Origin: an uncultured Pseudanabaenaceae cyanobacterium
Lineage (GTDB): Bacteria; Cyanobacteriota; Cyanobacteriia; Pseudanabaenales; Pseudanabaenaceae
Reading direction: 5' to 3'
Assembly (NCBI GenBank): GCA_937927915.1
Contig: CALGKB010000004.1
Coordinates: 310,001-374,000 of the forward strand
Length of the DNA stretch: 64,000 nt
Position 1 is the stretch's first letter. Each line of letters starts with the position of its first letter. Shown here piece by piece: positions 1 through 64,000 of the stretch. The notes under the pieces are model-generated. The model searched no databases. It was not told where the DNA came from and saw nothing but the letters and a program-made list of their open reading frames with translations. Made by a program: the position numbers and the translations under genes.

Positions 1-98
1 GCGTTGACAAATTCTGGCGTAAACCGCACCCGACTGATGTCCACATAGAAATCCAACTGCGGATGGTAGTAGAGCCACTCTTTATATCTTTGCCACAT
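1..98 (-). CDS. N-terminal fragment of an unrecognised protein (cut by window edge)
   Basis: Reading leftward from an ATG at 96-98, an open frame of 32 codons runs off the left edge of the window. It is rich in aromatic residues (it begins [15 protein letters not shown] and continues with DISRVRF). A purine-rich GGGAGAAAAGG lies just upstream of the ATG, consistent with a ribosome-binding site. I do not recognise the family from this fragment. The gene is divergent from lrtA, with about 196 nt between the two starts. Confidence 0.55.
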
Positions 99-294
99 GG
101 ATTTACCTTTTCTCCCTTGGCTTTAGCTTACCATTCCCTGTTGCCTTGCCCAATATTACCTAACGTTAACCTTTTGTTAAGATGTTCTTAGCATTTCTGC
201 TGTGACTAGCTAAGGGTGATAGTGTGAAAGAAGAACCGATCGTGATCAAATTACTGTAAACATACCTAGATCGGTGATTTCAGGAGGTAAACAT

Positions 295-870
295 ATGAAA
301 TTAGTGATTCAGGGCAAAAATATCGACATTACTGATGCCATTCGCGACTATGTGCGCCAAAAGATCGATCGGGCGGTCAGTCACTATCAAGCCCTTACCC
401 ATGAAGTGGATGTCAGTTTGTCGGTAGCGCGTAACCCCCGCATCAGTGCCAGTCAAGCGGCAGAGGTGACGGTATATGCCAACGGCACAGTGATTCGTGC
501 AGAAGAAAAGAGCGACAACCTCTATGCCAGTATCGATCTGGTGGCGGATAAGATTGCCCGCAAGCTGCGCAAGTTCAAGGAAAAGAAGAGCAGCAAGACT
601 CCTGAAAAAACCTCGATCGCGGTGGAACAGCTGCAGGTCCCGCCTCCTGCCACTAACGGCAAGGCACCTGTGTTACCGCCCCCCGTCATTCGCAACAAGT
701 TTTTTGCCATGCCCCCCATGTCCGTTGAGGAGGCCCTGGAACAATTGGAGTTGGTAGACCATGACTTCTATGTTTTCCGCAACAAGGAGACGGGGGAGAT
801 CAACGTCATCTACGAACGGAATCACGGTGGCTATGGTCTGATCCAACCCCGCCAAGTCACTACAGGCTGA
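295..870 (+). CDS. lrtA: Light-repressed protein A, long ribosome hibernation factor (LrtA/HPF)
   Basis: This 191-residue protein belongs to the long form of the ribosome hibernation-promoting factors, which dimerise 70S ribosomes into inactive 100S particles in darkness or starvation. Residues 1 to about 100 form the RaiA/HPF domain (start [13 protein letters not shown]). A basic, Pro-rich linker follows, and the last 60 residues form the dimerisation domain ([11 protein letters not shown], then [20 protein letters not shown]). I chose the ATG at 295 because AGGAGG sits 7 nt upstream; an in-frame upstream start at 274 has no such site. Known lrtA genes have long light-responsive leaders, and about 196 nt precedes this one. 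The stop codon lies inside the end of convergent purA, an 11-nt overlap. Confidence 0.93.
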
Positions 871-2173
871 GCAGTCCCCGCTTGGGTCCGTGAATGGGGT
901 CTTCAATGATGATCGTCTGACCACGGTTAGCCCCTAGGGAGACAATGGCAATAGGGATTTCCATTAGGTCTGCCAAAAACTTGAGGTAGTCCCGCGCCTC
1001 CCTGGGGAGTTCACTGAGGGAACGGCAGTGTTGGGTTGGAGTGCGCCAGCCAGGCAGGGTTTCATAGATGGGTTTCGCCTTGGCAAAGGCACGGCTGTTG
1101 CTGGGGAAGTCTCTCACTACCTTGCCCTCAATTTCGTAGGCAATGCAGACCTTGATCTCCGGTAATTCATCCAGGACATCTAACTTGGTGATTGCTAAAC
1201 AGTCCAAGCCATTGATGCGCACGGCATAGCGTCCAATGACGCCGTCAAACCAACCGCAGCGCCGCTTCCGCCCCGTCGTTGTGCCGTATTCTGCCCCCCG
1301 CTGGCAGAGATATTCGCCAATGTGGTCATGCAGTTCTGTGGGGAAGGGTCCCTCGCCGACGCGAGTCACGTAGGCCTTAGCCACGCCAATAATGCGATCG
1401 ATGGTTGTCGGTCCTACCCCCGCCCCAATACAGGCGCCCCCGGCAATGGGGTTAGAGGAGGTGACGTAGGGATAAGTGCCGTGGTCAAGGTCCAGGAGAG
1501 TCCCCTGTGCCCCTTCAAACAGAATGTTGCGCCGCTTTCTAATTGCTTCGCTGATTTTGAGGGAGGCATCCACCACATGGGGACGTAACCGCTCCCCGTA
1601 CTCCAGGTACTGTGCCACGATCGCTTCTGGATCAAGGGGGGGTAAACCATACAGGCGCTGCAGGACTAAGTTTTTGTGCTCCACTGCCCAGCGAATTTGC
1701 TCTGCCCCCGCTTCCCGATCGAGTAAATCCAAGACCCGTACCCCAATGCGTTCTGACTTGTCAGCATAGGTAGGTCCAATCCCTCTGCCTGTGGTGCCGA
1801 TGCGGTGCTTTGCCCGCTGTTGCTCCGCCGCCTGGTCAATCAAACGGTGATAGGGCATAGTTACATGGGCAGTCTCCGCCACATAGAGCCGATCGGTAGA
1901 GATGCCTAGCTCCTGTAAACGCTCGATTTCCGCCAGGAGGGTCTGGGGATCAACCACTGTCCCACCCGCAATGATACAGTCCTTGTTAGGATAGAGAATA
2001 CCAGAGGGAATCAGATGCAACTTGAAGACCTGATCGTTGACTACCACCGTGTGCCCCGCATTGATGCCGCCCTGATAGCGTACAATCACATCCGCCGAGC
2101 GACTCAATAAATCTGTGATTTTACCTTTCCCTTCGTCCCCCCACTGGGTACCGATTACAATTACGTTTGCCAA
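860..2173 (-). CDS. purA: Adenylosuccinate synthetase
   Basis: PurA joins IMP and aspartate using GTP, the first committed step towards AMP. The 437-residue length is normal for the family. The N-terminal GTP-binding loop ([11 protein letters not shown], residues about 8-18) is intact, as are TGRGIGPTY and [12 protein letters not shown]. The start codon is TTG (2171-2173): the conserved N-terminus [15 protein letters not shown] leaves no room for another start, and AGGTAAGAG lies 3-7 nt upstream. The 3' end overlaps lrtA by 11 nt tail to tail, so neither gene has a private terminator there. Confidence 0.97.
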
Positions 2174-2202
2174 GGCTCTTACCTAAGTCCACAAGCTCTT
2201 AA

Positions 2203-2230
2203 TTTTTATTGCCCTGCGCTTTCTTGTCAA
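2203..2230 (-). promoter_or_regulatory. Candidate purA promoter
   Basis: On the minus strand a perfect TTGACA (-35, 2230 to 2225) is followed after 16 bp by TAAAAA (2208 to 2203), a weak -10. The predicted transcript would begin roughly 20-25 nt before the TTG start of purA. The call rests on spacing and the -35 match only. Confidence 0.4.
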
Positions 2231-2404
2231 GTATTTTATTCACATTGCTTCATATTTTCCTAGGTCTTTATTGAAGGCTTGCCTTAAGTTTTGTGAACAT
2301 AACAACCAGCAGAAAGTAGCACAATTCTGGTAAGGAGGTTCTTAAATAAAAATTAAATATGTTTGGGCAATTGGGGGGGTTAGGTGTTACGATTTTTAAT
2401 TTAA

Positions 2405-4329
<1,925 letters not shown>

Positions 4330-4363
4330 GGCTGGGCAACATTCTGTCTAGGGCTAAATATAA

Positions 4364-4392
4364 ATTATAGGCGGCAAAAGTAAGACAGAAAT
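4364..4392 (-). promoter_or_regulatory. Candidate promoter of the response regulator gene
   Basis: On the minus strand a perfect TATAAT (4369 to 4364) lies 35 nt upstream of the ATG. The sequence 17 bp further upstream (ATTTCT) is a poor -35, so an activator would be expected. A run of nine G (4459-4467) lies further upstream in the same spacer. Confidence 0.4.
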
Positions 4393-4513
4393 AATAAGGA
4401 GAAGAATCTTAAGCAATTCTTTACTAAGATGTAATACAAAAGTCATAAAACCAGGGAAGGGGGGGGGTTACCTGTATTGCAATTGCTTGATGATTTTATG
4501 TCTCTTTTCTGCC

Positions 4514-4542
4514 AAAAAAAGAGAGACCGATCGATCTCTCTT
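4514..4542 (-). terminator. Rho-independent terminator of the futA operon
   Basis: An 8-bp perfect stem (4519-4526 pairing with 4535-4542, AAGAGAGA against TCTCTCTT) encloses an 8-nt loop that contains CGATCG. Reading leftward, the stem is followed directly by a run of seven T (4520-4514). It begins about 30 nt beyond the futA stop. This is one of only two convincing intrinsic terminators I found in the window. Confidence 0.85.
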
Positions 4543-4570
4543 CCGTAACTTAGACCTATGGATAGATTTT

Positions 4571-5608
4571 CTAGCGCCAGCCTGCTCTGTCCATGATGCG
4601 TACTGCTTCCGGGTTTAAGCGCGCATACTCCGCCGCATTCAACCTGTCTTCCTTGAAGGCACCAAAGCCCCGCACCACAGCATCGATCGCTGTCCCTGAT
4701 ACCACAGGATATTCATTGTTGGCACGGGCAAGGGAATCCTGAGCCTCACGGCTGGTGAGGTATTCTATAAATTTGATCGCACCTTCCAGGTTGGGCGCAT
4801 TTCTGGCTACCCCAGCACCGCTGATGTTGACATGGGTACCCCGATCGCGCTGGTTGGGGAAAAAGACAGCTACCTGTTCTGCCACCTGGCGGTCTTCTGG
4901 TTTGTTGGATTTGATTAGGCGGGCAACATAGTAATGGTTGACGAAAGTTAAGTCTGCCACTCCCGCTGCTACATCCCGAATTTGTGCCGTGTCATTGCCC
5001 TGGGGCGGACGGGCAAAATTAGCAACAATTCCCCTTGCCCACTCTTCTGCCCTGTCTCTGCCGACGGCGGCAATAATGGAACCCATCAAAGATTGATTGT
5101 AAACATGGTTAGAAGTGCGGGAAATCAGGCGACCCCGCCATTTGGGATTAGCCAGGTCTTCGTAGGTCGAGAGTTCCGCAGGGCTGACTTTGTTCTTGTT
5201 GTAAACAATCACCCGCGCCCGCTTGGTCAAACCAAACCAGTGCCCCTGGGGGTCACGCAAATAAGAGGGAATCGCCCGCTCTAGGACACTAGATTGCACA
5301 GGGCGGAGAATACCCTCCTGTTGCGCCCGATAGAGGTTGCCGGCATCCACTGTGATAATCACATCCGCTGGGCTGTTTGCCCCCTCTGCCTTAATCCGCG
5401 CAATCAATTCCTCTGCCTTTGCCTCTACTAGGTTGATGCGCAGTCCCGTCCGCTGCCGAAAATTTTCATAGAGAATGTTGTCTGTGTCATAGTGCCGCGC
5501 CGAATAGAGGTTGACTACGCCAGTTTGTGCCTCCGATCGGCTGAGGTAATTAGCTGCTCCCGCACTGATGCCAAAAATTATTGCCCTTCTAGTCCATTTC
5601 TGACCCAC
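4571..5608 (-). CDS. futA: Periplasmic ferric iron-binding protein of an ABC transporter (FutA-like)
   Basis: This 345-residue protein is a family 1 extracellular solute-binding protein. It captures Fe(III) and passes it to a FutB/FutC-type importer. The N-terminus carries a twin-arginine export signal (TRRAIIFG, hydrophobic stretch, cleavage near SEAQT), as known for cyanobacterial FutA proteins. The mature part begins VVNLYSARHYDTD, and the tyrosine pair in NHYYVARL matches the iron-ligand tyrosines of the family. The start is GTG with GGAGG 7 nt upstream. Its first 20 nt overlap the preceding small gene. No permease or ATPase gene is adjacent, as is common for futA in cyanobacteria. Confidence 0.9.
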   Translation of the reverse strand: MGQKWTRRAIIFGISAGAANYLSRSEAQTGVVNLYSARHYDTDNILYENFRQRTGLRINLVEAKAEELIARIKAEGANSPADVIITVDAGNLYRAQQEGILRPVQSSVLERAIPSYLRDPQGHWFGLTKRARVIVYNKNKVSPAELSTYEDLANPKWRGRLISRTSNHVYNQSLMGSIIAAVGRDRAEEWARGIVANFARPPQGNDTAQIRDVAAGVADLTFVNHYYVARLIKSNKPEDRQVAEQVAVFFPNQRDRGTHVNISGAGVARNAPNLEGAIKFIEYLTSREAQDSLARANNEYPVVSGTAIDAVVRGFGAFKEDRLNAAEYARLNPEAVRIMDRAGWR

Positions 5609-5810
5609 TTTGCAACCTCCAACAGTGTGTTAAAAATTTAATTTTTCTTGCTCTGCTTGCTAGAGCTGCCTTGGCTACGCACCAAATCTGAATGGCTGTC
5701 GCCACATCCCCTGCCCCATTTTCCCAGTTAATACCCAACTCCCTTAGACGATAGGCAATCTCCCACACCTGTACCCGATCGGGTTCAATCGACTCTTGCA
5801 AAAAATTCAT
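5589..5810 (-). CDS. Small conserved-looking protein upstream of futA
   Basis: This 73-residue protein (MNFLQESIEPDRV, then WEIAYRLRELGINWENGAGD) reads like a compact helical protein of the type conserved in cyanobacteria, but I assign no function. The ATG lies inside the last codons of the preceding 82-residue gene (26-nt overlap, different frame), and its own end overlaps futA by 20 nt. This suggests translational coupling across three genes. The C-terminal 20 residues are basic and Cys/Trp-containing and may be poorly conserved, since they are partly constrained by the futA ribosome-binding site and start. Confidence 0.6.
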   Translation of the reverse strand: MNFLQESIEPDRVQVWEIAYRLRELGINWENGAGDVATAIQIWCVAKAALASRARKIKFLTHCWRLQSGSEMD

Positions 5811-6033
5811 AGCTGTTTCCCTTTGTACGACGGAAATAAGCCCTTTCCCCTGGCTGCAACTGCGAAATTACATCATCTGGGCTTGTCCAAATACCCAGGA
5901 GTTGCCCCTCTGCCTTGCGAAAGAGAGCATAGAGCCTTTCCCCCCTCGGCGTGGCAAAAAACTGCAGAGAAACTAGCTCTAAAATAATAACTTCTCCCCC
6001 TTGGGCAGGTGGGACAGTAACGATCGCTTCCAT
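5785..6033 (-). CDS. Small hypothetical protein
   Basis: This 82-residue soluble protein (MEAIVTVPPAQGGEVI, then RLYALFRKAEGQLLGIW, ending YEFFARVD) looks like a small beta-rich domain. I do not recognise the family. It begins 75 nt after the end of dnaG on the same strand and overlaps the next gene by 26 nt, so it probably belongs to a dnaG-82aa-73aa-futA transcription unit or starts a futA sub-operon. Confidence 0.65.
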   Translation of the reverse strand: MEAIVTVPPAQGGEVIILELVSLQFFATPRGERLYALFRKAEGQLLGIWTSPDDVISQLQPGERAYFRRTKGNSYEFFARVD

Positions 6034-6108
6034 GACTATTGCTACATATTTGCATTACCTCCAGTAGCATAGCCTACTGCGAATAATTTGTAAATAGGGG
6101 AGGGTGAT

Positions 6109-8013
6109 TTATGGGGACTCCTGGTGCAGGACTTGACTAGAAGTGGCGAGCTGTTGTTGGAGGGCAGCGATTTTCTGCTTTTGCTCCTGCAGTTTGTGTT
6201 GGTAGTAGCGCGCCAGGTCAGGGTTTTCCCTCACGTTGGTCTTTTCCCAGAGGTTGCGCCAGTGGTGGTAGGCTTTCTCTGCCATGATTAACTGGATGCG
6301 GGTGACCGCTGCCCTAATCACCAGTTCCGGACGCAGGAGAGCTATCTTGCTGCTTTCCGTGAGCCAGAGAAGGGAGTCCAGGTAGGGCATGAGATCGCTG
6401 TGGCTGGCGCAGGCAGCCTGCACTTGCTCTACGAGTTGTCCGGGGTAGGTGTCCTGGAGGTCACGTCCCTCTAGGAGGTGGAGGATAATTTGCCACAGTT
6501 GGCGGTGGTGGGAGAGGCTAAATTCAATGTCATGCTCTAGGAGGGCGGCATAGACCTGGGGGCGATAGTCAGGGAAATGGAGAAAGATTTGCAGGAGTTG
6601 CAGTTCCGCTAGTTCCAGGGTGGAGGTGGGGGTGGGGGTGGGAGGGGGATTGTGCCAGCGGGCATGGCGGAGTTGGCGGCGGAGGTGCTGTTCTAGTTCC
6701 AGGGCGCGGTGGGCATTCCCCAGGGCTAGGCGGTAGGCGCAGACATGGAGGTAGTGATTGCGGATGGGGGCATCGGGGAGCTGTTGCAAAATCTGGAGGA
6801 GCGCCTGGTTAGCTTGCAGGAAGTGGTCGGCAAGTTGCAAATTTTTCCCCGCCAGGGAGAGGTCGATCAACCAGTCTAAAAAGAGGGGACTGCTATCCAG
6901 GGCTGTTTGGTAGGCGCTGGGGGGATGGGTTTGCAAAAAGGCGTCGGCATCCTTTCCCCCTGGTAATGTGAGGACACGGAGTTGGATTGCCCCCCGGTAG
7001 ACGAGGTCGCGAAAATTGTCAATTGCCCGAGCTGCTGCCTTGATTCCCGCCCCATCGCTGTCGAAGTTACAGTAAATGCGTTTGGAGGGGGTATAGCGGG
7101 CTAGCTGGAGGATTTGTTCCCGCGTGAGGGCAGTGCCAAGACTGGCAACGGTCTGGGGAAAACCCGCCAGATGTAGCCTTATGGCATCAAAGTAGCCCTC
7201 TACTACGATCGCTTGGTCTTTTGCCTGGATGGCTTGCTTGGCGCGGTGGAGTAAAAACAGGGTGCTGCCTTTGTGAAACAGTTCTGTGTCGGGGGAGTTG
7301 AGGTATTTGGGCTGTTCTTCCCCCAAGGCTCTACCGCCAAAGGCAATCACATTCCCCCTACTGTCGGCAATGGGTATCATCAGGCGATGGCGAAAGCGAT
7401 CGTAGTATCCCCGCCCCTCCGATCGGGGCACAATTAAGCCTGCCTGTTCCGCTAGGGCGGGAGGGAGACCCCGTTGTTTGACTAGATAGCCGTAGAGGGC
7501 ATCCCATCCCTGGGGGGCATAGCCGAGCTGAAATTCCTTGATTGCTTCCAGGGAGAGACGGCGGTGGTCGGTGAGATAGGCAAGGGCAGGAGCACCCTGG
7601 GGGGTGAAGAGGGCGTGGTGATAAAAATTGGCTGCCAGGGCTAGGACTTCCTGTAGTTGTTGTCGCCAGTCCAGTTGTTGTTGATAGGTATGGGCGGCGG
7701 CGGCATCGATCGAGTGCAGGGGGACACCATAGCGCTGTGCCAGGTCCAGGACGACTTCGCTGAAGGAGCGCTGTCCGATTTCCATTAAAAATTTGATGGC
7801 ATTGCCCCTCGCTCCGCAACTAAAACAGTGGTAGACTTTCTTGACAGGGTCAACACTGAGGGCAGTGGGATTGCTCCCCTTGTGGAAGGGACAGGCACCG
7901 CGGTAGGTTCTGCCGCTTTGACGCAACGGTACATACTCTGCCACAATTTCCACCAAGTCTAGTCGTTGGTTGATCTGGGCAATCATGTCGGGGTGGGGCT
8001 TAGGGGCAGACAC
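6109..8013 (-). CDS. dnaG: DNA primase
   Basis: DnaG makes the RNA primers for replication. The 634 residues show the N-terminal CHC2 zinc finger (C41, H44, C63, C66 in CPFHKG and HCFSCGARG). The catalytic core with TOPRIM motifs follows (VVEGYFDAI around 270 and CNFDSDGAG around 315), then a C-terminal helical helicase-binding region from about 430. The start is GTG at 8011-8013, giving MSAPKPHPDMIAQ. An internal ATG nine codons later is possible; neither has a clear Shine-Dalgarno sequence. The gene is divergent from the Hsp70-like gene, with a 173-nt spacer. Confidence 0.95.
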   Translation of the reverse strand: MSAPKPHPDMIAQINQRLDLVEIVAEYVPLRQSGRTYRGACPFHKGSNPTALSVDPVKKVYHCFSCGARGNAIKFLMEIGQRSFSEVVLDLAQRYGVPLHSIDAAAAHTYQQQLDWRQQLQEVLALAANFYHHALFTPQGAPALAYLTDHRRLSLEAIKEFQLGYAPQGWDALYGYLVKQRGLPPALAEQAGLIVPRSEGRGYYDRFRHRLMIPIADSRGNVIAFGGRALGEEQPKYLNSPDTELFHKGSTLFLLHRAKQAIQAKDQAIVVEGYFDAIRLHLAGFPQTVASLGTALTREQILQLARYTPSKRIYCNFDSDGAGIKAAARAIDNFRDLVYRGAIQLRVLTLPGGKDADAFLQTHPPSAYQTALDSSPLFLDWLIDLSLAGKNLQLADHFLQANQALLQILQQLPDAPIRNHYLHVCAYRLALGNAHRALELEQHLRRQLRHARWHNPPPTPTPTSTLELAELQLLQIFLHFPDYRPQVYAALLEHDIEFSLSHHRQLWQIILHLLEGRDLQDTYPGQLVEQVQAACASHSDLMPYLDSLLWLTESSKIALLRPELVIRAAVTRIQLIMAEKAYHHWRNLWEKTNVRENPDLARYYQHKLQEQKQKIAALQQQLATSSQVLHQESP

Positions 8014-8186
8014 GATCGGTGAGAGGGAACACTGCCATTTTTATTATCCACTGCCCAAAAGTGCTTGGCAAAATCAGGAAAAATCAGTTATGACAGCTAA
8101 AAGTCGTTACTTTTTTCTCTCCCTTACCAGCCCTGGATTTTAGTGCTAAACTCCCACTGAAATTATTAGGTTAACCCCTAATTCCT

Positions 8187-10337
8187 ATGGCGGACAATCT
8201 GATCGAAACGATCGATGCCCTCTTGAGTCAGCCTTTGTGTAGTACCGATCAGGCAGTGGCAGAGGAAGTAGAGAAATGGCAACGGGAATTAGCCCAACTG
8301 CGCCAGCGCTTAAATACAGTGCCAGAGGGGTTGGAGCGGCGTTTGCTGGAGGAGAGTTGCCGCCAAGTAATTGCCCAAATTCAGAGTCGTCTAGCAGCTG
8401 CCAATAGCAATCTCTTCCCCATCGCCCCCCAGGTGGAATACGCTACTTTTGAGTTAGCCAAAACTCTCAGTGCCCTGACGGTGGCGCACACTTTCAGTCT
8501 AATTAAAGAACATCTGCAAGAACTGCTTTCCCCCCTGGGGACAAAGGAAATTCCTTCTTACCAAGATGAGAAAGTTCTGCATTGGATTGACCAGCAACTG
8601 GCAAACCTGGAGGCAGAAAGCAGCAGTATCCAGACGCTAGATGAGTTGGAGGATTTGTTAACGGAGGTGTTGCCGCCTGCTACCAGCGCATTGGAAGTAC
8701 CAGAGGATTGGGAGAGCCAACTTGCTTTTCAAACCCCTGCCCCCCCTGCCATCACCACTATTGATGTGGAAACGATCGAGGACAAGCTAAACGATTTTGC
8801 CGATCGCCTAGAGATTTCCTTCAAGATTCCGGGCACCAAGGGGAAGGTTGCCAGCCCCACTCTGCCCAGTTTATCCCTGGAAGATATCAATGATTCCTGG
8901 TTTTTAGGCATTGACCTTGGTGATACAGCCATCCGCCTTAGTTTGAGCAATTTAACAACCAATCGTGTCTATGACCTGGGTAGCCTGCCAGGAGAGCTGC
9001 GGGTTGAAGATATGACCGTCCGTCGTTACAAATCAGTTTTGCAAGTAGGTTTACCCTATTTTAGCCAGGGGCAATGGCGACCCCTATTGCAATGGACAGA
9101 GGGACAAGCTCTCCCTTTAGTGGCGCTTTTGAGTGGCATAAGGGGGATTTTACAGGAGGGGCGCTACCGCCTGGGACATCCCGACCTCAAGAACTTGTCT
9201 TTGTTATTGCAGCATCTCAGTGGTGTGGTGTTTGGCTATCCCCCCCAGTGGGACGATGCCTACATTTTCAATCTGCGGGAGATCATTCTCAGCTGTGGCT
9301 TTTGTCAGCGCCCGGAACAGGTGATTGCCGTACCCCAAACTATTGCCCCTCTGTTGGAGCGGTTACAACGAGGAGAAACCGTGCGGGAGGTTACCCTATT
9401 TATCGACGGGGGGGCAAATACGACGGAATTTCTCTTAGTGAAACCAGTGGTGGGGCAACCCCTCAGCCATGAGCAGTTGTTTTATCAAAGTGTTGACCAG
9501 GGGGGAGTACATCTCTCCCTCAACTTGGTGCGGGACTTGCTACTGCCCCAAATGCCAGGGGGTGTACTGCCCCAGGCGCCTGTCTATCATCCCCAGGTGC
9601 AGGCGATGTTGGACCTAGCAGACCGTGCTAAACACCACCTCGATGGGGAAGAGATTTGGCTGGAGGAGTGGCGGGGCTATAAACTCTCCCTGGGGCGCAG
9701 CGCCTATGTCCACCGTATCTGTCAGCCCTATGTGCAGTTGCTCAATCGCCATGTGAATACTCTGCTAATCCGCGCAGGTCTCTTTGCCGACAATGTCAAG
9801 GCAGTGTTTTGTGGCGGTGGGACAATGACTAGCAGGGTGCTGCAGGAGTGGGTAAGGCAAAAATTTCCCCAGGCAACGGTGGCGACCTTTTCCCCTAGTG
9901 CTAATGGTCTGGCGGTAGCACCCCGCTACTATGCTCTGTTGGACTTGACGCAGCAACAGTATTCCGACTTTTTTCTCCTCCACGAAATCTGTCAACTGGA
10001 TTGGAGTCAACCCATGCACCCTGCCACTATCCTGCAACAGCTACAACAGCGGGGGATCAATGTCCATGCCTGCGTCAATCGGGTAATCAGCATTTTACAA
10101 AACAACTTACCTAAAGGGGTTATTCCCCAAGACCCTCTGGTAGTCCCCGACAGTAGCATCGAGGTATTTTTACAGGGAGGGGGGCTATTCGATCGTCTTG
10201 CCAACGGTTTCTATCAGATTGTGCCCTCCCAACTAAGCTGGCTAGACAGCTATTTGTCCCAACTGTGTAACAATTTACAGCAATCAATTCGGGAACCGAT
10301 GGTGTTTTCCCCTCTGGTTTCCCAGGGGAGGGGGTGA
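8187..10337 (+). CDS. Hsp70/actin-like ATPase with an N-terminal helical extension
   Basis: This 716-residue protein starts with about 230 mostly helical, charged residues. An actin/Hsp70-fold ATPase follows: phosphate-1 loop FLGIDLGDTAIRLS (about 238-251), phosphate-2 loop FIDGGANTTEF (about 403-413) and adenosine loop FCGGGTMTSRV (about 538-548). The last 120 residues do not look like the beta-sandwich substrate-binding domain of DnaK, so it is not a canonical chaperone. The gene 51 nt downstream encodes a J-domain protein, the usual type of Hsp70 partner, which makes a working pair plausible. The biological role is unknown to me. Confidence 0.8.
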   Translation: MADNLIETIDALLSQPLCSTDQAVAEEVEKWQRELAQLRQRLNTVPEGLERRLLEESCRQVIAQIQSRLAAANSNLFPIAPQVEYATFELAKTLSALTVAHTFSLIKEHLQELLSPLGTKEIPSYQDEKVLHWIDQQLANLEAESSSIQTLDELEDLLTEVLPPATSALEVPEDWESQLAFQTPAPPAITTIDVETIEDKLNDFADRLEISFKIPGTKGKVASPTLPSLSLEDINDSWFLGIDLGDTAIRLSLSNLTTNRVYDLGSLPGELRVEDMTVRRYKSVLQVGLPYFSQGQWRPLLQWTEGQALPLVALLSGIRGILQEGRYRLGHPDLKNLSLLLQHLSGVVFGYPPQWDDAYIFNLREIILSCGFCQRPEQVIAVPQTIAPLLERLQRGETVREVTLFIDGGANTTEFLLVKPVVGQPLSHEQLFYQSVDQGGVHLSLNLVRDLLLPQMPGGVLPQAPVYHPQVQAMLDLADRAKHHLDGEEIWLEEWRGYKLSLGRSAYVHRICQPYVQLLNRHVNTLLIRAGLFADNVKAVFCGGGTMTSRVLQEWVRQKFPQATVATFSPSANGLAVAPRYYALLDLTQQQYSDFFLLHEICQLDWSQPMHPATILQQLQQRGINVHACVNRVISILQNNLPKGVIPQDPLVVPDSSIEVFLQGGGLFDRLANGFYQIVPSQLSWLDSYLSQLCNNLQQSIREPMVFSPLVSQGRG

Positions 10338-10388
10338 TCAGTTTCTTCAGTCTCTGGTGTATCATTAACCCAAGGGATTGGAGGGGCG

Positions 10389-11264
10389 ATGGTAGTGCAA
10401 GTGCCACAGCAGTTGAAAATTAGCAGGGGGCTGGGGAAATACCAGGTAGTAGACCACTATGCCATTCTCGGTGCCCCCCTCACGGCGGAGCCAGAGGAAA
10501 TTAGAAGTCGGTTTCTGACCATAGCCAAGACCCTACACCCGGACACTTTCCAAGGCAACGACCAGGAACGACTCCTGGCAACAATGCTCTTTGCTCGCTT
10601 AATCAGTCCCGCCTATCAGTTGCTGACAAACGATCGCGCAAGGGGGGAATATTTAGCTACCCTCAAGTTAGTTGTGCAAAACATCAAGAAGAAACAGGAA
10701 CAGGTAGAAATCAGCAGTCCTGCGGCACAGAAATTGCAGAAGGAATTTCATCCTACGTTTTATCCTGGGGTGGTAGACAATCTGGCAGCTGATCTCTACC
10801 AAGATGTGAACAAGGCATTGAACACCGTCGCTGACCTCAGTGAAGTGAATTTAGTTTATCTCCTTGCCCAGGAAACGATCGTTATTCCCAAAAAGGCAGA
10901 CCCCCTGCCCAGCGCTCCTCCTTCTTCTACTGCCAGTGCTCTCCCTGACTATGACAGTAAAATTCGCCGCGAGCTACAAATGGCGGAGTTATTCATTGGC
11001 AAAAAGCAGTGGACCGATGCCCTCAAGGAGTTAAAAGCAGCGGAAAAGAAGACGACGGAAAGCCCTACTCTCCACTATTTATTTGGGGTTGTGTATATGC
11101 AGCAGGGGTCGTTAGTTATGGCGCGAGCATCTCTGCAAAAGGCACTGAAGATGGACCCCAACCACCAGGAGGCGAAAAAGACGCTGACAGAGGTGGAGAA
11201 AAAGATGTCTGCCCCCAAACAGGAAGAGAAGAAGGGTTGGTTTAGCTTTGGTAAAAAGAAATAG
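10389..11264 (+). CDS. J-domain protein with C-terminal TPR-like repeats
   Basis: The protein has 291 residues. Residues 22-90 form a J-domain (YAILGAPLTAEPEEIRSRF) with the essential HPD triad at 50-52 (LHPDT), so it should be able to stimulate an Hsp70-type ATPase. A middle linker contains a Pro/Ser stretch (about 176-188). From about 197 two or three TPR-like helix pairs follow (WTDALKELKAAEKK, LHYLFGVVYMQQGSL), and the C-terminus is very Lys-rich. It lies directly downstream of the Hsp70-like ATPase and overlaps folK by 17 nt, so the group 8187-12501 is probably one operon. Confidence 0.85.
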   Translation: MVVQVPQQLKISRGLGKYQVVDHYAILGAPLTAEPEEIRSRFLTIAKTLHPDTFQGNDQERLLATMLFARLISPAYQLLTNDRARGEYLATLKLVVQNIKKKQEQVEISSPAAQKLQKEFHPTFYPGVVDNLAADLYQDVNKALNTVADLSEVNLVYLLAQETIVIPKKADPLPSAPPSSTASALPDYDSKIRRELQMAELFIGKKQWTDALKELKAAEKKTTESPTLHYLFGVVYMQQGSLVMARASLQKALKMDPNHQEAKKTLTEVEKKMSAPKQEEKKGWFSFGKKK

Positions 11265-11769
11265 GGAAGAGCAGCCCTGCGCTATTGCTGTGGGGAGCAA
11301 TTTGGGGGATTCCTTGAGGATTGTCAACCAAGCGGTCACTGCCCTGGGGGAGGGAGTGAATGTAACAGCGGTGTCGCGGTGGTATAGGACGAAACCGATC
11401 GGCTATAGGGAGGGTCAGCCCTGCCTCCTGGAGCAACCAGACTTTATCAACGGCTGTGTCATTGGTACTACCTCTCTATCCCCTGGGGAGCTGCTAGAAT
11501 TTTTACTGCGGGTGGAACAGTCCTTTGGCAGAGTGAGACGGCAAAAATATGACGCCCGCACCTTAGATTTGGATTTATTGTTGTACGCCGATGCCGTGAT
11601 TGCCACTCCCCGTCTACAAGTGCCCCATCCCCGAATGACCGATCGGGGCTTTGTGCTCATCCCTTTGGCGGAGATTGCTCCTGATTGGTGGCATCCCCTA
11701 GCAAACCGATCGGTACTAGACCTTGCCCAGAGCCTCACCCACTCCCTCTGTCAACCTGTACCCCTGTAA
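11248..11769 (+). CDS. folK: 6-hydroxymethyl-7,8-dihydropterin pyrophosphokinase
   Basis: HPPK transfers pyrophosphate from ATP to the pterin in folate synthesis. The 173 residues show AIAVGSNLGDS, the central FGRVRRQKYDARTLDLDLLLY (Mg-binding Asp pair) and PHPRMTDRGFVLIPL, all hallmarks of the family. The start appears to be TTG at 11248, inside the last codons of the J-TPR gene; no ATG or GTG fits the conserved N-terminus. lptB follows after 3 nt. Confidence 0.95.
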   Translation: MVKRNREEQPCAIAVGSNLGDSLRIVNQAVTALGEGVNVTAVSRWYRTKPIGYREGQPCLLEQPDFINGCVIGTTSLSPGELLEFLLRVEQSFGRVRRQKYDARTLDLDLLLYADAVIATPRLQVPHPRMTDRGFVLIPLAEIAPDWWHPLANRSVLDLAQSLTHSLCQPVPL

Positions 11770-11772
11770 ACA

Positions 11773-12501
11773 ATGGAAATTTGCCTACGCAGTGTCAGTA
11801 AGGTTTACGGGCGGCGGCGGGTAGTACAGCAGGTAAGTGTGTCCGTTGCCCAGGGGGAGATCGTGGGGCTATTGGGACCAAACGGGGCAGGGAAAACCAC
11901 TACCTTTTATATTGCCACTGGTTTAGTGCAACCGGATGAAGGCTATGTCTGTTTAGGGGGCAGGGATATTACCCGTCTGCCTATCCATCGGCGGGCACGC
12001 CTGGGGATTGCCTATCTGGCGCAGGAACCGACTATCTTTCGCAATTTGACAGTAGCGGAAAATCTGCTCTTAGTTATGGAACAAACACAAGTCCCTCCTC
12101 CCAAGCGGCGCGAACGTCTGTACCAACTCCTGCAAGAATTTCGCCTAGAACACGTTGCCCACAGTTTGGGCATTCAGGTGTCGGGAGGAGAACGCCGCCG
12201 CACAGAAATTGCTAGAGCTTTGGCAGTGGGGATAGAGGGACCCAAATTTTTGCTCCTCGATGAACCCTTTGCTGGGGTTGACCCCATTGCTGTCGCCGAA
12301 ATCCAAGAGATCATGGCAACCCTAAAGCAGCGAAATATGGGCATTTTAATCACGGACCACAATGTGCGGGAAACCCTGGCAGTCATCGATCGGGCTTACA
12401 TCATGCGGGAGGGGGAAATCCTAGCCGCCGGGAATAGCCAGGAACTGTCAGAAAATCCCCAGGTGCGGAAATACTATCTGGGGGAGCGTTTTCATTTTTA
12501 A
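11773..12501 (+). CDS. lptB: LPS export ABC transporter ATPase LptB-like
   Basis: This 242-residue ABC ATPase carries Walker A (GPNGAGKTT), a Q-loop (AYLAQEP), the signature VSGGERRR, Walker B (KFLLLDEPFAG) and the switch His (LITDHNVRE). The TDHNVRETL segment and overall length are typical of LptB, which drives lipopolysaccharide transport with LptFG. No lptF/G-like gene follows. Instead, a decayed transporter gene on the other strand shares the tetranucleotide TTAA with the lptB stop (12498-12501). Confidence 0.85.
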   Translation: MEICLRSVSKVYGRRRVVQQVSVSVAQGEIVGLLGPNGAGKTTTFYIATGLVQPDEGYVCLGGRDITRLPIHRRARLGIAYLAQEPTIFRNLTVAENLLLVMEQTQVPPPKRRERLYQLLQEFRLEHVAHSLGIQVSGGERRRTEIARALAVGIEGPKFLLLDEPFAGVDPIAVAEIQEIMATLKQRNMGILITDHNVRETLAVIDRAYIMREGEILAAGNSQELSENPQVRKYYLGERFHF

Positions 12502-13136
12502 CTCACCCGATCGGGCTTGAGCAATCCTCCCGCCAACACCGCACCCCCCAGCGAAAACAATACCGTAATTTTGGGCACACTTCTCCAGGCTAAAAATAAC
12601 AGACAAAAAGCCACTAGATATCGGTAGGGGACGGCTCACCCCGTTGACCACACTGGTAGCTGCCACCGCGGGGCTAACCTGCCCCATGGGACTAGAAATA
12701 CCGATCGCGCTCAAGCCAATCAAAGTGCCAATACCAGACTGGGGGGATAGCCAGTAGTTGTCTCTGCCATGCCACTCTGCTTAGCCACGGGCAACCAATC
12801 GGGCGGCGGTAAGCCCATAAAACACCACCCCTAAAATCCGCCATGTTAGGCGGGCGTAAGCCATAGGTCGTGATTAGCCAGTTTGCCAGGGGAGCTGTGA
12901 TAATGGGAAAGAGGCCAAACCCCACGATCGTCAACCCTACCCCTAACCCCTTGCGATACCGTACGCCCCCGTGATCACCCATATAAAAACCCGTTATGGT
13001 CATACCAACAAACTGGCAGTGGCATTGAGACCAACCTCCTACGCCAAGGGCTTCCTGCAAATACTCCAGGCATAGATATACCCAAGCACAGCATGACCAC
13101 CATCCCCAGGGGAATGAGCGGCCATCTCCTCCCCAT
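12498..13136 (-). pseudogene. Decayed MFS transporter gene (OFA / oxalate-formate antiporter-like)
   Basis: Read leftward, fragments of an MFS protein appear in alternating frames. From an ATG at 13136, RRWPLIPLGMVVMLCLGI is followed one frame over by YAWSICRKPL and VGLNATASLL. Then come GVGLTIVGFGLFPIITAPL and WLITTYGLR, then TWRILGVVFYGLTAARLVA in another frame, then IGLSAIGISSPMGQ and VVNGVSRPL. The end is GAVLAGGLLKPDRVS and a stop at 12498. Membrane-like segments and the order match an OFA-family transporter, but frameshifts and stops break it, and at about 640 bp it is roughly half the usual 1.2 kb. It is therefore a remnant with internal deletions. It fills most of the only long gene-free stretch; I see nothing else in 13137-13283 beyond the start region of the next gene. 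Confidence 0.75.
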
Positions 13137-13283
13137 ACACAATTCTCCACAAAGCCGCCAATATTCTAGGGTCTGACCCTTGCATATTCAAGAAATTCTG
13201 CTATTTTATGTTCATCCAAAGCGACTGATAGGTTGCAGGGTTTAGACAAATGTGGTATTGAAGACGGGAGTGTGAGGATGTCC

Positions 13284-14918
13284 ATGAGTGTAGAAGATGC
13301 CTTAGTCATTGTCGATGCTGTCTTACAGCAAAAACGTCTGAGTAACGTACAGGAACTCCTATTTCGCCAGGCATGGGAGGGCAAAACCTACATAGAAATT
13401 GCGGAAGCTTCTGGCTATGATGCCTCTTACATTAGGGATGTGGGTTACAAACTGTGGCAATCCCTGTCCAATGCCCTGGGGGAAAGAGTGTCCAAAAATA
13501 ACTTACAAGTGGTATTTCGCCGCCAGTTAGCTCGCTGGCAACACCAGGGGACACCCCCTACCACCCCAGAAATACGCTATGTTCCTCCCACCCCCGATGG
13601 ACGCTACATCGACTGGGGAAAAGCCCCTGACAGCAGTCTGTTTTTTGGCAGGGTCCAGGAACTAGCGGAACTGACGCAGTGGATCAAGGCAGACCAACTA
13701 CGTTTAATCGGCATCTTTGGCATGGGGGGCATTGGCAAAAGCCTCTTTACTATTAAACTAGCGGAACAGGTAGAAGGGGACTTCCAGTACATTATCTGGC
13801 GCTCCCTCACCCACGCCCCTACCCCCCAAGAACTCCTGACGGATTTGCTCTGTTTTTGCCACCAGGGACAGGAACCCAAGGGCAGTTTGGATACCCTCCT
13901 CTCTCTTTTGATGAATCACTTGCGTCAGCATCGCTGCTTGATCATTTTAGACGGCGTAGAGGGAGTGATGGCAGGGGGCAAAACCACAGGTACCTACTTG
14001 CCTGGCTACGAGGCATTTGGGGAAATTTTCCGCCAGGTGGGAGAGGTAAAACATCAGAGTTGTCTTTTGCTCAACGGCAGGGAAAAACCCGATGAACTAG
14101 CTCCCTTAGAAGGGGAAACGGTGCGCTCCATCCAACTGCAGGGGTTAGAGGAAGAAGCCCTCGCTATGTTTGCCAAGGGTCTGTCTGACAGCGGTGCTGC
14201 TAGGGAACTGATGGAATTCTACGGCGGTAACCCTATGGCACTCAAGATTGTCTTCCGATCGATTCAGGAACTTTTTGATGGCAATGTGTCGGAATTTTTG
14301 GCACAGAATACCCCTGTTTTTAGCAGTATTCGTCAGATCTTGGACCAACAATTCCAGCGTCTTTCAGAGGTAGAACGCCAGATCATGTTTTGGCTGGCAA
14401 TCAATCAAACCCCTGTCTCCCACAAACAACTGCAGGCGGATATGTCGGTCAACGGCAACTGCCCTGGTCTCTTAGAAGCTCTCTACTCTCTGAAGTGGCG
14501 CTCTTTGATTGAAAAACGATCGGAAGGTTTTACCCTGCAACCCGTTGTAATGATGTATGTCTTGGAACATGTGGTCAATGAAGCATTTGCCGCCATCATA
14601 GCAGGGAACCTCAGTTTTCTATCCCAGTATTTGTTGATCCGTCCTAGCTCTGCTCCCCCTATCCGCGAACGTCAGGTTCGCTTTATCCTGTATCCCCTAG
14701 TCAATCGTTTGACTACTAGTTTTGCCAATCGGGACCTCCTGGTTAACCATCTCAATACTCTCCTCAGCGGCAATGACCAGCATCTCTCTACCTACTGCTC
14801 TATGAATCTACGCTTACTACTGCAACAGCTACAACTGGAGGGAAAAGGCAGCCGCAGCTCAGAAATCGGGGAGATCAATCGGGTTACAAACTCCCTCGAA
14901 CCCTTAGCTGCTCTCTAG
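13284..14918 (+). CDS. STAND (NB-ARC) NTPase with N-terminal HTH-like domain, no WD40 repeats
   Basis: This 544-residue protein begins with a helical domain of the kind found at the N-terminus of cyanobacterial vWA-MoxR-associated/NB-ARC proteins (MSVEDALVIVDAVL, AWEGKTYIEIAEASGYDASYI, residues 1-85). A linker ends in YIDWGKAPDSSLFFGR. The NTPase follows: Walker A GMGGIGKS (about 146-153), Walker B LIILDGVEG (about 218-226), GGNPMALKI, and a winged-helix-like region. Homologues often continue into WD40 repeats; this one stops after a helical tail. I start it at the second ATG (GAGG 6 nt upstream) rather than upstream in-frame starts. A paralogue lies at 29982-31580. The role may be signal sensing or defence, but nothing here proves either. 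Confidence 0.85.
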   Translation: MSVEDALVIVDAVLQQKRLSNVQELLFRQAWEGKTYIEIAEASGYDASYIRDVGYKLWQSLSNALGERVSKNNLQVVFRRQLARWQHQGTPPTTPEIRYVPPTPDGRYIDWGKAPDSSLFFGRVQELAELTQWIKADQLRLIGIFGMGGIGKSLFTIKLAEQVEGDFQYIIWRSLTHAPTPQELLTDLLCFCHQGQEPKGSLDTLLSLLMNHLRQHRCLIILDGVEGVMAGGKTTGTYLPGYEAFGEIFRQVGEVKHQSCLLLNGREKPDELAPLEGETVRSIQLQGLEEEALAMFAKGLSDSGAARELMEFYGGNPMALKIVFRSIQELFDGNVSEFLAQNTPVFSSIRQILDQQFQRLSEVERQIMFWLAINQTPVSHKQLQADMSVNGNCPGLLEALYSLKWRSLIEKRSEGFTLQPVVMMYVLEHVVNEAFAAIIAGNLSFLSQYLLIRPSSAPPIRERQVRFILYPLVNRLTTSFANRDLLVNHLNTLLSGNDQHLSTYCSMNLRLLLQQLQLEGKGSRSSEIGEINRVTNSLEPLAAL

Positions 14919-15163
14919 TTAGTCTTTTTGTCCTGTTTGGCGACTTTGACAATTGCTGCCATACCTTTTTTGACCTCGGGGCGCGCAACTTTAGCCTGGG
15001 GGACAACGAGGGTAGTACTAGTGGATTTTGCTTTGGTGCTATATCTCCTCTCTGCTTCCTCATCAATGAGGGAGCTGACCAAGGCAAAGCAAGTATAGGG
15101 CACGACTATTGCCATAGAGGCAAGCAAAAGAACGCTTTCCCAGTACATTCCAGGTGCAAACAT
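14915..15163 (-). CDS. Small single-span membrane protein
   Basis: The protein has 82 residues. One transmembrane helix lies near the N-terminus (VLLLASMAIVVPYTCFALV, about 11-29), followed by an acidic turn (DEEAERRY) and a basic Lys-rich tail. I recognise no family. The initiator ATG has GGGGA 9 nt upstream. The stop TAG interlocks with the TAG of the STAND gene in the palindrome CTAG (14915-14918). Confidence 0.65.
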   Translation of the reverse strand: MFAPGMYWESVLLLASMAIVVPYTCFALVSSLIDEEAERRYSTKAKSTSTTLVVPQAKVARPEVKKGMAAIVKVAKQDKKTN

Positions 15164-15260
15164 CTAAACTTATCCCCTAACAATAGCACATTGTACCAGT
15201 TTGTCTACTGTCCTGCTTTGGAAGCGCATCGGTACTGTTCTCCACCGTCTGCGCCAGCAA

Positions 15261-16241
15261 TTAGGGGACAGCGATTTGTAACCGCACCCTGCCCGTCTCC
15301 TCTGGGGGAGTCCAATTCTGCAGCAACTGGGACCACAGGGTACCGTCACCCCCTTCCACTCCCACCCCCGCTACTTTGCCCCCCTCGATCGTTATATCAA
15401 TTGTCACCTGTCCTTGGGGTAAGGCATTAGAGCGCAAATATTCCAGCAAACTGTTGGTGAGGGTTTCGGAGGTAGCGATTTCTACAGCATCGATCGTGAC
15501 CGTCCGGGGTACAGCGGCAGCTTCAGGAGCTTCAGGCACTGGCTCAGGTATGGGAGGGGTAGCATCCTGGGAGTCTGGAATAGCAGCCCTAGGCTCTGGT
15601 GGTGTGGGGGGAGGCTCAACTTTCTCCGCAGGGGGGGGAGCAGGGGGACGGGGATAGACCCGAATAGGGGGCAGCTTGGGAGGAGACTGCGGTTGAGGGG
15701 GGGGAGGAAAAAAAGGGGGGTTGTTATGTTTCCCAGGGGGAGGGGGAGCAGGGCGTGAGCCTGGCTGAGGGGCAGGTTCGACAACCCCAGAGGGCACGGT
15801 ATTGCTACGATGGGAGCGGGAAGCTAACCATACCCCTACCATTGCCCCCATCGTGAGGGAGGCAATCCCCACAATGACTGTTTTTAATGTTTCCCCCCCT
15901 TGTCTAGGGATAGCAGCAGAGGCAGGCAAGAGTAGGACTTCCCCCCGCAACGCCTCGATCGCTGCCCTGGCATCCATTAACTGTGTACTAGTGAGTTTTA
16001 AGCCCAGGAGGTAATGGCACTCTGGTAAGTTGCTAACCTGCAAAAAATTGCCCCCATAGCTATCTATCCCCTGTACCACCGTCCACAAGTAGGGAAGGTC
16101 TCCTTCTAGGCACTGGTTATCCCTAAAATGCAGTCTAAAGCGGAGGTCCTGGGGCGCTAACCGATCGTTTAACACCACCTCCGCCTGCCACCAGACCTGG
16201 AGGACACAGGAGGGCTGCACGTAGGAACGTTCCCGCCGCAC
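15261..16241 (-). CDS. Proline-rich DUF4335-like membrane protein
   Basis: The protein has 326 residues. The N-terminal domain (about 1-110) contains VQPSCVLQVWWQ and LPECHYLLGLKLTSTQLMDAR, resembling the cyanobacterial DUF4335 family. One membrane helix follows (TVIVGIASLTMGAMVGVWLA, about 120-139). A roughly 100-residue segment then consists mostly of Pro with Lys/Glu (PAPPPPGK, PPPAEKVEPPPTPPEP). The C-terminal domain (about 240-326, TVTIDAVEIATSETL, ending GRVRLQIAVP) has the look of a TonB-like alpha/beta domain. It could span the cell wall. The GTG start shares one base with the stop of the preceding gene (TAGTG). Confidence 0.6.
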   Translation of the reverse strand: MRRERSYVQPSCVLQVWWQAEVVLNDRLAPQDLRFRLHFRDNQCLEGDLPYLWTVVQGIDSYGGNFLQVSNLPECHYLLGLKLTSTQLMDARAAIEALRGEVLLLPASAAIPRQGGETLKTVIVGIASLTMGAMVGVWLASRSHRSNTVPSGVVEPAPQPGSRPAPPPPGKHNNPPFFPPPPQPQSPPKLPPIRVYPRPPAPPPAEKVEPPPTPPEPRAAIPDSQDATPPIPEPVPEAPEAAAVPRTVTIDAVEIATSETLTNSLLEYLRSNALPQGQVTIDITIEGGKVAGVGVEGGDGTLWSQLLQNWTPPEETGRVRLQIAVP

Positions 16242-16486
16242 TACTCCCGACTTTGTCGATTGGAATGGGACAGTTCTTCTGTTACCGCGTCAATAGCGGC
16301 ATTGAGTTGGGCAATCTTTTCCTCCAGGGTGCGCGCCACATCCTTTGGCTCCAGTTCGGGGTTCTCCTCCTCTGTTTCCTCCCCTGCCCCACTACGCCAG
16401 TTCCAAGCGACAATTGCCCCGATCGTTGCTCCTATAGCGGTCCCCAGGAAGAATCCCCCCCAAAAGTTATCTCCCTTGCCTGCCAT
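16241..16486 (-). CDS. Small YtxH-like membrane protein
   Basis: The protein has 81 residues. A glycine-rich membrane helix is followed by an acidic coiled-coil tail (GGFFLGTAIGATIGAIVAW, then EEENPELEPKDVARTLEEKI). This pattern is seen in YtxH/gas-vesicle-like small proteins. The ATG at 16486 follows the accB stop after one base and has GAGG 6 nt upstream. It lies between accB and the DUF4335-like gene, forming an efp-accB-small-DUF4335 operon. Confidence 0.75.
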   Translation of the reverse strand: MAGKGDNFWGGFFLGTAIGATIGAIVAWNWRSGAGEETEEENPELEPKDVARTLEEKIAQLNAAIDAVTEELSHSNRQSRE

Positions 16487-16487
16487 A

Positions 16488-16922
16488 CTAGACCTCAATG
16501 CGCATCAACACCTGACCAAATTCGATCGGTTGGGCATTTTCCACCAGAATTTCCGCTATCCGCCCCGCTACCTCTGCTTCAATTTCGTTCATTAACTTCA
16601 TAGCTTCTATGATACAGAGCGTCTGACCCTTTTTCACCATTTCCCCCACCTCCACAAAAGGAGGTTCCCCAGGGGCAGGAGAACGGTAAAATGTCCCCAC
16701 CATCGGCGAGACCACATCCACCAACTTGCGGGAATCAGGGACAGGGGAGGCAGGGGGGGGTTCAGGGGTAGGAGAGGCAGACACGGTGGGTACCCCAACG
16801 GCGACCGTCTCACTTTTGCGCACCTGTAATTTCAGGTCTCCTGACTCCAACGTCAGTTCCGTGATGTCCGTCTCGTTGAGAATCTTCAGTAATTCCCGTA
16901 GCTGCTCCAGATTCCAATCCAC
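16488..16922 (-). CDS. accB: Biotin carboxyl carrier protein of acetyl-CoA carboxylase
   Basis: AccB carries the biotin that shuttles carboxyl groups for malonyl-CoA synthesis. The 144 residues comprise an N-terminal helix ([19 protein letters not shown]), a Pro/Ser-rich linker and a C-terminal biotinyl domain with the biotinylation lysine K109 in [13 protein letters not shown]. The start is GTG placed immediately after the efp stop (TAG then GTG, no spacer), so translation is probably coupled. The efp-accB order is common in cyanobacteria; accC and accD are elsewhere. Confidence 0.96.
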
Positions 16923-17498
16923 CTAGTTTTCCCGTCCTAAATAAGAGTCATCCCTTGTGTCAATTTTGATGCGGTCTCCCACATTGACAAATAGGGGTAC
17001 GGAAATTATAGCCCCCGTTTCTACCTTAGCGGGTTTGCTACCCCCTGTGGCTGTGTCACCCCTTACGCCAGGGTCAGTTTCTATTACTTCCAGCACAACA
17101 GTGTTGGGTAATTCTACATCAATCACCTGGTTGTTTTTGTTCCAGCGCACCACACTGACTTCCATGCCCTCTTTAATGTACTTGACCTTGGGACCAATCT
17201 GTTCCGCCGTGAGGGTGGCTTCTTCGTAGGTGTTCATGTCCATAAACACATAGTTGTCCCCCTCCTTGTAGGTGTGTTGCATCACACTTTTCTCCAGGAT
17301 TGCCTGGGGCACCATTTCCCCGGCGCGGAAGGTTTTCTCTAACACGCTCCCCGTCTGGGCATTTTTTAGCTTGGTGCGCACGAAGGCTGCTCCCTTGCCT
17401 GGTTTAACGTGGAGGAACTCCACCACTTTCCAGACACTGCCATCTATTTCTACCGTTGTCCCAGGGCGCAAGTCGTTACTAGAAATCATTGTGCTCAT
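16923..17498 (-). CDS. efp: Translation elongation factor P
   Basis: EF-P relieves ribosome stalling at consecutive prolines. This 191-residue protein has the three beta domains and the loop VKPGKGAAF with K35 at the position that is modified in many bacteria. No EpmA, EpmB or EarP gene is adjacent. The first ATG ([10 protein letters not shown]) is favoured by AAGG 5 nt upstream, and a second ATG lies three codons on. Two proline-rich proteins in this window (15261-16241 and the lrtA linker) would be likely clients. It heads the leftward accB operon and is divergent from an oxygenase gene. Confidence 0.97.
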
Positions 17499-17596
17499 AC
17501 TTACCTTAGCCTCAGTATCTTAGCAAAAAAGAGGAACGCTATTGCAGATATTTGGGCAGTTGGTAAGATAAAGCTGTCGGCGTACCAGTTGCTGCT

Positions 17597-18502
17597 ATGA
17601 AGAGTGCTGCCCATCCCAAGTCCTTTGCCCATGCCCCTAGGGCTACTGCTTCCCCCGTTGACCTGCAGCGCTTGCTCCAGCAGTTGGAGTTGGTGCAAAA
17701 GTTTGCCAAAGAAGGATTTTGGCTGACTCCTGTGGAGCTGAGTAATTTATTAGAAATTGACCCCCAACAACTACAGGGGCAGCGACAGTTTGCCTGGCGC
17801 AATTTTGTCTGTCATTTGGTGCGGCAACAACCCCAGGAGTTTTGGCAAATATCCCCTGTGGGCATCCTTGCTCCTACTACTCCCCCTGCGCAACCGGTTA
17901 GGAAAGAGGGCAATGTTATTCCTTCTGTTTATGCCCAAATTGAGAACTTCTTACCCTATGCCCAGTGGCAGGAATTACTGGAGTTTGTCTATACTCAGGA
18001 GCGCAATTTTGTCCCCACCAGTACCACTACAGGGGAGACGGATTACCGCCGCTCTATGATTCTCTATCACTTCCCCAAATTTAGTGAGTTGATGATCCAA
18101 CGGGTGCGACAAATCTATCCCCATGTCCTCACCTATCTGCAGCAGCCCTACTTTGAGGTGAGCACGATCGAGTGTCAGTTAACTATGCACAATGACGGCA
18201 ATTATTACCGCATCCACAATGACAATGGCAGCCCTGAGTGTGCAACACGGGTACTCACCTATGTCTATTATTTCTATCGCGAACCGAAGGGATTTACGGG
18301 GGGGGAATTGCGCCTGTACAACATGAAGGAAGAGGGGGGGTACTTAGTGGCAGCGGACTCCTATACGGATATTCAACCTCTTAACAACAGTGTTGTCTTT
18401 TTTATGAGTGGGGTGATGCATGAGGTTTTACCTGTCCGGTGTCCTAGTCGTTTGTTTGCTGACAGTCGCTTTACGATCAATGGCTGGCTACGACGGGCTT
18501 AA
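17597..18502 (+). CDS. 2OG-Fe(II) dioxygenase, prolyl 4-hydroxylase-like
   Basis: The 301 residues include an N-terminal helical region (1-110) of unknown role and a C-terminal double-stranded beta-helix oxygenase domain of the P4H type. The iron triad is visible as H207-x-D209 (YRIHNDNGS) and H275 (SGVMHEVLPV), with an arginine downstream (SRFTING) placed to bind 2-oxoglutarate. The motif GFTGGELRLY matches P4H-like enzymes. The substrate is unknown. It is divergent from efp, with 98 nt between the starts. Confidence 0.88.
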   Translation: MKSAAHPKSFAHAPRATASPVDLQRLLQQLELVQKFAKEGFWLTPVELSNLLEIDPQQLQGQRQFAWRNFVCHLVRQQPQEFWQISPVGILAPTTPPAQPVRKEGNVIPSVYAQIENFLPYAQWQELLEFVYTQERNFVPTSTTTGETDYRRSMILYHFPKFSELMIQRVRQIYPHVLTYLQQPYFEVSTIECQLTMHNDGNYYRIHNDNGSPECATRVLTYVYYFYREPKGFTGGELRLYNMKEEGGYLVAADSYTDIQPLNNSVVFFMSGVMHEVLPVRCPSRLFADSRFTINGWLRRA

Positions 18503-18594
18503 TCTTTCTGGGGTGAGAGGGAAATTTCTGTCTGGTAGGGAAGGGAATTTTTAGTATATTTTGCTACCATAGCCCCTGCATTCTTTAGCGTTCT

Positions 18595-19488
18595 ATGGCA
18601 TTTCTAGGGGATTTACGGGGGCAACTGGCGGCCCTGGGGGCAGCATTTCTGTGGGCGGCAGTCTCTGTTTATTACACCCGCCTGGGTAAACAGCTTTCCC
18701 CTCTGCTCCTTAATTTGGCAAAGGGGATTGTGGCTCTTTTGTTGTTTGTGGTCACGATCGTGGTGCGGCGGGAATCCCCCCCCTTGGTGCCTGGGGAAAC
18801 ATGGCTGTTGTTGGCGCTCAGTGGCGTAGCGGGGATTGGCATTGGGGATACGGCGTTTTTCGCCTCTTTGAATGCCTGGGGAGCGCGGCGCACTTTGTTG
18901 ATGGATTCCCTTTCCCCTGGTATGACTACGGTGTTGTCATGGTTATTTTTGCAGGAACATCTGGGCAGGGAGCATCTTCTAGGCATTGCGCTGGCAATTA
19001 GCGGTGTAGCGATCGTGGTGGGGGACCGCAGTGCGGGGAAGGTAGAGCAGTCGGAGCAGTTGAACGGGTTGGTCTATGGCTTGGTCTTTGTCCTGGCGCA
19101 GGCGATCGGTGTGATTTTATCGCGGGCAGCTTTGGCGGGTTCGCACATCTCACCCCTCTGGAGTACCACCACTAGATTGGCAGCGGGAGTGGCAGTGTTA
19201 TTACCTTTGGTAAGATTGCCAGGTTTGACTAAGCCCCAGTGGGGGCGGGAGACAGTGATCGGTGTGGTAGTGGCAGCCTTTTTCAGCACCTATTTAGGCA
19301 TTTGGCTGCAGCAGACTTCCTTGAAATTTGCCCCCGCTGCCATTGCCCAGTCCCTCAGCAGTATGGGACCAGTGTTTATTTTGCTCATCGGTTGGTGTCT
19401 GGGGGAAACGGTCAGTTACCGATCGTGGTTGGGGGTTGCCTGTGCTGTGGCAGGGGTGGTGTTACTGCTCAATGGTTTGGATAGCTAG
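18595..19488 (+). CDS. DMT-superfamily (EamA) membrane transporter
   Basis: The 297 residues form about ten transmembrane helices in two EamA repeats (first half from LAALGAAFLWAAVSVYY, second from LVYGLVFVLAQAIGVIL), as in the 10-TMS drug/metabolite exporters. The substrate cannot be told from sequence. It follows the oxygenase gene by 92 nt on the same strand. Its last 27 nt overlap the convergent CO2-hydration gene. Confidence 0.88.
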   Translation: MAFLGDLRGQLAALGAAFLWAAVSVYYTRLGKQLSPLLLNLAKGIVALLLFVVTIVVRRESPPLVPGETWLLLALSGVAGIGIGDTAFFASLNAWGARRTLLMDSLSPGMTTVLSWLFLQEHLGREHLLGIALAISGVAIVVGDRSAGKVEQSEQLNGLVYGLVFVLAQAIGVILSRAALAGSHISPLWSTTTRLAAGVAVLLPLVRLPGLTKPQWGRETVIGVVVAAFFSTYLGIWLQQTSLKFAPAAIAQSLSSMGPVFILLIGWCLGETVSYRSWLGVACAVAGVVLLLNGLDS

Positions 19489-20586
19489 GAGGCGAGAAGC
19501 CGCCAGCCGTTGCAGCCAAGCCCGCAGATAAGCGCGATTTTCTTCCCTGGCTTGGGGGTCGGGGGTATGCAGGGGATGGGGAGCTAGTCCCAGGATTGCC
19601 GCCGTTGTGACACAAAACATAGATTTTTGGAAGGAAATGCAGATTTGAATGCGCTCATCCTTGCCCTGGCGCTTGTTTTGGCGATAGTACTGGCGCAGAT
19701 ATTCAGGTATAAAATGACGCATATCCTGCATCAACAGGGTGGGGGGAATGCCCGCGCCCCCGATCGGTAGGGGGTCAGCATAGAGGGCACCGTAGTTAAA
19801 ATCACTGAGATTGCGGGAAATGGCATGGACTTGGGCGTTGTAGCTGACTGTACCGCGAAAGGGAAAGGACCGGAAAAACACGGCTTCCACGTAGGGCACT
19901 GCCGCATCCATGAGAAAAGTAGCCCCCACCTCCAGGGGTAAAATATCGTACTCCTTGCCTTTGATTGTCACGCTATAGAAGATGGGTTTATCCGCTGCTG
20001 CTACCAAGCCCTGCAGAATGTGCTGTACCACCTGCGGAATAGTTTTTATCTCCCCCCCATCGTAGCGGTCACTGAGAGTAAGGAAGATAGGGGACATCAC
20101 GGACCAAAACTGCCCCAGGACACTGTAGTAGACCAGCATCCGCACCTGTTCCAGCCACAGAGGCCCTAATCCCTTCCCCACCAATTGCCCCCACTTGGCA
20201 ACAATTGCCCGCTCCGCTAGGGCTTGGAACTCCGCCGTATCCAAAAACCGATCGACTTTGCCCCCCCCATGTACCAGCATTGCCCGCATACAGTACTCCG
20301 CAAATTCGTAGTTAATACGATCGTGGCACCAGTGCCGCCACAGCTTTGCCAGGGAAACCTCGCCGTTGAAATATTTGAAAAAGGGGAATATTTCCAGGAA
20401 TTGGTGTTGGGCAATGTAGCAGAGATTGCGCCAGTAGGCATCCAACACGACTCCATAGCTTTTGAGAACGCCCACTACTTCCATGACATTGTGGGGAGAG
20501 TCGGGCAGGAGAGCACCCCCCTGCTCCAGTCTGGTCAGGATGACTTCTAATTCAGGCAGCTGTGCTTTCTGTTTGGTAAGGGGCAT
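19462..20586 (-). CDS. CO2 hydration protein (ChpX/ChpY, CupA/CupB family)
   Basis: The 374 residues match the cyanobacterial CO2-hydration proteins, which attach to specialised NDH-1 complexes on the thylakoid membrane and convert CO2 to bicarbonate. Characteristic segments are LEQGGALLPDSPHNVMEVV, YWRNLCYIAEHQFLE-like text (here YIAQHQFLE), FPFFKYFNGEVSLAKLW and PYVEAVFFRSFPFRGTVSY. No ndhD or ndhF gene is nearby. In known genomes the constitutive form, CupB/ChpX, can stand alone while CupA sits with ndhF3-ndhD3, so CupB is the likelier identity. That choice is inference. Confidence 0.85.
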   Translation of the reverse strand: MPLTKQKAQLPELEVILTRLEQGGALLPDSPHNVMEVVGVLKSYGVVLDAYWRNLCYIAQHQFLEIFPFFKYFNGEVSLAKLWRHWCHDRINYEFAEYCMRAMLVHGGGKVDRFLDTAEFQALAERAIVAKWGQLVGKGLGPLWLEQVRMLVYYSVLGQFWSVMSPIFLTLSDRYDGGEIKTIPQVVQHILQGLVAAADKPIFYSVTIKGKEYDILPLEVGATFLMDAAVPYVEAVFFRSFPFRGTVSYNAQVHAISRNLSDFNYGALYADPLPIGGAGIPPTLLMQDMRHFIPEYLRQYYRQNKRQGKDERIQICISFQKSMFCVTTAAILGLAPHPLHTPDPQAREENRAYLRAWLQRLAASRLLAIQTIEQ

Positions 20587-20596
20587 AGCAGTACTT

Positions 20597-21199
20597 CTAT
20601 CTATTTGTTATTTTGACATAGGCAAGACTTAAGGCTTGTGTAGGAGACAACTCCCGCCATTGTCCTGGGGCTAATTCCCCCAAGGTTAGATTGCCAATTT
20701 TTACCCGCACCAAGCGCAAAGTCGGCAACCCCACCTGGGCAGTCATGCGGCGGATTTGGCGATTTTTTCCCTCCCTAATTGTCATCTGCAGCCAAGTAGT
20801 GGGAATATGGGCACGGTAGCGAATGGGGGGAACCCGATCGGGTATATTCACCTCAATTACTTCCACCTGGGCAGGCAGGGTATGGTAGGGTTTGCCCTTA
20901 AGGTTGATGGTTACACCCTGGCGCAGTTGCTGTAGTTGTTGGGGTTGGGGAATACCTTCTACCTGTACCCAGTAGGTTTTGGGGTGGTGGAATTGGGGGT
21001 CAGTGAGGCGGTGTTGCAGTTTGCCGTCGTTGGTAAGAAGCAGGAGACCTTCGCTATCCTGGTCCAATCTGCCCACAGGGTAGACATGGGGAACAGGGAT
21101 GTAATCTTTGAGGGTAGGAGCGTTACTAGCAGTGGGGGTAAACTGGCACAGTACGCCGTAGGGCTTGTGGAAAATTACATAGCGATAGCGTTGTACCAT
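20597..21199 (-). CDS. Ribosomal large subunit pseudouridine synthase, RluE/RsuA family
   Basis: The 200-residue catalytic domain of the RsuA/RluB/E/F family has the active-site aspartate in [17 protein letters not shown] and the conserved [11 protein letters not shown] segment. An N-terminal S4 domain is absent, as in RluE. I start it at the ATG giving [13 protein letters not shown], which fits family members. An in-frame ATG at 21226 would make the start overlap the larC start (CATG) and has no support. It lies 10 nt after the CO2-hydration gene on the same strand. Confidence 0.88.
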
Positions 21200-21224
21200 A
21201 GAGGAGATAGACTGACCTAAGTGC

Positions 21225-22382
21225 ATGAAAGTTGCCTACTTTGATTGCCCGACGGGGATTGCGGGGGATATGTGCCTGGGGGCACTCCTACACTGTGGCG
21301 TCCCCTTTGATTATCTCCAGAATGTCCTCACCAGTCTAGGTATAGAGGCACAAATACAAATCACCCCCCAAACAGTGCTACGGCAAGGACAGGCGGCTAC
21401 CTATGTACAAGTGGAATTTCCCCCCCAGGCGTACCACCACCATCGTCATCTGGGAGACATTCAGGCAATGATTGAGGGAGCGGACTTACCGAGGGCTGTC
21501 AAAACTAATAGTCTGAAAGTCTTTCAAGAACTGGCAGAAGCAGAGGGCAGAGTCCACAATCTCCCCCCCGCAGAAGTGCACTTCCACGAGGTAGGGGCAT
21601 TAGATGCCATTTTGGATATTGTGGGTACCTGTGCGGGCTTACATTGGCTGGGGGTAGAAAAAATCTACAGTTCTCCCCTGCCCAAGGGGGGCGGTACGGT
21701 GCAGTGTGAACATGGGCGCTTACCGGTCCCTACCCCCGCTGTCCTGCAAATGTGGCAGAAACACCAAGTCCCGATCGTGGACAACGGCATCGCCAAAGAA
21801 TTGGTCACCCCCACCGGCTGTGCTATTTTAACGGGTTTGGGGGCAAAGATCGGCACATTTCCCCAGATGAAAATCGATCGCTTGGGTCTGGGTGCGGGCA
21901 CGCAGGACTTGCCCATCCCTAACATTTTACGCCTATGGATTGGGGAGACCTTCCCTACCACAGCACGGGAGACAATCACTGTCCTGGAAACCCAGGTGGA
22001 TGACCTCTCTCCCCAAGTAGTGGCTTATACAGTGGAGGAGCTATTAACCCAGGGGGCACTGGATGTGTTTACCCAACCCGTGATGATGAAAAAGGGACGC
22101 TGGGGGACTTTGATTACTGTCCTTTGCCCTCCCGATCGGGCTAATGCCTTAGAACATATCCTCTTTCGCGAGACTTCTACCCTGGGCATTCGCCGCCGCG
22201 ACCAGGAGCGTACCATCCTAGCAAGGGAATACAGTCAAGCAGAGACCCCCTGGGGCACCGTAGGGGTAAAAATTGCCCACCGCCCCGATCGTTCTACCCG
22301 CCAACCGGAGTATGAAGACTGCGCCCGCCTTGCTCGTCACCACAATGTCCCCCTAGTAGAGGTCCTCCGTGCCCTTGAGTAA
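21225..22382 (+). CDS. larC: Nickel insertion protein LarC (DUF111)
   Basis: LarC is a CTP-dependent cyclometallase that inserts nickel into the pyridinium-dithiocarboxylate cofactor used by lactate racemase and related LarA enzymes. The 385 residues include the N-terminal [17 protein letters not shown], a His-rich stretch ([11 protein letters not shown]), [24 protein letters not shown] and the C-terminal [17 protein letters not shown]. The reading frame is continuous, unlike lactobacilli where larC needs a frameshift. larA, larB and larE are not in the window. Confidence 0.93.
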
Positions 22383-23165
22383 ACGAATTTGTGCCACCAA
22401 AAAAATTACGGGAATGATGCGGTTGTAGTTAGTGGCGATCCCTCGCCAGCCCAAGTCTGCTAAAAACAACAACCACAACGCCGGACCCATAAAAGCAAAA
22501 ATCCCCCTTGCCAGACCGTAGCGGGCTGTAGCGATCGCCATGCCCCGTTTTGCCAAGACCGCCGACACATAAGCCTGCAGCCGTTGCCCGATCGCCATTC
22601 CCCCTGCCTTGAGAGCCTCCCGACTGACCTGATATTTGGCAAAATACCAAGCCACCTTCTTTGCCAACAGATGCAAGACCATCGGCTGTACAACCGTAGT
22701 GATTGCCAGTACCCCCGTCCCCTTGGCAGCCAGGGCAGCAAGTTGCGCATTGTCCCCCGCTTTGAGCACCCCCACCAAATCAGCCTGCAATTCCTGCCGT
22801 TCAGGGGGAGGTAACTTTTCCAGACTGCGGTGCAACAGCTGCAAATATAACTCCGATTCCAGTTGGGCTACGGTAGCAGTGGGCTGCGGTCGCATCTTGA
22901 GGTGGAAAAATACCCGCCGTAGGACATCCCGATACTGCAGGTGTTTTGCCTTGCCCCGCAACACTGTCATACCATCAGCGGCGAGAAACTGAAAACGCTG
23001 TACAATTTTGCTAATCAGAGTGTCCCGATCGAGACTTTGTACCTCCAGCACAGGGGGCAGGGTGAGGTGGTCAAGGGGATTAAAGCCCCGCTGGAAGAGA
23101 ATATGGGCAATTTGGCACAGTTCCGCATCGCTAGCAAGATGGAGAGCAGCCACAAAATCGTCCAT
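22353..23165 (-). CDS. YaaW/UPF0174-like protein
   Basis: The 270 residues start with an acidic helical segment (MDDFVAALHLASDAELCQIA, then RGFNPLDHLTLP) typical of the YaaW/UPF0174 family. A helical middle follows, and two hydrophobic segments lie near the C-terminus (IFAFMGPALWLLFLADLGW and [14 protein letters not shown]), suggesting membrane association. The function of the family is not established. The 3' end overlaps larC by 30 nt, the longest tail-to-tail overlap in the window. Confidence 0.75.
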   Translation of the reverse strand: MDDFVAALHLASDAELCQIAHILFQRGFNPLDHLTLPPVLEVQSLDRDTLISKIVQRFQFLAADGMTVLRGKAKHLQYRDVLRRVFFHLKMRPQPTATVAQLESELYLQLLHRSLEKLPPPERQELQADLVGVLKAGDNAQLAALAAKGTGVLAITTVVQPMVLHLLAKKVAWYFAKYQVSREALKAGGMAIGQRLQAYVSAVLAKRGMAIATARYGLARGIFAFMGPALWLLFLADLGWRGIATNYNRIIPVIFLVAQIRLLKGTEDLY

Positions 23166-23249
23166 AGGTACTCCTTAAGGATTAGTTAATTTTGCCCAAC
23201 AGCTATTAAATTTTAAGTTACGATCGATGAGTTAAATTAAGCGTAGCAG

Positions 23250-24632
23250 ATGTTAACAGAATACCTAGTACCAATTTTCCTCCTGTTATCTACCCTCACC
23301 ATCGTGGGCTGGCACTACCTGCGGGGGAAGGGGATAGGTAACTGGCGGCAGATATTGGTCATTCTCCTGCCTGGTATTAGTTATTTTGTCCTAGCGTTGG
23401 GGGGCATTCACATCAGCACGGAACTGTTTTTATCCTTTTGTTTGACCGCCATTGGTATTTACATTTTATTAGGGAATTATCCCCCTCCCCAGGAGGTAAA
23501 AGAAGTGAAGTCCGTCGTCAAACCGGACCCCATGGAGGTAAAGGAACACCTCAAACAGCTGCAGGGTATTTTTGGGGTGGAATCTTTTTATCCCACCGCC
23601 TCCCAACCCTTTCGGGATGGCTATATTTTTAGGGGCAACTTGCGCACAGAACCAGAACTTGCCTATCAACAATTAACAGCAGCTTTGCAGGCAAAATTTG
23701 GGGACAAGTATGAACTATTCCTGGTCAATGGACAGGATGGTAAGCCCATGGTGATTATTCTGCCGCCCCCAACCATACCATCTACTCCCTGGTGGCAAAA
23801 TGTGTTGGCTGTTGTTTTATTGTTGTTGGGGTTATTAAGTGCCGCCGTGTTAGTAGGGGACTTTTTACACTTGGATTTGTGGACACAGCCTCTCCAGATT
23901 TTACCCTACAGTGGAGGCATTATTTTATTTTTGGGTCTACGGGAATACGCCCAGCGTTACATCGGTCGCGGCGCTAATTTGCGAATTACCCCCCCCTTTT
24001 TGTTGCCCTCCTTACAGTTAGGTGCCTTTGGTTTTTTCAGCCGCGTTTTGTCCTCTTTCCCCAATCGCAAAGTGCTGTTTGATTTTGCCGCTGCCCCTGC
24101 CCTCACTGGCGTAGTAGTATCGACAATTCTCTTAGTCTGGGGTCTAGTTCTCACCCCCAATTTAGAGCAGGGGATTGAAGTTCCCAGTCAGATATTTCAA
24201 ACCTCAATTTTGATAGGCACGATCGCTAAGTTACTGTTGGGGCAATCTCTAGCTACAACTTTTATAGTACTTCATCCCTTAGTAATTTTTGGTTGGTTGG
24301 GGATGGTGATTACTGCTCTAAACCTATTACCCGCAGGACAACTGGAAGGGGGTAGAATTATGCAAGCCATGTTTGGGCGGCAGATAGCAGGGTGGGCAAC
24401 CCTGTTTACACTCATCTTTTTAGCAATTGCTTCCCTCATTAACTCTTTAGCACTGTATTGGGCAGCAATAATTTTCCTACTGTTGCGTGACCAGGAACGC
24501 CCCCTCCACGATGAACTGACAGAACTAGACAACGATCGGGATGCCCTCGGTTTATTTCTCCTGTTTTGGACAGCAGTTACCCTGTTACCGATGAGTGGAG
24601 AAGTGGCAAGTTATTTAGGCATTGGGGGCTGA
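23250..24632 (+). CDS. Site-2-protease (EGY-type) homologue lacking catalytic residues
   Basis: The 460-residue multi-pass membrane protein has the layout of cyanobacterial/plastid EGY-type S2P proteases. Two N-terminal helices come first, then a soluble GREF-like domain (VKEHLKQLQGIFGVESFYP, about 95-170), then six or so helices. Where active members have HEXXH, this protein has GLREYAQRY (about 229-237). The second metal-ligand motif, usually with Asp, reads NLLPAGQLEGGRI (about 358-370). It therefore appears to be an inactive pseudoprotease, like plant EGY3. It overlaps the convergent kinase gene by 18 nt. Confidence 0.82.
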   Translation: MLTEYLVPIFLLLSTLTIVGWHYLRGKGIGNWRQILVILLPGISYFVLALGGIHISTELFLSFCLTAIGIYILLGNYPPPQEVKEVKSVVKPDPMEVKEHLKQLQGIFGVESFYPTASQPFRDGYIFRGNLRTEPELAYQQLTAALQAKFGDKYELFLVNGQDGKPMVIILPPPTIPSTPWWQNVLAVVLLLLGLLSAAVLVGDFLHLDLWTQPLQILPYSGGIILFLGLREYAQRYIGRGANLRITPPFLLPSLQLGAFGFFSRVLSSFPNRKVLFDFAAAPALTGVVVSTILLVWGLVLTPNLEQGIEVPSQIFQTSILIGTIAKLLLGQSLATTFIVLHPLVIFGWLGMVITALNLLPAGQLEGGRIMQAMFGRQIAGWATLFTLIFLAIASLINSLALYWAAIIFLLLRDQERPLHDELTELDNDRDALGLFLLFWTAVTLLPMSGEVASYLGIGG

Positions 24633-27600
24633 AGAGAAGGGGGGTAAAACTAAAGTAAATACAGCGCCATTGTCATTGCGATAGCTAATTTTCCCCTCTA
24701 ACTGTTCTGTCAGGTCTGTGACCAGGAGAATACCCAAACTTTTAGCCTGAGTCAGATCAAACCCCGGTGGCAAACCAATACCATTATCCGCTACCGTAAT
24801 CTCGATCCCTGTGGCGGTCTGTTGCACTTGAATTGTAAATTTCCCCTTGCCTTCCGGAAAGGCATACTTAACGGCGTTGGTGATCAGTTCATTGAAAATC
24901 AAACCTAGAGGGATAGTTTTCTCCAGGGGAATACTGATGTCAGGAATATCAATAACTGTTTCTATATCCTTAGACCGATCGGCATAGGTGGTAAAAATTG
25001 TCTGTACTAATTGCGTAACATATTCCCGCATACTGATGGCAGCAAAATTACCAGTTTTATAGAGCTGTTCATGTACCAGTGCCATGGCATAAATCCGATT
25101 TTGTGCATCATCAATTACAGGTAGAAGTAATTTATCCACCCTGCGGGACTGCATCCGCAAAATACTAGACATAATCTGTAGATTATTTTTGACACGGTGG
25201 TGTACTTCCTTAAGCAGGGCATTTTTCTGCCGTAATTCTGATTCCATTTTGTAGTACAAATTCAGCCGATCGATAGCTAAACCTAAATGATTAGTCACCT
25301 GGGACATCAATTTGATAGTAGTGGTATGCCATTTGGTAGGTAAGCAATTGAAGACAATGATAAAGCCCCAAACCTTATTATTTTGGATGAGGATAGGCAA
25401 AATTAGTTTATGGCTATCTTGGTAGTAGTTGCCCTGGCTAAATTCCCCTAGGAATGTATCACAATCAACTGCTGTAATGGCACCGTCCCTGGGAGATTGA
25501 AACGATCGAGTTACTTTGCCATCTCTAACCTGTAAAATAGACACTCGGTCTGCCTCTAAAAAGTATCGAATTTCCGTAGCAGCCAGGATGAGAATTTCTT
25601 GAATACTACCCGACCACCGTACCTGTTCTAGAATTAAATTGATCAGCTGTTCTTGACGGAGTTTTAATTCCAAAGCTTGATTTAATTCCATCAACTGCTT
25701 TACCTGTGTTTCCAAACGTTGATATAAGTCTGCCTGTTTAATTGCCAGGGACAGAGATTGACTGATGCGCTCTAGGAGTTTAATTTCTGTCGGCTGCCAA
25801 ACTCTCTCCTGGTCGCAGTGATGCAAAATTAATAGCCCCCACAACTGGTCATCAAAAGTGAGACCAATTACAACTGTTGCCTGCACGCCCAAAGATTGCA
25901 TGAATTGCCGCAAACATTCAACTCCCACCTGCTGCGGGCTATTGATCACAGAAATTCTGCCCTGGAGAAATGCCTGGTAGCATTCCTGCGGAAAAACCTC
26001 TGGGCTGAACTGCATATTCAATAACTCAGGGGTATGACTATCCACCGCCTCTGCCAAAACTTGCCCTGTACCATCAGGCATAATTTGATAAATGATGACC
26101 CGATGAGTCTGGATTAAGTCTCGCACTTCCTGCACTGTAACCTGGAGCATCTGTTGTAAATCAATTGTGTTGCGAATCCGATCGATAATTCTGTTAATTA
26201 ACTTATCCTGTTCGTACTGCGCCCGCAGCAATAACTGGGATTCCATGAGGGCATTGGTACGGTTAAATACCATCTCTTCTAATTCATTGTTCAAACGCAG
26301 TAGTTCATTCTGAACAGCTATACGACTGATAGTTTCCTGATCGTTTTTAATCGCCACTGTTAGTTGGTCAACGATCGTTTGTATAAATTGTTGTGCTTCC
26401 GGTGTCCAAACATGAGTGGGACTAGTCTGCACTGTTAGACACCCCCATACCATGTCATCTAACTTCACAGGCACTAAAAGTTCCTGTTGATCAGCGTTGC
26501 TAAATATGACAGTCTCTCCCTCTAAAACTGCGGCAAAAAATGAGGCAGGGGGGGCACTGTAATCCTGGCAGTGCAGGGGGTAGCAGGATTGAATAGACCA
26601 GGTTAAGTTTTTAGGGTCATACTGTTGGATAGTAACTATGGCGTGGGGATAAAATCGTCCTATCTCTAGGGTGATATAGTTAAACTTTTCCTCCAAAGCA
26701 ACAGCATCCTTGATACACCCAGCAAGGCGATAAAGGAGATGGGATTGGGCAAGTTGCTGTTGTAGAGAAAGGTAGAGATTACTTTTATAGATAGCAATTC
26801 CTAGTTGGACGCTGACACTTTGTAAACATTCCCTCTCTAATTCTCGCCACTGCCGTGGTTGTCTCTGCTGTACAAAAATCCCCCCCCATAATTTCTGGTC
26901 ACACCATATCCCCGTCACCATTTGTGCCCTGATGCCCTGGGCTAGTAAAAACTCTTTGTATGCCTCACTGTAGTCAGCACTGCTCACATCACTGATAGTG
27001 ATAACCTGATTTACTTGCCATACATGCTCGTCTATACACAACTGACAAATTTGCTGTTCCCCTGCTTCTGTCGCTGCCACAACTTTAGCAATAGCACGAT
27101 TCTCAAACTGATAAATTAGCACCCGATCGCATTGTAAGTAATTCCCTAGGAGAGGTACAACTGCTTCTAAAAATTCCTGGTAATCCTGATTTTGCAATAG
27201 TATGTTAGCGATCGTGGCAATAAAATTTCCCTGGTTTCTCTGCTGTATTAGCTCTTCCTGCACCAACTTTTCCGCAGTAATGTCACGGCAAGTTATGACT
27301 ACACCTAACACCTCTTTTTTTTGATTGCGATAGGGATAGTAAGTCACACTCACATAACGGCGACCAATACGGGGATAGGTAAACCAATCGGAAAAGGTGA
27401 CAAATTCCCCCTGCAGACAGCGATCCAATTTGGGTTTTATTCGGTTAAACTGTTCTGTACCAATTATGTCAGGGAAATAAGTGTAAAACACTTCCTCAGC
27501 GGGTTTATCAAACTTGGCTAAAAAAAGATTGTTCGCAAACTGAATAACATAATCCCGATCGATATAGATGACAGAATCGGAAATAGACTGAAAGATGTTG

Positions 27601-28361
27601 ATAAACTGTTCTCTACTTTTTTTCAGGGCTGCTTCCATTGCTTTTTGATAGCTAATATCTTTGACTATACAGACATAGTATTCTTCTCCTTCAATTTCCA
27701 AGGGAGTCACCACGACTTCCGCATCATAGGTAGAACCATCCTTACGGTGATGCACCGCTTGATAGACATTAGTATTGATCCTACTAGGGCGGATATGGTC
27801 CTTAATTTCTGGCTCCCAATCCTTAGGGCTTAATTCTAGTAGTTCCGTCATTGTATAACCCAACATCTGAGCAAATTTGGGGTTAGCTTCAATCACCCGA
27901 TCGTTTTGTAAAATCACTACCCCATTAAAGGAATTGTTGAGGATGCTTTGAATGCGTTGGGAGAGATTTTGTTTTTGCCGTTCTGCTTCCCTTTGGGCAG
28001 TAATATCCTGACAAGTAATCACTACTACCAATACTTCGCCTTTGTCATTACAGCGGGGAATAGCATCGACAGAAAACCACTTTTTATGGGGCTGAGTAAT
28101 GCCCAAAACCACCTGGCGAACAGGTTGTGCTGTGCTAATGGCTTGGTAAAATGGTAACTGTTCTGGCAATAGAGGTTTGCCATCTGCACCAACCACACCC
28201 CTGTGAAAGATAGGATGTCCAATTACCTCCGCCTCGGGTAAGCCTAGGAATTGACAAGCACAACTGTTAGCCCACAAAACTGTGCCCAAAATGTTGATCA
28301 GATAGACACCGATCGGTATCTTCTCCCAGAGGTCAACGTTGAGTACTTCCTGGATGTTCAT
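24615..28361 (-). CDS. Large multi-PAS/multi-GAF sensor histidine kinase (HisKA_2 type)
   Basis: The 1248 residues contain no membrane helix. Three PAS domains come first (about 10-120, 140-245, 255-375, each ending in an ITAQRE- or ISYQKA-like junction). Four GAF-like domains follow (about 395-545, 560-690, 735-885, 910-1040), then a HisKA_2 dimerisation region with phospho-His in LLKEVHHRVKNNLQ and an HATPase domain (NELITNAVKYAF, ADNGIGLP). The third GAF resembles phytochrome/CBCR GAFs and has Cys816 at the bilin-attachment position, followed by Leu instead of His. HisKA_2 kinases usually signal to stand-alone response regulators. The 115-nt spacer to divergent trpA carries AT-rich promoter-like DNA, including a minus-strand TATAAT at 28392 to 28387. 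Confidence 0.9.
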   Translation of the reverse strand: MNIQEVLNVDLWEKIPIGVYLINILGTVLWANSCACQFLGLPEAEVIGHPIFHRGVVGADGKPLLPEQLPFYQAISTAQPVRQVVLGITQPHKKWFSVDAIPRCNDKGEVLVVVITCQDITAQREAERQKQNLSQRIQSILNNSFNGVVILQNDRVIEANPKFAQMLGYTMTELLELSPKDWEPEIKDHIRPSRINTNVYQAVHHRKDGSTYDAEVVVTPLEIEGEEYYVCIVKDISYQKAMEAALKKSREQFINIFQSISDSVIYIDRDYVIQFANNLFLAKFDKPAEEVFYTYFPDIIGTEQFNRIKPKLDRCLQGEFVTFSDWFTYPRIGRRYVSVTYYPYRNQKKEVLGVVITCRDITAEKLVQEELIQQRNQGNFIATIANILLQNQDYQEFLEAVVPLLGNYLQCDRVLIYQFENRAIAKVVAATEAGEQQICQLCIDEHVWQVNQVITISDVSSADYSEAYKEFLLAQGIRAQMVTGIWCDQKLWGGIFVQQRQPRQWRELERECLQSVSVQLGIAIYKSNLYLSLQQQLAQSHLLYRLAGCIKDAVALEEKFNYITLEIGRFYPHAIVTIQQYDPKNLTWSIQSCYPLHCQDYSAPPASFFAAVLEGETVIFSNADQQELLVPVKLDDMVWGCLTVQTSPTHVWTPEAQQFIQTIVDQLTVAIKNDQETISRIAVQNELLRLNNELEEMVFNRTNALMESQLLLRAQYEQDKLINRIIDRIRNTIDLQQMLQVTVQEVRDLIQTHRVIIYQIMPDGTGQVLAEAVDSHTPELLNMQFSPEVFPQECYQAFLQGRISVINSPQQVGVECLRQFMQSLGVQATVVIGLTFDDQLWGLLILHHCDQERVWQPTEIKLLERISQSLSLAIKQADLYQRLETQVKQLMELNQALELKLRQEQLINLILEQVRWSGSIQEILILAATEIRYFLEADRVSILQVRDGKVTRSFQSPRDGAITAVDCDTFLGEFSQGNYYQDSHKLILPILIQNNKVWGFIIVFNCLPTKWHTTTIKLMSQVTNHLGLAIDRLNLYYKMESELRQKNALLKEVHHRVKNNLQIMSSILRMQSRRVDKLLLPVIDDAQNRIYAMALVHEQLYKTGNFAAISMREYVTQLVQTIFTTYADRSKDIETVIDIPDISIPLEKTIPLGLIFNELITNAVKYAFPEGKGKFTIQVQQTATGIEITVADNGIGLPPGFDLTQAKSLGILLVTDLTEQLEGKISYRNDNGAVFTLVLPPFSSAPNA

Positions 28362-28417
28362 CTTGGGGCAAGTAGGTCAAATAATTATTATATTCATTAT
28401 TTTAACTGCGAAAAACC

Positions 28418-28446
28418 GCTTGTGCGGGTGACAAAAAATGTATACT
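28418..28446 (+). promoter_or_regulatory. Candidate trpA promoter
   Basis: TATACT (28441-28446) lies 30 nt upstream of the trpA ATG. The -35 region 17 bp upstream is GCTTGT (28418-28423), a weak match, or TTGTGC with 15-bp spacing. Support is limited to the -10 and its position. Confidence 0.35.
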
Positions 28447-28476
28447 ATAGCCCAACATTTGAGATCACCACTTTAG

Positions 28477-29277
28477 ATGATGACAGTATCAGAAAAGTTT
28501 CAACACCTACGACAGCGGGGTGAAGCAGCTCTCATCCCTTTTATCACCGCGGGTGACCCTGACCTGGAGACAACAATTGTAGCACTACAAGCCCTCGATC
28601 GGCATGGGGCTGATTTTATTGAGCTGGGTATTCCCTATGCTGACCCCCTGGCGGATGGTCCCGTCATTCAAGCAGCGGCAACGCGGGCATTACAACGGGG
28701 GACTAACTTTGCAAAAATTTTGGAAGTTCTAGAAGAAGTCAAGGACAAAATTACCGCTCCTTTGATCATTTTTTCTTATATCAATCCCATTTTGCAGTTG
28801 GGAGTTTCTAAGTTTTTGCAGCAGATATACGATCGGGGGGCAAGAGGCTTAGTAGTACCTGATTTGCCATTGGAAGAAGCGGCAGTTGTTCTACAGCCAG
28901 CAGCAGAGATCGGTATTGAAGTTACTCTATTAGTGGCTCCCACGACACCGCAAGAGCGCATGGCAAAAATCGCCAATCATTCCCAGGGGTTTATTTATCT
29001 CGTCAGTACAACGGGAGTAACGGGAATGCGGGCGCAAGTCGGTAAAAGAGTACAGAAGATGTTAGAAGAATTACGGAAAGTCACGGATAAACCGATCGGA
29101 GTGGGTTTTGGCATTTCGCAACCAGAACACGCCCGCCAGGTAATTGCTTGGAACGCTGATGCTGTGATTGTCGGCAGTGCTATGGTCAAACGTCTCCATG
29201 AGGAAGGAGTGCCAAGTATGGCAGAACTCTGTGCAAGCCTCAAAAGAGCGATTAAATGGGAAGAAACGATCGGCTAA
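28477..29277 (+). CDS. trpA: Tryptophan synthase alpha subunit
   Basis: TrpA cleaves indole-3-glycerol phosphate and passes indole to TrpB. The 266-residue TIM barrel has the catalytic acids E49 and D60 in [27 protein letters not shown] at the start and [12 protein letters not shown] near the phosphate site. Two consecutive ATG codons make the start ambiguous by one residue. trpB is not adjacent, as usual in cyanobacteria. Its stop is 3 nt from the end of the convergent J-domain gene. Confidence 0.97.
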
Positions 29278-29280
29278 ACT

Positions 29281-29943
29281 TCAGGTGTTCATCTCTGCCG
29301 TTGCACATTGGTACATTTCTTCTGCAATGCGCCAGAGTTCAATACCTGTATGCAGATGGCGGTCGTCAAAGTTATTGGTGAAATAGTAGAGTTCTTCTAT
29401 GCTATCCCCCAGTTGATTCAGACAGTGAAAGAGATATTCCGCTACTCCCGCCTGGGAACTGGGATTGGGAAAACAGCGGAATAAATACTGTGCCTGAGTG
29501 TGCCCTGCCCGACAGGTCTCCAAGTAGTCTAAAAAGGCAGACATGAGGTCATCATCAAAGGGGTCAGCAGCAAGGGCATCAATTTGCTCTTGTAGTTGTC
29601 CGAGGGTTTGGTCTAAAAAGCGACAGACTGGCTTATAGACTTTGGCTATCCATTCCTCTACCTTTTCATCTTCTGTTTTACCTCTATTTTTCAGACCCTG
29701 GGGCGGAACGTTGGTGTTAGTTGCCGATGCTATACCAATGCTAATATCATAGGAAGCGCGACTTTTGGGATTACTCAAAGTTTCATAGGCAACATTTATT
29801 TGCGCTATTTTTTCATGGTTATCTAAGTGGTGATTGAGGTCAGGATGGTATTGTTTGACCAGTTGGCGGTATGCCTTTTTAATTTCCGTTTGGGGAGCAT
29901 TGTATCCCACCTGCAAGATGGTGTAGTAGTTGGGAGTTTGCAT
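29281..29943 (-). CDS. J-domain protein, last gene of a four-gene cluster
   Basis: The 220 residues start with a J-domain (NYYTILQVGYNAPQTEIKKAY) containing the HPD triad at 33-35 (QYHPDL). There is no Gly/Phe region, no zinc fingers and no DnaJ C-terminal domain. The rest is an acidic helical region of unknown family (VEEWIAKVYKPVCRFLDQ, DPFDDDLMSAFLDYLETC). It would recruit an Hsp70 to a specific client or place. It begins 38 nt after the STAND NTPase gene on the same strand, which makes that NTPase or its partners candidate clients. Confidence 0.85.
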   Translation of the reverse strand: MQTPNYYTILQVGYNAPQTEIKKAYRQLVKQYHPDLNHHLDNHEKIAQINVAYETLSNPKSRASYDISIGIASATNTNVPPQGLKNRGKTEDEKVEEWIAKVYKPVCRFLDQTLGQLQEQIDALAADPFDDDLMSAFLDYLETCRAGHTQAQYLFRCFPNPSSQAGVAEYLFHCLNQLGDSIEELYYFTNNFDDRHLHTGIELWRIAEEMYQCATAEMNT

Positions 29944-29981
29944 AGGAAACAGTAACTAAAAGACAGTTTAATTATACCCAA

Positions 29982-31580
29982 TCAGCTCGGTTCCCGATCG
30001 AGCCAGAGACCTAACAATACTAAATTATTTTCCAGGCGTTCAGTAGATACTAATTGCCTGAGGTTGGTTTGTATAGTGTCGGTGGTAATATTGTTTTTCT
30101 TTAACAGAGCATGAGTTTTATCTTTAATGGGTTTAAGCAGAAGGCGAATCTGTACGGCACGAATATTATCAGGGGCGCTGTCTTCTACAAGGGGAAAACG
30201 CTGCAAAAAGTAGAGAGAAGTGAAATCCTGATGCTCAATTATAGCATTTATCTCCAGGGTAATTTCTTCCATAAGTTTTTGATGCACATATTTCATCACC
30301 ACTGGTTCTAGGGTAAATTGCACCTCTGCATCAGGGCTTTTTTCAATCAAAGACCGCCACCGCAGCGATTCCAAAGCATCGATTAACTCTGACCCACTGC
30401 TACTAATTGCCATCGCTTCCCGCAATTCCTGTAAACCGATCGGGCGGCGCTTTAGTGCCAGCCAATATAAAATCTCTTTTTCCAAGTCAGACAGGCGATT
30501 AAACTGTTCATACAATAAACTGCGCAGGACATCCCCTAAACTGAGAGCAGTCTGCCTTAAAAATTCCGCCACATTGCCATTAAATAATTCCTTAATTGTG
30601 AGGGCAACTAATTTCAAAGCAGAGGGATTGCCACGATATTGCTGAATTAGCTCATTTACTCCCGTTAAGTTGGGGTCAAACCCCTTGGCACGCAGTAATT
30701 CTTTTGCTCCCTCCAGTTGCATTCCCTGCAGTTTTAAGGATCGAACGGGCAATTCTTCCCCCTGCAATAACAAAATTTCCTTGGGATGTTCGCGGCTGAG
30801 AATGAGGACACAACTCTGATGTCTTTCTGCTCCCAATCTTCTCAGTAAAGTGCCATAACTTTCACATCCCAGACGATACGACCCCGCCAATTCTCCGTCC
30901 TGCAGGACTGCTTCAAAGTCATCGATCACTAACAGACAGCGTTGTTGTTTTAGGGCAGCCAGTAAATCCCCCTCCGTATTCCCCAGTTTTTTACTCCAGC
31001 CCTCTATCACTTGGGACAAAGGTAGAACATAGCGTAAAGACCGCCACAGGACTAAACTAAAATGATGATTGATTTGCTCTACTAGTTTGACAGCCAAAGC
31101 GGTCTTGCCAATGCCCCCCATGCCCCAAATAGCCACCACACGACAACGATCGTGGACAATCCACTGTTGTAAGGTCTGCAGTTCATCTCTTCTCCCAAAA
31201 AATTGCCTTACTTCGGGAGCCTCCCCCCAATCAATGTGAGTAGGTGTGGGCGCCGCCTGCCGATCGGGGTAGCGATAATTTGCCAACCATTCACTAATTT
31301 TTTCCCAGCGCAGGGTGTTGGGGGGCTGCCCTGTGAGGGCTTCAATGTAGCGATAGAGTCCCTTGTTTAACTCCACCCGCAGTGCCCCGGCAGTCCAGGC
31401 TAATTTGTGCGCGATTTGCCCTGGTCGGTAGCGGCAGAGCAGTCCCCGCAAACAAGCTTTCTCGATCGGTTTCAGTTCCTTGGCGCTAATTTTTTCTAAA
31501 TCATGGTAGAGGCGCGTTAAATCCCACTCCTGGGCAGCTTCCGAGAAGGCTTGCTCGATAGGGTCAGAGGTTGCCAGCAT
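29982..31580 (-). CDS. STAND (NB-ARC) NTPase, second copy, no WD40 repeats
   Basis: The 532 residues share the layout of the STAND protein at 13284. A helical N-terminal domain (1-105: IEKACLRGLLCRYRPGQIAHK looks HTH-like) leads into a linker ending HIDWGEAPEVRQFFGR. Walker A is GMGGIGKT (153-160), Walker B LLVIDDFEAV (about 216-225), followed by GNPSALKL and LRWRSLIEKSPDAE before a helical tail. The N-terminal domain differs clearly from the first copy, whereas the NTPase cores align, suggesting different inputs. Most relatives carry a sensor repeat domain; none is present here. It sits 27 nt after the RecJ-like gene and 38 nt before a J-domain gene. Confidence 0.85.
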   Translation of the reverse strand: MLATSDPIEQAFSEAAQEWDLTRLYHDLEKISAKELKPIEKACLRGLLCRYRPGQIAHKLAWTAGALRVELNKGLYRYIEALTGQPPNTLRWEKISEWLANYRYPDRQAAPTPTHIDWGEAPEVRQFFGRRDELQTLQQWIVHDRCRVVAIWGMGGIGKTALAVKLVEQINHHFSLVLWRSLRYVLPLSQVIEGWSKKLGNTEGDLLAALKQQRCLLVIDDFEAVLQDGELAGSYRLGCESYGTLLRRLGAERHQSCVLILSREHPKEILLLQGEELPVRSLKLQGMQLEGAKELLRAKGFDPNLTGVNELIQQYRGNPSALKLVALTIKELFNGNVAEFLRQTALSLGDVLRSLLYEQFNRLSDLEKEILYWLALKRRPIGLQELREAMAISSSGSELIDALESLRWRSLIEKSPDAEVQFTLEPVVMKYVHQKLMEEITLEINAIIEHQDFTSLYFLQRFPLVEDSAPDNIRAVQIRLLLKPIKDKTHALLKKNNITTDTIQTNLRQLVSTERLENNLVLLGLWLDREPS

Positions 31581-31607
31581 GGAACTTGTCGGCTCACTAG
31601 AGGCATT

Positions 31608-32369
31608 CTAGCATCCCCGGGCGGCAGTCACATCCAGGACTTCCCCTTGCCATTTCCCCTGGTACAGGGGTTGTACAGCAAAAGCGATATGGACTCTGCG
31701 CCATTGTTGCAGTTTTCTTGCTAGCTCTCCCTGCCCCTGCCAGATAAAACTTGTCCCTCTTATGTTGAACTCAATATCTTTAATATCTTTTTGTGACCTT
31801 ATGTCCAGCCGTATGACTGCATCTTGCAGGCAAAAGATAGGTCTTTCACTGGCAAAAGGTTTTACCATTTTATAGAACTCAAAATTTAGAGGGGGAGATA
31901 ACTCACTGTCAGAGAGAGTGGCTTCAATTGGCAAATGTAGCGGGGAATAACTACTACGGTATTGACTGCCTAACCGTCGCCATAGTTGTACAACCTGCGG
32001 AATTCTCTCTGTCGCCACAGTAAAAAGACCGTTCTGTTGCCAATCTAGCAAAAGAGCAGAGGCTTGTTGTAAAAATAAAGACCACCCAGGGGTTGTGACA
32101 CCTTTGCCCTCGGCACCAATTAAGAACACAGGACAGTCATATTCCCGCTGGAGTTTGCGGGCTACTGCTGTCAAAGCTGTCATCTCTGTCCACTGCGGAT
32201 TGTACAAGGCAATGGGGGGACGGCGAGCACCCGCCAACATATACTTAGCCATCAAGTGATACTCCTGGGCAGTGGGAGAGAGAGGAGAAAAATGCTCCTG
32301 CAGGCGTGCTTGAATTGCTGCTTTATCTTGGGGAAACTTCAACTCTGAAGGCATCCACAGAAATTTCAT
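31608..32369 (-). CDS. Protein resembling the C-terminal half of RecJ (DHHA1 plus OB-like), DHH domain absent
   Basis: The 253 residues do not match a family I can name with certainty. The segment IALYNPQWTEMTALTAVARK, then CPVFLIGAEGKG, follows the pattern of the RecJ DHHA1 domain (W-x-x-G-V-I-A-S-R, PVF, GKG). The GGH motif expected there is replaced by QQNGLFT. The C-terminal part (VIRLDIRSQKD, RRVHIAFAVQPLYQGKWQGE) resembles the RecJ OB-fold. The N-terminal DHH metal-binding domain is missing, so nuclease activity is not expected. A nucleic-acid- or protein-binding role is possible. It starts 10 nt after the phosphoesterase gene. Confidence 0.5.
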   Translation of the reverse strand: MKFLWMPSELKFPQDKAAIQARLQEHFSPLSPTAQEYHLMAKYMLAGARRPPIALYNPQWTEMTALTAVARKLQREYDCPVFLIGAEGKGVTTPGWSLFLQQASALLLDWQQNGLFTVATERIPQVVQLWRRLGSQYRSSYSPLHLPIEATLSDSELSPPLNFEFYKMVKPFASERPIFCLQDAVIRLDIRSQKDIKDIEFNIRGTSFIWQGQGELARKLQQWRRVHIAFAVQPLYQGKWQGEVLDVTAARGC

Positions 32370-32379
32370 CGGGCAGCTT

Positions 32380-33135
32380 TTAATTGACTCTGTACACAGT
32401 AGTTGTCACCTTGCCATCGGGCTGCAGGGTGAGGCGGCGAAAGCCAGGGGGTAGATTGTCCGTAGCAAAGTCAGGGCTATGGGGCTTAAATTGGGCACAG
32501 GTAGAGGGAGTCACCAGACAGCGCACCATGCCCTTGGCAGTAAACCGCAAGACCTCCTGTTCCTGGTGAGCGTGTCCTGCAATCACTACTTTCACCTGTG
32601 GATAACTGCCGCAAATGCGCCAGAATTCCTCACTGTCCTGTAAGCCCAGCCGATCGAGCCAGGGGGAGCCTAGGGGCAAAACAGGATGATGGAGAGCAAC
32701 TAACGTGGGCAGCTCAGGATACTCTTGTAAAGCTTGCTCTAGCCATAGAAGGGTACGACTCCCCAGTTTCCCTTCCACCAACCCCGGCACCACGGAACTC
32801 AGTAAAACCAAATGCCACCCTTCCACTACCACCGATCGGTTGATTGCCAAACTGTCAGGGGGGATAATCTCTGCCATCGCCTGCAGGTCATCGTGATTGC
32901 CAGGGAGATAGTAAGCAGGAATACTTAATTGCTTTACCTTTTGTAGGAGACGGCGGTAGGAAGGCTTGCCTCCATCCTGGGTTAAGTCCCCTGTCAGGAG
33001 GAGTAGATCGGGGAGGTTTCGCTTTAGGTGGGAGAGGACACGATCGAAGCTTTTGTCCGTATTCACACCCAGTAACACTTGGCTGGGGTCGTCGCAGAGG
33101 TGGATGTCTGTCAGTTGCACTATTTGCAGGGGCAT
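32380..33135 (-). CDS. Calcineurin-like metallophosphoesterase (CpdA/class III cyclic nucleotide phosphodiesterase-like)
   Basis: The 251 residues have all metal-binding motifs of the superfamily: D10-x-H12 (QLTDIHL), D50 (LLLTGDLTQDGG), N80-H81-D82 (LPGNHDD), HHP and GHAH. The order and size fit CpdA-type enzymes, some of which cleave 3',5'-cyclic nucleotides; others act on unrelated phosphodiesters. It is the first gene of the tight leftward cluster 33135-29281 and is divergent from the HD hydrolase gene (80-nt spacer). Confidence 0.88.
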   Translation of the reverse strand: MPLQIVQLTDIHLCDDPSQVLLGVNTDKSFDRVLSHLKRNLPDLLLLTGDLTQDGGKPSYRRLLQKVKQLSIPAYYLPGNHDDLQAMAEIIPPDSLAINRSVVVEGWHLVLLSSVVPGLVEGKLGSRTLLWLEQALQEYPELPTLVALHHPVLPLGSPWLDRLGLQDSEEFWRICGSYPQVKVVIAGHAHQEQEVLRFTAKGMVRCLVTPSTCAQFKPHSPDFATDNLPPGFRRLTLQPDGKVTTTVYRVN

Positions 33136-33215
33136 AGGGAACCTTACCAGCCAGTTGTCATAAATGTTAAATATGATAACTTAGGTCTAGCTCCGCCCCC
33201 ATGATCTAGATCACT

Positions 33216-34448
33216 GTGCCCAAGTCCCGCACTTACCATGACCCCATTCACGGCGCAATTACCCTAGAGGGAGCTGATCCCATTGAGGGGATGTTGATTC
33301 GGCTGATTGATACGCCAGAGTTCCAGCGCCTCCGCCGCATTCGCCAGTTGGATACTGCTTTCCTGACCTTTCATGGGGCAGAGGGTTCCCGTTTTACCCA
33401 TTCTCTGGGGGTGATGGCTTTGACCCGCCGTGCCTTTGACCCTATAGCCCACCGCTACCCTGAGTTGTTGCCCCAGCGGGCAGTAGTCCTAGCCAGTGCT
33501 CTGTTGCATGATTTGGGGCATGGTCCCTTCAGTCACGCGGGGGAGGAAATTTTCCACAACCACCACGAACAGTGGACCTGTCGCTTGATCACCAATTCTA
33601 CTATCACGGATATTCTGCAAGGCTATGACCCCGATCTGCCCCTCCATCTTACCCAGGTCATCCGCCACCAGTATCCCATCCCCTTTGTCTATCAGTTGGT
33701 GTCCAGCCAGATTGACTGCGATCGGTTAGATTATCTACAGCGGGACGGCTATTTCACAGGGGCACAGTACGGACACCTAGACCTCGATCGCATTCTCCTT
33801 GCTATCACCTATGACCCCTGCACCCGAGAGTTAGTGATTACCAGAAAGGGGCTAGTAGCGATCGAGCACTATCTCACCGTGCGCTATTTCATGTACAACC
33901 AAGTTTACAATCACCCTAAGAACCTGGCTGCCCGCTTTACCCTGGGCAAAATTTTGCAGCGCGCCCAGAAATTACTACAGGATGGGAAGCTCACCGCCGA
34001 CCCCATTGTCACCCGCTGGCTTCTGGAAGACCCCAACCAACTAGATGTAGCCACCTACCTAGAGGCAGACGATACCAACTTTTTGTACGCCATCAAACAG
34101 TGGCGATACCACTCTGACCCCATTCTGGCAGACCTGTGCCGCCGCTACCTCGATCGGGATATTTTTAAGGCAAAAGACATAGGGGGACTCTCCGAGGCTG
34201 AACAACAGGCACTTCTGGAACAAATGCAGCAACTCCTCTCCCACCAGGGCTATGACCCTGACTACTACTGTGGCATCCGCACCACCCTCACCAAGGGCTA
34301 TACCCTCTACCAAGGCGGCATCCAAGTCCTTCTGGAAGACCACCTGGTGGAAATCTCCCAACTCTCCCCCCTCATCCAGGCTCTTATCCAACCCAAGCAC
34401 CGCAGCTGGCTCATTCACCCCCGCCTAGCCCAGTACCCCTGGCAGTAG
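33216..34448 (+). CDS. HD-domain phosphohydrolase (SAMHD1/dNTPase-like)
   Basis: The 410 residues start RTYHDPIHGAI, a signature of the YdhJ/SAMHD1-like HD family. The metal ligands are in RFTHSLGVMAL (H), ALLHDLGHGPFSH (HD) and SQIDCDRLDYL (D). Family members hydrolyse (d)NTPs or other phosphates; the exact substrate is not predictable. The start appears to be GTG at 33216, and I see no good Shine-Dalgarno sequence. The gene ends 2 nt before the convergent LabA-like gene. Confidence 0.9.
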   Translation: MPKSRTYHDPIHGAITLEGADPIEGMLIRLIDTPEFQRLRRIRQLDTAFLTFHGAEGSRFTHSLGVMALTRRAFDPIAHRYPELLPQRAVVLASALLHDLGHGPFSHAGEEIFHNHHEQWTCRLITNSTITDILQGYDPDLPLHLTQVIRHQYPIPFVYQLVSSQIDCDRLDYLQRDGYFTGAQYGHLDLDRILLAITYDPCTRELVITRKGLVAIEHYLTVRYFMYNQVYNHPKNLAARFTLGKILQRAQKLLQDGKLTADPIVTRWLLEDPNQLDVATYLEADDTNFLYAIKQWRYHSDPILADLCRRYLDRDIFKAKDIGGLSEAEQQALLEQMQQLLSHQGYDPDYYCGIRTTLTKGYTLYQGGIQVLLEDHLVEISQLSPLIQALIQPKHRSWLIHPRLAQYPWQ

Positions 34449-34450
34449 TA

Positions 34451-35071
34451 CTACTTTTTATCCGTCTCGTGACCGTGCTCCAGGGTATCGATCGTGTTTA
34501 CCACCGAGATTTGCCGCATATGGGAGCGGGGCGCCTTTTGAATATCATCGCGGATGGATTCCAAGTCGATATAGCGATCGGCAACATTGATAAGATGGTC
34601 ACTGGTCATAGAGCGCAGACTCACCACCTCCACCCGTACCCCGCGGTAACTGGCAGCATCCACGGCATAGGCTAAATCCCCATCCCCACTGACCAGCACC
34701 GCCGTATCGTAGGAGCCAATCAGCGCCATCATATCCACCGCAATTTCCACGTCCAGGTTAGCTTTTTTCGACCCATCGGGGAGCTGCACCAACTCCTTAG
34801 AGATCACGCGATAGCCATTGCGCCGCATCCACAACAGGAAGCCCTGCTGTTTTTCGTTTGTGCGGTCTACTCCCGTATAAAAAAACGCCCGTAATAAGCG
34901 AGAATTGCCCGTCAGGCGCTTCAATAATTTGGTATAGTCAATCTCAATACCCAACTGTAGGGCAGCATAGAATAAATTAGAACCATCAATAAAAATAGCA
35001 ATGCGACCACGGTCCTCCAGCGTATGGTCGGCGGGATAACTAAAGTCGTGGTCACCGGAATTGTTAAACAT
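34451..35071 (-). CDS. LabA-like NYN-domain protein
   Basis: The 206 residues form a NYN/PIN-like domain with the acidic residues of the family (IAIFIDGSNLFYA, DVEIAVDMMALIG, LVSGDGDLAYAVD). They match the cyanobacterial LabA/LalA group; LabA takes part in circadian feedback on gene expression downstream of KaiC in Synechococcus elongatus. NYN proteins are often RNases, but LabA activity is not settled. The C-terminal 40 residues are polar. No kai genes are in the window. metG lies upstream on the same strand. Confidence 0.9.
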   Translation of the reverse strand: MFNNSGDHDFSYPADHTLEDRGRIAIFIDGSNLFYAALQLGIEIDYTKLLKRLTGNSRLLRAFFYTGVDRTNEKQQGFLLWMRRNGYRVISKELVQLPDGSKKANLDVEIAVDMMALIGSYDTAVLVSGDGDLAYAVDAASYRGVRVEVVSLRSMTSDHLINVADRYIDLESIRDDIQKAPRSHMRQISVVNTIDTLEHGHETDKK

Positions 35072-35181
35072 GGCTTACCTTAAAACTCGCTAGTCAGAAC
35101 ACGCTCCTTCAAACACAACATACCTAGCATAAGTACAAATGCTTAGGTCAAGTTTAGCAAATTTTAGCGATAGAGCGCAAG

Positions 35182-36699
35182 TTATTGTTTTACCTCAATC
35201 CGCTCAAACAGAGGCTGGGGTTTGGGTAAATCCCTACCTGGTTCTAGTCCTCCCCACACCGCTTCTGTCCACAGGAACCGAGGTTCTAGGTGCAACTGCC
35301 GCCAAATTTTGCTACTCAGACTAGGAGTGATGGGGTAGAGGCAGAGACCCACCAACCGTAGCGCCTCCAGGACACTGTAGAGGATTTGTTCTACCTCCGC
35401 CTGGGCACCAGCTTTGTACAGTTTCCAGGGCGCCCGATCGTCTATTAGTTTATTCCCCTCCCGTACTACCGCCAGTACCGCCTGGCACACCTCCTGGAAG
35501 GCTAACACCTCATAGCTCCGCTGTACTTGCTGCACCATCTGGGCACAGGCAGTAGATAGATCATACCCGCGGGAGGGCACTTTGCTATCACAGTATTTGC
35601 AGACCATACCCAAACTGCGATTTAAGAGATTGCCCAAACTATTTGCCAAGTCAGCATTGAGAATTTCCACAAACCGCTGCTCACTGAAGTCCCCGTCCTT
35701 GCCAAACTCAATCTCCTTCAGGAAAAAATAGCGCACTGCATCTGCCCCATACTGCTTGACCAAGGCAAAGGGATCGATCGTGTTCCCCAGGGTCTTACCC
35801 ATTTTGAGACCGTCTTTGGTCAGGAAACCATGCCCAAACACCTGGCGCGGCAGGGGCAATCCCGCTGACATCAACATGGCGGGCCAATAGACAGCATGGA
35901 AGCGCAGAATATCCTTGCCTATGATGTGGACATGGATGGGATACCAAGTTTTCAAAGCATTTGCTAGGGTAGGGGCATCCTGGGGTTCTAGGAGGGCAGT
36001 GATATAACCCAAGAGGGCATCAAACCATACATAGAGAGTCTGGCTCTCATCAATGGGCACAGGGAAACCCCAGGTAGTATAGCGGGAGATAGAGAAATCC
36101 CGTAAGCCCTGCTGTACAAAGGCAACCACCTCATTGCGGCGGCTCTGGGGTTGGATGAAATCTGGCTGCTGGCGGTAGAGTTCCTCTAGTGCCTCCTGGT
36201 AGCGGGACAGGCGGAAAAAGTAGTTAGTCTCGTCCCGCCACTCACAGGTCACGGTGGGGTGAATGGGGCACTTATTCCCCTCTAGTAACTCCCGTTCTTC
36301 TTTGAACTCCTCACAGGCGACACAGTACCAACCCTGTTGCTGTCCTGGGTAAATATCCCCCCGCTCATACACCCGCTGGAAAAATTCCTTGACAATGGGG
36401 TAGTGCCTGGCATCCGTCGTGCGCACAAACCGATCGTACTGGATATCTAGCAATTGCCACAGGGACTTGAAGCCCTCCACCATCAAATCGCAGTGCTCCT
36501 GGGGGGTGCGGTTGAGTTTAGCGGCTGCCTGCTGAATTTTTTGTCCGTGTTCGTCACAGCCCGTCACAAACAAGGTCGGTGTCCCCGTCATACGATAGAA
36601 GCGCGCCAAGGCGTCCGCCGCGATGGTGGGGTAGGCACTGCCCATGTGGGGCAGGTCATTGACGTAGTAGAGGGGTGTAGTTAAGGCAACCGCTGGCAT
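35182..36699 (-). CDS. metG: Methionyl-tRNA synthetase
   Basis: This class I synthetase has 505 residues. The HIGH-like signature is in YYVNDLPHMGSAYPT, a zinc-knob-like Cys pair group in WYCVACEEF and GNKCPIHPTVTCEW, and the KMSKS loop reads KMGKTLGN. The C-terminal tRNA-binding (OB) domain found in longer MetG proteins is absent. It is divergent from the bifunctional-nuclease gene, with a 112-nt AT-rich spacer. Confidence 0.96.
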   Translation of the reverse strand: MPAVALTTPLYYVNDLPHMGSAYPTIAADALARFYRMTGTPTLFVTGCDEHGQKIQQAAAKLNRTPQEHCDLMVEGFKSLWQLLDIQYDRFVRTTDARHYPIVKEFFQRVYERGDIYPGQQQGWYCVACEEFKEERELLEGNKCPIHPTVTCEWRDETNYFFRLSRYQEALEELYRQQPDFIQPQSRRNEVVAFVQQGLRDFSISRYTTWGFPVPIDESQTLYVWFDALLGYITALLEPQDAPTLANALKTWYPIHVHIIGKDILRFHAVYWPAMLMSAGLPLPRQVFGHGFLTKDGLKMGKTLGNTIDPFALVKQYGADAVRYFFLKEIEFGKDGDFSEQRFVEILNADLANSLGNLLNRSLGMVCKYCDSKVPSRGYDLSTACAQMVQQVQRSYEVLAFQEVCQAVLAVVREGNKLIDDRAPWKLYKAGAQAEVEQILYSVLEALRLVGLCLYPITPSLSSKIWRQLHLEPRFLWTEAVWGGLEPGRDLPKPQPLFERIEVKQ

Positions 36700-36811
36700 A
36701 GAGATATTCTAAAATTGAAGAAAAGCAAAGTATATTATTCATGTACCCCATTCTATGGCAGATTAGAGTACAACTGGTAATATACCCCTGGAAAAACTCA
36801 AAGGTGGCACC

Positions 36812-37300
36812 ATGATTGAAATGAAGGTGGCAGGTATTGCCATAGACGCTATCAGTCATCATCCTATTGTTTTCCTCCAAGATACCGCCGATCGCCGTGC
36901 CCTCCCCATTTGGATTGGTGAGGCGGAAGCAAAAGCGATCGTGGCTGCCCTCGACCCCAAACCCTCTATCCGCCCCATGACCCATGAACTATTTGTACAT
37001 CTCTTGCAGGCGTGGGGGATGAAGTTAGAGCGGGTTGTAATTCACTCCCTCAAAAATAGCACCTTCTATGCTGTCCTCACCGTGTCCCAGGGGGAGACCA
37101 AGAAAGACATCGATTCCCGTCCCAGTGATGCCATTGCCATTGCTCTGCGGGCGGGCTGCCCCATTTGGGTCATGGAGGAGGTGATTTTGCAGGCCTCTGT
37201 ACCCGTGAACCAGGATGCGGATGAAGCGGAGCGCCGTGCCTTCCGCGAATTTTTAGAAAATCTCAGCCCCAGCGACTTTGCCAAGGGTATTCAAGGTTAA
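36812..37300 (+). CDS. Bifunctional nuclease family protein (DUF151)
   Basis: The 162 residues match the BFN/DUF151 domain (IEMKVAGIAIDAISHHPIVF, LPIWIGEAEAKAI, SRPSDAIAIALRAGCPIWV). Plant and archaeal members have been described as DNA/RNA nucleases, but the cellular role in cyanobacteria is unclear. AAGGTGG 5 nt upstream supports the ATG. The anti-sigma antagonist gene follows after 69 nt. Confidence 0.9.
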   Translation: MIEMKVAGIAIDAISHHPIVFLQDTADRRALPIWIGEAEAKAIVAALDPKPSIRPMTHELFVHLLQAWGMKLERVVIHSLKNSTFYAVLTVSQGETKKDIDSRPSDAIAIALRAGCPIWVMEEVILQASVPVNQDADEAERRAFREFLENLSPSDFAKGIQG

Positions 37301-37369
37301 AAACTACTAGACAACCAGCGCAATTGCCCCTAGAATATATCCGCACTTTAGGACTGAGGGGAGGTTGTT

Positions 37370-37756
37370 ATTTCTGAGCAACTTGACCTAACCGTTAGTT
37401 TACGGGGCAGAAGGGACATCCACGATAACTACCAGGTGCTGCGCTTTACGGGTCTCCTGGATGCTTTTTCTGAGCCAGCCTTCCGTAAAGTGGTGAGTAG
37501 GTGTATTGAAGAGGGTCCCAAGCACGTGATCCTGGATTTCTCAGCCATAGATTTTATCGACAGTTCAGGGCTGGGTATTTTGGTGCAGATGGCAAAGAAG
37601 TCCCAAGCCAGTGGCGGTACCCTGCAAATAGTCAGCAACCCTAGAGTAAAGCAGACCGTGAAACTGGTGCGCCTGGAGCAACTCCTTCCCCTCAAAGCTT
37701 CTCTGGAAGAGGCATTAGCAGCCATTGGCATCAAGTCTTCCGAAGTAAATCCCTAG
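37370..37756 (+). CDS. STAS-domain anti-sigma factor antagonist, probable ATT start
   Basis: The STAS domain (SpoIIAA type) is clear: NYQVLRFTGLLDAFSEPAF, LDFSAIDFIDSSGLGILVQM with the phosphorylatable Ser pair, and LVRLEQLLPL. Such proteins release sigma factors from anti-sigma partners when unphosphorylated. The only ATG/GTG/TTG in frame, a GTG at 37436, would remove the conserved first beta-strand (LDLTVSLRGRRDIHDNYQ) and has no ribosome-binding site. Upstream in frame an ATT (37370) sits 5 nt behind GGGGAGG, giving 128 residues, so I place the start there. No kinase or phosphatase partner is adjacent. Confidence 0.8.
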   Translation: MSEQLDLTVSLRGRRDIHDNYQVLRFTGLLDAFSEPAFRKVVSRCIEEGPKHVILDFSAIDFIDSSGLGILVQMAKKSQASGGTLQIVSNPRVKQTVKLVRLEQLLPLKASLEEALAAIGIKSSEVNP

Positions 37757-37871
37757 GACTGCTCAAGAAAGTTAGGAGGAATATGCCCTAGAGCGGTAAC
37801 ATGGACTATGATAAACGTAAAGAATTGTATTCTTATAACATAACTTGTTACCCCTAGAGGAATAGTAAAAG

Positions 37872-39398
37872 ATGGGACTACCTTGGTATCGGGTACACAC
37901 TGTACTCATTAACGACCCCGGTCGTCTGATTGCTTCCCACTTGATGCACACCGCCCTGGTGGCAGGTTGGGCAGGCTCGATGGCACTCTACGAAGTGACT
38001 ACCTTTGACCCCAGTGACCCTGTATTTAACCCCATGTGGCGGCAGGGAATGTTTGTAATGCCCTTTATGGCGCGCCTGGGTGTGACTAGCTCCTGGGGGG
38101 GTTGGACGGTAACGGGGGAAACTGCTCTCAATAGCGGTTTTTGGACCTTTGAAGGTGTAGCGATCGCTCATATTGTGCTCTCTGGTCTGCTGTTCTTGGC
38201 AGCCTGCTGGCACTGGGTGAACTGGGACTTGGAGTTGTTCCGTGACCCCCGCACAGGGGAACCTGCCTTGGATTTGCCCAAGATGTTTGGTATCCACCTG
38301 TTTTTGGCGGGGATTTTGTGTTTTGGTTTTGGCGCTTTCCACCTTACGGGCTTGTTTGGTCCAGGGATGTGGGTGTCCGATCCCTTTGGGCTGACGGGGC
38401 ACGTGGAGCCGGTAGCGCCGGATTGGGGTCCCAATGGCTTTAACCCCTTTAATCCCGGAGGAGTAGTGGCTCACCATATTGCCGCTGGCATCGTGGGGAT
38501 TCTGGCTGGTCTCTTCCACTTGATTGTGCGTCCGCCGGAAAGGCTGTACAAGGCACTGCGCATGGGGAACATTGAGACTGTCCTCTCCAGCAGTATTGCG
38601 GCGGTGTTCTTTGCGGCGTTTGTGGTGGCAGGGACTATGTGGTACGGTTCTGCTACGACCCCCATCGAGTTGTTTGGTCCTACCCGCTATCAGTGGGATA
38701 GTGGCTACTTCCAGCAGGAGATTCAACGCCGCGTCCAGGCGGAACTCAACAATGGCGCTACTCTCTCGGAGGCATGGTCTGCCATCCCTGATAAATTGGC
38801 ATTTTATGACTATGTGGGCAATAGCCCTGCCAAGGGTGGTCTGTTCCGCACAGGTCCTATGAACAAGGGGGATGGTATTGCCAAGAGCTGGTTGGGGCAC
38901 ATTGTCTTCAAGGATAAAGAGGGGAGAGAGCTATTTGTCCGCCGTCTGCCTAACTTCTTTGAGACGTTCCCTGTGGTGCTCCAGGATGCTGATGGTATTG
39001 TGCGCGCTGACATTCCTTTCCGCCGTGCGGAGTCCCGCTACAGCTTTGAACAGGCGGGGGTGACGGCTGAGGTCTACGGTGGTGCCCTGGATGGGAAGAA
39101 GTTTACTGACCCGGCGACGGTGAAGAAGCTTGCCCGCAAAGCACAACTGGGAGAAGCTTTTGAGTTTGATACAGAAACCCTCAACTCTGATGGTGTGTTC
39201 CGCACTAGCCCCCGCGGTTGGTTTACCTTTGCCCATGCTGTGTTTGCTCTCCTCTTCTTCTTGGGGCATATCTGGCACGGGGCACGGACGCTCTTCCGCG
39301 ATGTGTTTGCTGGTATTGACCCTGACTTCTCTGAGGAACTGGTAGAGTGGGGTGCATTCCAAAAGGTCGGCGACAGAACTACAAAGGTGGAGGCGTAA
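37872..39398 (+). CDS. psbB: Photosystem II CP47 chlorophyll apoprotein
   Basis: CP47 is a core antenna protein of photosystem II in the thylakoid membrane, with six helices and a large lumenal loop between helices five and six. The 508 residues begin [18 protein letters not shown]. Chlorophyll-binding histidines appear in [46 protein letters not shown] and [14 protein letters not shown], and in [18 protein letters not shown]. psbT follows after 3 nt. A 115-nt leader region lies upstream of the ATG; I see no convincing -35. Confidence 0.98.
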
Positions 39399-39401
39399 GC
39401 T

Positions 39402-39515
39402 ATGGAAACAATTACCTACGTTTTTATCTTTGCTTGTATCATCGGTTTGTTCTTCTTTGCTATCTTCTTCCGGGAAGCGCCTAAGATTGAATCTAATCGG
39501 TCGAGCAAGAAGTAA
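39402..39515 (+). CDS. psbT: Photosystem II protein T
   Basis: The small 37-residue protein has one transmembrane helix (METITYVFIFACIIGLFFF, then AIFFREAPKI), matching PsbT, which sits at the photosystem II dimer interface and helps its repair. The C-terminal tail SNRSSKK is basic. It is separated by 3 nt from psbB and followed by an intrinsic terminator, so psbB-psbT is a two-gene unit. Confidence 0.95.
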   Translation: METITYVFIFACIIGLFFFAIFFREAPKIESNRSSKK

Positions 39516-39530
39516 TAAGTAATATTTAAT

Positions 39531-39558
39531 AGGGTGTTCCTACGGGGACACTCTTTTT
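39531..39558 (+). terminator. Rho-independent terminator of psbB-psbT
   Basis: A 10-bp stem with two G-U pairs (39531-39540 with 39545-39554, AGGGTGTTCC against GGGACACTCT) closes a TACG loop and runs into five T (39554-39558). It lies 16 nt after the psbT stop. Confidence 0.85.
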
Positions 39559-39572
39559 ATTAGGGTTTGGTT

Positions 39573-40214
39573 ATGGTATGGAATCTCAAACAATTTGCTG
39601 ATACTCTCAGTTTTTTTGGGGCACTGCCAATTATCAATCTTTTACAACCAGCTCCTAGGGTGGCAATTACTGTGAGGGATAATGTAATTTTTGATTTCAC
39701 ACAACCGCAACCTGATTATGCCTTAGCCTGGGGTTCTTTGGATGATGTGGTGATGGGGGGTAGTAGTCAAAGTAGTTTGGTCATCCGCGAAAACGCTGCT
39801 CTCTTTACGGGTATAGTTTCTACGGCGAATGCAGGGGGATTTGTCTCAGTGCGCACGCGTAATTTTGACCCTCCTCTCGATTTATCCCAATTTCAGGGGA
39901 TTTCTATAACCGTCAAAGGGGATGGACAGCGTTATAAGTTCTTTCTCCGGGATAGTACGGGTTGGGATAGTATTGCTCACAGTTGTTCCTTTGACACGAT
40001 CGCTGACAGTTGGACTGTTGTTACCCTGCCTTTTGTGGAATTTGTGCCTGTCTTTCGGGCGCGACGTGTGCCTGGGGCACCACCCTTGAATCTGCGATAT
40101 ATCCGATCGCTGCAATTGATGTTGAGCAAATTTGAAATAGATGGCAGGTTAAATCCCCATTTTCAACCTGGTACTTTTTGTCTGGAAATTGCTAAAATCA
40201 GCGCAGTTCCTTAA
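39573..40214 (+). CDS. CIA30-family protein
   Basis: The 213 residues match the complex I intermediate-associated protein 30 (CIA30) fold, a carbohydrate-binding-like beta sandwich: ALAWGSLDDVVMGGSSQSS, FTGIVSTANAGGFVSVRTR, GISITVKGDGQRYKFFLRD. In photosynthetic organisms such proteins have been linked to assembly of membrane complexes. Here it follows psbT, but after a terminator, so a link to photosystem II is only suggested by position. ATG at 39573 has AGGG 8 nt upstream. A 17-nt overlap joins it to the convergent MATE gene. Confidence 0.85.
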   Translation: MVWNLKQFADTLSFFGALPIINLLQPAPRVAITVRDNVIFDFTQPQPDYALAWGSLDDVVMGGSSQSSLVIRENAALFTGIVSTANAGGFVSVRTRNFDPPLDLSQFQGISITVKGDGQRYKFFLRDSTGWDSIAHSCSFDTIADSWTVVTLPFVEFVPVFRARRVPGAPPLNLRYIRSLQLMLSKFEIDGRLNPHFQPGTFCLEIAKISAVP

Positions 40215-41529
40215 TGGAAATGTTGGCAAGTTGCTGATAGGTACGGGGAAAGTGCATGGCTAGCGCAATAGATAAACTGACCATGTAGAGAGTGAGGGCA
40301 GACCACAAAATATGGTTGTTTTGGTAGTACATTGCTAGGAGAGCGAGGGGTAAAAAGCCAAGGAAAAAACTGGAGATGGCAGAATTGCGCAATACCTCCC
40401 CCTCCTTGAGACCAATAAAATAGCCTTCTAGCATGAATGCCAAGGCAGTAATTACTAATAGGGGCAACAACCAGAGGTCATAGTTGAGGATAGCTGCTTC
40501 AATTTCCGTGTGATTAGTGAGCAGACGGAATACCTGGTGGGGGAAAAGAATTGTCAGCATGGCGACAGATACAGCGATCGTGGTGCTAGTGACAATCGAC
40601 ACCTGCAGCAGGGGTAGGATTTGTGTTACTTTCCCCTCTTTCTGTAAGTTGCCCACCAAGGACTGGGTGGTCATACCAATACCTTGAATAGTGAACTGAC
40701 TGAAGAGGGCAATTTGTATGAGTAAACCATTTTGGGTGAGAATTTCTGTCCCCAGTTGGGCACTGATGTTAGTAAAAATGGCATAGACGGAAATTAGTAA
40801 TAAAAACCGAATTAAAATATTTGCCTTGAGGGTGACTGTGGCAGTAAAAGCTTCCTTGGCAAAAATGGTGGCTAAACTAATAGAAGTAAATGCCCCCCCG
40901 CTCGTTTTGATCGCTACTATGCTGCCAATGAGAAATGCTGAGTATTGACTGAGAGCAGTGGCTAAACCCGCCCCCCAACTGCCCCAACTGTTGATGCAAT
41001 AATAATCCAAAATGACATTCACCCCATTGCCAGCGATGGACATCAATAAAACCGTGCCAGTTTTTTCTCTGCCTAGGAACCAACCAATTAACACAAAGTT
41101 AGAGAGAACAGCTGGTGCACCCCAAATTCTGCCATCAAAGTAATTCATGCCTGCTAGTTCAATTGCAGGGTTGCTGTTTAATAGCCAAAAACCCAGGCTT
41201 CTAATGGGATATTGCAGGATCAAAATAGCGAAACCGATCGTGAGGGCAACAAACAAACTGCGCAGTAATACTTTTACTTCCGTTTCCCGATCGGGGGCGC
41301 TGGCAGTGAGGGCGTTAGTACTGGAGCGCAAAAATTTGAGAATGCGATAGAGATAATCAAACAAAATTCCCCCTAAAATTGTGCCTGCTAATTGGTTAAT
41401 ATCTGCCAAATGTCCCAGGAAAGCCGTGTCAACTAGTCCTGCCAGGGGTACCATCATGTTAGAAAGGACACTAACTGAGGCTATTTGCGTAAATCTGGGT
41501 AAAAAGGGGTATTTCTCTCGCCAATTCAC
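40198..41529 (-). CDS. MATE-family efflux transporter (DinF-like)
   Basis: The 443 residues form about twelve transmembrane helices in two halves. The family-typical start is SVSVLSNMMVPLAGLVDTAF, then LGHLADINQLAGTILG, with DinF-subfamily features such as MLEGYFIGLKEG. MATE proteins export cationic compounds using Na+ or H+. The substrate is unknown. A 79-nt gap separates it from the glycosyltransferase gene upstream on the same strand. Confidence 0.9.
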   Translation of the reverse strand: MNWREKYPFLPRFTQIASVSVLSNMMVPLAGLVDTAFLGHLADINQLAGTILGGILFDYLYRILKFLRSSTNALTASAPDRETEVKVLLRSLFVALTIGFAILILQYPIRSLGFWLLNSNPAIELAGMNYFDGRIWGAPAVLSNFVLIGWFLGREKTGTVLLMSIAGNGVNVILDYYCINSWGSWGAGLATALSQYSAFLIGSIVAIKTSGGAFTSISLATIFAKEAFTATVTLKANILIRFLLLISVYAIFTNISAQLGTEILTQNGLLIQIALFSQFTIQGIGMTTQSLVGNLQKEGKVTQILPLLQVSIVTSTTIAVSVAMLTILFPHQVFRLLTNHTEIEAAILNYDLWLLPLLVITALAFMLEGYFIGLKEGEVLRNSAISSFFLGFLPLALLAMYYQNNHILWSALTLYMVSLSIALAMHFPRTYQQLANISIKELR

Positions 41530-41608
41530 GTTTTAACTGCGCCTATCTCTCCCCTAGATTGTAGACGAAAGGATAGTCCCTAGCCAGAAATTTTTTGTGA
41601 AGATGTGC

Positions 41609-42490
41609 TTAGGGTTTTAGTAGTAATCGCCACCAATCCCGCACAAGGGCAATCAAAAAGCCCCGATGGAACTGTTGGTCTAATTTATCTCCCTGCCAAG
41701 CCTGCTTGAGATGGGATTTGAGATGTTGCAATATGTGCCTTCTGCCTAGGTGGATTAACTCAAATAATCCCTCTGATCGTCCTTGCCAATAAAAACGTTT
41801 TTGAAACCATTCGTAATTTAAGCGATCGCCTCTAATACAGTGATAAACCTCGGCGTAGGGGACATACAAAATCTGCCAACCTGCCTGTTCAATGCGATAA
41901 CAGAGTTCAATTTCTTCGTAGCCCATGAGGGAATTGCCCTTACGCCCAAAGCAGTCTAAAAAGCAACCCACTTTATCAAATACAGCACGGCGAAATGCCA
42001 TGTTTACCCCCCTGGGATATTCGTTGTAGTAAAGGGGGATGATTTGATTGCCGTGGTCAAAATTGCTGATGTAGACACCGAGGCGCTGGTCTAACCAAGG
42101 GGGGGGGGGAGTAGTAAATTGGGCAATTACTTTGCCGCCTAAGGCATAGGCTTGGGGGTAATTTTGAAAGGTTTGTACCATAACTTTTAACCAGTGGGGG
42201 GGGGCGATGGCGTCGTCATCCAGAAATAAAATAAACTCCCCCTTGCTGTGCCTAATACCACAATTGCGGGCGTTGGATAAGCCCAATTTGTTTTCCCGCA
42301 CATACACCAATCGATCGGGATGTTTTGTTTGGATGTCCTGCAGCAGTTTTTGGTTGGGGGGACTAGAACAATTGTCGACCAAAATGACTTCAAAATTGTC
42401 GTAATCCAAGGCTAAAACAGAATCGATCGTGGCAGTAATTTCTTCCCCCCGATCCTTTGTGGCAATGACAATAGAGGCAAAGGCTGACAC
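41609..42490 (-). CDS. Family 2 glycosyltransferase
   Basis: The 293 residues have a GT-A fold: nucleotide-sugar binding start SIVIATKDRGEEITATID, then LVDNCSSPPNQ, and the metal-binding motif LFLDDDA. They lack membrane helices, so the enzyme is a soluble or peripheral GT2, possibly acting in polysaccharide or glycolipid synthesis. The start is GTG at 42490 with no strong Shine-Dalgarno sequence. Confidence 0.9.
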   Translation of the reverse strand: MSAFASIVIATKDRGEEITATIDSVLALDYDNFEVILVDNCSSPPNQKLLQDIQTKHPDRLVYVRENKLGLSNARNCGIRHSKGEFILFLDDDAIAPPHWLKVMVQTFQNYPQAYALGGKVIAQFTTPPPPWLDQRLGVYISNFDHGNQIIPLYYNEYPRGVNMAFRRAVFDKVGCFLDCFGRKGNSLMGYEEIELCYRIEQAGWQILYVPYAEVYHCIRGDRLNYEWFQKRFYWQGRSEGLFELIHLGRRHILQHLKSHLKQAWQGDKLDQQFHRGFLIALVRDWWRLLLKP

Positions 42491-42521
42491 AGAATTTATC
42501 CAACCAATGCCCCCATTGTAC

Positions 42522-43412
42522 CTAAATGCGCACTAATTCAGGATAGACGGCTACCATGTCATCGGCGGTGAGGGTGTAGGCGCTAGATTGCGGCTCCCAC
42601 AGCACTTCTAATGCCAAGAGATTGTCCGCTCCCACTGCCCCGATAGTGGTGATGGCTTGCCGCAGGTCCTGTGCCGATCGGACGGTCGGTAATTTCCCTA
42701 ACCCCGTCGCTGCCACCATGATCGTCACCACAATATATTCGCTAGGGTCACTAGTACCTGGCGGTAGTTGCTCTTGCTGCAGCCGCTTGTTAGAGAGGGT
42801 TTCCATTGCCTGTTTGCTCCGCTCCCCGATGGCTAGGGCGTTAAAGGTCTGCTCCGCCCGATCGAGGGGGACAACTTCCTGATGGACATTGCCGTAGACC
42901 CAGTATTCCGGATGGCGGAGGAGAGCTAGGGTTGTTTCCTGCAGAACTTGCACTAACCCTGCGGCAGAATTGGTGTCCCCTTCCAAGGCAAGACGGTTGA
43001 GGTCGGACTGTAATCCCCGCGCGCTGGCGAGTAACCCCACTTGCACTTTGGCGACTGTGACTTTGCTTTGGCTGCTGAAGATACCAGAGTTGCGGAAACC
43101 TTGCACCAAAATACCACCGATGGCTACCAGTACCAGCAGAGACAGGAGACTGCCGCCGCCCCCCCCAATCAAGAAGGGGAACCAAAACCAACTACTGGGA
43201 AAGGGAGAACTGTAGTAGTAGCCGGGGTGAGAAGGAGAGGAGAAATTACGCAGGGGGCGACGGGGTTGGGCACGGAAAGTATTGCCTCCCACTCTCCCAC
43301 TAGCACGCTTTGCCCAGGCGGGCTGCCCTCCCCCCAGCAAAATTGCCGTCACAAACAGGCAGAGGGAAAACATTGCCACCAGGCGACGGATTACAGAACG
43401 TATACTTGCCAT
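42522..43412 (-). CDS. DUF1517 membrane protein
   Basis: The 296 residues have an N-terminal signal-anchor (LVAMFSLCLFVTAILLGG, cleavage-like AWAKRASG). A Ser/Pro/Tyr-rich stretch follows, then a second membrane helix (LLSLLVLVAIGGILVQGF) and a soluble DUF1517 domain (KVTVAKVQVGLLASARGLQ, YIVVTIMVAATGLGKLP, DNLLALEVLWEPQ). The family is common in cyanobacteria and plastids, where members localise to thylakoid or envelope; its activity is not established. It is divergent from the potassium transporter gene, with an 83-nt spacer. Confidence 0.88.
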   Translation of the reverse strand: MASIRSVIRRLVAMFSLCLFVTAILLGGGQPAWAKRASGRVGGNTFRAQPRRPLRNFSSPSHPGYYYSSPFPSSWFWFPFLIGGGGGSLLSLLVLVAIGGILVQGFRNSGIFSSQSKVTVAKVQVGLLASARGLQSDLNRLALEGDTNSAAGLVQVLQETTLALLRHPEYWVYGNVHQEVVPLDRAEQTFNALAIGERSKQAMETLSNKRLQQEQLPPGTSDPSEYIVVTIMVAATGLGKLPTVRSAQDLRQAITTIGAVGADNLLALEVLWEPQSSAYTLTADDMVAVYPELVRI

Positions 43413-43495
43413 AGACTTTCCATCGTTACACTAGGTATTACTATCTTATACTGTTGCCTATAGCTGCCCTGGTATTACCTGTTCGGTCCTTTGCC

Positions 43496-44827
43496 ATGAC
43501 CCCTGCCAAGACAATCTGTTTCGGTTTTTTAGTAGTGATTGCCCTAGGGGCTGTTTGTTTGAGTTTACCTATTTCTACTAGCAATGGCAGTTGGAGTGAT
43601 TTTACCACTGCTTTATTTACTGCCACTTCCGCTGTCTGTGTCACTGGTTTATCAGTAGTGGATGTAGGGAAATATTACAGTCTATTTGGGCAAATTGTCC
43701 TCCTCCTCCTGCTGCAGATCGGGGGCTTGGGTTACATGACAACAACTACATTTTTACTATTGCTAATTGGGCGCAAATTCAGTCTGCGGGATAAATTAAC
43801 CCTGCAACAGGCACTGGATATTCCTGGGATCAGGGGTGGGATCAATCTTGTGCAGTCCATCATTGCCACAACCCTAATTATTGAAATTAGTGGCGTTTTT
43901 ATTCTCTGGCTGGGGTTTGCCCCTGAACATGGTAGCGATCGGGGTTTGTGGTTGGCAATTTTCCACAGTATGAGTGCTTTTAATAATGCCGGCTTTAGTC
44001 TCTTCTCTGATAGTTTGGTGGGCTATAAACGATCGGTTTTGGTCAATTTTACTATCGCTGCTCTGATTATTTTGGGGGGAATTGGCTATCAGGTCTTATT
44101 GGAGTGTTTCCTGTGGTTGCGGAGTCAGTTATGGCGATCGCGGGAGCGGATTATTTTTAGCTTAAATTTTCGAGTCGCTGTCAGCACAACTCTAGTTTTA
44201 TTGCTGGCGGGTACAATTCTCTTTCGGATGTCCGAGGCAAATTCCGAGGCATTTCGGGACTTGAATTTCTGGGAGAAATGGCTAGCCGCTTGGTTTCAAT
44301 CTGTTACGACGCGCACAGCGGGCTTCAATACAGTGGACATTGGCAAGTTATCGATGGCGGGACTGTTTGTCACGATCGCCTGGATGTTTGTGGGGGCATC
44401 CCCTGGGGGGACAGGGGGAGGTATCAAGACGACAACGGCGCGGGTTTTGTTTGCCTGTACCGGCTCAGCCCTGCAAGGGGAGGAGGAAGTCCGTATCTAC
44501 GGTCGCCAGATTCCCCATGTGCTGTTAGTAAAAGCGATCGGGGTGGCGGTGGGTTCCCTCTTGACGGTAATTTGTGCCACAATTTTACTCTCTATTACTG
44601 ACCCCCAATTTCGCTTTATTGAAATTTTATTTGAATGCACTTCTGCCTTCGGCACCGTGGGTTTGTCTATGGGCATCACACCGCAAGTGTCAACCGGGGG
44701 ACGCCTAGTCTTAATTGTAACTATGTTCATCGGACGGGTAGGGGTAATGTTGTTGATGGCAGCTTTGATGTCCGCTCCTAAGCCGAAAATGGTGCAATAT
44801 CCGGAAGAAACGCTACTAGTGGGTTGA
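43496..44827 (+). CDS. K+ (or Na+) uptake protein, KtrB/TrkH family
   Basis: The protein is about 443 residues. The four pore loops with their filter glycines are all visible: SAVCVTGLSVVD, SAFNNAGFSLF, VTTRTAGFNTVD and SAFGTVGLSMG. This identifies a KtrB/NtpJ-type cation uptake channel. Its regulatory KtrA/TrkA subunit is not adjacent. I prefer ATG 43496 because a TATACT (43447-43452) would put the transcript start after the alternative TTG at 43454; neither start has a good ribosome-binding site. Confidence 0.88.
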   Translation: MTPAKTICFGFLVVIALGAVCLSLPISTSNGSWSDFTTALFTATSAVCVTGLSVVDVGKYYSLFGQIVLLLLLQIGGLGYMTTTTFLLLLIGRKFSLRDKLTLQQALDIPGIRGGINLVQSIIATTLIIEISGVFILWLGFAPEHGSDRGLWLAIFHSMSAFNNAGFSLFSDSLVGYKRSVLVNFTIAALIILGGIGYQVLLECFLWLRSQLWRSRERIIFSLNFRVAVSTTLVLLLAGTILFRMSEANSEAFRDLNFWEKWLAAWFQSVTTRTAGFNTVDIGKLSMAGLFVTIAWMFVGASPGGTGGGIKTTTARVLFACTGSALQGEEEVRIYGRQIPHVLLVKAIGVAVGSLLTVICATILLSITDPQFRFIEILFECTSAFGTVGLSMGITPQVSTGGRLVLIVTMFIGRVGVMLLMAALMSAPKPKMVQYPEETLLVG

Positions 44828-44894
44828 TGTCAGAAATGATCGCTTTTTGTGGGTGTTTCTGCTAAGATGCTTCTGGTATTGGTGAGGTGTGACT

Positions 44895-45389
44895 ATGTGG
44901 AAGAATTTGGCGATGGGTTTGACTGTCTGCGGTTTATTAGCAGGTACGGGAACGGCGCTGGCACAGCCTGCCTATGGTAGCTACATTGGGGTAGGTTTAG
45001 GGGTTGGTGTATCCGATGGCAGTGTCCTGGACGGCAATTCTCGCACAGCGGCGGGGCTAATTGCTCTGCGCTATAAATTTTTGGAGGTACCTATTTCGCT
45101 GCGCACCCAGGTACTGATTGGGGACTCGACGGCGGTGGTGCCCACGATTTCCTACGATTTGCCCTTGAACTTTAATACCGATTTCTATTTGGGGGTGGGG
45201 GCTTCTATTGCCAATAACATTACCCCCGTCGGCAACAAGAACAGCTTTGTCCTGCAGCCCGGTATTGACTACACCATTCCCAACAGTAACTTGGTGCTCT
45301 TTGGCAATGCCATCTTTGCCTTTGATGCCTATCGCAACGCCAATACCACCGCTACTTCCCTGCAAACGGGTATCGGGTTTCGGTTCTAA
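44895..45389 (+). CDS. Small secreted outer-membrane beta-barrel-like protein
   Basis: The 164 residues start with a signal peptide (MGLTVCGLLAGTGTALAQ, cleavage after ALA). The rest alternates hydrophobic and polar residues in about eight short strands (YIGVGLGVGV, GLIALRYKF, TDFYLGVGASI) and ends with aromatic F (GIGFRF), the usual outer-membrane barrel ending. No specific family is recognised. ATG at 44895 has GAGG 7 nt upstream. The stop TAA interlocks with the TAG of the pentapeptide gene (CTAA, 45386-45389). Confidence 0.8.
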   Translation: MWKNLAMGLTVCGLLAGTGTALAQPAYGSYIGVGLGVGVSDGSVLDGNSRTAAGLIALRYKFLEVPISLRTQVLIGDSTAVVPTISYDLPLNFNTDFYLGVGASIANNITPVGNKNSFVLQPGIDYTIPNSNLVLFGNAIFAFDAYRNANTTATSLQTGIGFRF

Positions 45390-46105
45390 CAGTCCCGATT
45401 GGATTGACTGCCATCCGGCAGAATTGTTTGACAGAGGTGGGCATCCTGCAGCTGGGGGGCGGTCAGCAGTGCTCCCTGTAAATTGGCCTGGCGGAGATTG
45501 GTCTGTCTCAGGTCAGCACCCCGCAGATCGGCATTGGTGAGGTTAGCGGTCTGGAGGTCAGCACCCCGTAGACTGGCGCCTCGGAAATTGGCACTGGTCA
45601 AGTCTGCCTGCCGCAACTGAGCCTGCAAAAGCATGGCTCCCCCTAGGTTTGCCCGCTGCAGATTGGCAAGAGTCAAGTTGCTGTTAGTTAGGACCGATCG
45701 TTGTAGATTTGCCGCCCCCAGATTTGCCCCCTGCAGATCAACTCCCAAAAGGACAGCCCCCTGCAGATTTGCCCCCGTCAAGTTGGTTGTCTGGAGGAGT
45801 GCTCCCGCTAAATTTGCCCCCTGTAAGTCGGAACCACTGAAATTGGCATTGGTGAGGTTTGCCTGGGGTAACTCCGCTCCCCGCAGCTGGGCATCGACAA
45901 AAAAAGCTCCTACCAACTGGGCACTACTCAAGTCGGCGTTTTGCAGGTTAGAAGCCACCACCGTCACCCCCTGTAGATTTAACCCCCGCAGATTTGCCCC
46001 TATCAAATTGCACCGATCGCACAGCCGCAGTTCCTGCAACCGCTGCACATCCCTGGGATTAGCCGTTTGTGCCAGGAGCATTAACCCCACTAGAGCTAGT
46101 TTCAT
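45386..46105 (-). CDS. Secreted pentapeptide-repeat protein
   Basis: The 239 residues begin with a signal-like stretch (MKLALVGLMLLAQTA), followed by about thirty A(D/N)LXX pentapeptides (ADLSSAQLVGAFFVDAQLRG and similar) forming a right-handed quadrilateral beta-helix. Two Cys pairs flank it (LCDRC near the start, ending NRDC). Function is unknown; cyanobacteria have many such proteins, several periplasmic or lumenal. Its first 47 nt overlap the end of the preceding gene in another frame. Confidence 0.88.
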   Translation of the reverse strand: MKLALVGLMLLAQTANPRDVQRLQELRLCDRCNLIGANLRGLNLQGVTVVASNLQNADLSSAQLVGAFFVDAQLRGAELPQANLTNANFSGSDLQGANLAGALLQTTNLTGANLQGAVLLGVDLQGANLGAANLQRSVLTNSNLTLANLQRANLGGAMLLQAQLRQADLTSANFRGASLRGADLQTANLTNADLRGADLRQTNLRQANLQGALLTAPQLQDAHLCQTILPDGSQSNRDC

Positions 46106-47420
46106 AGCCTTTTTCTCCCACCATAATCAAAGCGATCGCTAACCACCATAGCACCTGCACCTGGGGACGGTACCACACTGTATCCGCTAGACCATGCACC
46201 AGCATGCCCACCACAATACTCAAGCCCGCTATGCCCCACAGATTCGGCTCCTGTCTGATAGACTGCAGCCCCCGCCGTAAAACCGTTGCCAGCAGCCAGC
46301 CATAGGCAAACAAGCCCACAAAACCCGTTTCAATTAACATCTCCAGGGGGACAGCGTAGGCACCCAAAGCACTGTGGCGAGCTTTTTGAAACAGGGGATA
46401 GACCAAATTAAACGCCCGATTGCCCGGACCGATGCCCAGGATAGGGTAGTGCTTGACTATCTCGATCGCCCCCTGCATCACGCGCAGGCGAAAGCTAATA
46501 CTTTGGTCAACATTGCGATTAAAGAGGGAAAAGATAGACAGCACCCGCAACCTGAGGGAGGGTTTACTCATTACCGCCCCCGCCATCGCCGCCACTAAAC
46601 CTGCCCCCACCCCTGGTAAATACCAAATTGAGAGACTGGGCAACCGCCAGTAGAGGAGTGCCAAACTAAGCACGAGAATTTCTGCCCCCAAACCCAACCA
46701 TGCCCCCCGACTGTAGGAATAAATAATGCACAGGAGAGACCCCAGGGTGGAGATAATAACTACTAGTTTCCATGTCCATCTTGGCGTCAGAAGAGTTGCC
46801 ACCACCCCCAAAGGAATTGCTGCTAACAAATAGCCCGCCAATAAGTTAGGATTGCCCAGAAAACTATACACCCTGGTCAAACTGGACAGCTCCGAGGTAG
46901 GGTCCCACCAGGTCGCCAATTGTTGGGCACCGAAAAATTGTTGCCGTAACCCCAGTACCACCACAGGCAAATTAGTGAGAATGTACCCCCCCACCAGGTA
47001 ATGGCGATACTTTGGTTGCGCTGTCAAAACCCGCTCGATCGCTAAAAATACAGCAAAATATAGCAGTAGTTTGACCAAACCATCCGCAGCTGCGGAGCGG
47101 ACAGGGGAGAAAAGCGTAGAGAGGGTAGCTACAAAGCTGTAGGTAAAAATTGGCAACTGCAGGGAACTGGGCTGCGCCAGGGGCAGATAAAACAGCGTAA
47201 TGGCAATGAGAAATAAGCCAATTTGACTGGTAGACAAATAGGGCAAACAGACAATTAAAACCAGCAGCCAAATTGCTAGGACTGGCACAGAAACTAACAG
47301 ACTGTTCTTAACTAGAGACTGCCCCCAACCCCACACCCGAGCTAGGAGACTGTACTGCCACCAATCCTTCACAGCCGCCATATATGCACCACACCATCTT
47401 CCCCACCACTGTAGAGCCAT
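46059..47420 (-). CDS. ictB: IctB/O-antigen-ligase-like membrane protein
   Basis: The 453 residues contain about ten membrane helices and the Wzy/WaaL-type periplasmic segment (SFLGNPNLLAGYLLAAIPLG, YSYSRGAWLGLGAE, ILGIGPGNRAFN) characteristic of IctB. IctB was first described as a bicarbonate-accumulation protein, a role since questioned; the fold is that of O-antigen ligases. The start MALQWWG is supported by GGAGGGG 5 nt upstream, so the gene begins 52 nt inside the kinase gene; a second ATG 13 codons on lacks such a site. Confidence 0.82.
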   Translation of the reverse strand: MALQWWGRWCGAYMAAVKDWWQYSLLARVWGWGQSLVKNSLLVSVPVLAIWLLVLIVCLPYLSTSQIGLFLIAITLFYLPLAQPSSLQLPIFTYSFVATLSTLFSPVRSAAADGLVKLLLYFAVFLAIERVLTAQPKYRHYLVGGYILTNLPVVVLGLRQQFFGAQQLATWWDPTSELSSLTRVYSFLGNPNLLAGYLLAAIPLGVVATLLTPRWTWKLVVIISTLGSLLCIIYSYSRGAWLGLGAEILVLSLALLYWRLPSLSIWYLPGVGAGLVAAMAGAVMSKPSLRLRVLSIFSLFNRNVDQSISFRLRVMQGAIEIVKHYPILGIGPGNRAFNLVYPLFQKARHSALGAYAVPLEMLIETGFVGLFAYGWLLATVLRRGLQSIRQEPNLWGIAGLSIVVGMLVHGLADTVWYRPQVQVLWWLAIALIMVGEKGYETSSSGVNAPGTNG

Positions 47421-49339
47421 TTCCCCTCCGCACTAATTGCCATACAAGTTACCGCCGCTTTGTGCCCCTTTAACACTAACAGTAGTTTGCCCGTCGTGAT
47501 GTTCCAAACCCCAATTTTGCCATCTGTGGCACCGCTAAATAGTAACGGTTCTGTAGGATGCAATACTAGAGTTTTCACCTCCCCCTCGTGTCCTGTGTAG
47601 GTCTGCAGTAATTGACCTGTCCCCCAATCCCAACATTTAATTGTTTTGTCCGCACTGCCGCTGAATAGTTGCTTGCCATCCCTGCTCAGAGCTAGGGCTA
47701 GTATCACCTGCCGATGTCCCAAAAGCACCCGCTGGGGAATGTTTTTATCAATGCTCCAAACCTTGATTGACCGATCGGCGCTGATAATACAGTGGTCAGG
47801 GGTAATCACTACGGCATTGACTTCCTGCCCTAAATTGTTAATCGTCTTCAGGAGTTTGTAGGTGCGTAGGTCCCACACTTTGAGGGTTTTATCATTACTG
47901 CCACTCACCAGCCAACTTTCATCCGCCGCCACTGCCAAGCACGTTACCCCCAGCTCATGCCCCACCAGCGTTTCCAAGGCTAGCCCCGACTGGCACTGCC
48001 AGACCTTGACTGTTTTATCGCCACTGCCACTGCAGAGGATTTGTCCCCCTGGTGCCACCACCACACTGTAGACCCAATCCCCATGCCCCACCAAATTGTG
48101 GACAAGCTGCCCTGTGCGACTGTGCCAAACTTTCACCCTCCGATCGCCCCCCGCTGAGATGAAAAACTGCCCATCGGGCGTGACAGTGAGGGCAGTGGTA
48201 GTTTTGGCATGGGCAACAAGGGATTTGTGTAAGTGGGCAGTGACTTTGCCGTAGTGGTAGCTGGCGTAAATTCCTACCAAGCCTGCCGCTCCCCCCCCGA
48301 TCGCTCCCTTGATACCCTGGAAGTACCACCCTAATCCCACCAGACCTCCCCCCAGCAGCACCGCCAACCACTGCCAAGGTATAGTTTTAGGCTGGGTAGG
48401 CTGAGCAGTCGCCCCTTCGCTGCTAACCGATCGTTTTACCACCCGTTCCACCAATTCCAACTGCCGCAGGAGACTCTTGGCATCAGGAGGACGATGGTTG
48501 GGTTTGCGCTGCATCATCTGGTCTAAAAGGTCAGCAAAGGCAGGGGTGATTCCTGGGGCATAGCTCCGCCAGTTCAGACAATCCTCCACGGGGTCATACA
48601 TATCCAAAGGATGCTTGCCAGTTAGGAGGTGGACAAAGGTGCGGGCGAGAGCATAGAAATCCGATTGCGTAACCGCCCTGCCATTGGTTTGCTCCGGAGC
48701 TGTGTAGCCACTGGAGACGATCGCGGTCATACTGTGACCCTTGTCAATATTGGCAATGTAGGTAGAAGTGACATCCCTAGCGGTGCCAAAATCAATTAAC
48801 ACTAACCTCCCCTGAGGCGTGAGCATGATATTAGAAGGCTTGATGTCGCGGTGGAGAAAGCGGCGTTGGTGTACTACCCCCAAAACCTCTACCAGAGCCT
48901 TGAGCCACTCGATCGCCTGTTCCTGGGCAAGGGGCTGATAGCGTCTCTGTGCCTGCCACTCCTCCAGATTCATACCGGGGATTTTCTCCATCACCAGGCA
49001 GTGCAAAATGAGATTCCCTGCCACCCTATGGGTAAAATAGCCATCCACCTTGGGGATACCGGGGTGCTGTAACTGACTGAGCACCTGTCCCTCCTGGGCA
49101 AACAGCTTAATTGCCTTGCGACTTTTGTTGTGTTCTACCCGTAGGACTTTGAGGATTTTCTCTTCCTTCCCTTTGACAGCACGATAGACTAGACTAAAGC
49201 CCCCCTGGTCACTGAGCAAGCCCTCCACACGATACTTTCCCCCAATTACCAAAGGTGAACCACAGCTAGCACAGTATGCCTTTTGTCTGTTCTCAGGATG
49301 GTTAGGCAGGGCACAGTGGGGGTTTATACAGTAGCTCAT
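47369..49339 (-). CDS. Ser/Thr protein kinase with zinc-ribbon-like N-terminus and WD40 propeller
   Basis: The protein has 656 residues. A four-Cys N-terminus comes first (C4, C9, C23, C26 in YCINPHC and YCASCG), typical of cyanobacterial SpkB-type kinases. The kinase domain follows (about 35-300) with catalytic HRDIKPSNIM, DFG in LIDFGTARD and APEQTNG. One membrane helix follows (WLAVLLGGGLVGLGWYF, about 325-341). Seven WD40 blades make up the rest (about 375-656), each ending in KVW/KCW/GVW/HIW. The propeller would face the other side of the membrane from the kinase. It is first in an overlapping kinase-ictB-pentapeptide operon. Confidence 0.92.
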   Translation of the reverse strand: MSYCINPHCALPNHPENRQKAYCASCGSPLVIGGKYRVEGLLSDQGGFSLVYRAVKGKEEKILKVLRVEHNKSRKAIKLFAQEGQVLSQLQHPGIPKVDGYFTHRVAGNLILHCLVMEKIPGMNLEEWQAQRRYQPLAQEQAIEWLKALVEVLGVVHQRRFLHRDIKPSNIMLTPQGRLVLIDFGTARDVTSTYIANIDKGHSMTAIVSSGYTAPEQTNGRAVTQSDFYALARTFVHLLTGKHPLDMYDPVEDCLNWRSYAPGITPAFADLLDQMMQRKPNHRPPDAKSLLRQLELVERVVKRSVSSEGATAQPTQPKTIPWQWLAVLLGGGLVGLGWYFQGIKGAIGGGAAGLVGIYASYHYGKVTAHLHKSLVAHAKTTTALTVTPDGQFFISAGGDRRVKVWHSRTGQLVHNLVGHGDWVYSVVVAPGGQILCSGSGDKTVKVWQCQSGLALETLVGHELGVTCLAVAADESWLVSGSNDKTLKVWDLRTYKLLKTINNLGQEVNAVVITPDHCIISADRSIKVWSIDKNIPQRVLLGHRQVILALALSRDGKQLFSGSADKTIKCWDWGTGQLLQTYTGHEGEVKTLVLHPTEPLLFSGATDGKIGVWNITTGKLLLVLKGHKAAVTCMAISAEGKWLYSGGEDGVVHIWRL

Positions 49340-49408
49340 AGGACCAGGGACACTACAACCGCAGTGCGCACTGCTTTAGAATGGTATTGTACCTGATTAA
49401 CTGTTGCG

Positions 49409-49870
49409 GTGTTTGCCCAATTTCGCAGCCAGTATCCCCAGGGGAGTATCCAAACGGAAATGCTACCGAAACAGGAGGGCAAGTTCATCTGCCGTGCTAC
49501 CGTCAGCGTCAATCAGGTGATTCTCAGCACTGCCACTGCCTGGGATAATGACCTGGAAAGAGCAGAGGAAAAAGCCATAGAGCGTGCCCTCACCTTTGCA
49601 GGAATCAGCCAGCTGGAGACAGTCCCAGCGCTGCCCCAATCCCATAGCCCCCTAGGAGAATTCAGCCTCACCCCCCCTACCAATCATCACCCCGAAGACC
49701 TGTCCGATGCAATCACCCAAACCCAAGTGGAAATGGAGCGCCTCGGCTGGACAACCAAACAGGGACAGGAATACCTGATGCGCACCTTTGGCAAAAAATC
49801 CCGCCACCAACTCACCCCCAGCGAACTGCGCCAATTCCTTGCCTACCTGCAGTCCCAACCCAGTCGTTAG
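49409..49870 (+). CDS. Conserved-looking hypothetical protein upstream of rpoB
   Basis: The 153 residues start from GTG (MFAQFRSQYPQGS). The first 75 residues look like a small alpha/beta domain resembling single-strand-annealing or dsRNA-binding-like text (GKFICRATVSVNQVILSTAT, RAEEKAIERALTFAGI). The last 55 residues are helical (YLMRTFGKKSRHQLTPSELR) and recall the helical C-terminal modules of recombination-mediator-type proteins. I do not assign a function. It ends 118 nt before rpoB and is divergent from the kinase gene. Confidence 0.75.
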   Translation: MFAQFRSQYPQGSIQTEMLPKQEGKFICRATVSVNQVILSTATAWDNDLERAEEKAIERALTFAGISQLETVPALPQSHSPLGEFSLTPPTNHHPEDLSDAITQTQVEMERLGWTTKQGQEYLMRTFGKKSRHQLTPSELRQFLAYLQSQPSR

Positions 49871-49879
49871 CACAAAAGT

Positions 49880-49909
49880 TTGCCTGTCGTGTGTAAAATT
49901 ATGTATAAT
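49880..49909 (+). promoter_or_regulatory. Sigma70-type promoter of the rpoB operon
   Basis: TTGCCT (49880-49885) and a perfect TATAAT (49904-49909) are separated by 18 bp. The transcript would start near 49916 and carry a leader of about 70 nt. The promoter begins 10 nt after the stop of the upstream gene. This is the best promoter match I found in the window. Confidence 0.7.
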
Positions 49910-49920
49910 TGAGTTCCTAT

Positions 49921-49971
49921 GCCTTCGGTTCGTGAGATAGCCGAACGATGCCTAGGCACGCCTCTATAGAG
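49921..49971 (+). promoter_or_regulatory. Structured rpoB leader with alternative hairpins
   Basis: Two mutually exclusive 5-bp hairpins overlap: TTCGG/CCGAA (49924-49928 with 49941-49945) and GTTCG/CGAAC (49928-49932 with 49942-49946). They are followed by the perfect palindromes GCCTAGGC (49950-49957) and CTCTATAGAG (49962-49971), the last just before rpoB. The arrangement could regulate rpoBC expression, but no known leader motif is recognised. Confidence 0.3.
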
Positions 49972-49988
49972 ATAGTAGCTACAAGCGC

Positions 49989-52900
49989 ATGAACAAACTG
50001 TTGTCCGCTACCCCTGCCTTTGTCTTACCGGACTTGGTAGAGATTCAAAGGGAGAGCTTCCGGTGGTTCTTAGCAGAAGGATTGATCGAGGAGTTAGAGA
50101 GTTTTTCCCCTATCACTGATTATACAGGCAAGCTGGAGTTGCATTTTCTGGGGAAGGACTACTACCTCAAGGGACCAAAGTACACGGTCGATGAGGCGAA
50201 ACAGCGGGATGCCACCTATTCCCTGCAGATGTATGTCCCCACGCGGTTGATCAACCGTGAGAACGGGGAAATCAAGGAGATGGATGTCTTTATCGGGGAA
50301 TTGCCCTTGATGACCGATCGGGGGACTTTTATCATTAACGGGGCAGAGCGGGTGATTGTCAACCAGATTGTCCGCAGCCCTGGGGTTTACTTCAAGGCAG
50401 AGATCGATAAAACTGGTCGCCGCACCTATAACGCCAGTTTGATTCCCAACCGGGGGGCATGGCTGAAATTTGAAACGGATAAGAATGGTTTGGTGTGGGT
50501 GCGTATCGATAAGACCCGCAAACTCTCGGCACAAGTCCTCCTGAAAGCGATGGGCTTGACGGACCAGGAAATTTTTGACTCCTTGACCCACCCGGAGTTT
50601 TTCCAGAAGACGATCGAGAAGGAGGGGCAATTTGACGAAGAGGAAGCCCTCAAGGAACTGTACCGCAAGCTGCGCCCAGGGGAACCGCCCACAGAGACGG
50701 GGGGAAGGCTGTTGTTGGAATCCCGCTTTTTTGACCCCAAACGCTATGACCTGGGGAAGGTGGGGCGCTACAAACTCAACACTAAACTGCAACTGAATAC
50801 CCCAGAAACGGTGCGGGTACTAACAAAAGAGGACATCCTCAAGGTAGTGGATTATTTGATCAACCTGGAATTTGACATCGGTACAGTGGATGACATTGAC
50901 CATCTGGGCAACCGTCGGGTGCGATCGGTGGGGGAACTGTTGCAAAACCAAGTGCGGGTGGGGCTTAGTCGCCTGGAGCGGATCATCAAGGAGCGGATGA
51001 CGGTGTCCGATGCCGACAGTTTGACTCCCACTTCCCTGGTCAATCCCAAGCCCTTGGTGGCAGCGATCAAGGAATTCTTTGGTTCTAGCCAATTGTCCCA
51101 ATTCATGGACCAAACCAATCCCCTGGCGGAATTGACCCACAAGCGGCGCATCAGTGCCCTAGGACCGGGGGGACTGACACGGGAACGGGCGGGTTTTGCC
51201 GTGCGGGATATTCACCCTAGCCACTACGGGCGCATTTGTCCCATTGAAACCCCTGAAGGTCCTAATGCCGGTTTGATTGGTTCCTTAGCCACCCATGCCC
51301 GCGTTAACAGCTACGGGTTTATTGAAACTCCCTACTACCGCGTGGAAAACGGCAGGGTGCGGCGGGACTTACCCCCTGTCTACATGACTGCGGACCAGGA
51401 GGACAAATACCGTCTGGCACCGGGGGATATTCCCACTGACGCGGAAGGCAATATTACCGCTGACCTCGTGCCCGTGCGCTATCGCCAGGAGTTTGATACT
51501 GCGCCTCCGGAACAAGTGGACTTTGTCAATGTCTCCCCCGTGCAAACCATCTCCGTTGCCACTTCCCTGATTCCTTTCCTGGAACACGACGACGCTAACC
51601 GAGCTCTCATGGGGTCAAATATGCAACGGCAGGCAGTGCCCTTACTCCGCCCAGAACGACCGCTGGTGGGGACTGGTTTAGAGGCGCAAGCTGCCCGCGA
51701 CTCCGGTATGGTAGTGGTCTCCCGCACGAACGGGGAAGTGGTCTATGTCTCCGCCACGGAAATCCGCGTCAAGGACGAGGAAGGGAAAGTTCATACCTAC
51801 ACCCTGCAAAAGTATCAACGATCGAACCAGGACACCTGTATTAACCAAAGACCGATCGTGTTTGTGGGGGACAAGGTACTAGCGGGGCAAGTAATCGCAG
51901 ACGGCTCAGCGACGGAGGGGGGAGAACTGGCACTGGGGCAAAACGTCCTCATTGCCTATATGCCCTGGGAGGGCTACAACTACGAAGATGCTATTCTCGT
52001 CAGCGAGCGGTTTGTCTACGACGATGTCTATACTTCTATCCACATTGAAAAGTTTGAGATCGAGGCACGCACAACGAAGTTAGGTCCGGAGGAGATCACC
52101 AGGGAAATTCCCAACGTGGGGGAGGATGCCCTGCGCAACCTGGATGAACACGGCATTATCCGCATCGGCGCCTGGGTAGAGGCAGGGGATATTCTGGTGG
52201 GGAAAGTCACACCCAAGGGGGAATCGGACCAGCCACCGGAGGAAAAACTGCTGCGGGCAATCTTTGGGGAGAAGGCGCGGGATGTACGGGACAACTCCCT
52301 GCGGGTGCCCAACGGCGAAAGGGGCAGGGTTGTGGATGTGCGCATCTTTACCAGGGAACAGGGGGACGAGTTACCGCCGGGGGCAAACATGGTGGTAAGG
52401 GTCTATGTCGCCCAAAAGCGGAAAATCCAAGTGGGGGACAAGATGGCAGGTCGGCATGGCAACAAGGGGATTATCTCCAAGATTCTGCCCAAGGAGGACA
52501 TGCCCTACCTGGAGGACGGTCGCCCTGTGGATATTGTTTTGAACCCCCTAGGTGTGCCCTCGCGGATGAATGTGGGGCAAATTTTTGAATGTCTGCTGGG
52601 GTGGGCAGCCCACAACCTAGATGTCCGCTTTAAGGTGGTTCCCTTTGATGAGATGTACGGGGAGGAAGCCTCCCGCAAACTGGTGCATGGCAAGTTGGAG
52701 GAAGCCCGCCGCGTAACGGGGGAAGATTGGATTTTTAACCCTGATCATCCCGGCAAGCTCAAGGTCTACGATGGACGCACAGGGGAACCCTTTGACCAAC
52801 CGGTGACGGTGGGCGTTGCCTATATGCTGAAGTTGGTACACCTGGTGGATGATAAAATTCACGCCCGATCGACGGGTCCCTACTCATTAGTGACGCAACA

Positions 52901-53282
52901 ACCCCTAGGGGGCAAGGCGCAGCAGGGGGGACAGAGATTTGGGGAGATGGAGGTATGGGCACTGGAAGCCTATGGCGCAGCCTATACCTTGCAGGAAATT
53001 CTCACTGTGAAGTCCGATGACATGACGGGCAGAAACGAGGCACTCAACGCCATTGTCAAGGGCAAACCCATTCCTCGTCCGGGCACGCCAGAATCCTTCA
53101 AGGTGTTGATGCGGGAATTGCAGTCCCTCTGTCTAGATGTATCTGTGCACAAGTTATCAGAGGACGGCAGCCAGCAGGATACAGAAGTGGACTTGATGAT
53201 GGATTCCACACAGCGGCGTACACCCCCCCGTCCTACCTATGAGGCTTATCGCGGCACCCTCGATGATGACAGCGAAGACTAA
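49989..53282 (+). CDS. rpoB: RNA polymerase beta subunit
   Basis: The 1097 residues are full length for cyanobacterial RpoB. Visible landmarks are [18 protein letters not shown] at the start, the rifampicin region ([38 protein letters not shown]), RYRQ- and [13 protein letters not shown] segments, [15 protein letters not shown] and the C-terminal [16 protein letters not shown]. The ATG lacks a strong Shine-Dalgarno sequence. rpoC1 follows after 25 nt. Confidence 0.98.
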
Positions 53283-53307
53283 TTAAACCTTTGCTAGGAG
53301 ATTGGTA

Positions 53308-55341
53308 ATGAGCAGAATGGAACAGCGGTTTGACTATGTCAAGATTGGCTTGGCATCGCCGGAGCGGATTCGCAAATGGGGCGAGCGCACTTTACCCAAC
53401 GGCAATGTGGTAGGGGAGGTAACAAAACCGGAGACGATTAACTATCGCACCCTCAAGCCCGAGATGGATGGCTTATTCTGTGAGCGTATTTTTGGCCCCG
53501 TCAAGGACTGGGAGTGCCACTGTGGCAAATACAAGCGGGTACGCCATCGCGGCATTGTCTGTGAACGCTGTGGGGTAGAGGTGACGGAGTCGCGGGTACG
53601 TCGCCATCGTATGGGCTATATCAAGTTGGCTGCCCCTGTCACCCATGTGTGGTATCTGAAGGGGATTCCCAGCTATATGTCCATTTTGTTAGACATGCCC
53701 CTCAAGGACGTAGAGCAAATCGTCTATTTCAATTCCTATGTGGTGATCAACCCTGGGGTAAGGGCGGCGGAGGCAGGGACAGTTACCAGTGCTACCCTCC
53801 GTGAAATCCGTGTGAAGGGGGAAGGGGGGACAGAAACGGTTTATCCTCTCCATCCTAAACAGGTGCTGACGGTAGCCATGGGGGATCAGGTAGTGAAGGG
53901 GCAGGTGCTTGCCACTACTTACAACTTGGAATATAAGCAACTCCTCTCGGAAGAACAGTGGATGGAAATTGAGGAGCAAATCTACAGCGAGGATGAACCC
54001 CTGGATGGCATTGAGGTCTCGATCGGGGCAGAGGCAATCAAAAAACTGCTGCAGGACATCAACTTGGAACTAGAGGCAGAAAAGCTGCGGGAGGAAATCA
54101 GCCAGTCCAAAGGACAGAAGCGCACCAAGTTAATCAAACGGCTGCGGGTGATCGACAATTTTGTGGCAACGGGGGCAAAGCCGGAGTGGATGGTCTTGGA
54201 CATTATCCCTGTGATTCCGCCGGACCTGCGTCCCATGGTGCAGTTAGATGGGGGGAGATTTGCCACCAGTGACTTAAATGACCTCTATCGCCGTGTGATC
54301 AACCGCAATAATCGCCTGGCACGGCTGCAGGAAATCCTAGCACCGGAAATCATTGTCCGCAATGAAAAACGGATGCTGCAGGAGGCAGTGGATGCTCTCA
54401 TTGACAACGGCAGACGGGGACGCGTGGTAGTGGGGGCAAATAACCGTGCCTTGAAGTCCCTCTCAGACATTATTGAGGGGAAACAGGGGCGCTTCCGCCA
54501 AAATCTCCTCGGTAAACGGGTGGACTACTCCGGCCGATCGGTAATTGTTGTCGGTCCCAATTTGAAAATCCACCAGTGCGGCTTGCCTAAGGAGATGGCG
54601 ATCGAGTTGTTCCAGCCCTTTGTGATCAATCGTTTGATCAAATTGAACTATGTTAACAACATCAAGGCGGCGAAGAAACTAATTCAACGGGGCGATCCCC
54701 TGGTATGGGATGTATTGGAGGAAGTGATTAGGGAACACCCTGTGCTGCTAAACCGCGCCCCGACTTTACACCGCTTGGGGATTCAAGCCTTTGAGCCAAT
54801 TCTGGTGGATGGGCGGGCAATTCAGTTACACCCCCTGGTCTGTCCTGCTTTTAATGCTGACTTTGACGGTGACCAAATGGCGGTACACGTGCCCTTGTCT
54901 CTGGAGGCACAGGCGGAAGCACGGATGTTGATGCTAGCTTCTAACAATATCCTGTCCCCCGCTACGGGTAGACCGATCATTACTCCCAGCCAGGACATGG
55001 TGTTGGGGTCTTACTACCTGACAACAGACAACCCCAAACGCCCCAAAACAGCAGACCGCTTCTTTGCCAGTTTTGAAGATGTGATCATGGCTTTTGAGCA
55101 GAAGTTGGTGCATATCCACGACAAGATTTGGGTGCGCTACGACGGGGAAATTGAGGGGGACGGGGAGGACAAATCCAACCCGGAAAAGGTAATTACAGAT
55201 GACAATGGCAATGTGTTGAAGATATACAAGTACCTGCGGGTGCGGGAAGATGCCCAGGGGAATTTGATCTCCCAATATGTCCTGACAACACCGGGGCGGG
55301 TCATCTTTAATCACACTATCCGCCAAGCTCTAGCGCAATAG
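53308..55341 (+). CDS. rpoC1: RNA polymerase gamma subunit (N-terminal part of beta')
   Basis: In cyanobacteria beta' is encoded by two genes; this 677-residue gamma subunit holds the N-terminal half. It has the zinc-binding Cys cluster ([16 protein letters not shown] and ERCGVEV) and the catalytic Mg-binding motif [13 protein letters not shown]. The ATG at 53308 ([14 protein letters not shown]) has AGGAG 7 nt upstream; an in-frame TTG six nt earlier is less likely. It ends 144 nt before rpoC2. Confidence 0.98.
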
Positions 55342-55485
55342 ATAAACCAGGCAGGGGAGCTATGAGGTGAGGGGTTTACTACAGGGAGGAAAAGGATGAT
55401 CACCTAGTCAGCTCTATTGCCAGGGTGGGAGAGACCACCAGACCGCCTCTATGTTTTTGTTGATTTGTGAAACAGAAAAACGACT
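55342..55485 (+). other. 144-nt spacer between rpoC1 and rpoC2
   Basis: This non-coding gap separates the two halves of beta'. It contains a GC-rich hairpin (GGTGG/CCACC, 55424-55428 with 55435-55439, loop GAGAGA) and a T-run about 13 nt later, which could act as a weak terminator or processing signal. The frame upstream of the rpoC2 ATG is closed by a TGA, so the gene does not start earlier. Confidence 0.4.
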
Positions 55486-58400
55486 ATGGAAAAACAGCCC
55501 AAACTGCCCAAGTTCATCAATCACACCGTTGGTAAAAAAGACCTGCGCAATCTGATTGCCTATGCCTTTACAGAATTTGGCACCGCTCGATCGGCGGAAA
55601 TGGCAGACCAGCTCAAGACCCTAGGTTTTCGTTATGCCACCCAGTCAGGCATTTCTATTAGTGTAGACGACCTGGAGGTACCGCCAATTAAACGCCAGTT
55701 ATTAGCGGAAGCAGAGGCAAAGATTGAACAGACCAAACAGCGGTATGTGCGGGGGGAAATCACAGAAGTAGAGCGGTTCCAAAAGGTAATTGACACTTGG
55801 AACATGACCAACGAAGAACTGAAAAACCAGTTGATGAAAAACTTCAAGGAAAATAACCCCCTCAACTCTGTTTACATGATGTCCATATCGGGGGCGCGGG
55901 GGAATGTCTCCCAAGTGCGGCAATTGGTGGGGATGCGGGGTCTGATGGCTAACCCCAACGGCGAAATCATCGACTTGCCCATTAAAGCTAACTTCCGCGA
56001 GGGGCTGACGGTGACGGAGTACATCATCTCTTCCTACGGTGCCCGCAAGGGGCTGGTGGATACGGCGCTGCGCACAGCGGACTCCGGCTATTTGACCAGA
56101 CGCTTAGTAGACGTGTCCCAGGATGTGATCATTCGGGAAGTAGATTGCGGCACAATTCGCGGCATTCCCCTCAGGGCTATGCGGGACGGCGATAAAGTAG
56201 TGGTGAAGTTGTCCGATCGTCTATTTGGTCGCGTTTTGGCACGGGATGTCCTGGACCCCACGCAGCCGGAGGTGGAAATTAGTTTACCCATTGCCCCCAC
56301 AGAGGACAGAAAATGGGCGATACCGGCGCGGTTACTCGATCGGGAGAAAGCCCTGCAGATTTTCCCGCCGGAGGATGAAATTGAAGAACTGCGCACAGAC
56401 CCCAACACGGGTGTCCAAAGACGGGAACAATTCTGGGTGCTCACAGCAGCTGCTGCAGTGAAATTGGCAGAGACTTTTGCCACTGTGCCGGTGCGGGCGA
56501 TCATTCCAGGTGCCCACCGCAACTGTGATGTCAACGATGCCCTCTCCAAAGAGATTGACAAAAAAGGCGTAGAAGAAGTCATTGTCCGTTCTGCCCTCAC
56601 CTGTGATGCTACCCGATCGGTCTGTCAACATTGCTACGGCTGGAGTTTGGCCCACAATCGTCTCGTGGATGTGGGAGAAGCGGTGGGGATCATTGCCGCT
56701 CAGTCCATTGGAGAACCCGGCACCCAGTTGACTATGCGTACCTTCCACACGGGGGGAGCGGTGATGGGGGAAGTGGCACAGCAAAAGACCGCCCCCTTTG
56801 ATGGCACAGTGAAATTGCCCAAGAAAATAAAGCTGCGTCCTACTCGTACCCGCCATGGCGACGACGCCTTCATCGTGGAAGACAAGGGGGAGACGGAGGT
56901 AGTTATCAGTAACAAAGAACAGGAAGAACGTTTTACCGTTGTGCAGGGTTCTCTCTTGTTCGTCAAAGATGGAGAAAAGGTAAAAAAAGACACCCTCATT
57001 GCGGAAATCCCTGTGGCTGGTCGCGCTGCCCGCAAAACGATAGAGAAAGCAACCAAAGACTTAACAACAGATGTGGCAGGGGAGGTCTATTTCGATCGTC
57101 TTGTTCCAGAAGAGAAGAAAGACCGCCAAGGCAATACCAGCTATGTGGCTGCCCAAGGGGGACTACTGTGGGTATTGGCAGGGGAAGTTTATAACCTGCC
57201 ACCGGGGGCGGAACCCATTGTCAAAAATGACGATCGGGTGGAGGTCAACAGTGTTTTGACGGTAACCAACTTCATCTCCGAGCACGGGGGGATTGTGCGC
57301 CTCAATCCATCCATACATAAAAACGTCTTGGAAGTAGAGATTATCACTGCGTCGGTGGTGTTAGACCAATCCCGCATTGTAGAAGAACATTTCCAAGGAC
57401 AGCGGCACTACATTTTGGAGACCCCCACAGGGCAGCGGTTTTCCCTCATGGCTACCCCCGGCACGAAGGTATCCAACAACCAAGTGATTGCGGAACTGAT
57501 CGACGACACCTACAAGACTAAGAGCGGCGGCATCATCAAATATGCTGGGATTGAAGTGGCAAGGCGGGGACGCAGTCTCAAGCAGGGGTTTGAAGTGGTG
57601 AAAGGGGGGACAATTCTGTGGATTCCCGAAGAAGCGCAGGATGTGAACAAAGACATCTCCCTGTTGCTGGTAGAAGACGGACAATATGTAGAGGCAGGTA
57701 CGGAGATCGTCAAAGACATCTTCTGTCAAACCAGCGGTCTGTTGGAAGTCAAACAGCGGGATGACATTCTGCGGGAGATCGTCATCAAACCAGGGGAATT
57801 TTTCATTGTCGATGACCCCCTGACAGCAGAACAAAAGCACGAAATGCTGGCATATCCTGGCACGGAAATTATGCCCGGTATTGTCGCCCACGACCTGCGC
57901 TATGTGGAGTTTGTGGAGACCCCCGAAGGTCCCGGCTTGCTGTTGCGTCCTGTAGAGGAATTCCATGTCCCCGATGCCCCCGATGTCCCCAGCCAAGAGT
58001 CTAGTCAAAAGTCCGGGCACTCCATCGGTCTACGGGCAGTGCAGCGCATTACCTACCGCGATGGGGAACGGGTGAAATCCATTGAAGGGGTAGAGCTACT
58101 GCGGACGCAACTGGTATTAGAGATCGACAGCAATGCCCCCCAACTGGGCGCTGACATTGAATTTGATGACAGTGACCCGGACAATCTGCGGCTGCGCTTA
58201 GTGATCCTGGAATCCCTTGCGATTCGCCAGGAGGACCCGGAGGAAGAGGCTCTGGAAAACACCACCAAAACCCGTCTCCTGGTCAAGGATGGGGACTACA
58301 TTGAGCCAAAGGCGATCGTGGCACGGTCAGAAATTCTGGCACGGCAGGCAGGCACGGTACGGGGGATTAAGAAGGAAGGGGAGCTAATTCGCCGCTTGCT

Positions 58401-59688
58401 GATCATGCCCGACAATGCCAGTCTCACCATTCCCTGTAAGAATCCCCAGGTAAAGGTAGGGGATTTGGTGCGCTCTGGTGACCCTATCGGCACTAAAACT
58501 GTCACACCAGAGTCGGGGCAGGTGATTGCTGTGGAACCCGATCGGGTAATTTTGCGCAAAGGCAGACCCTATCTCATCTCCCCTGGCGCTGTTTTGCAGG
58601 TACAACACGGGGATTTGGTGCAACGGGGGGATAACCTCGCCCTCCTGGTATTTGAGCGTGCCAAAACCGGGGACATCATTCAGGGTTTACCGCGCATTGA
58701 GGAGTTACTGGAAGCCCGCAAGCCCAAGGAGATGTGTGTGCTGGCACAGCGGGGGGGCAGAGTGGAGATGATCTACGAAGGGGAGGAGGTCACCGCCATT
58801 CGCATCCTGGAACCCGACGGTCTGTTTACCGACTACCCGATCGGGGTAGGGCAGAGTATTATCGTTGTGGATGGGGAGGAGGTAAAACCCGCCACCCGCT
58901 TGACGGATGGTCCCGCCAACCCCCATGACATCCTGGAGATTTTCTTTGCCGTCTATAAGGAAGACCCCCGCATCATTGCCCTGGCACAGCAGAAACTCAA
59001 TGAACTGGCGGACTTCTTCACCGATCGTGACCCTGAGGCGATCGAGGTTGCCCTCAAATGCCTGATCAACTACGAAGCGGCAAGGGAGAGTTTCCAGCGC
59101 GTGCAAGAATTCCTGGTCAACGAGGTACAATCAGTGTATCAATCCCAGGGGGTAGATATTGCCGACAAGCACATTGAGATCGTGGTGCGCCAGATGACCT
59201 CCAAGGTGAGGATTGAGGAGGGGGGAGAAACGACCCGCCTGCAGGGGGAACTTGTGGACCTCAACCAAGTGCAGCAAATTAATGAGGCTATGATCATTGC
59301 CAACCGTGCCCCCGCCGAATATACCCCCGTCCTGATGGGGATCACCAAAGCCAGCTTAAACACCGACAGCTTCATTTCCGCCGCTAGTTTCCAGGAGACT
59401 ACCAGGGTGTTGACAGAAGCTGCTATAGAGGGTAAGTCCGACTGGCTGCGGGGCTTGAAGGAAAATGTGATCATCGGTCGTCTAATTCCTGCGGGGACGG
59501 GCTTCCATGCCTACGAAAACAACAGCGAAGAACCCCACCGCGATTCTGCTATCCTCCTAGAGGAGGTGGGGGACGATGTGGTCATTGACGATAACACTGC
59601 CCGCAACTATCCCCTCGATCGCTTCCAAGACGAGTTAGTGGACGACAATTCCAGATTCGATGACGAAGAGGAGGACGACTATGTCTGA
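55486..59688 (+). CDS. rpoC2: RNA polymerase beta' subunit (C-terminal part)
   Basis: The 1400 residues carry the C-terminal half of beta'. Landmarks are the N-terminal [19 protein letters not shown], the trigger/bridge region ([42 protein letters not shown]) and [20 protein letters not shown]. The long cyanobacterial SI3 insertion (about 420-1090, sandwich-barrel repeats rich in GEV and DGE) interrupts the trigger loop, and the conserved end includes [21 protein letters not shown]. The C-terminus is very acidic. The stop overlaps the next gene by 8 nt. Confidence 0.98.
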
Positions 59689-61339
59689 CCGTAAAGGAAA
59701 TCCCCTGGTTCCGATCGGGCTATTCCTGCTGCTGGGGGCAGGGGGCTATGGAGCCTACTACTTTTACCAACGGCAACAGGGGGCAGCCCTAGACAGTATT
59801 GCGGGGAATGTGCGGTTTGTACCCCCAACAGCGATCGCGGGGTTGGCGGTCTCTAGCAATTGGCGAGCTTGGCAGTCCCTGGAGCGGTTTAATACTAAGG
59901 AACTGCAGGAGGCGTTTGCCGATGCCCCTAAAAATCTGCTGCCCCCCGACACCGATATTGACTTTGCCCGCGATATTCAACCTTGGCTGGGGTCTACATT
60001 TGTGGGCATTTTGTCCTCCCCTGGCAAGCAGGCACTGCGCCCCACAGTACTATTTACCCAAGCGCAGGAGAATCCCCCTGTCGAGATTGCGCCCCCCCCA
60101 GAGGGGGCATTTATTGCCGTTATAGGGGTGAGAGACCGCGGCAAGGCAGAGAAATTCCTGCAGGAGAAAGTCCTAGCCAAGTTACAGTCCCCACCCCAGG
60201 AGGTGGAGTACAAGGGCAGCAAGCTGTTTATCAGCACTGATTTAGCCTGGGCTTTTGCCGATCGCTACTTATTGTTTGCCCCTGACCGCCGGACCCTAGA
60301 GCAGAGTATTGATACTTACCAGGGGGGACAGAGTTTTACCCTACCCACCGTCGAACTGCAGCTGACGCAACCCCTCCTGCAATTTTACATTCCCAACCTC
60401 CGCCAAGCTATCGACCTGGCAGCGGCAAATAGCCCTCAAACCATACCGGCACCCCTCCTGGACAAACTGGAGAAGCAGGCAAAGGCAATGGTGATTGGCT
60501 TAGGGGTGGAGGACACGGGTCTACGCCTGCAGGCAATTACCCAACTGGGGGAGGAAGCGCCCCCCTTCCAACCTGTGCCAGGGAAAGTCATCTCCTATTT
60601 TCCCGCCGATACCTATTTTCTCTTTAGCGGCAGCAACTTCAAACAGTCCTGGCAAAATCTCCTAGAGCAGGCAAAGACGGAAAAGCCACAGCAGGAAGCG
60701 ATCGAGGAAATTCGCCGGGGGGTCAAAGAAACCCTCAACCTCGACCTGGACAAGGACATCATTGCCTGGCTGGATGGGGAATTTGCCCTCGGTGTAATTC
60801 CGTCGGAGGAGGGGATTCTCAAGCAAACCCGATCGGGTCTGGTGGCAATAATTCAAACCTCCCAGCGCGCTACTGCGGAAGCTACCCTCAAGCGGGTTGA
60901 TCAACTGACGCAGGAACTGGGCTTCCCTGTCAAGGTTGCTACCCAGGAGATCAACGGCGTGCAGGTACAGGAGTGGACATCCCCCTTTACTCCGGGCAGT
61001 ATTTTGTCCTACGGTTGGCATCAACCCGATAGTTTGTTTGTGGCGACCGGTCCCCTAGCAAAGGTGATCACCCAGAAAGCTAACCCCTCCCTGGCAGAAA
61101 GTGGGGCTTTCCAAGCGATCGCGGGCAAGTTGGACAAGCAAAATCAGGGCTATCTCTACCTCAACCTAGCAAAACTGTGGTCAATCTATGCCCAGGATGT
61201 CACCAGCCGCATACCACCAGAGGAGGCAAAGCAAACCCAGGCAATTATGGGCAGCATAAATGGCCTAGCAGCCACCTACTCCCAACCCCGCCCCACAGAG
61301 GGGAAGCTAGACCTGTTTCTGTCCCTGCGCACTAAGTGA
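59681..61339 (+). CDS. DUF3352 membrane-anchored protein
   Basis: The protein has 552 residues. One N-terminal membrane anchor ([19 protein letters not shown], about 10-28) is followed by a large extracytoplasmic DUF3352 domain ([42 protein letters not shown]). The family is common in cyanobacteria and without a known role. ATG at 59681 has GAGGAGG upstream, within the acidic tail of rpoC2. The position at the end of rpoB-rpoC1-rpoC2 suggests cotranscription. It overlaps the convergent lyase gene by 8 nt. Confidence 0.88.
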
Positions 61340-61901
61340 AGTGGGCGTTAGCCATTGCCTGTAAGTCCTGCACCTGGGGCAGACGGCGTTCCGAACAGTA
61401 GGTCATCATGTATATCCCTCCCAACATGCGCACGGTGATCGCCCGCACCCGAAAGTCCTCTGTCAAAAACCAGCAGCGCTCCTGTCCCTGGTTTGTTTCG
61501 TATTCCGTCTCGATCGTTAAAACGCCATCCTCGGCAAACCAATAGCGACTGACAACGGGGATTTTTTCCACATAGCCCTGATTGCGCAGGAGTTTACCCT
61601 GGTGCGCTCCCTGGGGAATGTCCACCAAAATTGCCGCCTTGTCGGGGTCAGGGGGTTCCGCCTTGCCGTGCTCTTGCCACATAAAACTAGCTCCCCCCGC
61701 TGCTAACTGGGGGTCAATGCCCTGTTGTTCACACACCGCCCGACAGCGATCGTCTGTTGCCTCTAATACCTCCACATAGAGGAGGGATTCCCCTGATTGG
61801 TCCGCCACGAGGTCAAAATGATGCACCGATCGTTGGGTGTACCACACCCCCTGGCTGCGGCGGAAAAAGTCCATCATCGTTCTAGGCGGCTGGAACGTCA
61901 T
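61332..61901 (-). CDS. Phycobiliprotein bilin lyase, CpcS/CpeS family
   Basis: The 189 residues match the CpcS/CpeS lyases, which attach bilins to phycobiliprotein cysteines (DFFRRSQGVWYTQRSVHHF, SLLYVEVLEATD, CWFLTEDFRVRAITVRM, ending with a Cys/Arg loop YCSERRLPQVQ). They adopt a lipocalin-like beta barrel. I start it at the ATG 61899-61901, which overlaps the stop of the upstream gene as ATGA; an open frame extends further upstream but is not lyase-like. Whether it acts like CpcS, CpcU or CpeS cannot be told here. Confidence 0.9.
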   Translation of the reverse strand: MTFQPPRTMMDFFRRSQGVWYTQRSVHHFDLVADQSGESLLYVEVLEATDDRCRAVCEQQGIDPQLAAGGASFMWQEHGKAEPPDPDKAAILVDIPQGAHQGKLLRNQGYVEKIPVVSRYWFAEDGVLTIETEYETNQGQERCWFLTEDFRVRAITVRMLGGIYMMTYCSERRLPQVQDLQAMANAHFT

Positions 61902-62656
61902 TGGGGAGAACCACGATACAACCTCACCACAGCGGGACGGCGGGGAGTCCCACCCCCTCCACTGGCGATAATGCTTTGCTGGCGGCGGAACTCGCTCACC
62001 AGGTACTCCATTGGCACCACGGATTGACCATAGTAACCATGGTAGTCGCCATACCAGCGGGGAAAACTTGCCCACACATTAGCAGTTTTGGCGATCGCCC
62101 GTTCAATTCTGCCGGCTTCTACATCTTCTAGGGCGCCTTCACGGCGAATTAGCTCAATAGCAGCGAGGTCTTGCCATTCCGGGCTGAAATCGGGGGCACC
62201 AATGCGGCGGGCGACATCATCCCAAGTAGTTTCCAAAAACTGGTAGGCACCAGCGGCGGAAGAGCACAACCTGCCACTGCAGCGCACACGGCGGGGATGG
62301 TCGGCAAAGTTGTAAAAACGTGTCCCTGTAAACTCGATTTGGTAACCATCCTCACTGTCTGTCCCCTCGGCATAGCGGATCACCCGTAAAAATGCCTGCA
62401 AATTCACCGAGGCGGGATAGGTGGGGTACTCCCGCGTCTCTAGGTAGGGGTCACTCCCAGGGGAAGCAGGCTTAGGTTTCGGCTTTGGTCTTACCGCCGG
62501 GGGATTACTGGGCAGACCACTGCGGCAGAGGTGATTGAGGTTGATGTATTGCCCCGTGGAGGTGACCATGAAACAGTCCTGGGCAGAGGCAGATTCCCCA
62601 AGGTGGGCACCCGTAACCACCGCCGCCGTCAGCAGGATCGCTACAGTTTTGCGCAT
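61898..62656 (-). CDS. Secreted lysozyme-like muramidase (phage lambda lysozyme / COG4678 type)
   Basis: The 252 residues start with a signal peptide (TVAILLTAAVVTGAHLG, cleavage near SASAQ). A linker rich in Pro/Lys (VRPKPKPKPASPG) follows, then a lysozyme-fold domain: FLRVIRYAEGTDSEDGYQ with the catalytic Glu, FYNFADHPRR, SSAAGAYQFLETTWDDVA and the helix LAAIELIRREGALEDVE. Such proteins cut peptidoglycan; phage endolysins of this fold exist, but the signal peptide and housekeeping neighbours suggest a cell-wall remodelling role. The stop overlaps the lyase start (ATGA). ATG 62656 is preferred over a TTG two codons earlier. Confidence 0.88.
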   Translation of the reverse strand: MRKTVAILLTAAVVTGAHLGESASAQDCFMVTSTGQYINLNHLCRSGLPSNPPAVRPKPKPKPASPGSDPYLETREYPTYPASVNLQAFLRVIRYAEGTDSEDGYQIEFTGTRFYNFADHPRRVRCSGRLCSSAAGAYQFLETTWDDVARRIGAPDFSPEWQDLAAIELIRREGALEDVEAGRIERAIAKTANVWASFPRWYGDYHGYYGQSVVPMEYLVSEFRRQQSIIASGGGGTPRRPAVVRLYRGSPQ

Positions 62657-62694
62657 GGACAACTACTCTTCACACCGTTTCCCCACTATACCAG

Positions 62695-64000
62695 CTAGGG
62701 GCGGGCATATTCCAGTTTTTTCTGGGGTATGGTGGTAAACTGTGCCACAAGGCGGCGGAACTCCTCCCCCTCGATCGTTTCCCGCTCTATCAAGACGTCC
62801 ACAAGGTAGTGGAGGAGGGGAATATGGGCACTGAGGATGCGGTGGGCACGATCGTAGCAATGGCGGATAATGCGGCGAATCTGTTGGTCAATCTGGCTGG
62901 CTACCGCCTCAGAATATTCCGTTACGGGCATGAGGTCGCGCCCCAAAAATACCTCACTGTGGGGGCGTTCTAGGGCAGTCAGTCCCAACTCCGACATCCC
63001 AAACAAAGTCACCATTTGGCGGGCACGCTGGGTAATCTGCTCAATGTCCCCCGCTGCCCCCACCGTCACCTCCGCTGCCCCAAAAATCAACTCCTCTGCC
63101 ACCCTGCCCCCCAAGAGCACCGTAATTTCATCCAGGAGGGAAGCGTAGGTCATAAAGCCAGGGCTATAGTCCTCCGTCGGTAAGGGCTTGACAAAACCAC
63201 CAATGCCCCCACTACGGGGAATGATGGTAATCTTGTCCATGAGAAAGGCATTTTCCAACAGGGTCTGCAACAAGCCGTGCCCCACCTCGTGGTAGGCAAT
63301 TAGCCGCTTCTTCACACTGTCTAGGAGAGGCTTCATCGCCAAACCGATCGTCACCCGATCGAGGGCATCGTCAATCTCCCGGTTAGTGATGGCTTCCTGG
63401 CGACGGCGGGCAGCTAAAATTGCCGCTTCGTTGAGGAGATTAGCCAAATCGGCACCGGCAAAACCGGGCGTACGGCGGGCAATTGCCTCTAGGGATACCT
63501 CATCTGCTAGGCGTTTATTGCGGGCATGGACTTTCAAAATCGCCAACCTGCCCTTGTAGTCTGGGTAGTCCACCACAATCTGCCGATCGAATCTGCCCGG
63601 ACGGAGCAAAGCCGCATCCAGGACATCGGGGCGATTGGTTGCCGCCAGGACAATTACCCCTGTGTTTGCCTCGAAGCCATCCATCTCACTGAGGAGTTGG
63701 TTAAGAGTCTGTTCCCGTTCATCATTGCCGCCACCGAGACCCGCCCCCCGCTGTCTGCCCACGGCATCAATTTCATCAATGAACACCAGACAGGGAGCAT
63801 TCTCCTTTGCCCGCGCAAACAAATCCCGCACCCGCGAGGCTCCCACCCCCACGAACATCTCCACAAACTCCGACCCCGACAGGGAGAAAAAGGGCACCCC
63901 CGCCTCCCCCGCGATCGCTCTTGCCAGGAGAGTTTTACCCGTGCCCGGCGGACCGATCAACAGCACCCCCTTGGGAATCCGCGCCCCCACCTTTTCAAAC
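62695..64000 (-). CDS. ftsH: ATP-dependent zinc metalloprotease FtsH (5' part beyond window)
   Basis: About 435 C-terminal residues are present; the N-terminal membrane helices lie past the right edge. Visible are Walker A (GPPGTGKT), pore loop FVGVG, Walker B (LVFIDEID), the second region of homology ([18 protein letters not shown]) and the zinc site HEVGH. FtsH degrades damaged membrane proteins such as photosystem II D1 in cyanobacteria. This fragment does not decide which of the four cyanobacterial FtsH types it is. It lies 38 nt from the lysozyme-like gene on the same strand. Confidence 0.96.

Follow-up and report, generated by a model that had tools for sequence, protein, structure and literature searches.

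The closest described relative of the gene discussed here encodes Ssr1600, an anti-sigma factor antagonist of Synechocystis. According to the available parts of that study, Ssr1600 binds the anti-sigma factor/kinase Slr1861 and so frees SigC; in high CO2 an rpoZ deletion is rescued by suppressors containing mere traces of Ssr1600, while growth there is slowed when the protein is overexpressed (PMC12329169). A second line of work concerns start codons. In Streptomyces, sigR is started by GTC and repressed by IF3, which holds the sigma factor below its anti-sigma factor, and it has been pointed out that start prediction is limited by assuming ATG, GTG or TTG (PMC5472188). In poor medium the non-canonical starts of ccpN and cvfC1 in Staphylococcus aureus support expression at about 10% of the AUG level, and with the AUA of ccpN this rises to as much as 30% in rich medium (PMC13009471). 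Here we describe a cyanobacterial STAS gene in which these two lines meet. In nearly every cyanobacterial relative examined it appears to start with AUU, AUC or AUA (AUH for short).

The window, that is the whole stretch of 64,000 nucleotides that was analysed, belongs to a cyanobacterial genome of 2.4 Mb (G000). Its ORF reading gives a STAS frame open on the forward strand from 37358 to a stop ending at 37756. An in-frame TGA at 37355..37357, the fifth codon upstream of the ATT at 37370..37372, precludes any start further upstream in this frame of the window genome; the four codons between them (GGG GAG GTT GTT) include no ATG, GTG or TTG. The earlier note had proposed this ATT as the only codon correctly placed after GGGGAGG. 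Our reading agrees: the Shine-Dalgarno sequence (37358..37364) is separated from ATT by 5 nt and has no other plausible start beside it. A -10-like hexamer, TAGAAT (37331..37336), lies 33 nt before the start codon. Counted from ATT, the gene has 128 codons and a stop (37370..37756). Its first canonical in-frame codon is GTG at 37436..37438, codon 23, and a start there would omit 22 codons (37370..37435), exactly the number of residues that the earlier note had roughly estimated to be at stake.

All of these features lie on the forward strand, as do both neighbours. Upstream is a gene with an ATG start for a bifunctional nuclease domain protein (36812..37300; Pfam PF02577, E=7.7e-40); downstream, the ORF list gives 37872..39398, which from its sequence we take to be psbB (CP47). 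On the reverse strand the ORF at 35182-36699, divergent from the nuclease-STAS-psbB stretch, is presumably methionyl-tRNA synthetase. This neighbourhood looks local to a few loci. A conserved operon with either neighbour is not general: out of 211 unique loci, psbB turned up in the retrieved DNA of 2 and the nuclease gene in that of 3. For 113 of the 211 this DNA is at least 3300 nt long, enough to show neighbours well.

With the full product the Pfam STAS profile (PF01740) gives a match above cut-off (E=2.7e-20) that begins at residue 17, profile position 6; with the GTG-started product the match begins only at profile position 12. Alignments to solved SpoIIAA chains begin at query residue 16-17, and ahead of that point these chains have another 7-10 residues. 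Both alignments imply that the product of GTG 37436 would miss the first part of the STAS domain. Twelve residues of Ssr1600 named in the available part of the published work (L24, D25, F27, R33, G43, D58, S59, S60, L62, G63, Q67 and V94; PMC12329169) all match the window protein at an offset of 6. Two STAS paralogues in the same genome (L002 and L003) reach 8 and 4 of the 12 at their best offsets. The equivalents of the phosphorylated S59/S60 are S65-S66 of the motif DSSG (37562..37567), and of 260 non-identical orthologous loci 258 have a DSSG serine between residues 64 and 68. On these matches we identify the window protein as an orthologue of Ssr1600, the SigC anti-sigma antagonist. The published numbering then seems to be six residues short of the conserved start, beginning at codon 7 of the AUH frame; codon 7 is TTG in three of five genomes of genus g50, which would explain such a beginning. 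Genes with HATPase_c_2 domains are present in the window genome, and the window protein is predicted to bind a Slr1861-like kinase and to control SigC. In two loci of genus g6 (L017 and L234) the STAS frame runs for 198 and 219 codons from AUH, an unusual C-terminal extension.

How widespread is the unusual codon? The earlier note had suggested comparing start regions in relatives, and we read 299 orthologous loci as DNA, 260 of them non-identical after removal of 39 identical in sequence; 12 matches without the LTVSLR motif were also left out before counting. Codon 1 is ATT in 170 of the 260, ATC in 67, ATA in 20, and ATG (L158, the sole genome of its genus in the set), TTG (L120) and AAG (L094) in one each. 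The AAG locus has ATT one codon upstream. Across all 299 loci, every one of the 36 family codes includes AUH, as do 120 of the 122 genus codes. The gene itself was found at E <= 1e-15 in all 252 genomes drawn from the class and in all 58 relatives; among 61 picocyanobacteria, 57 yielded it at E <= 1e-12. For the 252-genome set the reading of DNA draws on the roughly 150 matches listed, the picocyanobacteria being covered by a separate search and follow-ups. In the remaining four picocyanobacteria (G259, G281, G282 and G298, of two genera) the STAS gene was not found, even by a query from a picocyanobacterium, and it may be absent there. Outside the class, among 15 non-photosynthetic genomes of the same phylum, ten give only STAS matches, at 22-40% identity and a best E of 2.0e-11. 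The LTVSLR motif is absent from the nine loci passing a stricter search, of 14 fetched, and was not seen in the sequences of the other five.

Relatives with ATG at the same place would have made a sequencing error a natural suspicion, as the earlier note said, and just one of the 260 is of that kind. Since AUH occupies the same codon position in 257 of the 260, in every family code and nearly every genus code, and its carriers include single-contig genomes (e.g. G047, G056 and G094), an error as the source of ATT is excluded. The observation thus holds, and on the sequences compared it is wider than first noted: the gene probably has a phylum-wide AUU/AUC/AUA start of low efficiency.

ATT, ATC and ATA are the three isoleucine codons, and the AUH pattern taken alone also fits an internal isoleucine. 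The case for a start therefore rests on stops and on missing canonical codons. An in-frame stop is found within 150 nt upstream in 236 of the 260 loci (24 are without one), and in 151 of these 236, the window included, no ATG, GTG or TTG occurs from that stop to AUH. TAG is the fourth codon upstream in 64 of the 260, always within TAGGAGG, where stop and Shine-Dalgarno sequence overlap; four loci have a stop at the fifth codon. We consider it extremely improbable that translation begins at an upstream canonical codon, with AUH as internal isoleucine, or that the frame is reached by a shift. There are loci that could be cited for such a start: in 85 of the 236 a canonical codon does stand between the stop and AUH, 72 of the 260 have one within 11 codons, 26 have a TTG inside the Shine-Dalgarno sequence itself (TTGGAGG), and a relative of the same genus (L005) has ATG 5 and 7 codons upstream, with GGGGGAAG replacing GGGGAGG. 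However, an upstream in-frame canonical codon (at most 25 codons away) is preceded at 4-12 nt by GGAG or GAGG of its own in just one of the 260. Likely promoters also stand too close for this reading: in 170 of 259 loci a TATAAT-like hexamer has its end 30-50 nt upstream, where mononucleotide shuffles predict 18.4 such loci, and this spacing points to a leader some tens of bases long. For the frameshift version, an out-of-frame ATG within 60 nt and with no intervening stop is available in only 16 and 18 of 211 loci for the two other frames. Nor do the upstream codons look like protein. Near pairs within the 211 loci differ over 11 upstream codons of the same frame by 398 synonymous and 913 nonsynonymous codon differences, compared with 1013 synonymous and 426 nonsynonymous ones over codons 2-22.

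By these counts codons 2-22 evolve as protein; the amino acids LTVSLRG at codons 7-13 are kept through most synonymous codons in the 211 loci. This weighs heavily against a start at a downstream canonical codon (GTG 37436 in the window, TTG at codon 7 in some relatives), which is what annotation from canonical codons assumes and what the published Ssr1600 numbering implies for that protein. TTG and GTG are indeed present downstream, but their positions are erratic: the first one ranges from codon 4 to codon 102 in relatives. Among the 151 loci with nothing canonical between stop and AUH, it lies past codon 20 in 82 and past the phospho-serine in 10, which thus have no upstream alternative either. 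In addition, GTG 37436 would delete residues 1-22 from a domain that aligns with SpoIIAA within that segment. The Shine-Dalgarno sequence points to AUH as well. GGAGG occurs within 22 nt upstream of codon 1 in 206 of the 260 loci, with a spacer of exactly 5 nt in 159 of the 206; by comparison, among 48 non-overlapping window ORFs with a length of 150 aa or more, 5 show GGAGG at a distance of 4-12 nt upstream of a canonical codon, any such codon within the first 30 being counted. We regard the downstream start as very improbable. The identity and conservation of the codon, the stops, the Shine-Dalgarno sequence, the coding character of the 22 codons and the orthology to Ssr1600 are what the comparison of sequences establishes, and they bear out the AUU start that had been proposed for this antagonist.

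Two observations concern the leader. A regulatory hairpin over the start was considered and rejected, because the folding of the window leader (z -0.12 and -0.49) is no better than that of shuffles. Several loci, e.g. L034-L036, L106-L108 and L110, have a recurring ACGTCGAAT/GCGTCGAAT stretch after the -10-like hexamer, possibly a conserved part of the leader or an operator.

What might such a start do? Our main reading, with a probability of roughly 0.7, is that AUU 37370 starts the 128-residue Ssr1600 orthologue and that a strong Shine-Dalgarno sequence combined with a poor start limits its dose, probably via IF3. The strong GGGGAGG on a short leader would place fMet-tRNA on AUU; the mismatch at the third base would make initiation inefficient and expose it to discrimination by IF3; and the poor start would cap the dose of the antagonist. 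We infer fMet at the first position, together with low efficiency, sensitivity to IF3 and dose control. Residue 2 is Pro, Ala, Ser or Thr in 237 of the 260 loci, and fMet is removed after small residues such as these, according to the available part of a comment on proteogenomics (PMC13339759). By the precedent of sigR and ccpN it is plausible that IF3 lowers translation of the window gene and that a change to AUG would raise it. The throttle cannot be extreme, since Ssr1600-P is abundant in Synechocystis (PMC12329169, as available in part). Within the window genome the two STAS paralogues named above have an in-frame ATG, and so have two genes for HATPase kinases (L300 and L299); among the genes checked, the odd start is thus specific to the antagonist.

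It is also conceivable that AUH is real but that its inefficiency serves neither dose control nor regulation, the codon being kept through compensation by the Shine-Dalgarno sequence or because the Shine-Dalgarno/start sequence has another role, for instance in mRNA stability or as a small RNA target. The strong Shine-Dalgarno sequence in 206 of the 260 loci could restore near-normal translation, and the ordinary folding of the window leader offers no apparent structural control. Yet every AUH codon is one mutation from AUG, AUG was found in only one of the 260 loci, and switches to an AUG start are commoner than switches away from it (PMC5622118, as available in part). On a FastTree phylogeny of these short proteins, with L094 entered as ATT by hand, parsimony requires a minimum of 22 start-codon changes among the 260. 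Roughly 20 third-position changes depart from AUH states, and about one of these arrives at AUG; at three fourfold sites, by contrast, G was the outcome of 27% of the changes from A, C or T (P=0.017); the smaller count on 211 loci gives 20 changes and P=0.013. Coming from a rough protein tree, this is moderate evidence that AUG is avoided. A pattern search of 386 genomes for ATG versions found none, with a pattern that also misses the ATG of L158 and had no positive control. Taking both sides together, we find an unused inefficiency unlikely.

Dose control could be extended to a more specific function, which we put forward only tentatively and think somewhat doubtful. The AUH start may be ancestral, predating the split between family f14 (in which locus L223 has ATT at codon 1) and all the others, and may serve to sense the state of translation initiation, with AUG kept out. 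If IF3 per 30S subunit falls, or initiation slackens, the antagonist would be made; it would titrate the anti-SigC factor, and RNA polymerase with SigC would slow growth. AUG would lock this growth brake on, hence its exclusion. The AUU of cvfC1 in S. aureus, for which the available part of the report describes no medium dependence, counts against a regulated start (PMC13009471).

The earlier note was right about the rarity of AUU starts, but bacteria offer known cases besides infC: the accessible parts of the literature also describe AUU for pcnB (PMC9410913) and cvfC1, and AUA for ccpN (PMC13009471). Nor does infC provide a parallel within cyanobacteria. In loci drawn from a search of 40 cyanobacterial genomes, 30 of 30 infC loci have a canonical codon before the conserved core (ATG in 21, GTG in 6, TTG in 3); an AUH start, as in the autoregulatory class of infC, was found in none of the 30, and with canonical codons available an IF3 loop of the E. 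coli infC type is not evident. As a separate observation, 11 of the 40 genomes have two IF3_C matches (G036, G041, G042, G046, G049, G052, G058, G060, G061, G065 and G072). The second one scores lower and in most cases spans profile positions 2-71; G065 has two such weak matches and no strong one, and the window genome has a single match. An additional IF3-like protein could be relevant to non-canonical initiation.

A search of the open-access literature, in the parts of it available, found no report of an AUH start for the STAS/Ssr1600 gene, and the STAS gene is not named in the accessible portion of a 2026 comment on Synechocystis proteogenomics, which discusses six ORFs (PMC13339759). Start prediction from canonical codons would truncate this growth regulator of the Ssr1600 type, and comparative reading can uncover such hidden starts. 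Through the AUH start, a link from translation initiation to the choice of sigma factor in photosynthetic bacteria also becomes open to direct test. No other transcription regulator is known to us in which a non-canonical start is this widespread.

Compared with known systems, the gene is closest in product to the Ssr1600/Slr1861/SigC partner switch of Synechocystis sp. PCC 6803, with the same protein family and all 12 residues shared; it differs in its start, since the available main text of that study contains neither 'start codon' nor 'AUU' and numbers the protein from codon 7 (PMC12329169). With E. coli infC and pcnB (PMC9410913, seen in part) it shares the AUU start, which in infC is discriminated by IF3. 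Unlike them it encodes neither a translation factor nor a poly(A) polymerase, and it shows no autoregulatory loop. By its sequence it would belong with the non-canonical start genes of the infC, pcnB and sigR type, having a start other than ATG, GTG or TTG and a strong, well-spaced Shine-Dalgarno sequence. From the available parts of the other reports, Listeria rsbW variants with ATA or ATT resemble it in that a weak start in a partner-switch gene alters sigma activity, but they are newly arisen mutations of an anti-sigma gene and not an ancestral start (PMC13068326). S. aureus ccpN (AUA) and cvfC1 (AUU) likewise combine conserved non-canonical starts with extended Shine-Dalgarno sequences; they encode other proteins, the cvfC1 start being kept among Staphylococci and that of ccpN being common to B. 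subtilis (PMC13009471). Streptomyces sigR is similar in design: it has a non-canonical start and an extended ribosome binding site in a sigma/anti-sigma module and sets the ratio of the partners. There the codon is GTC (GTT in 2 of 34), conserved within Streptomyces and placed on the sigma factor itself (PMC5472188), whereas here it is AUH, occurs across cyanobacteria, and is placed on the antagonist.
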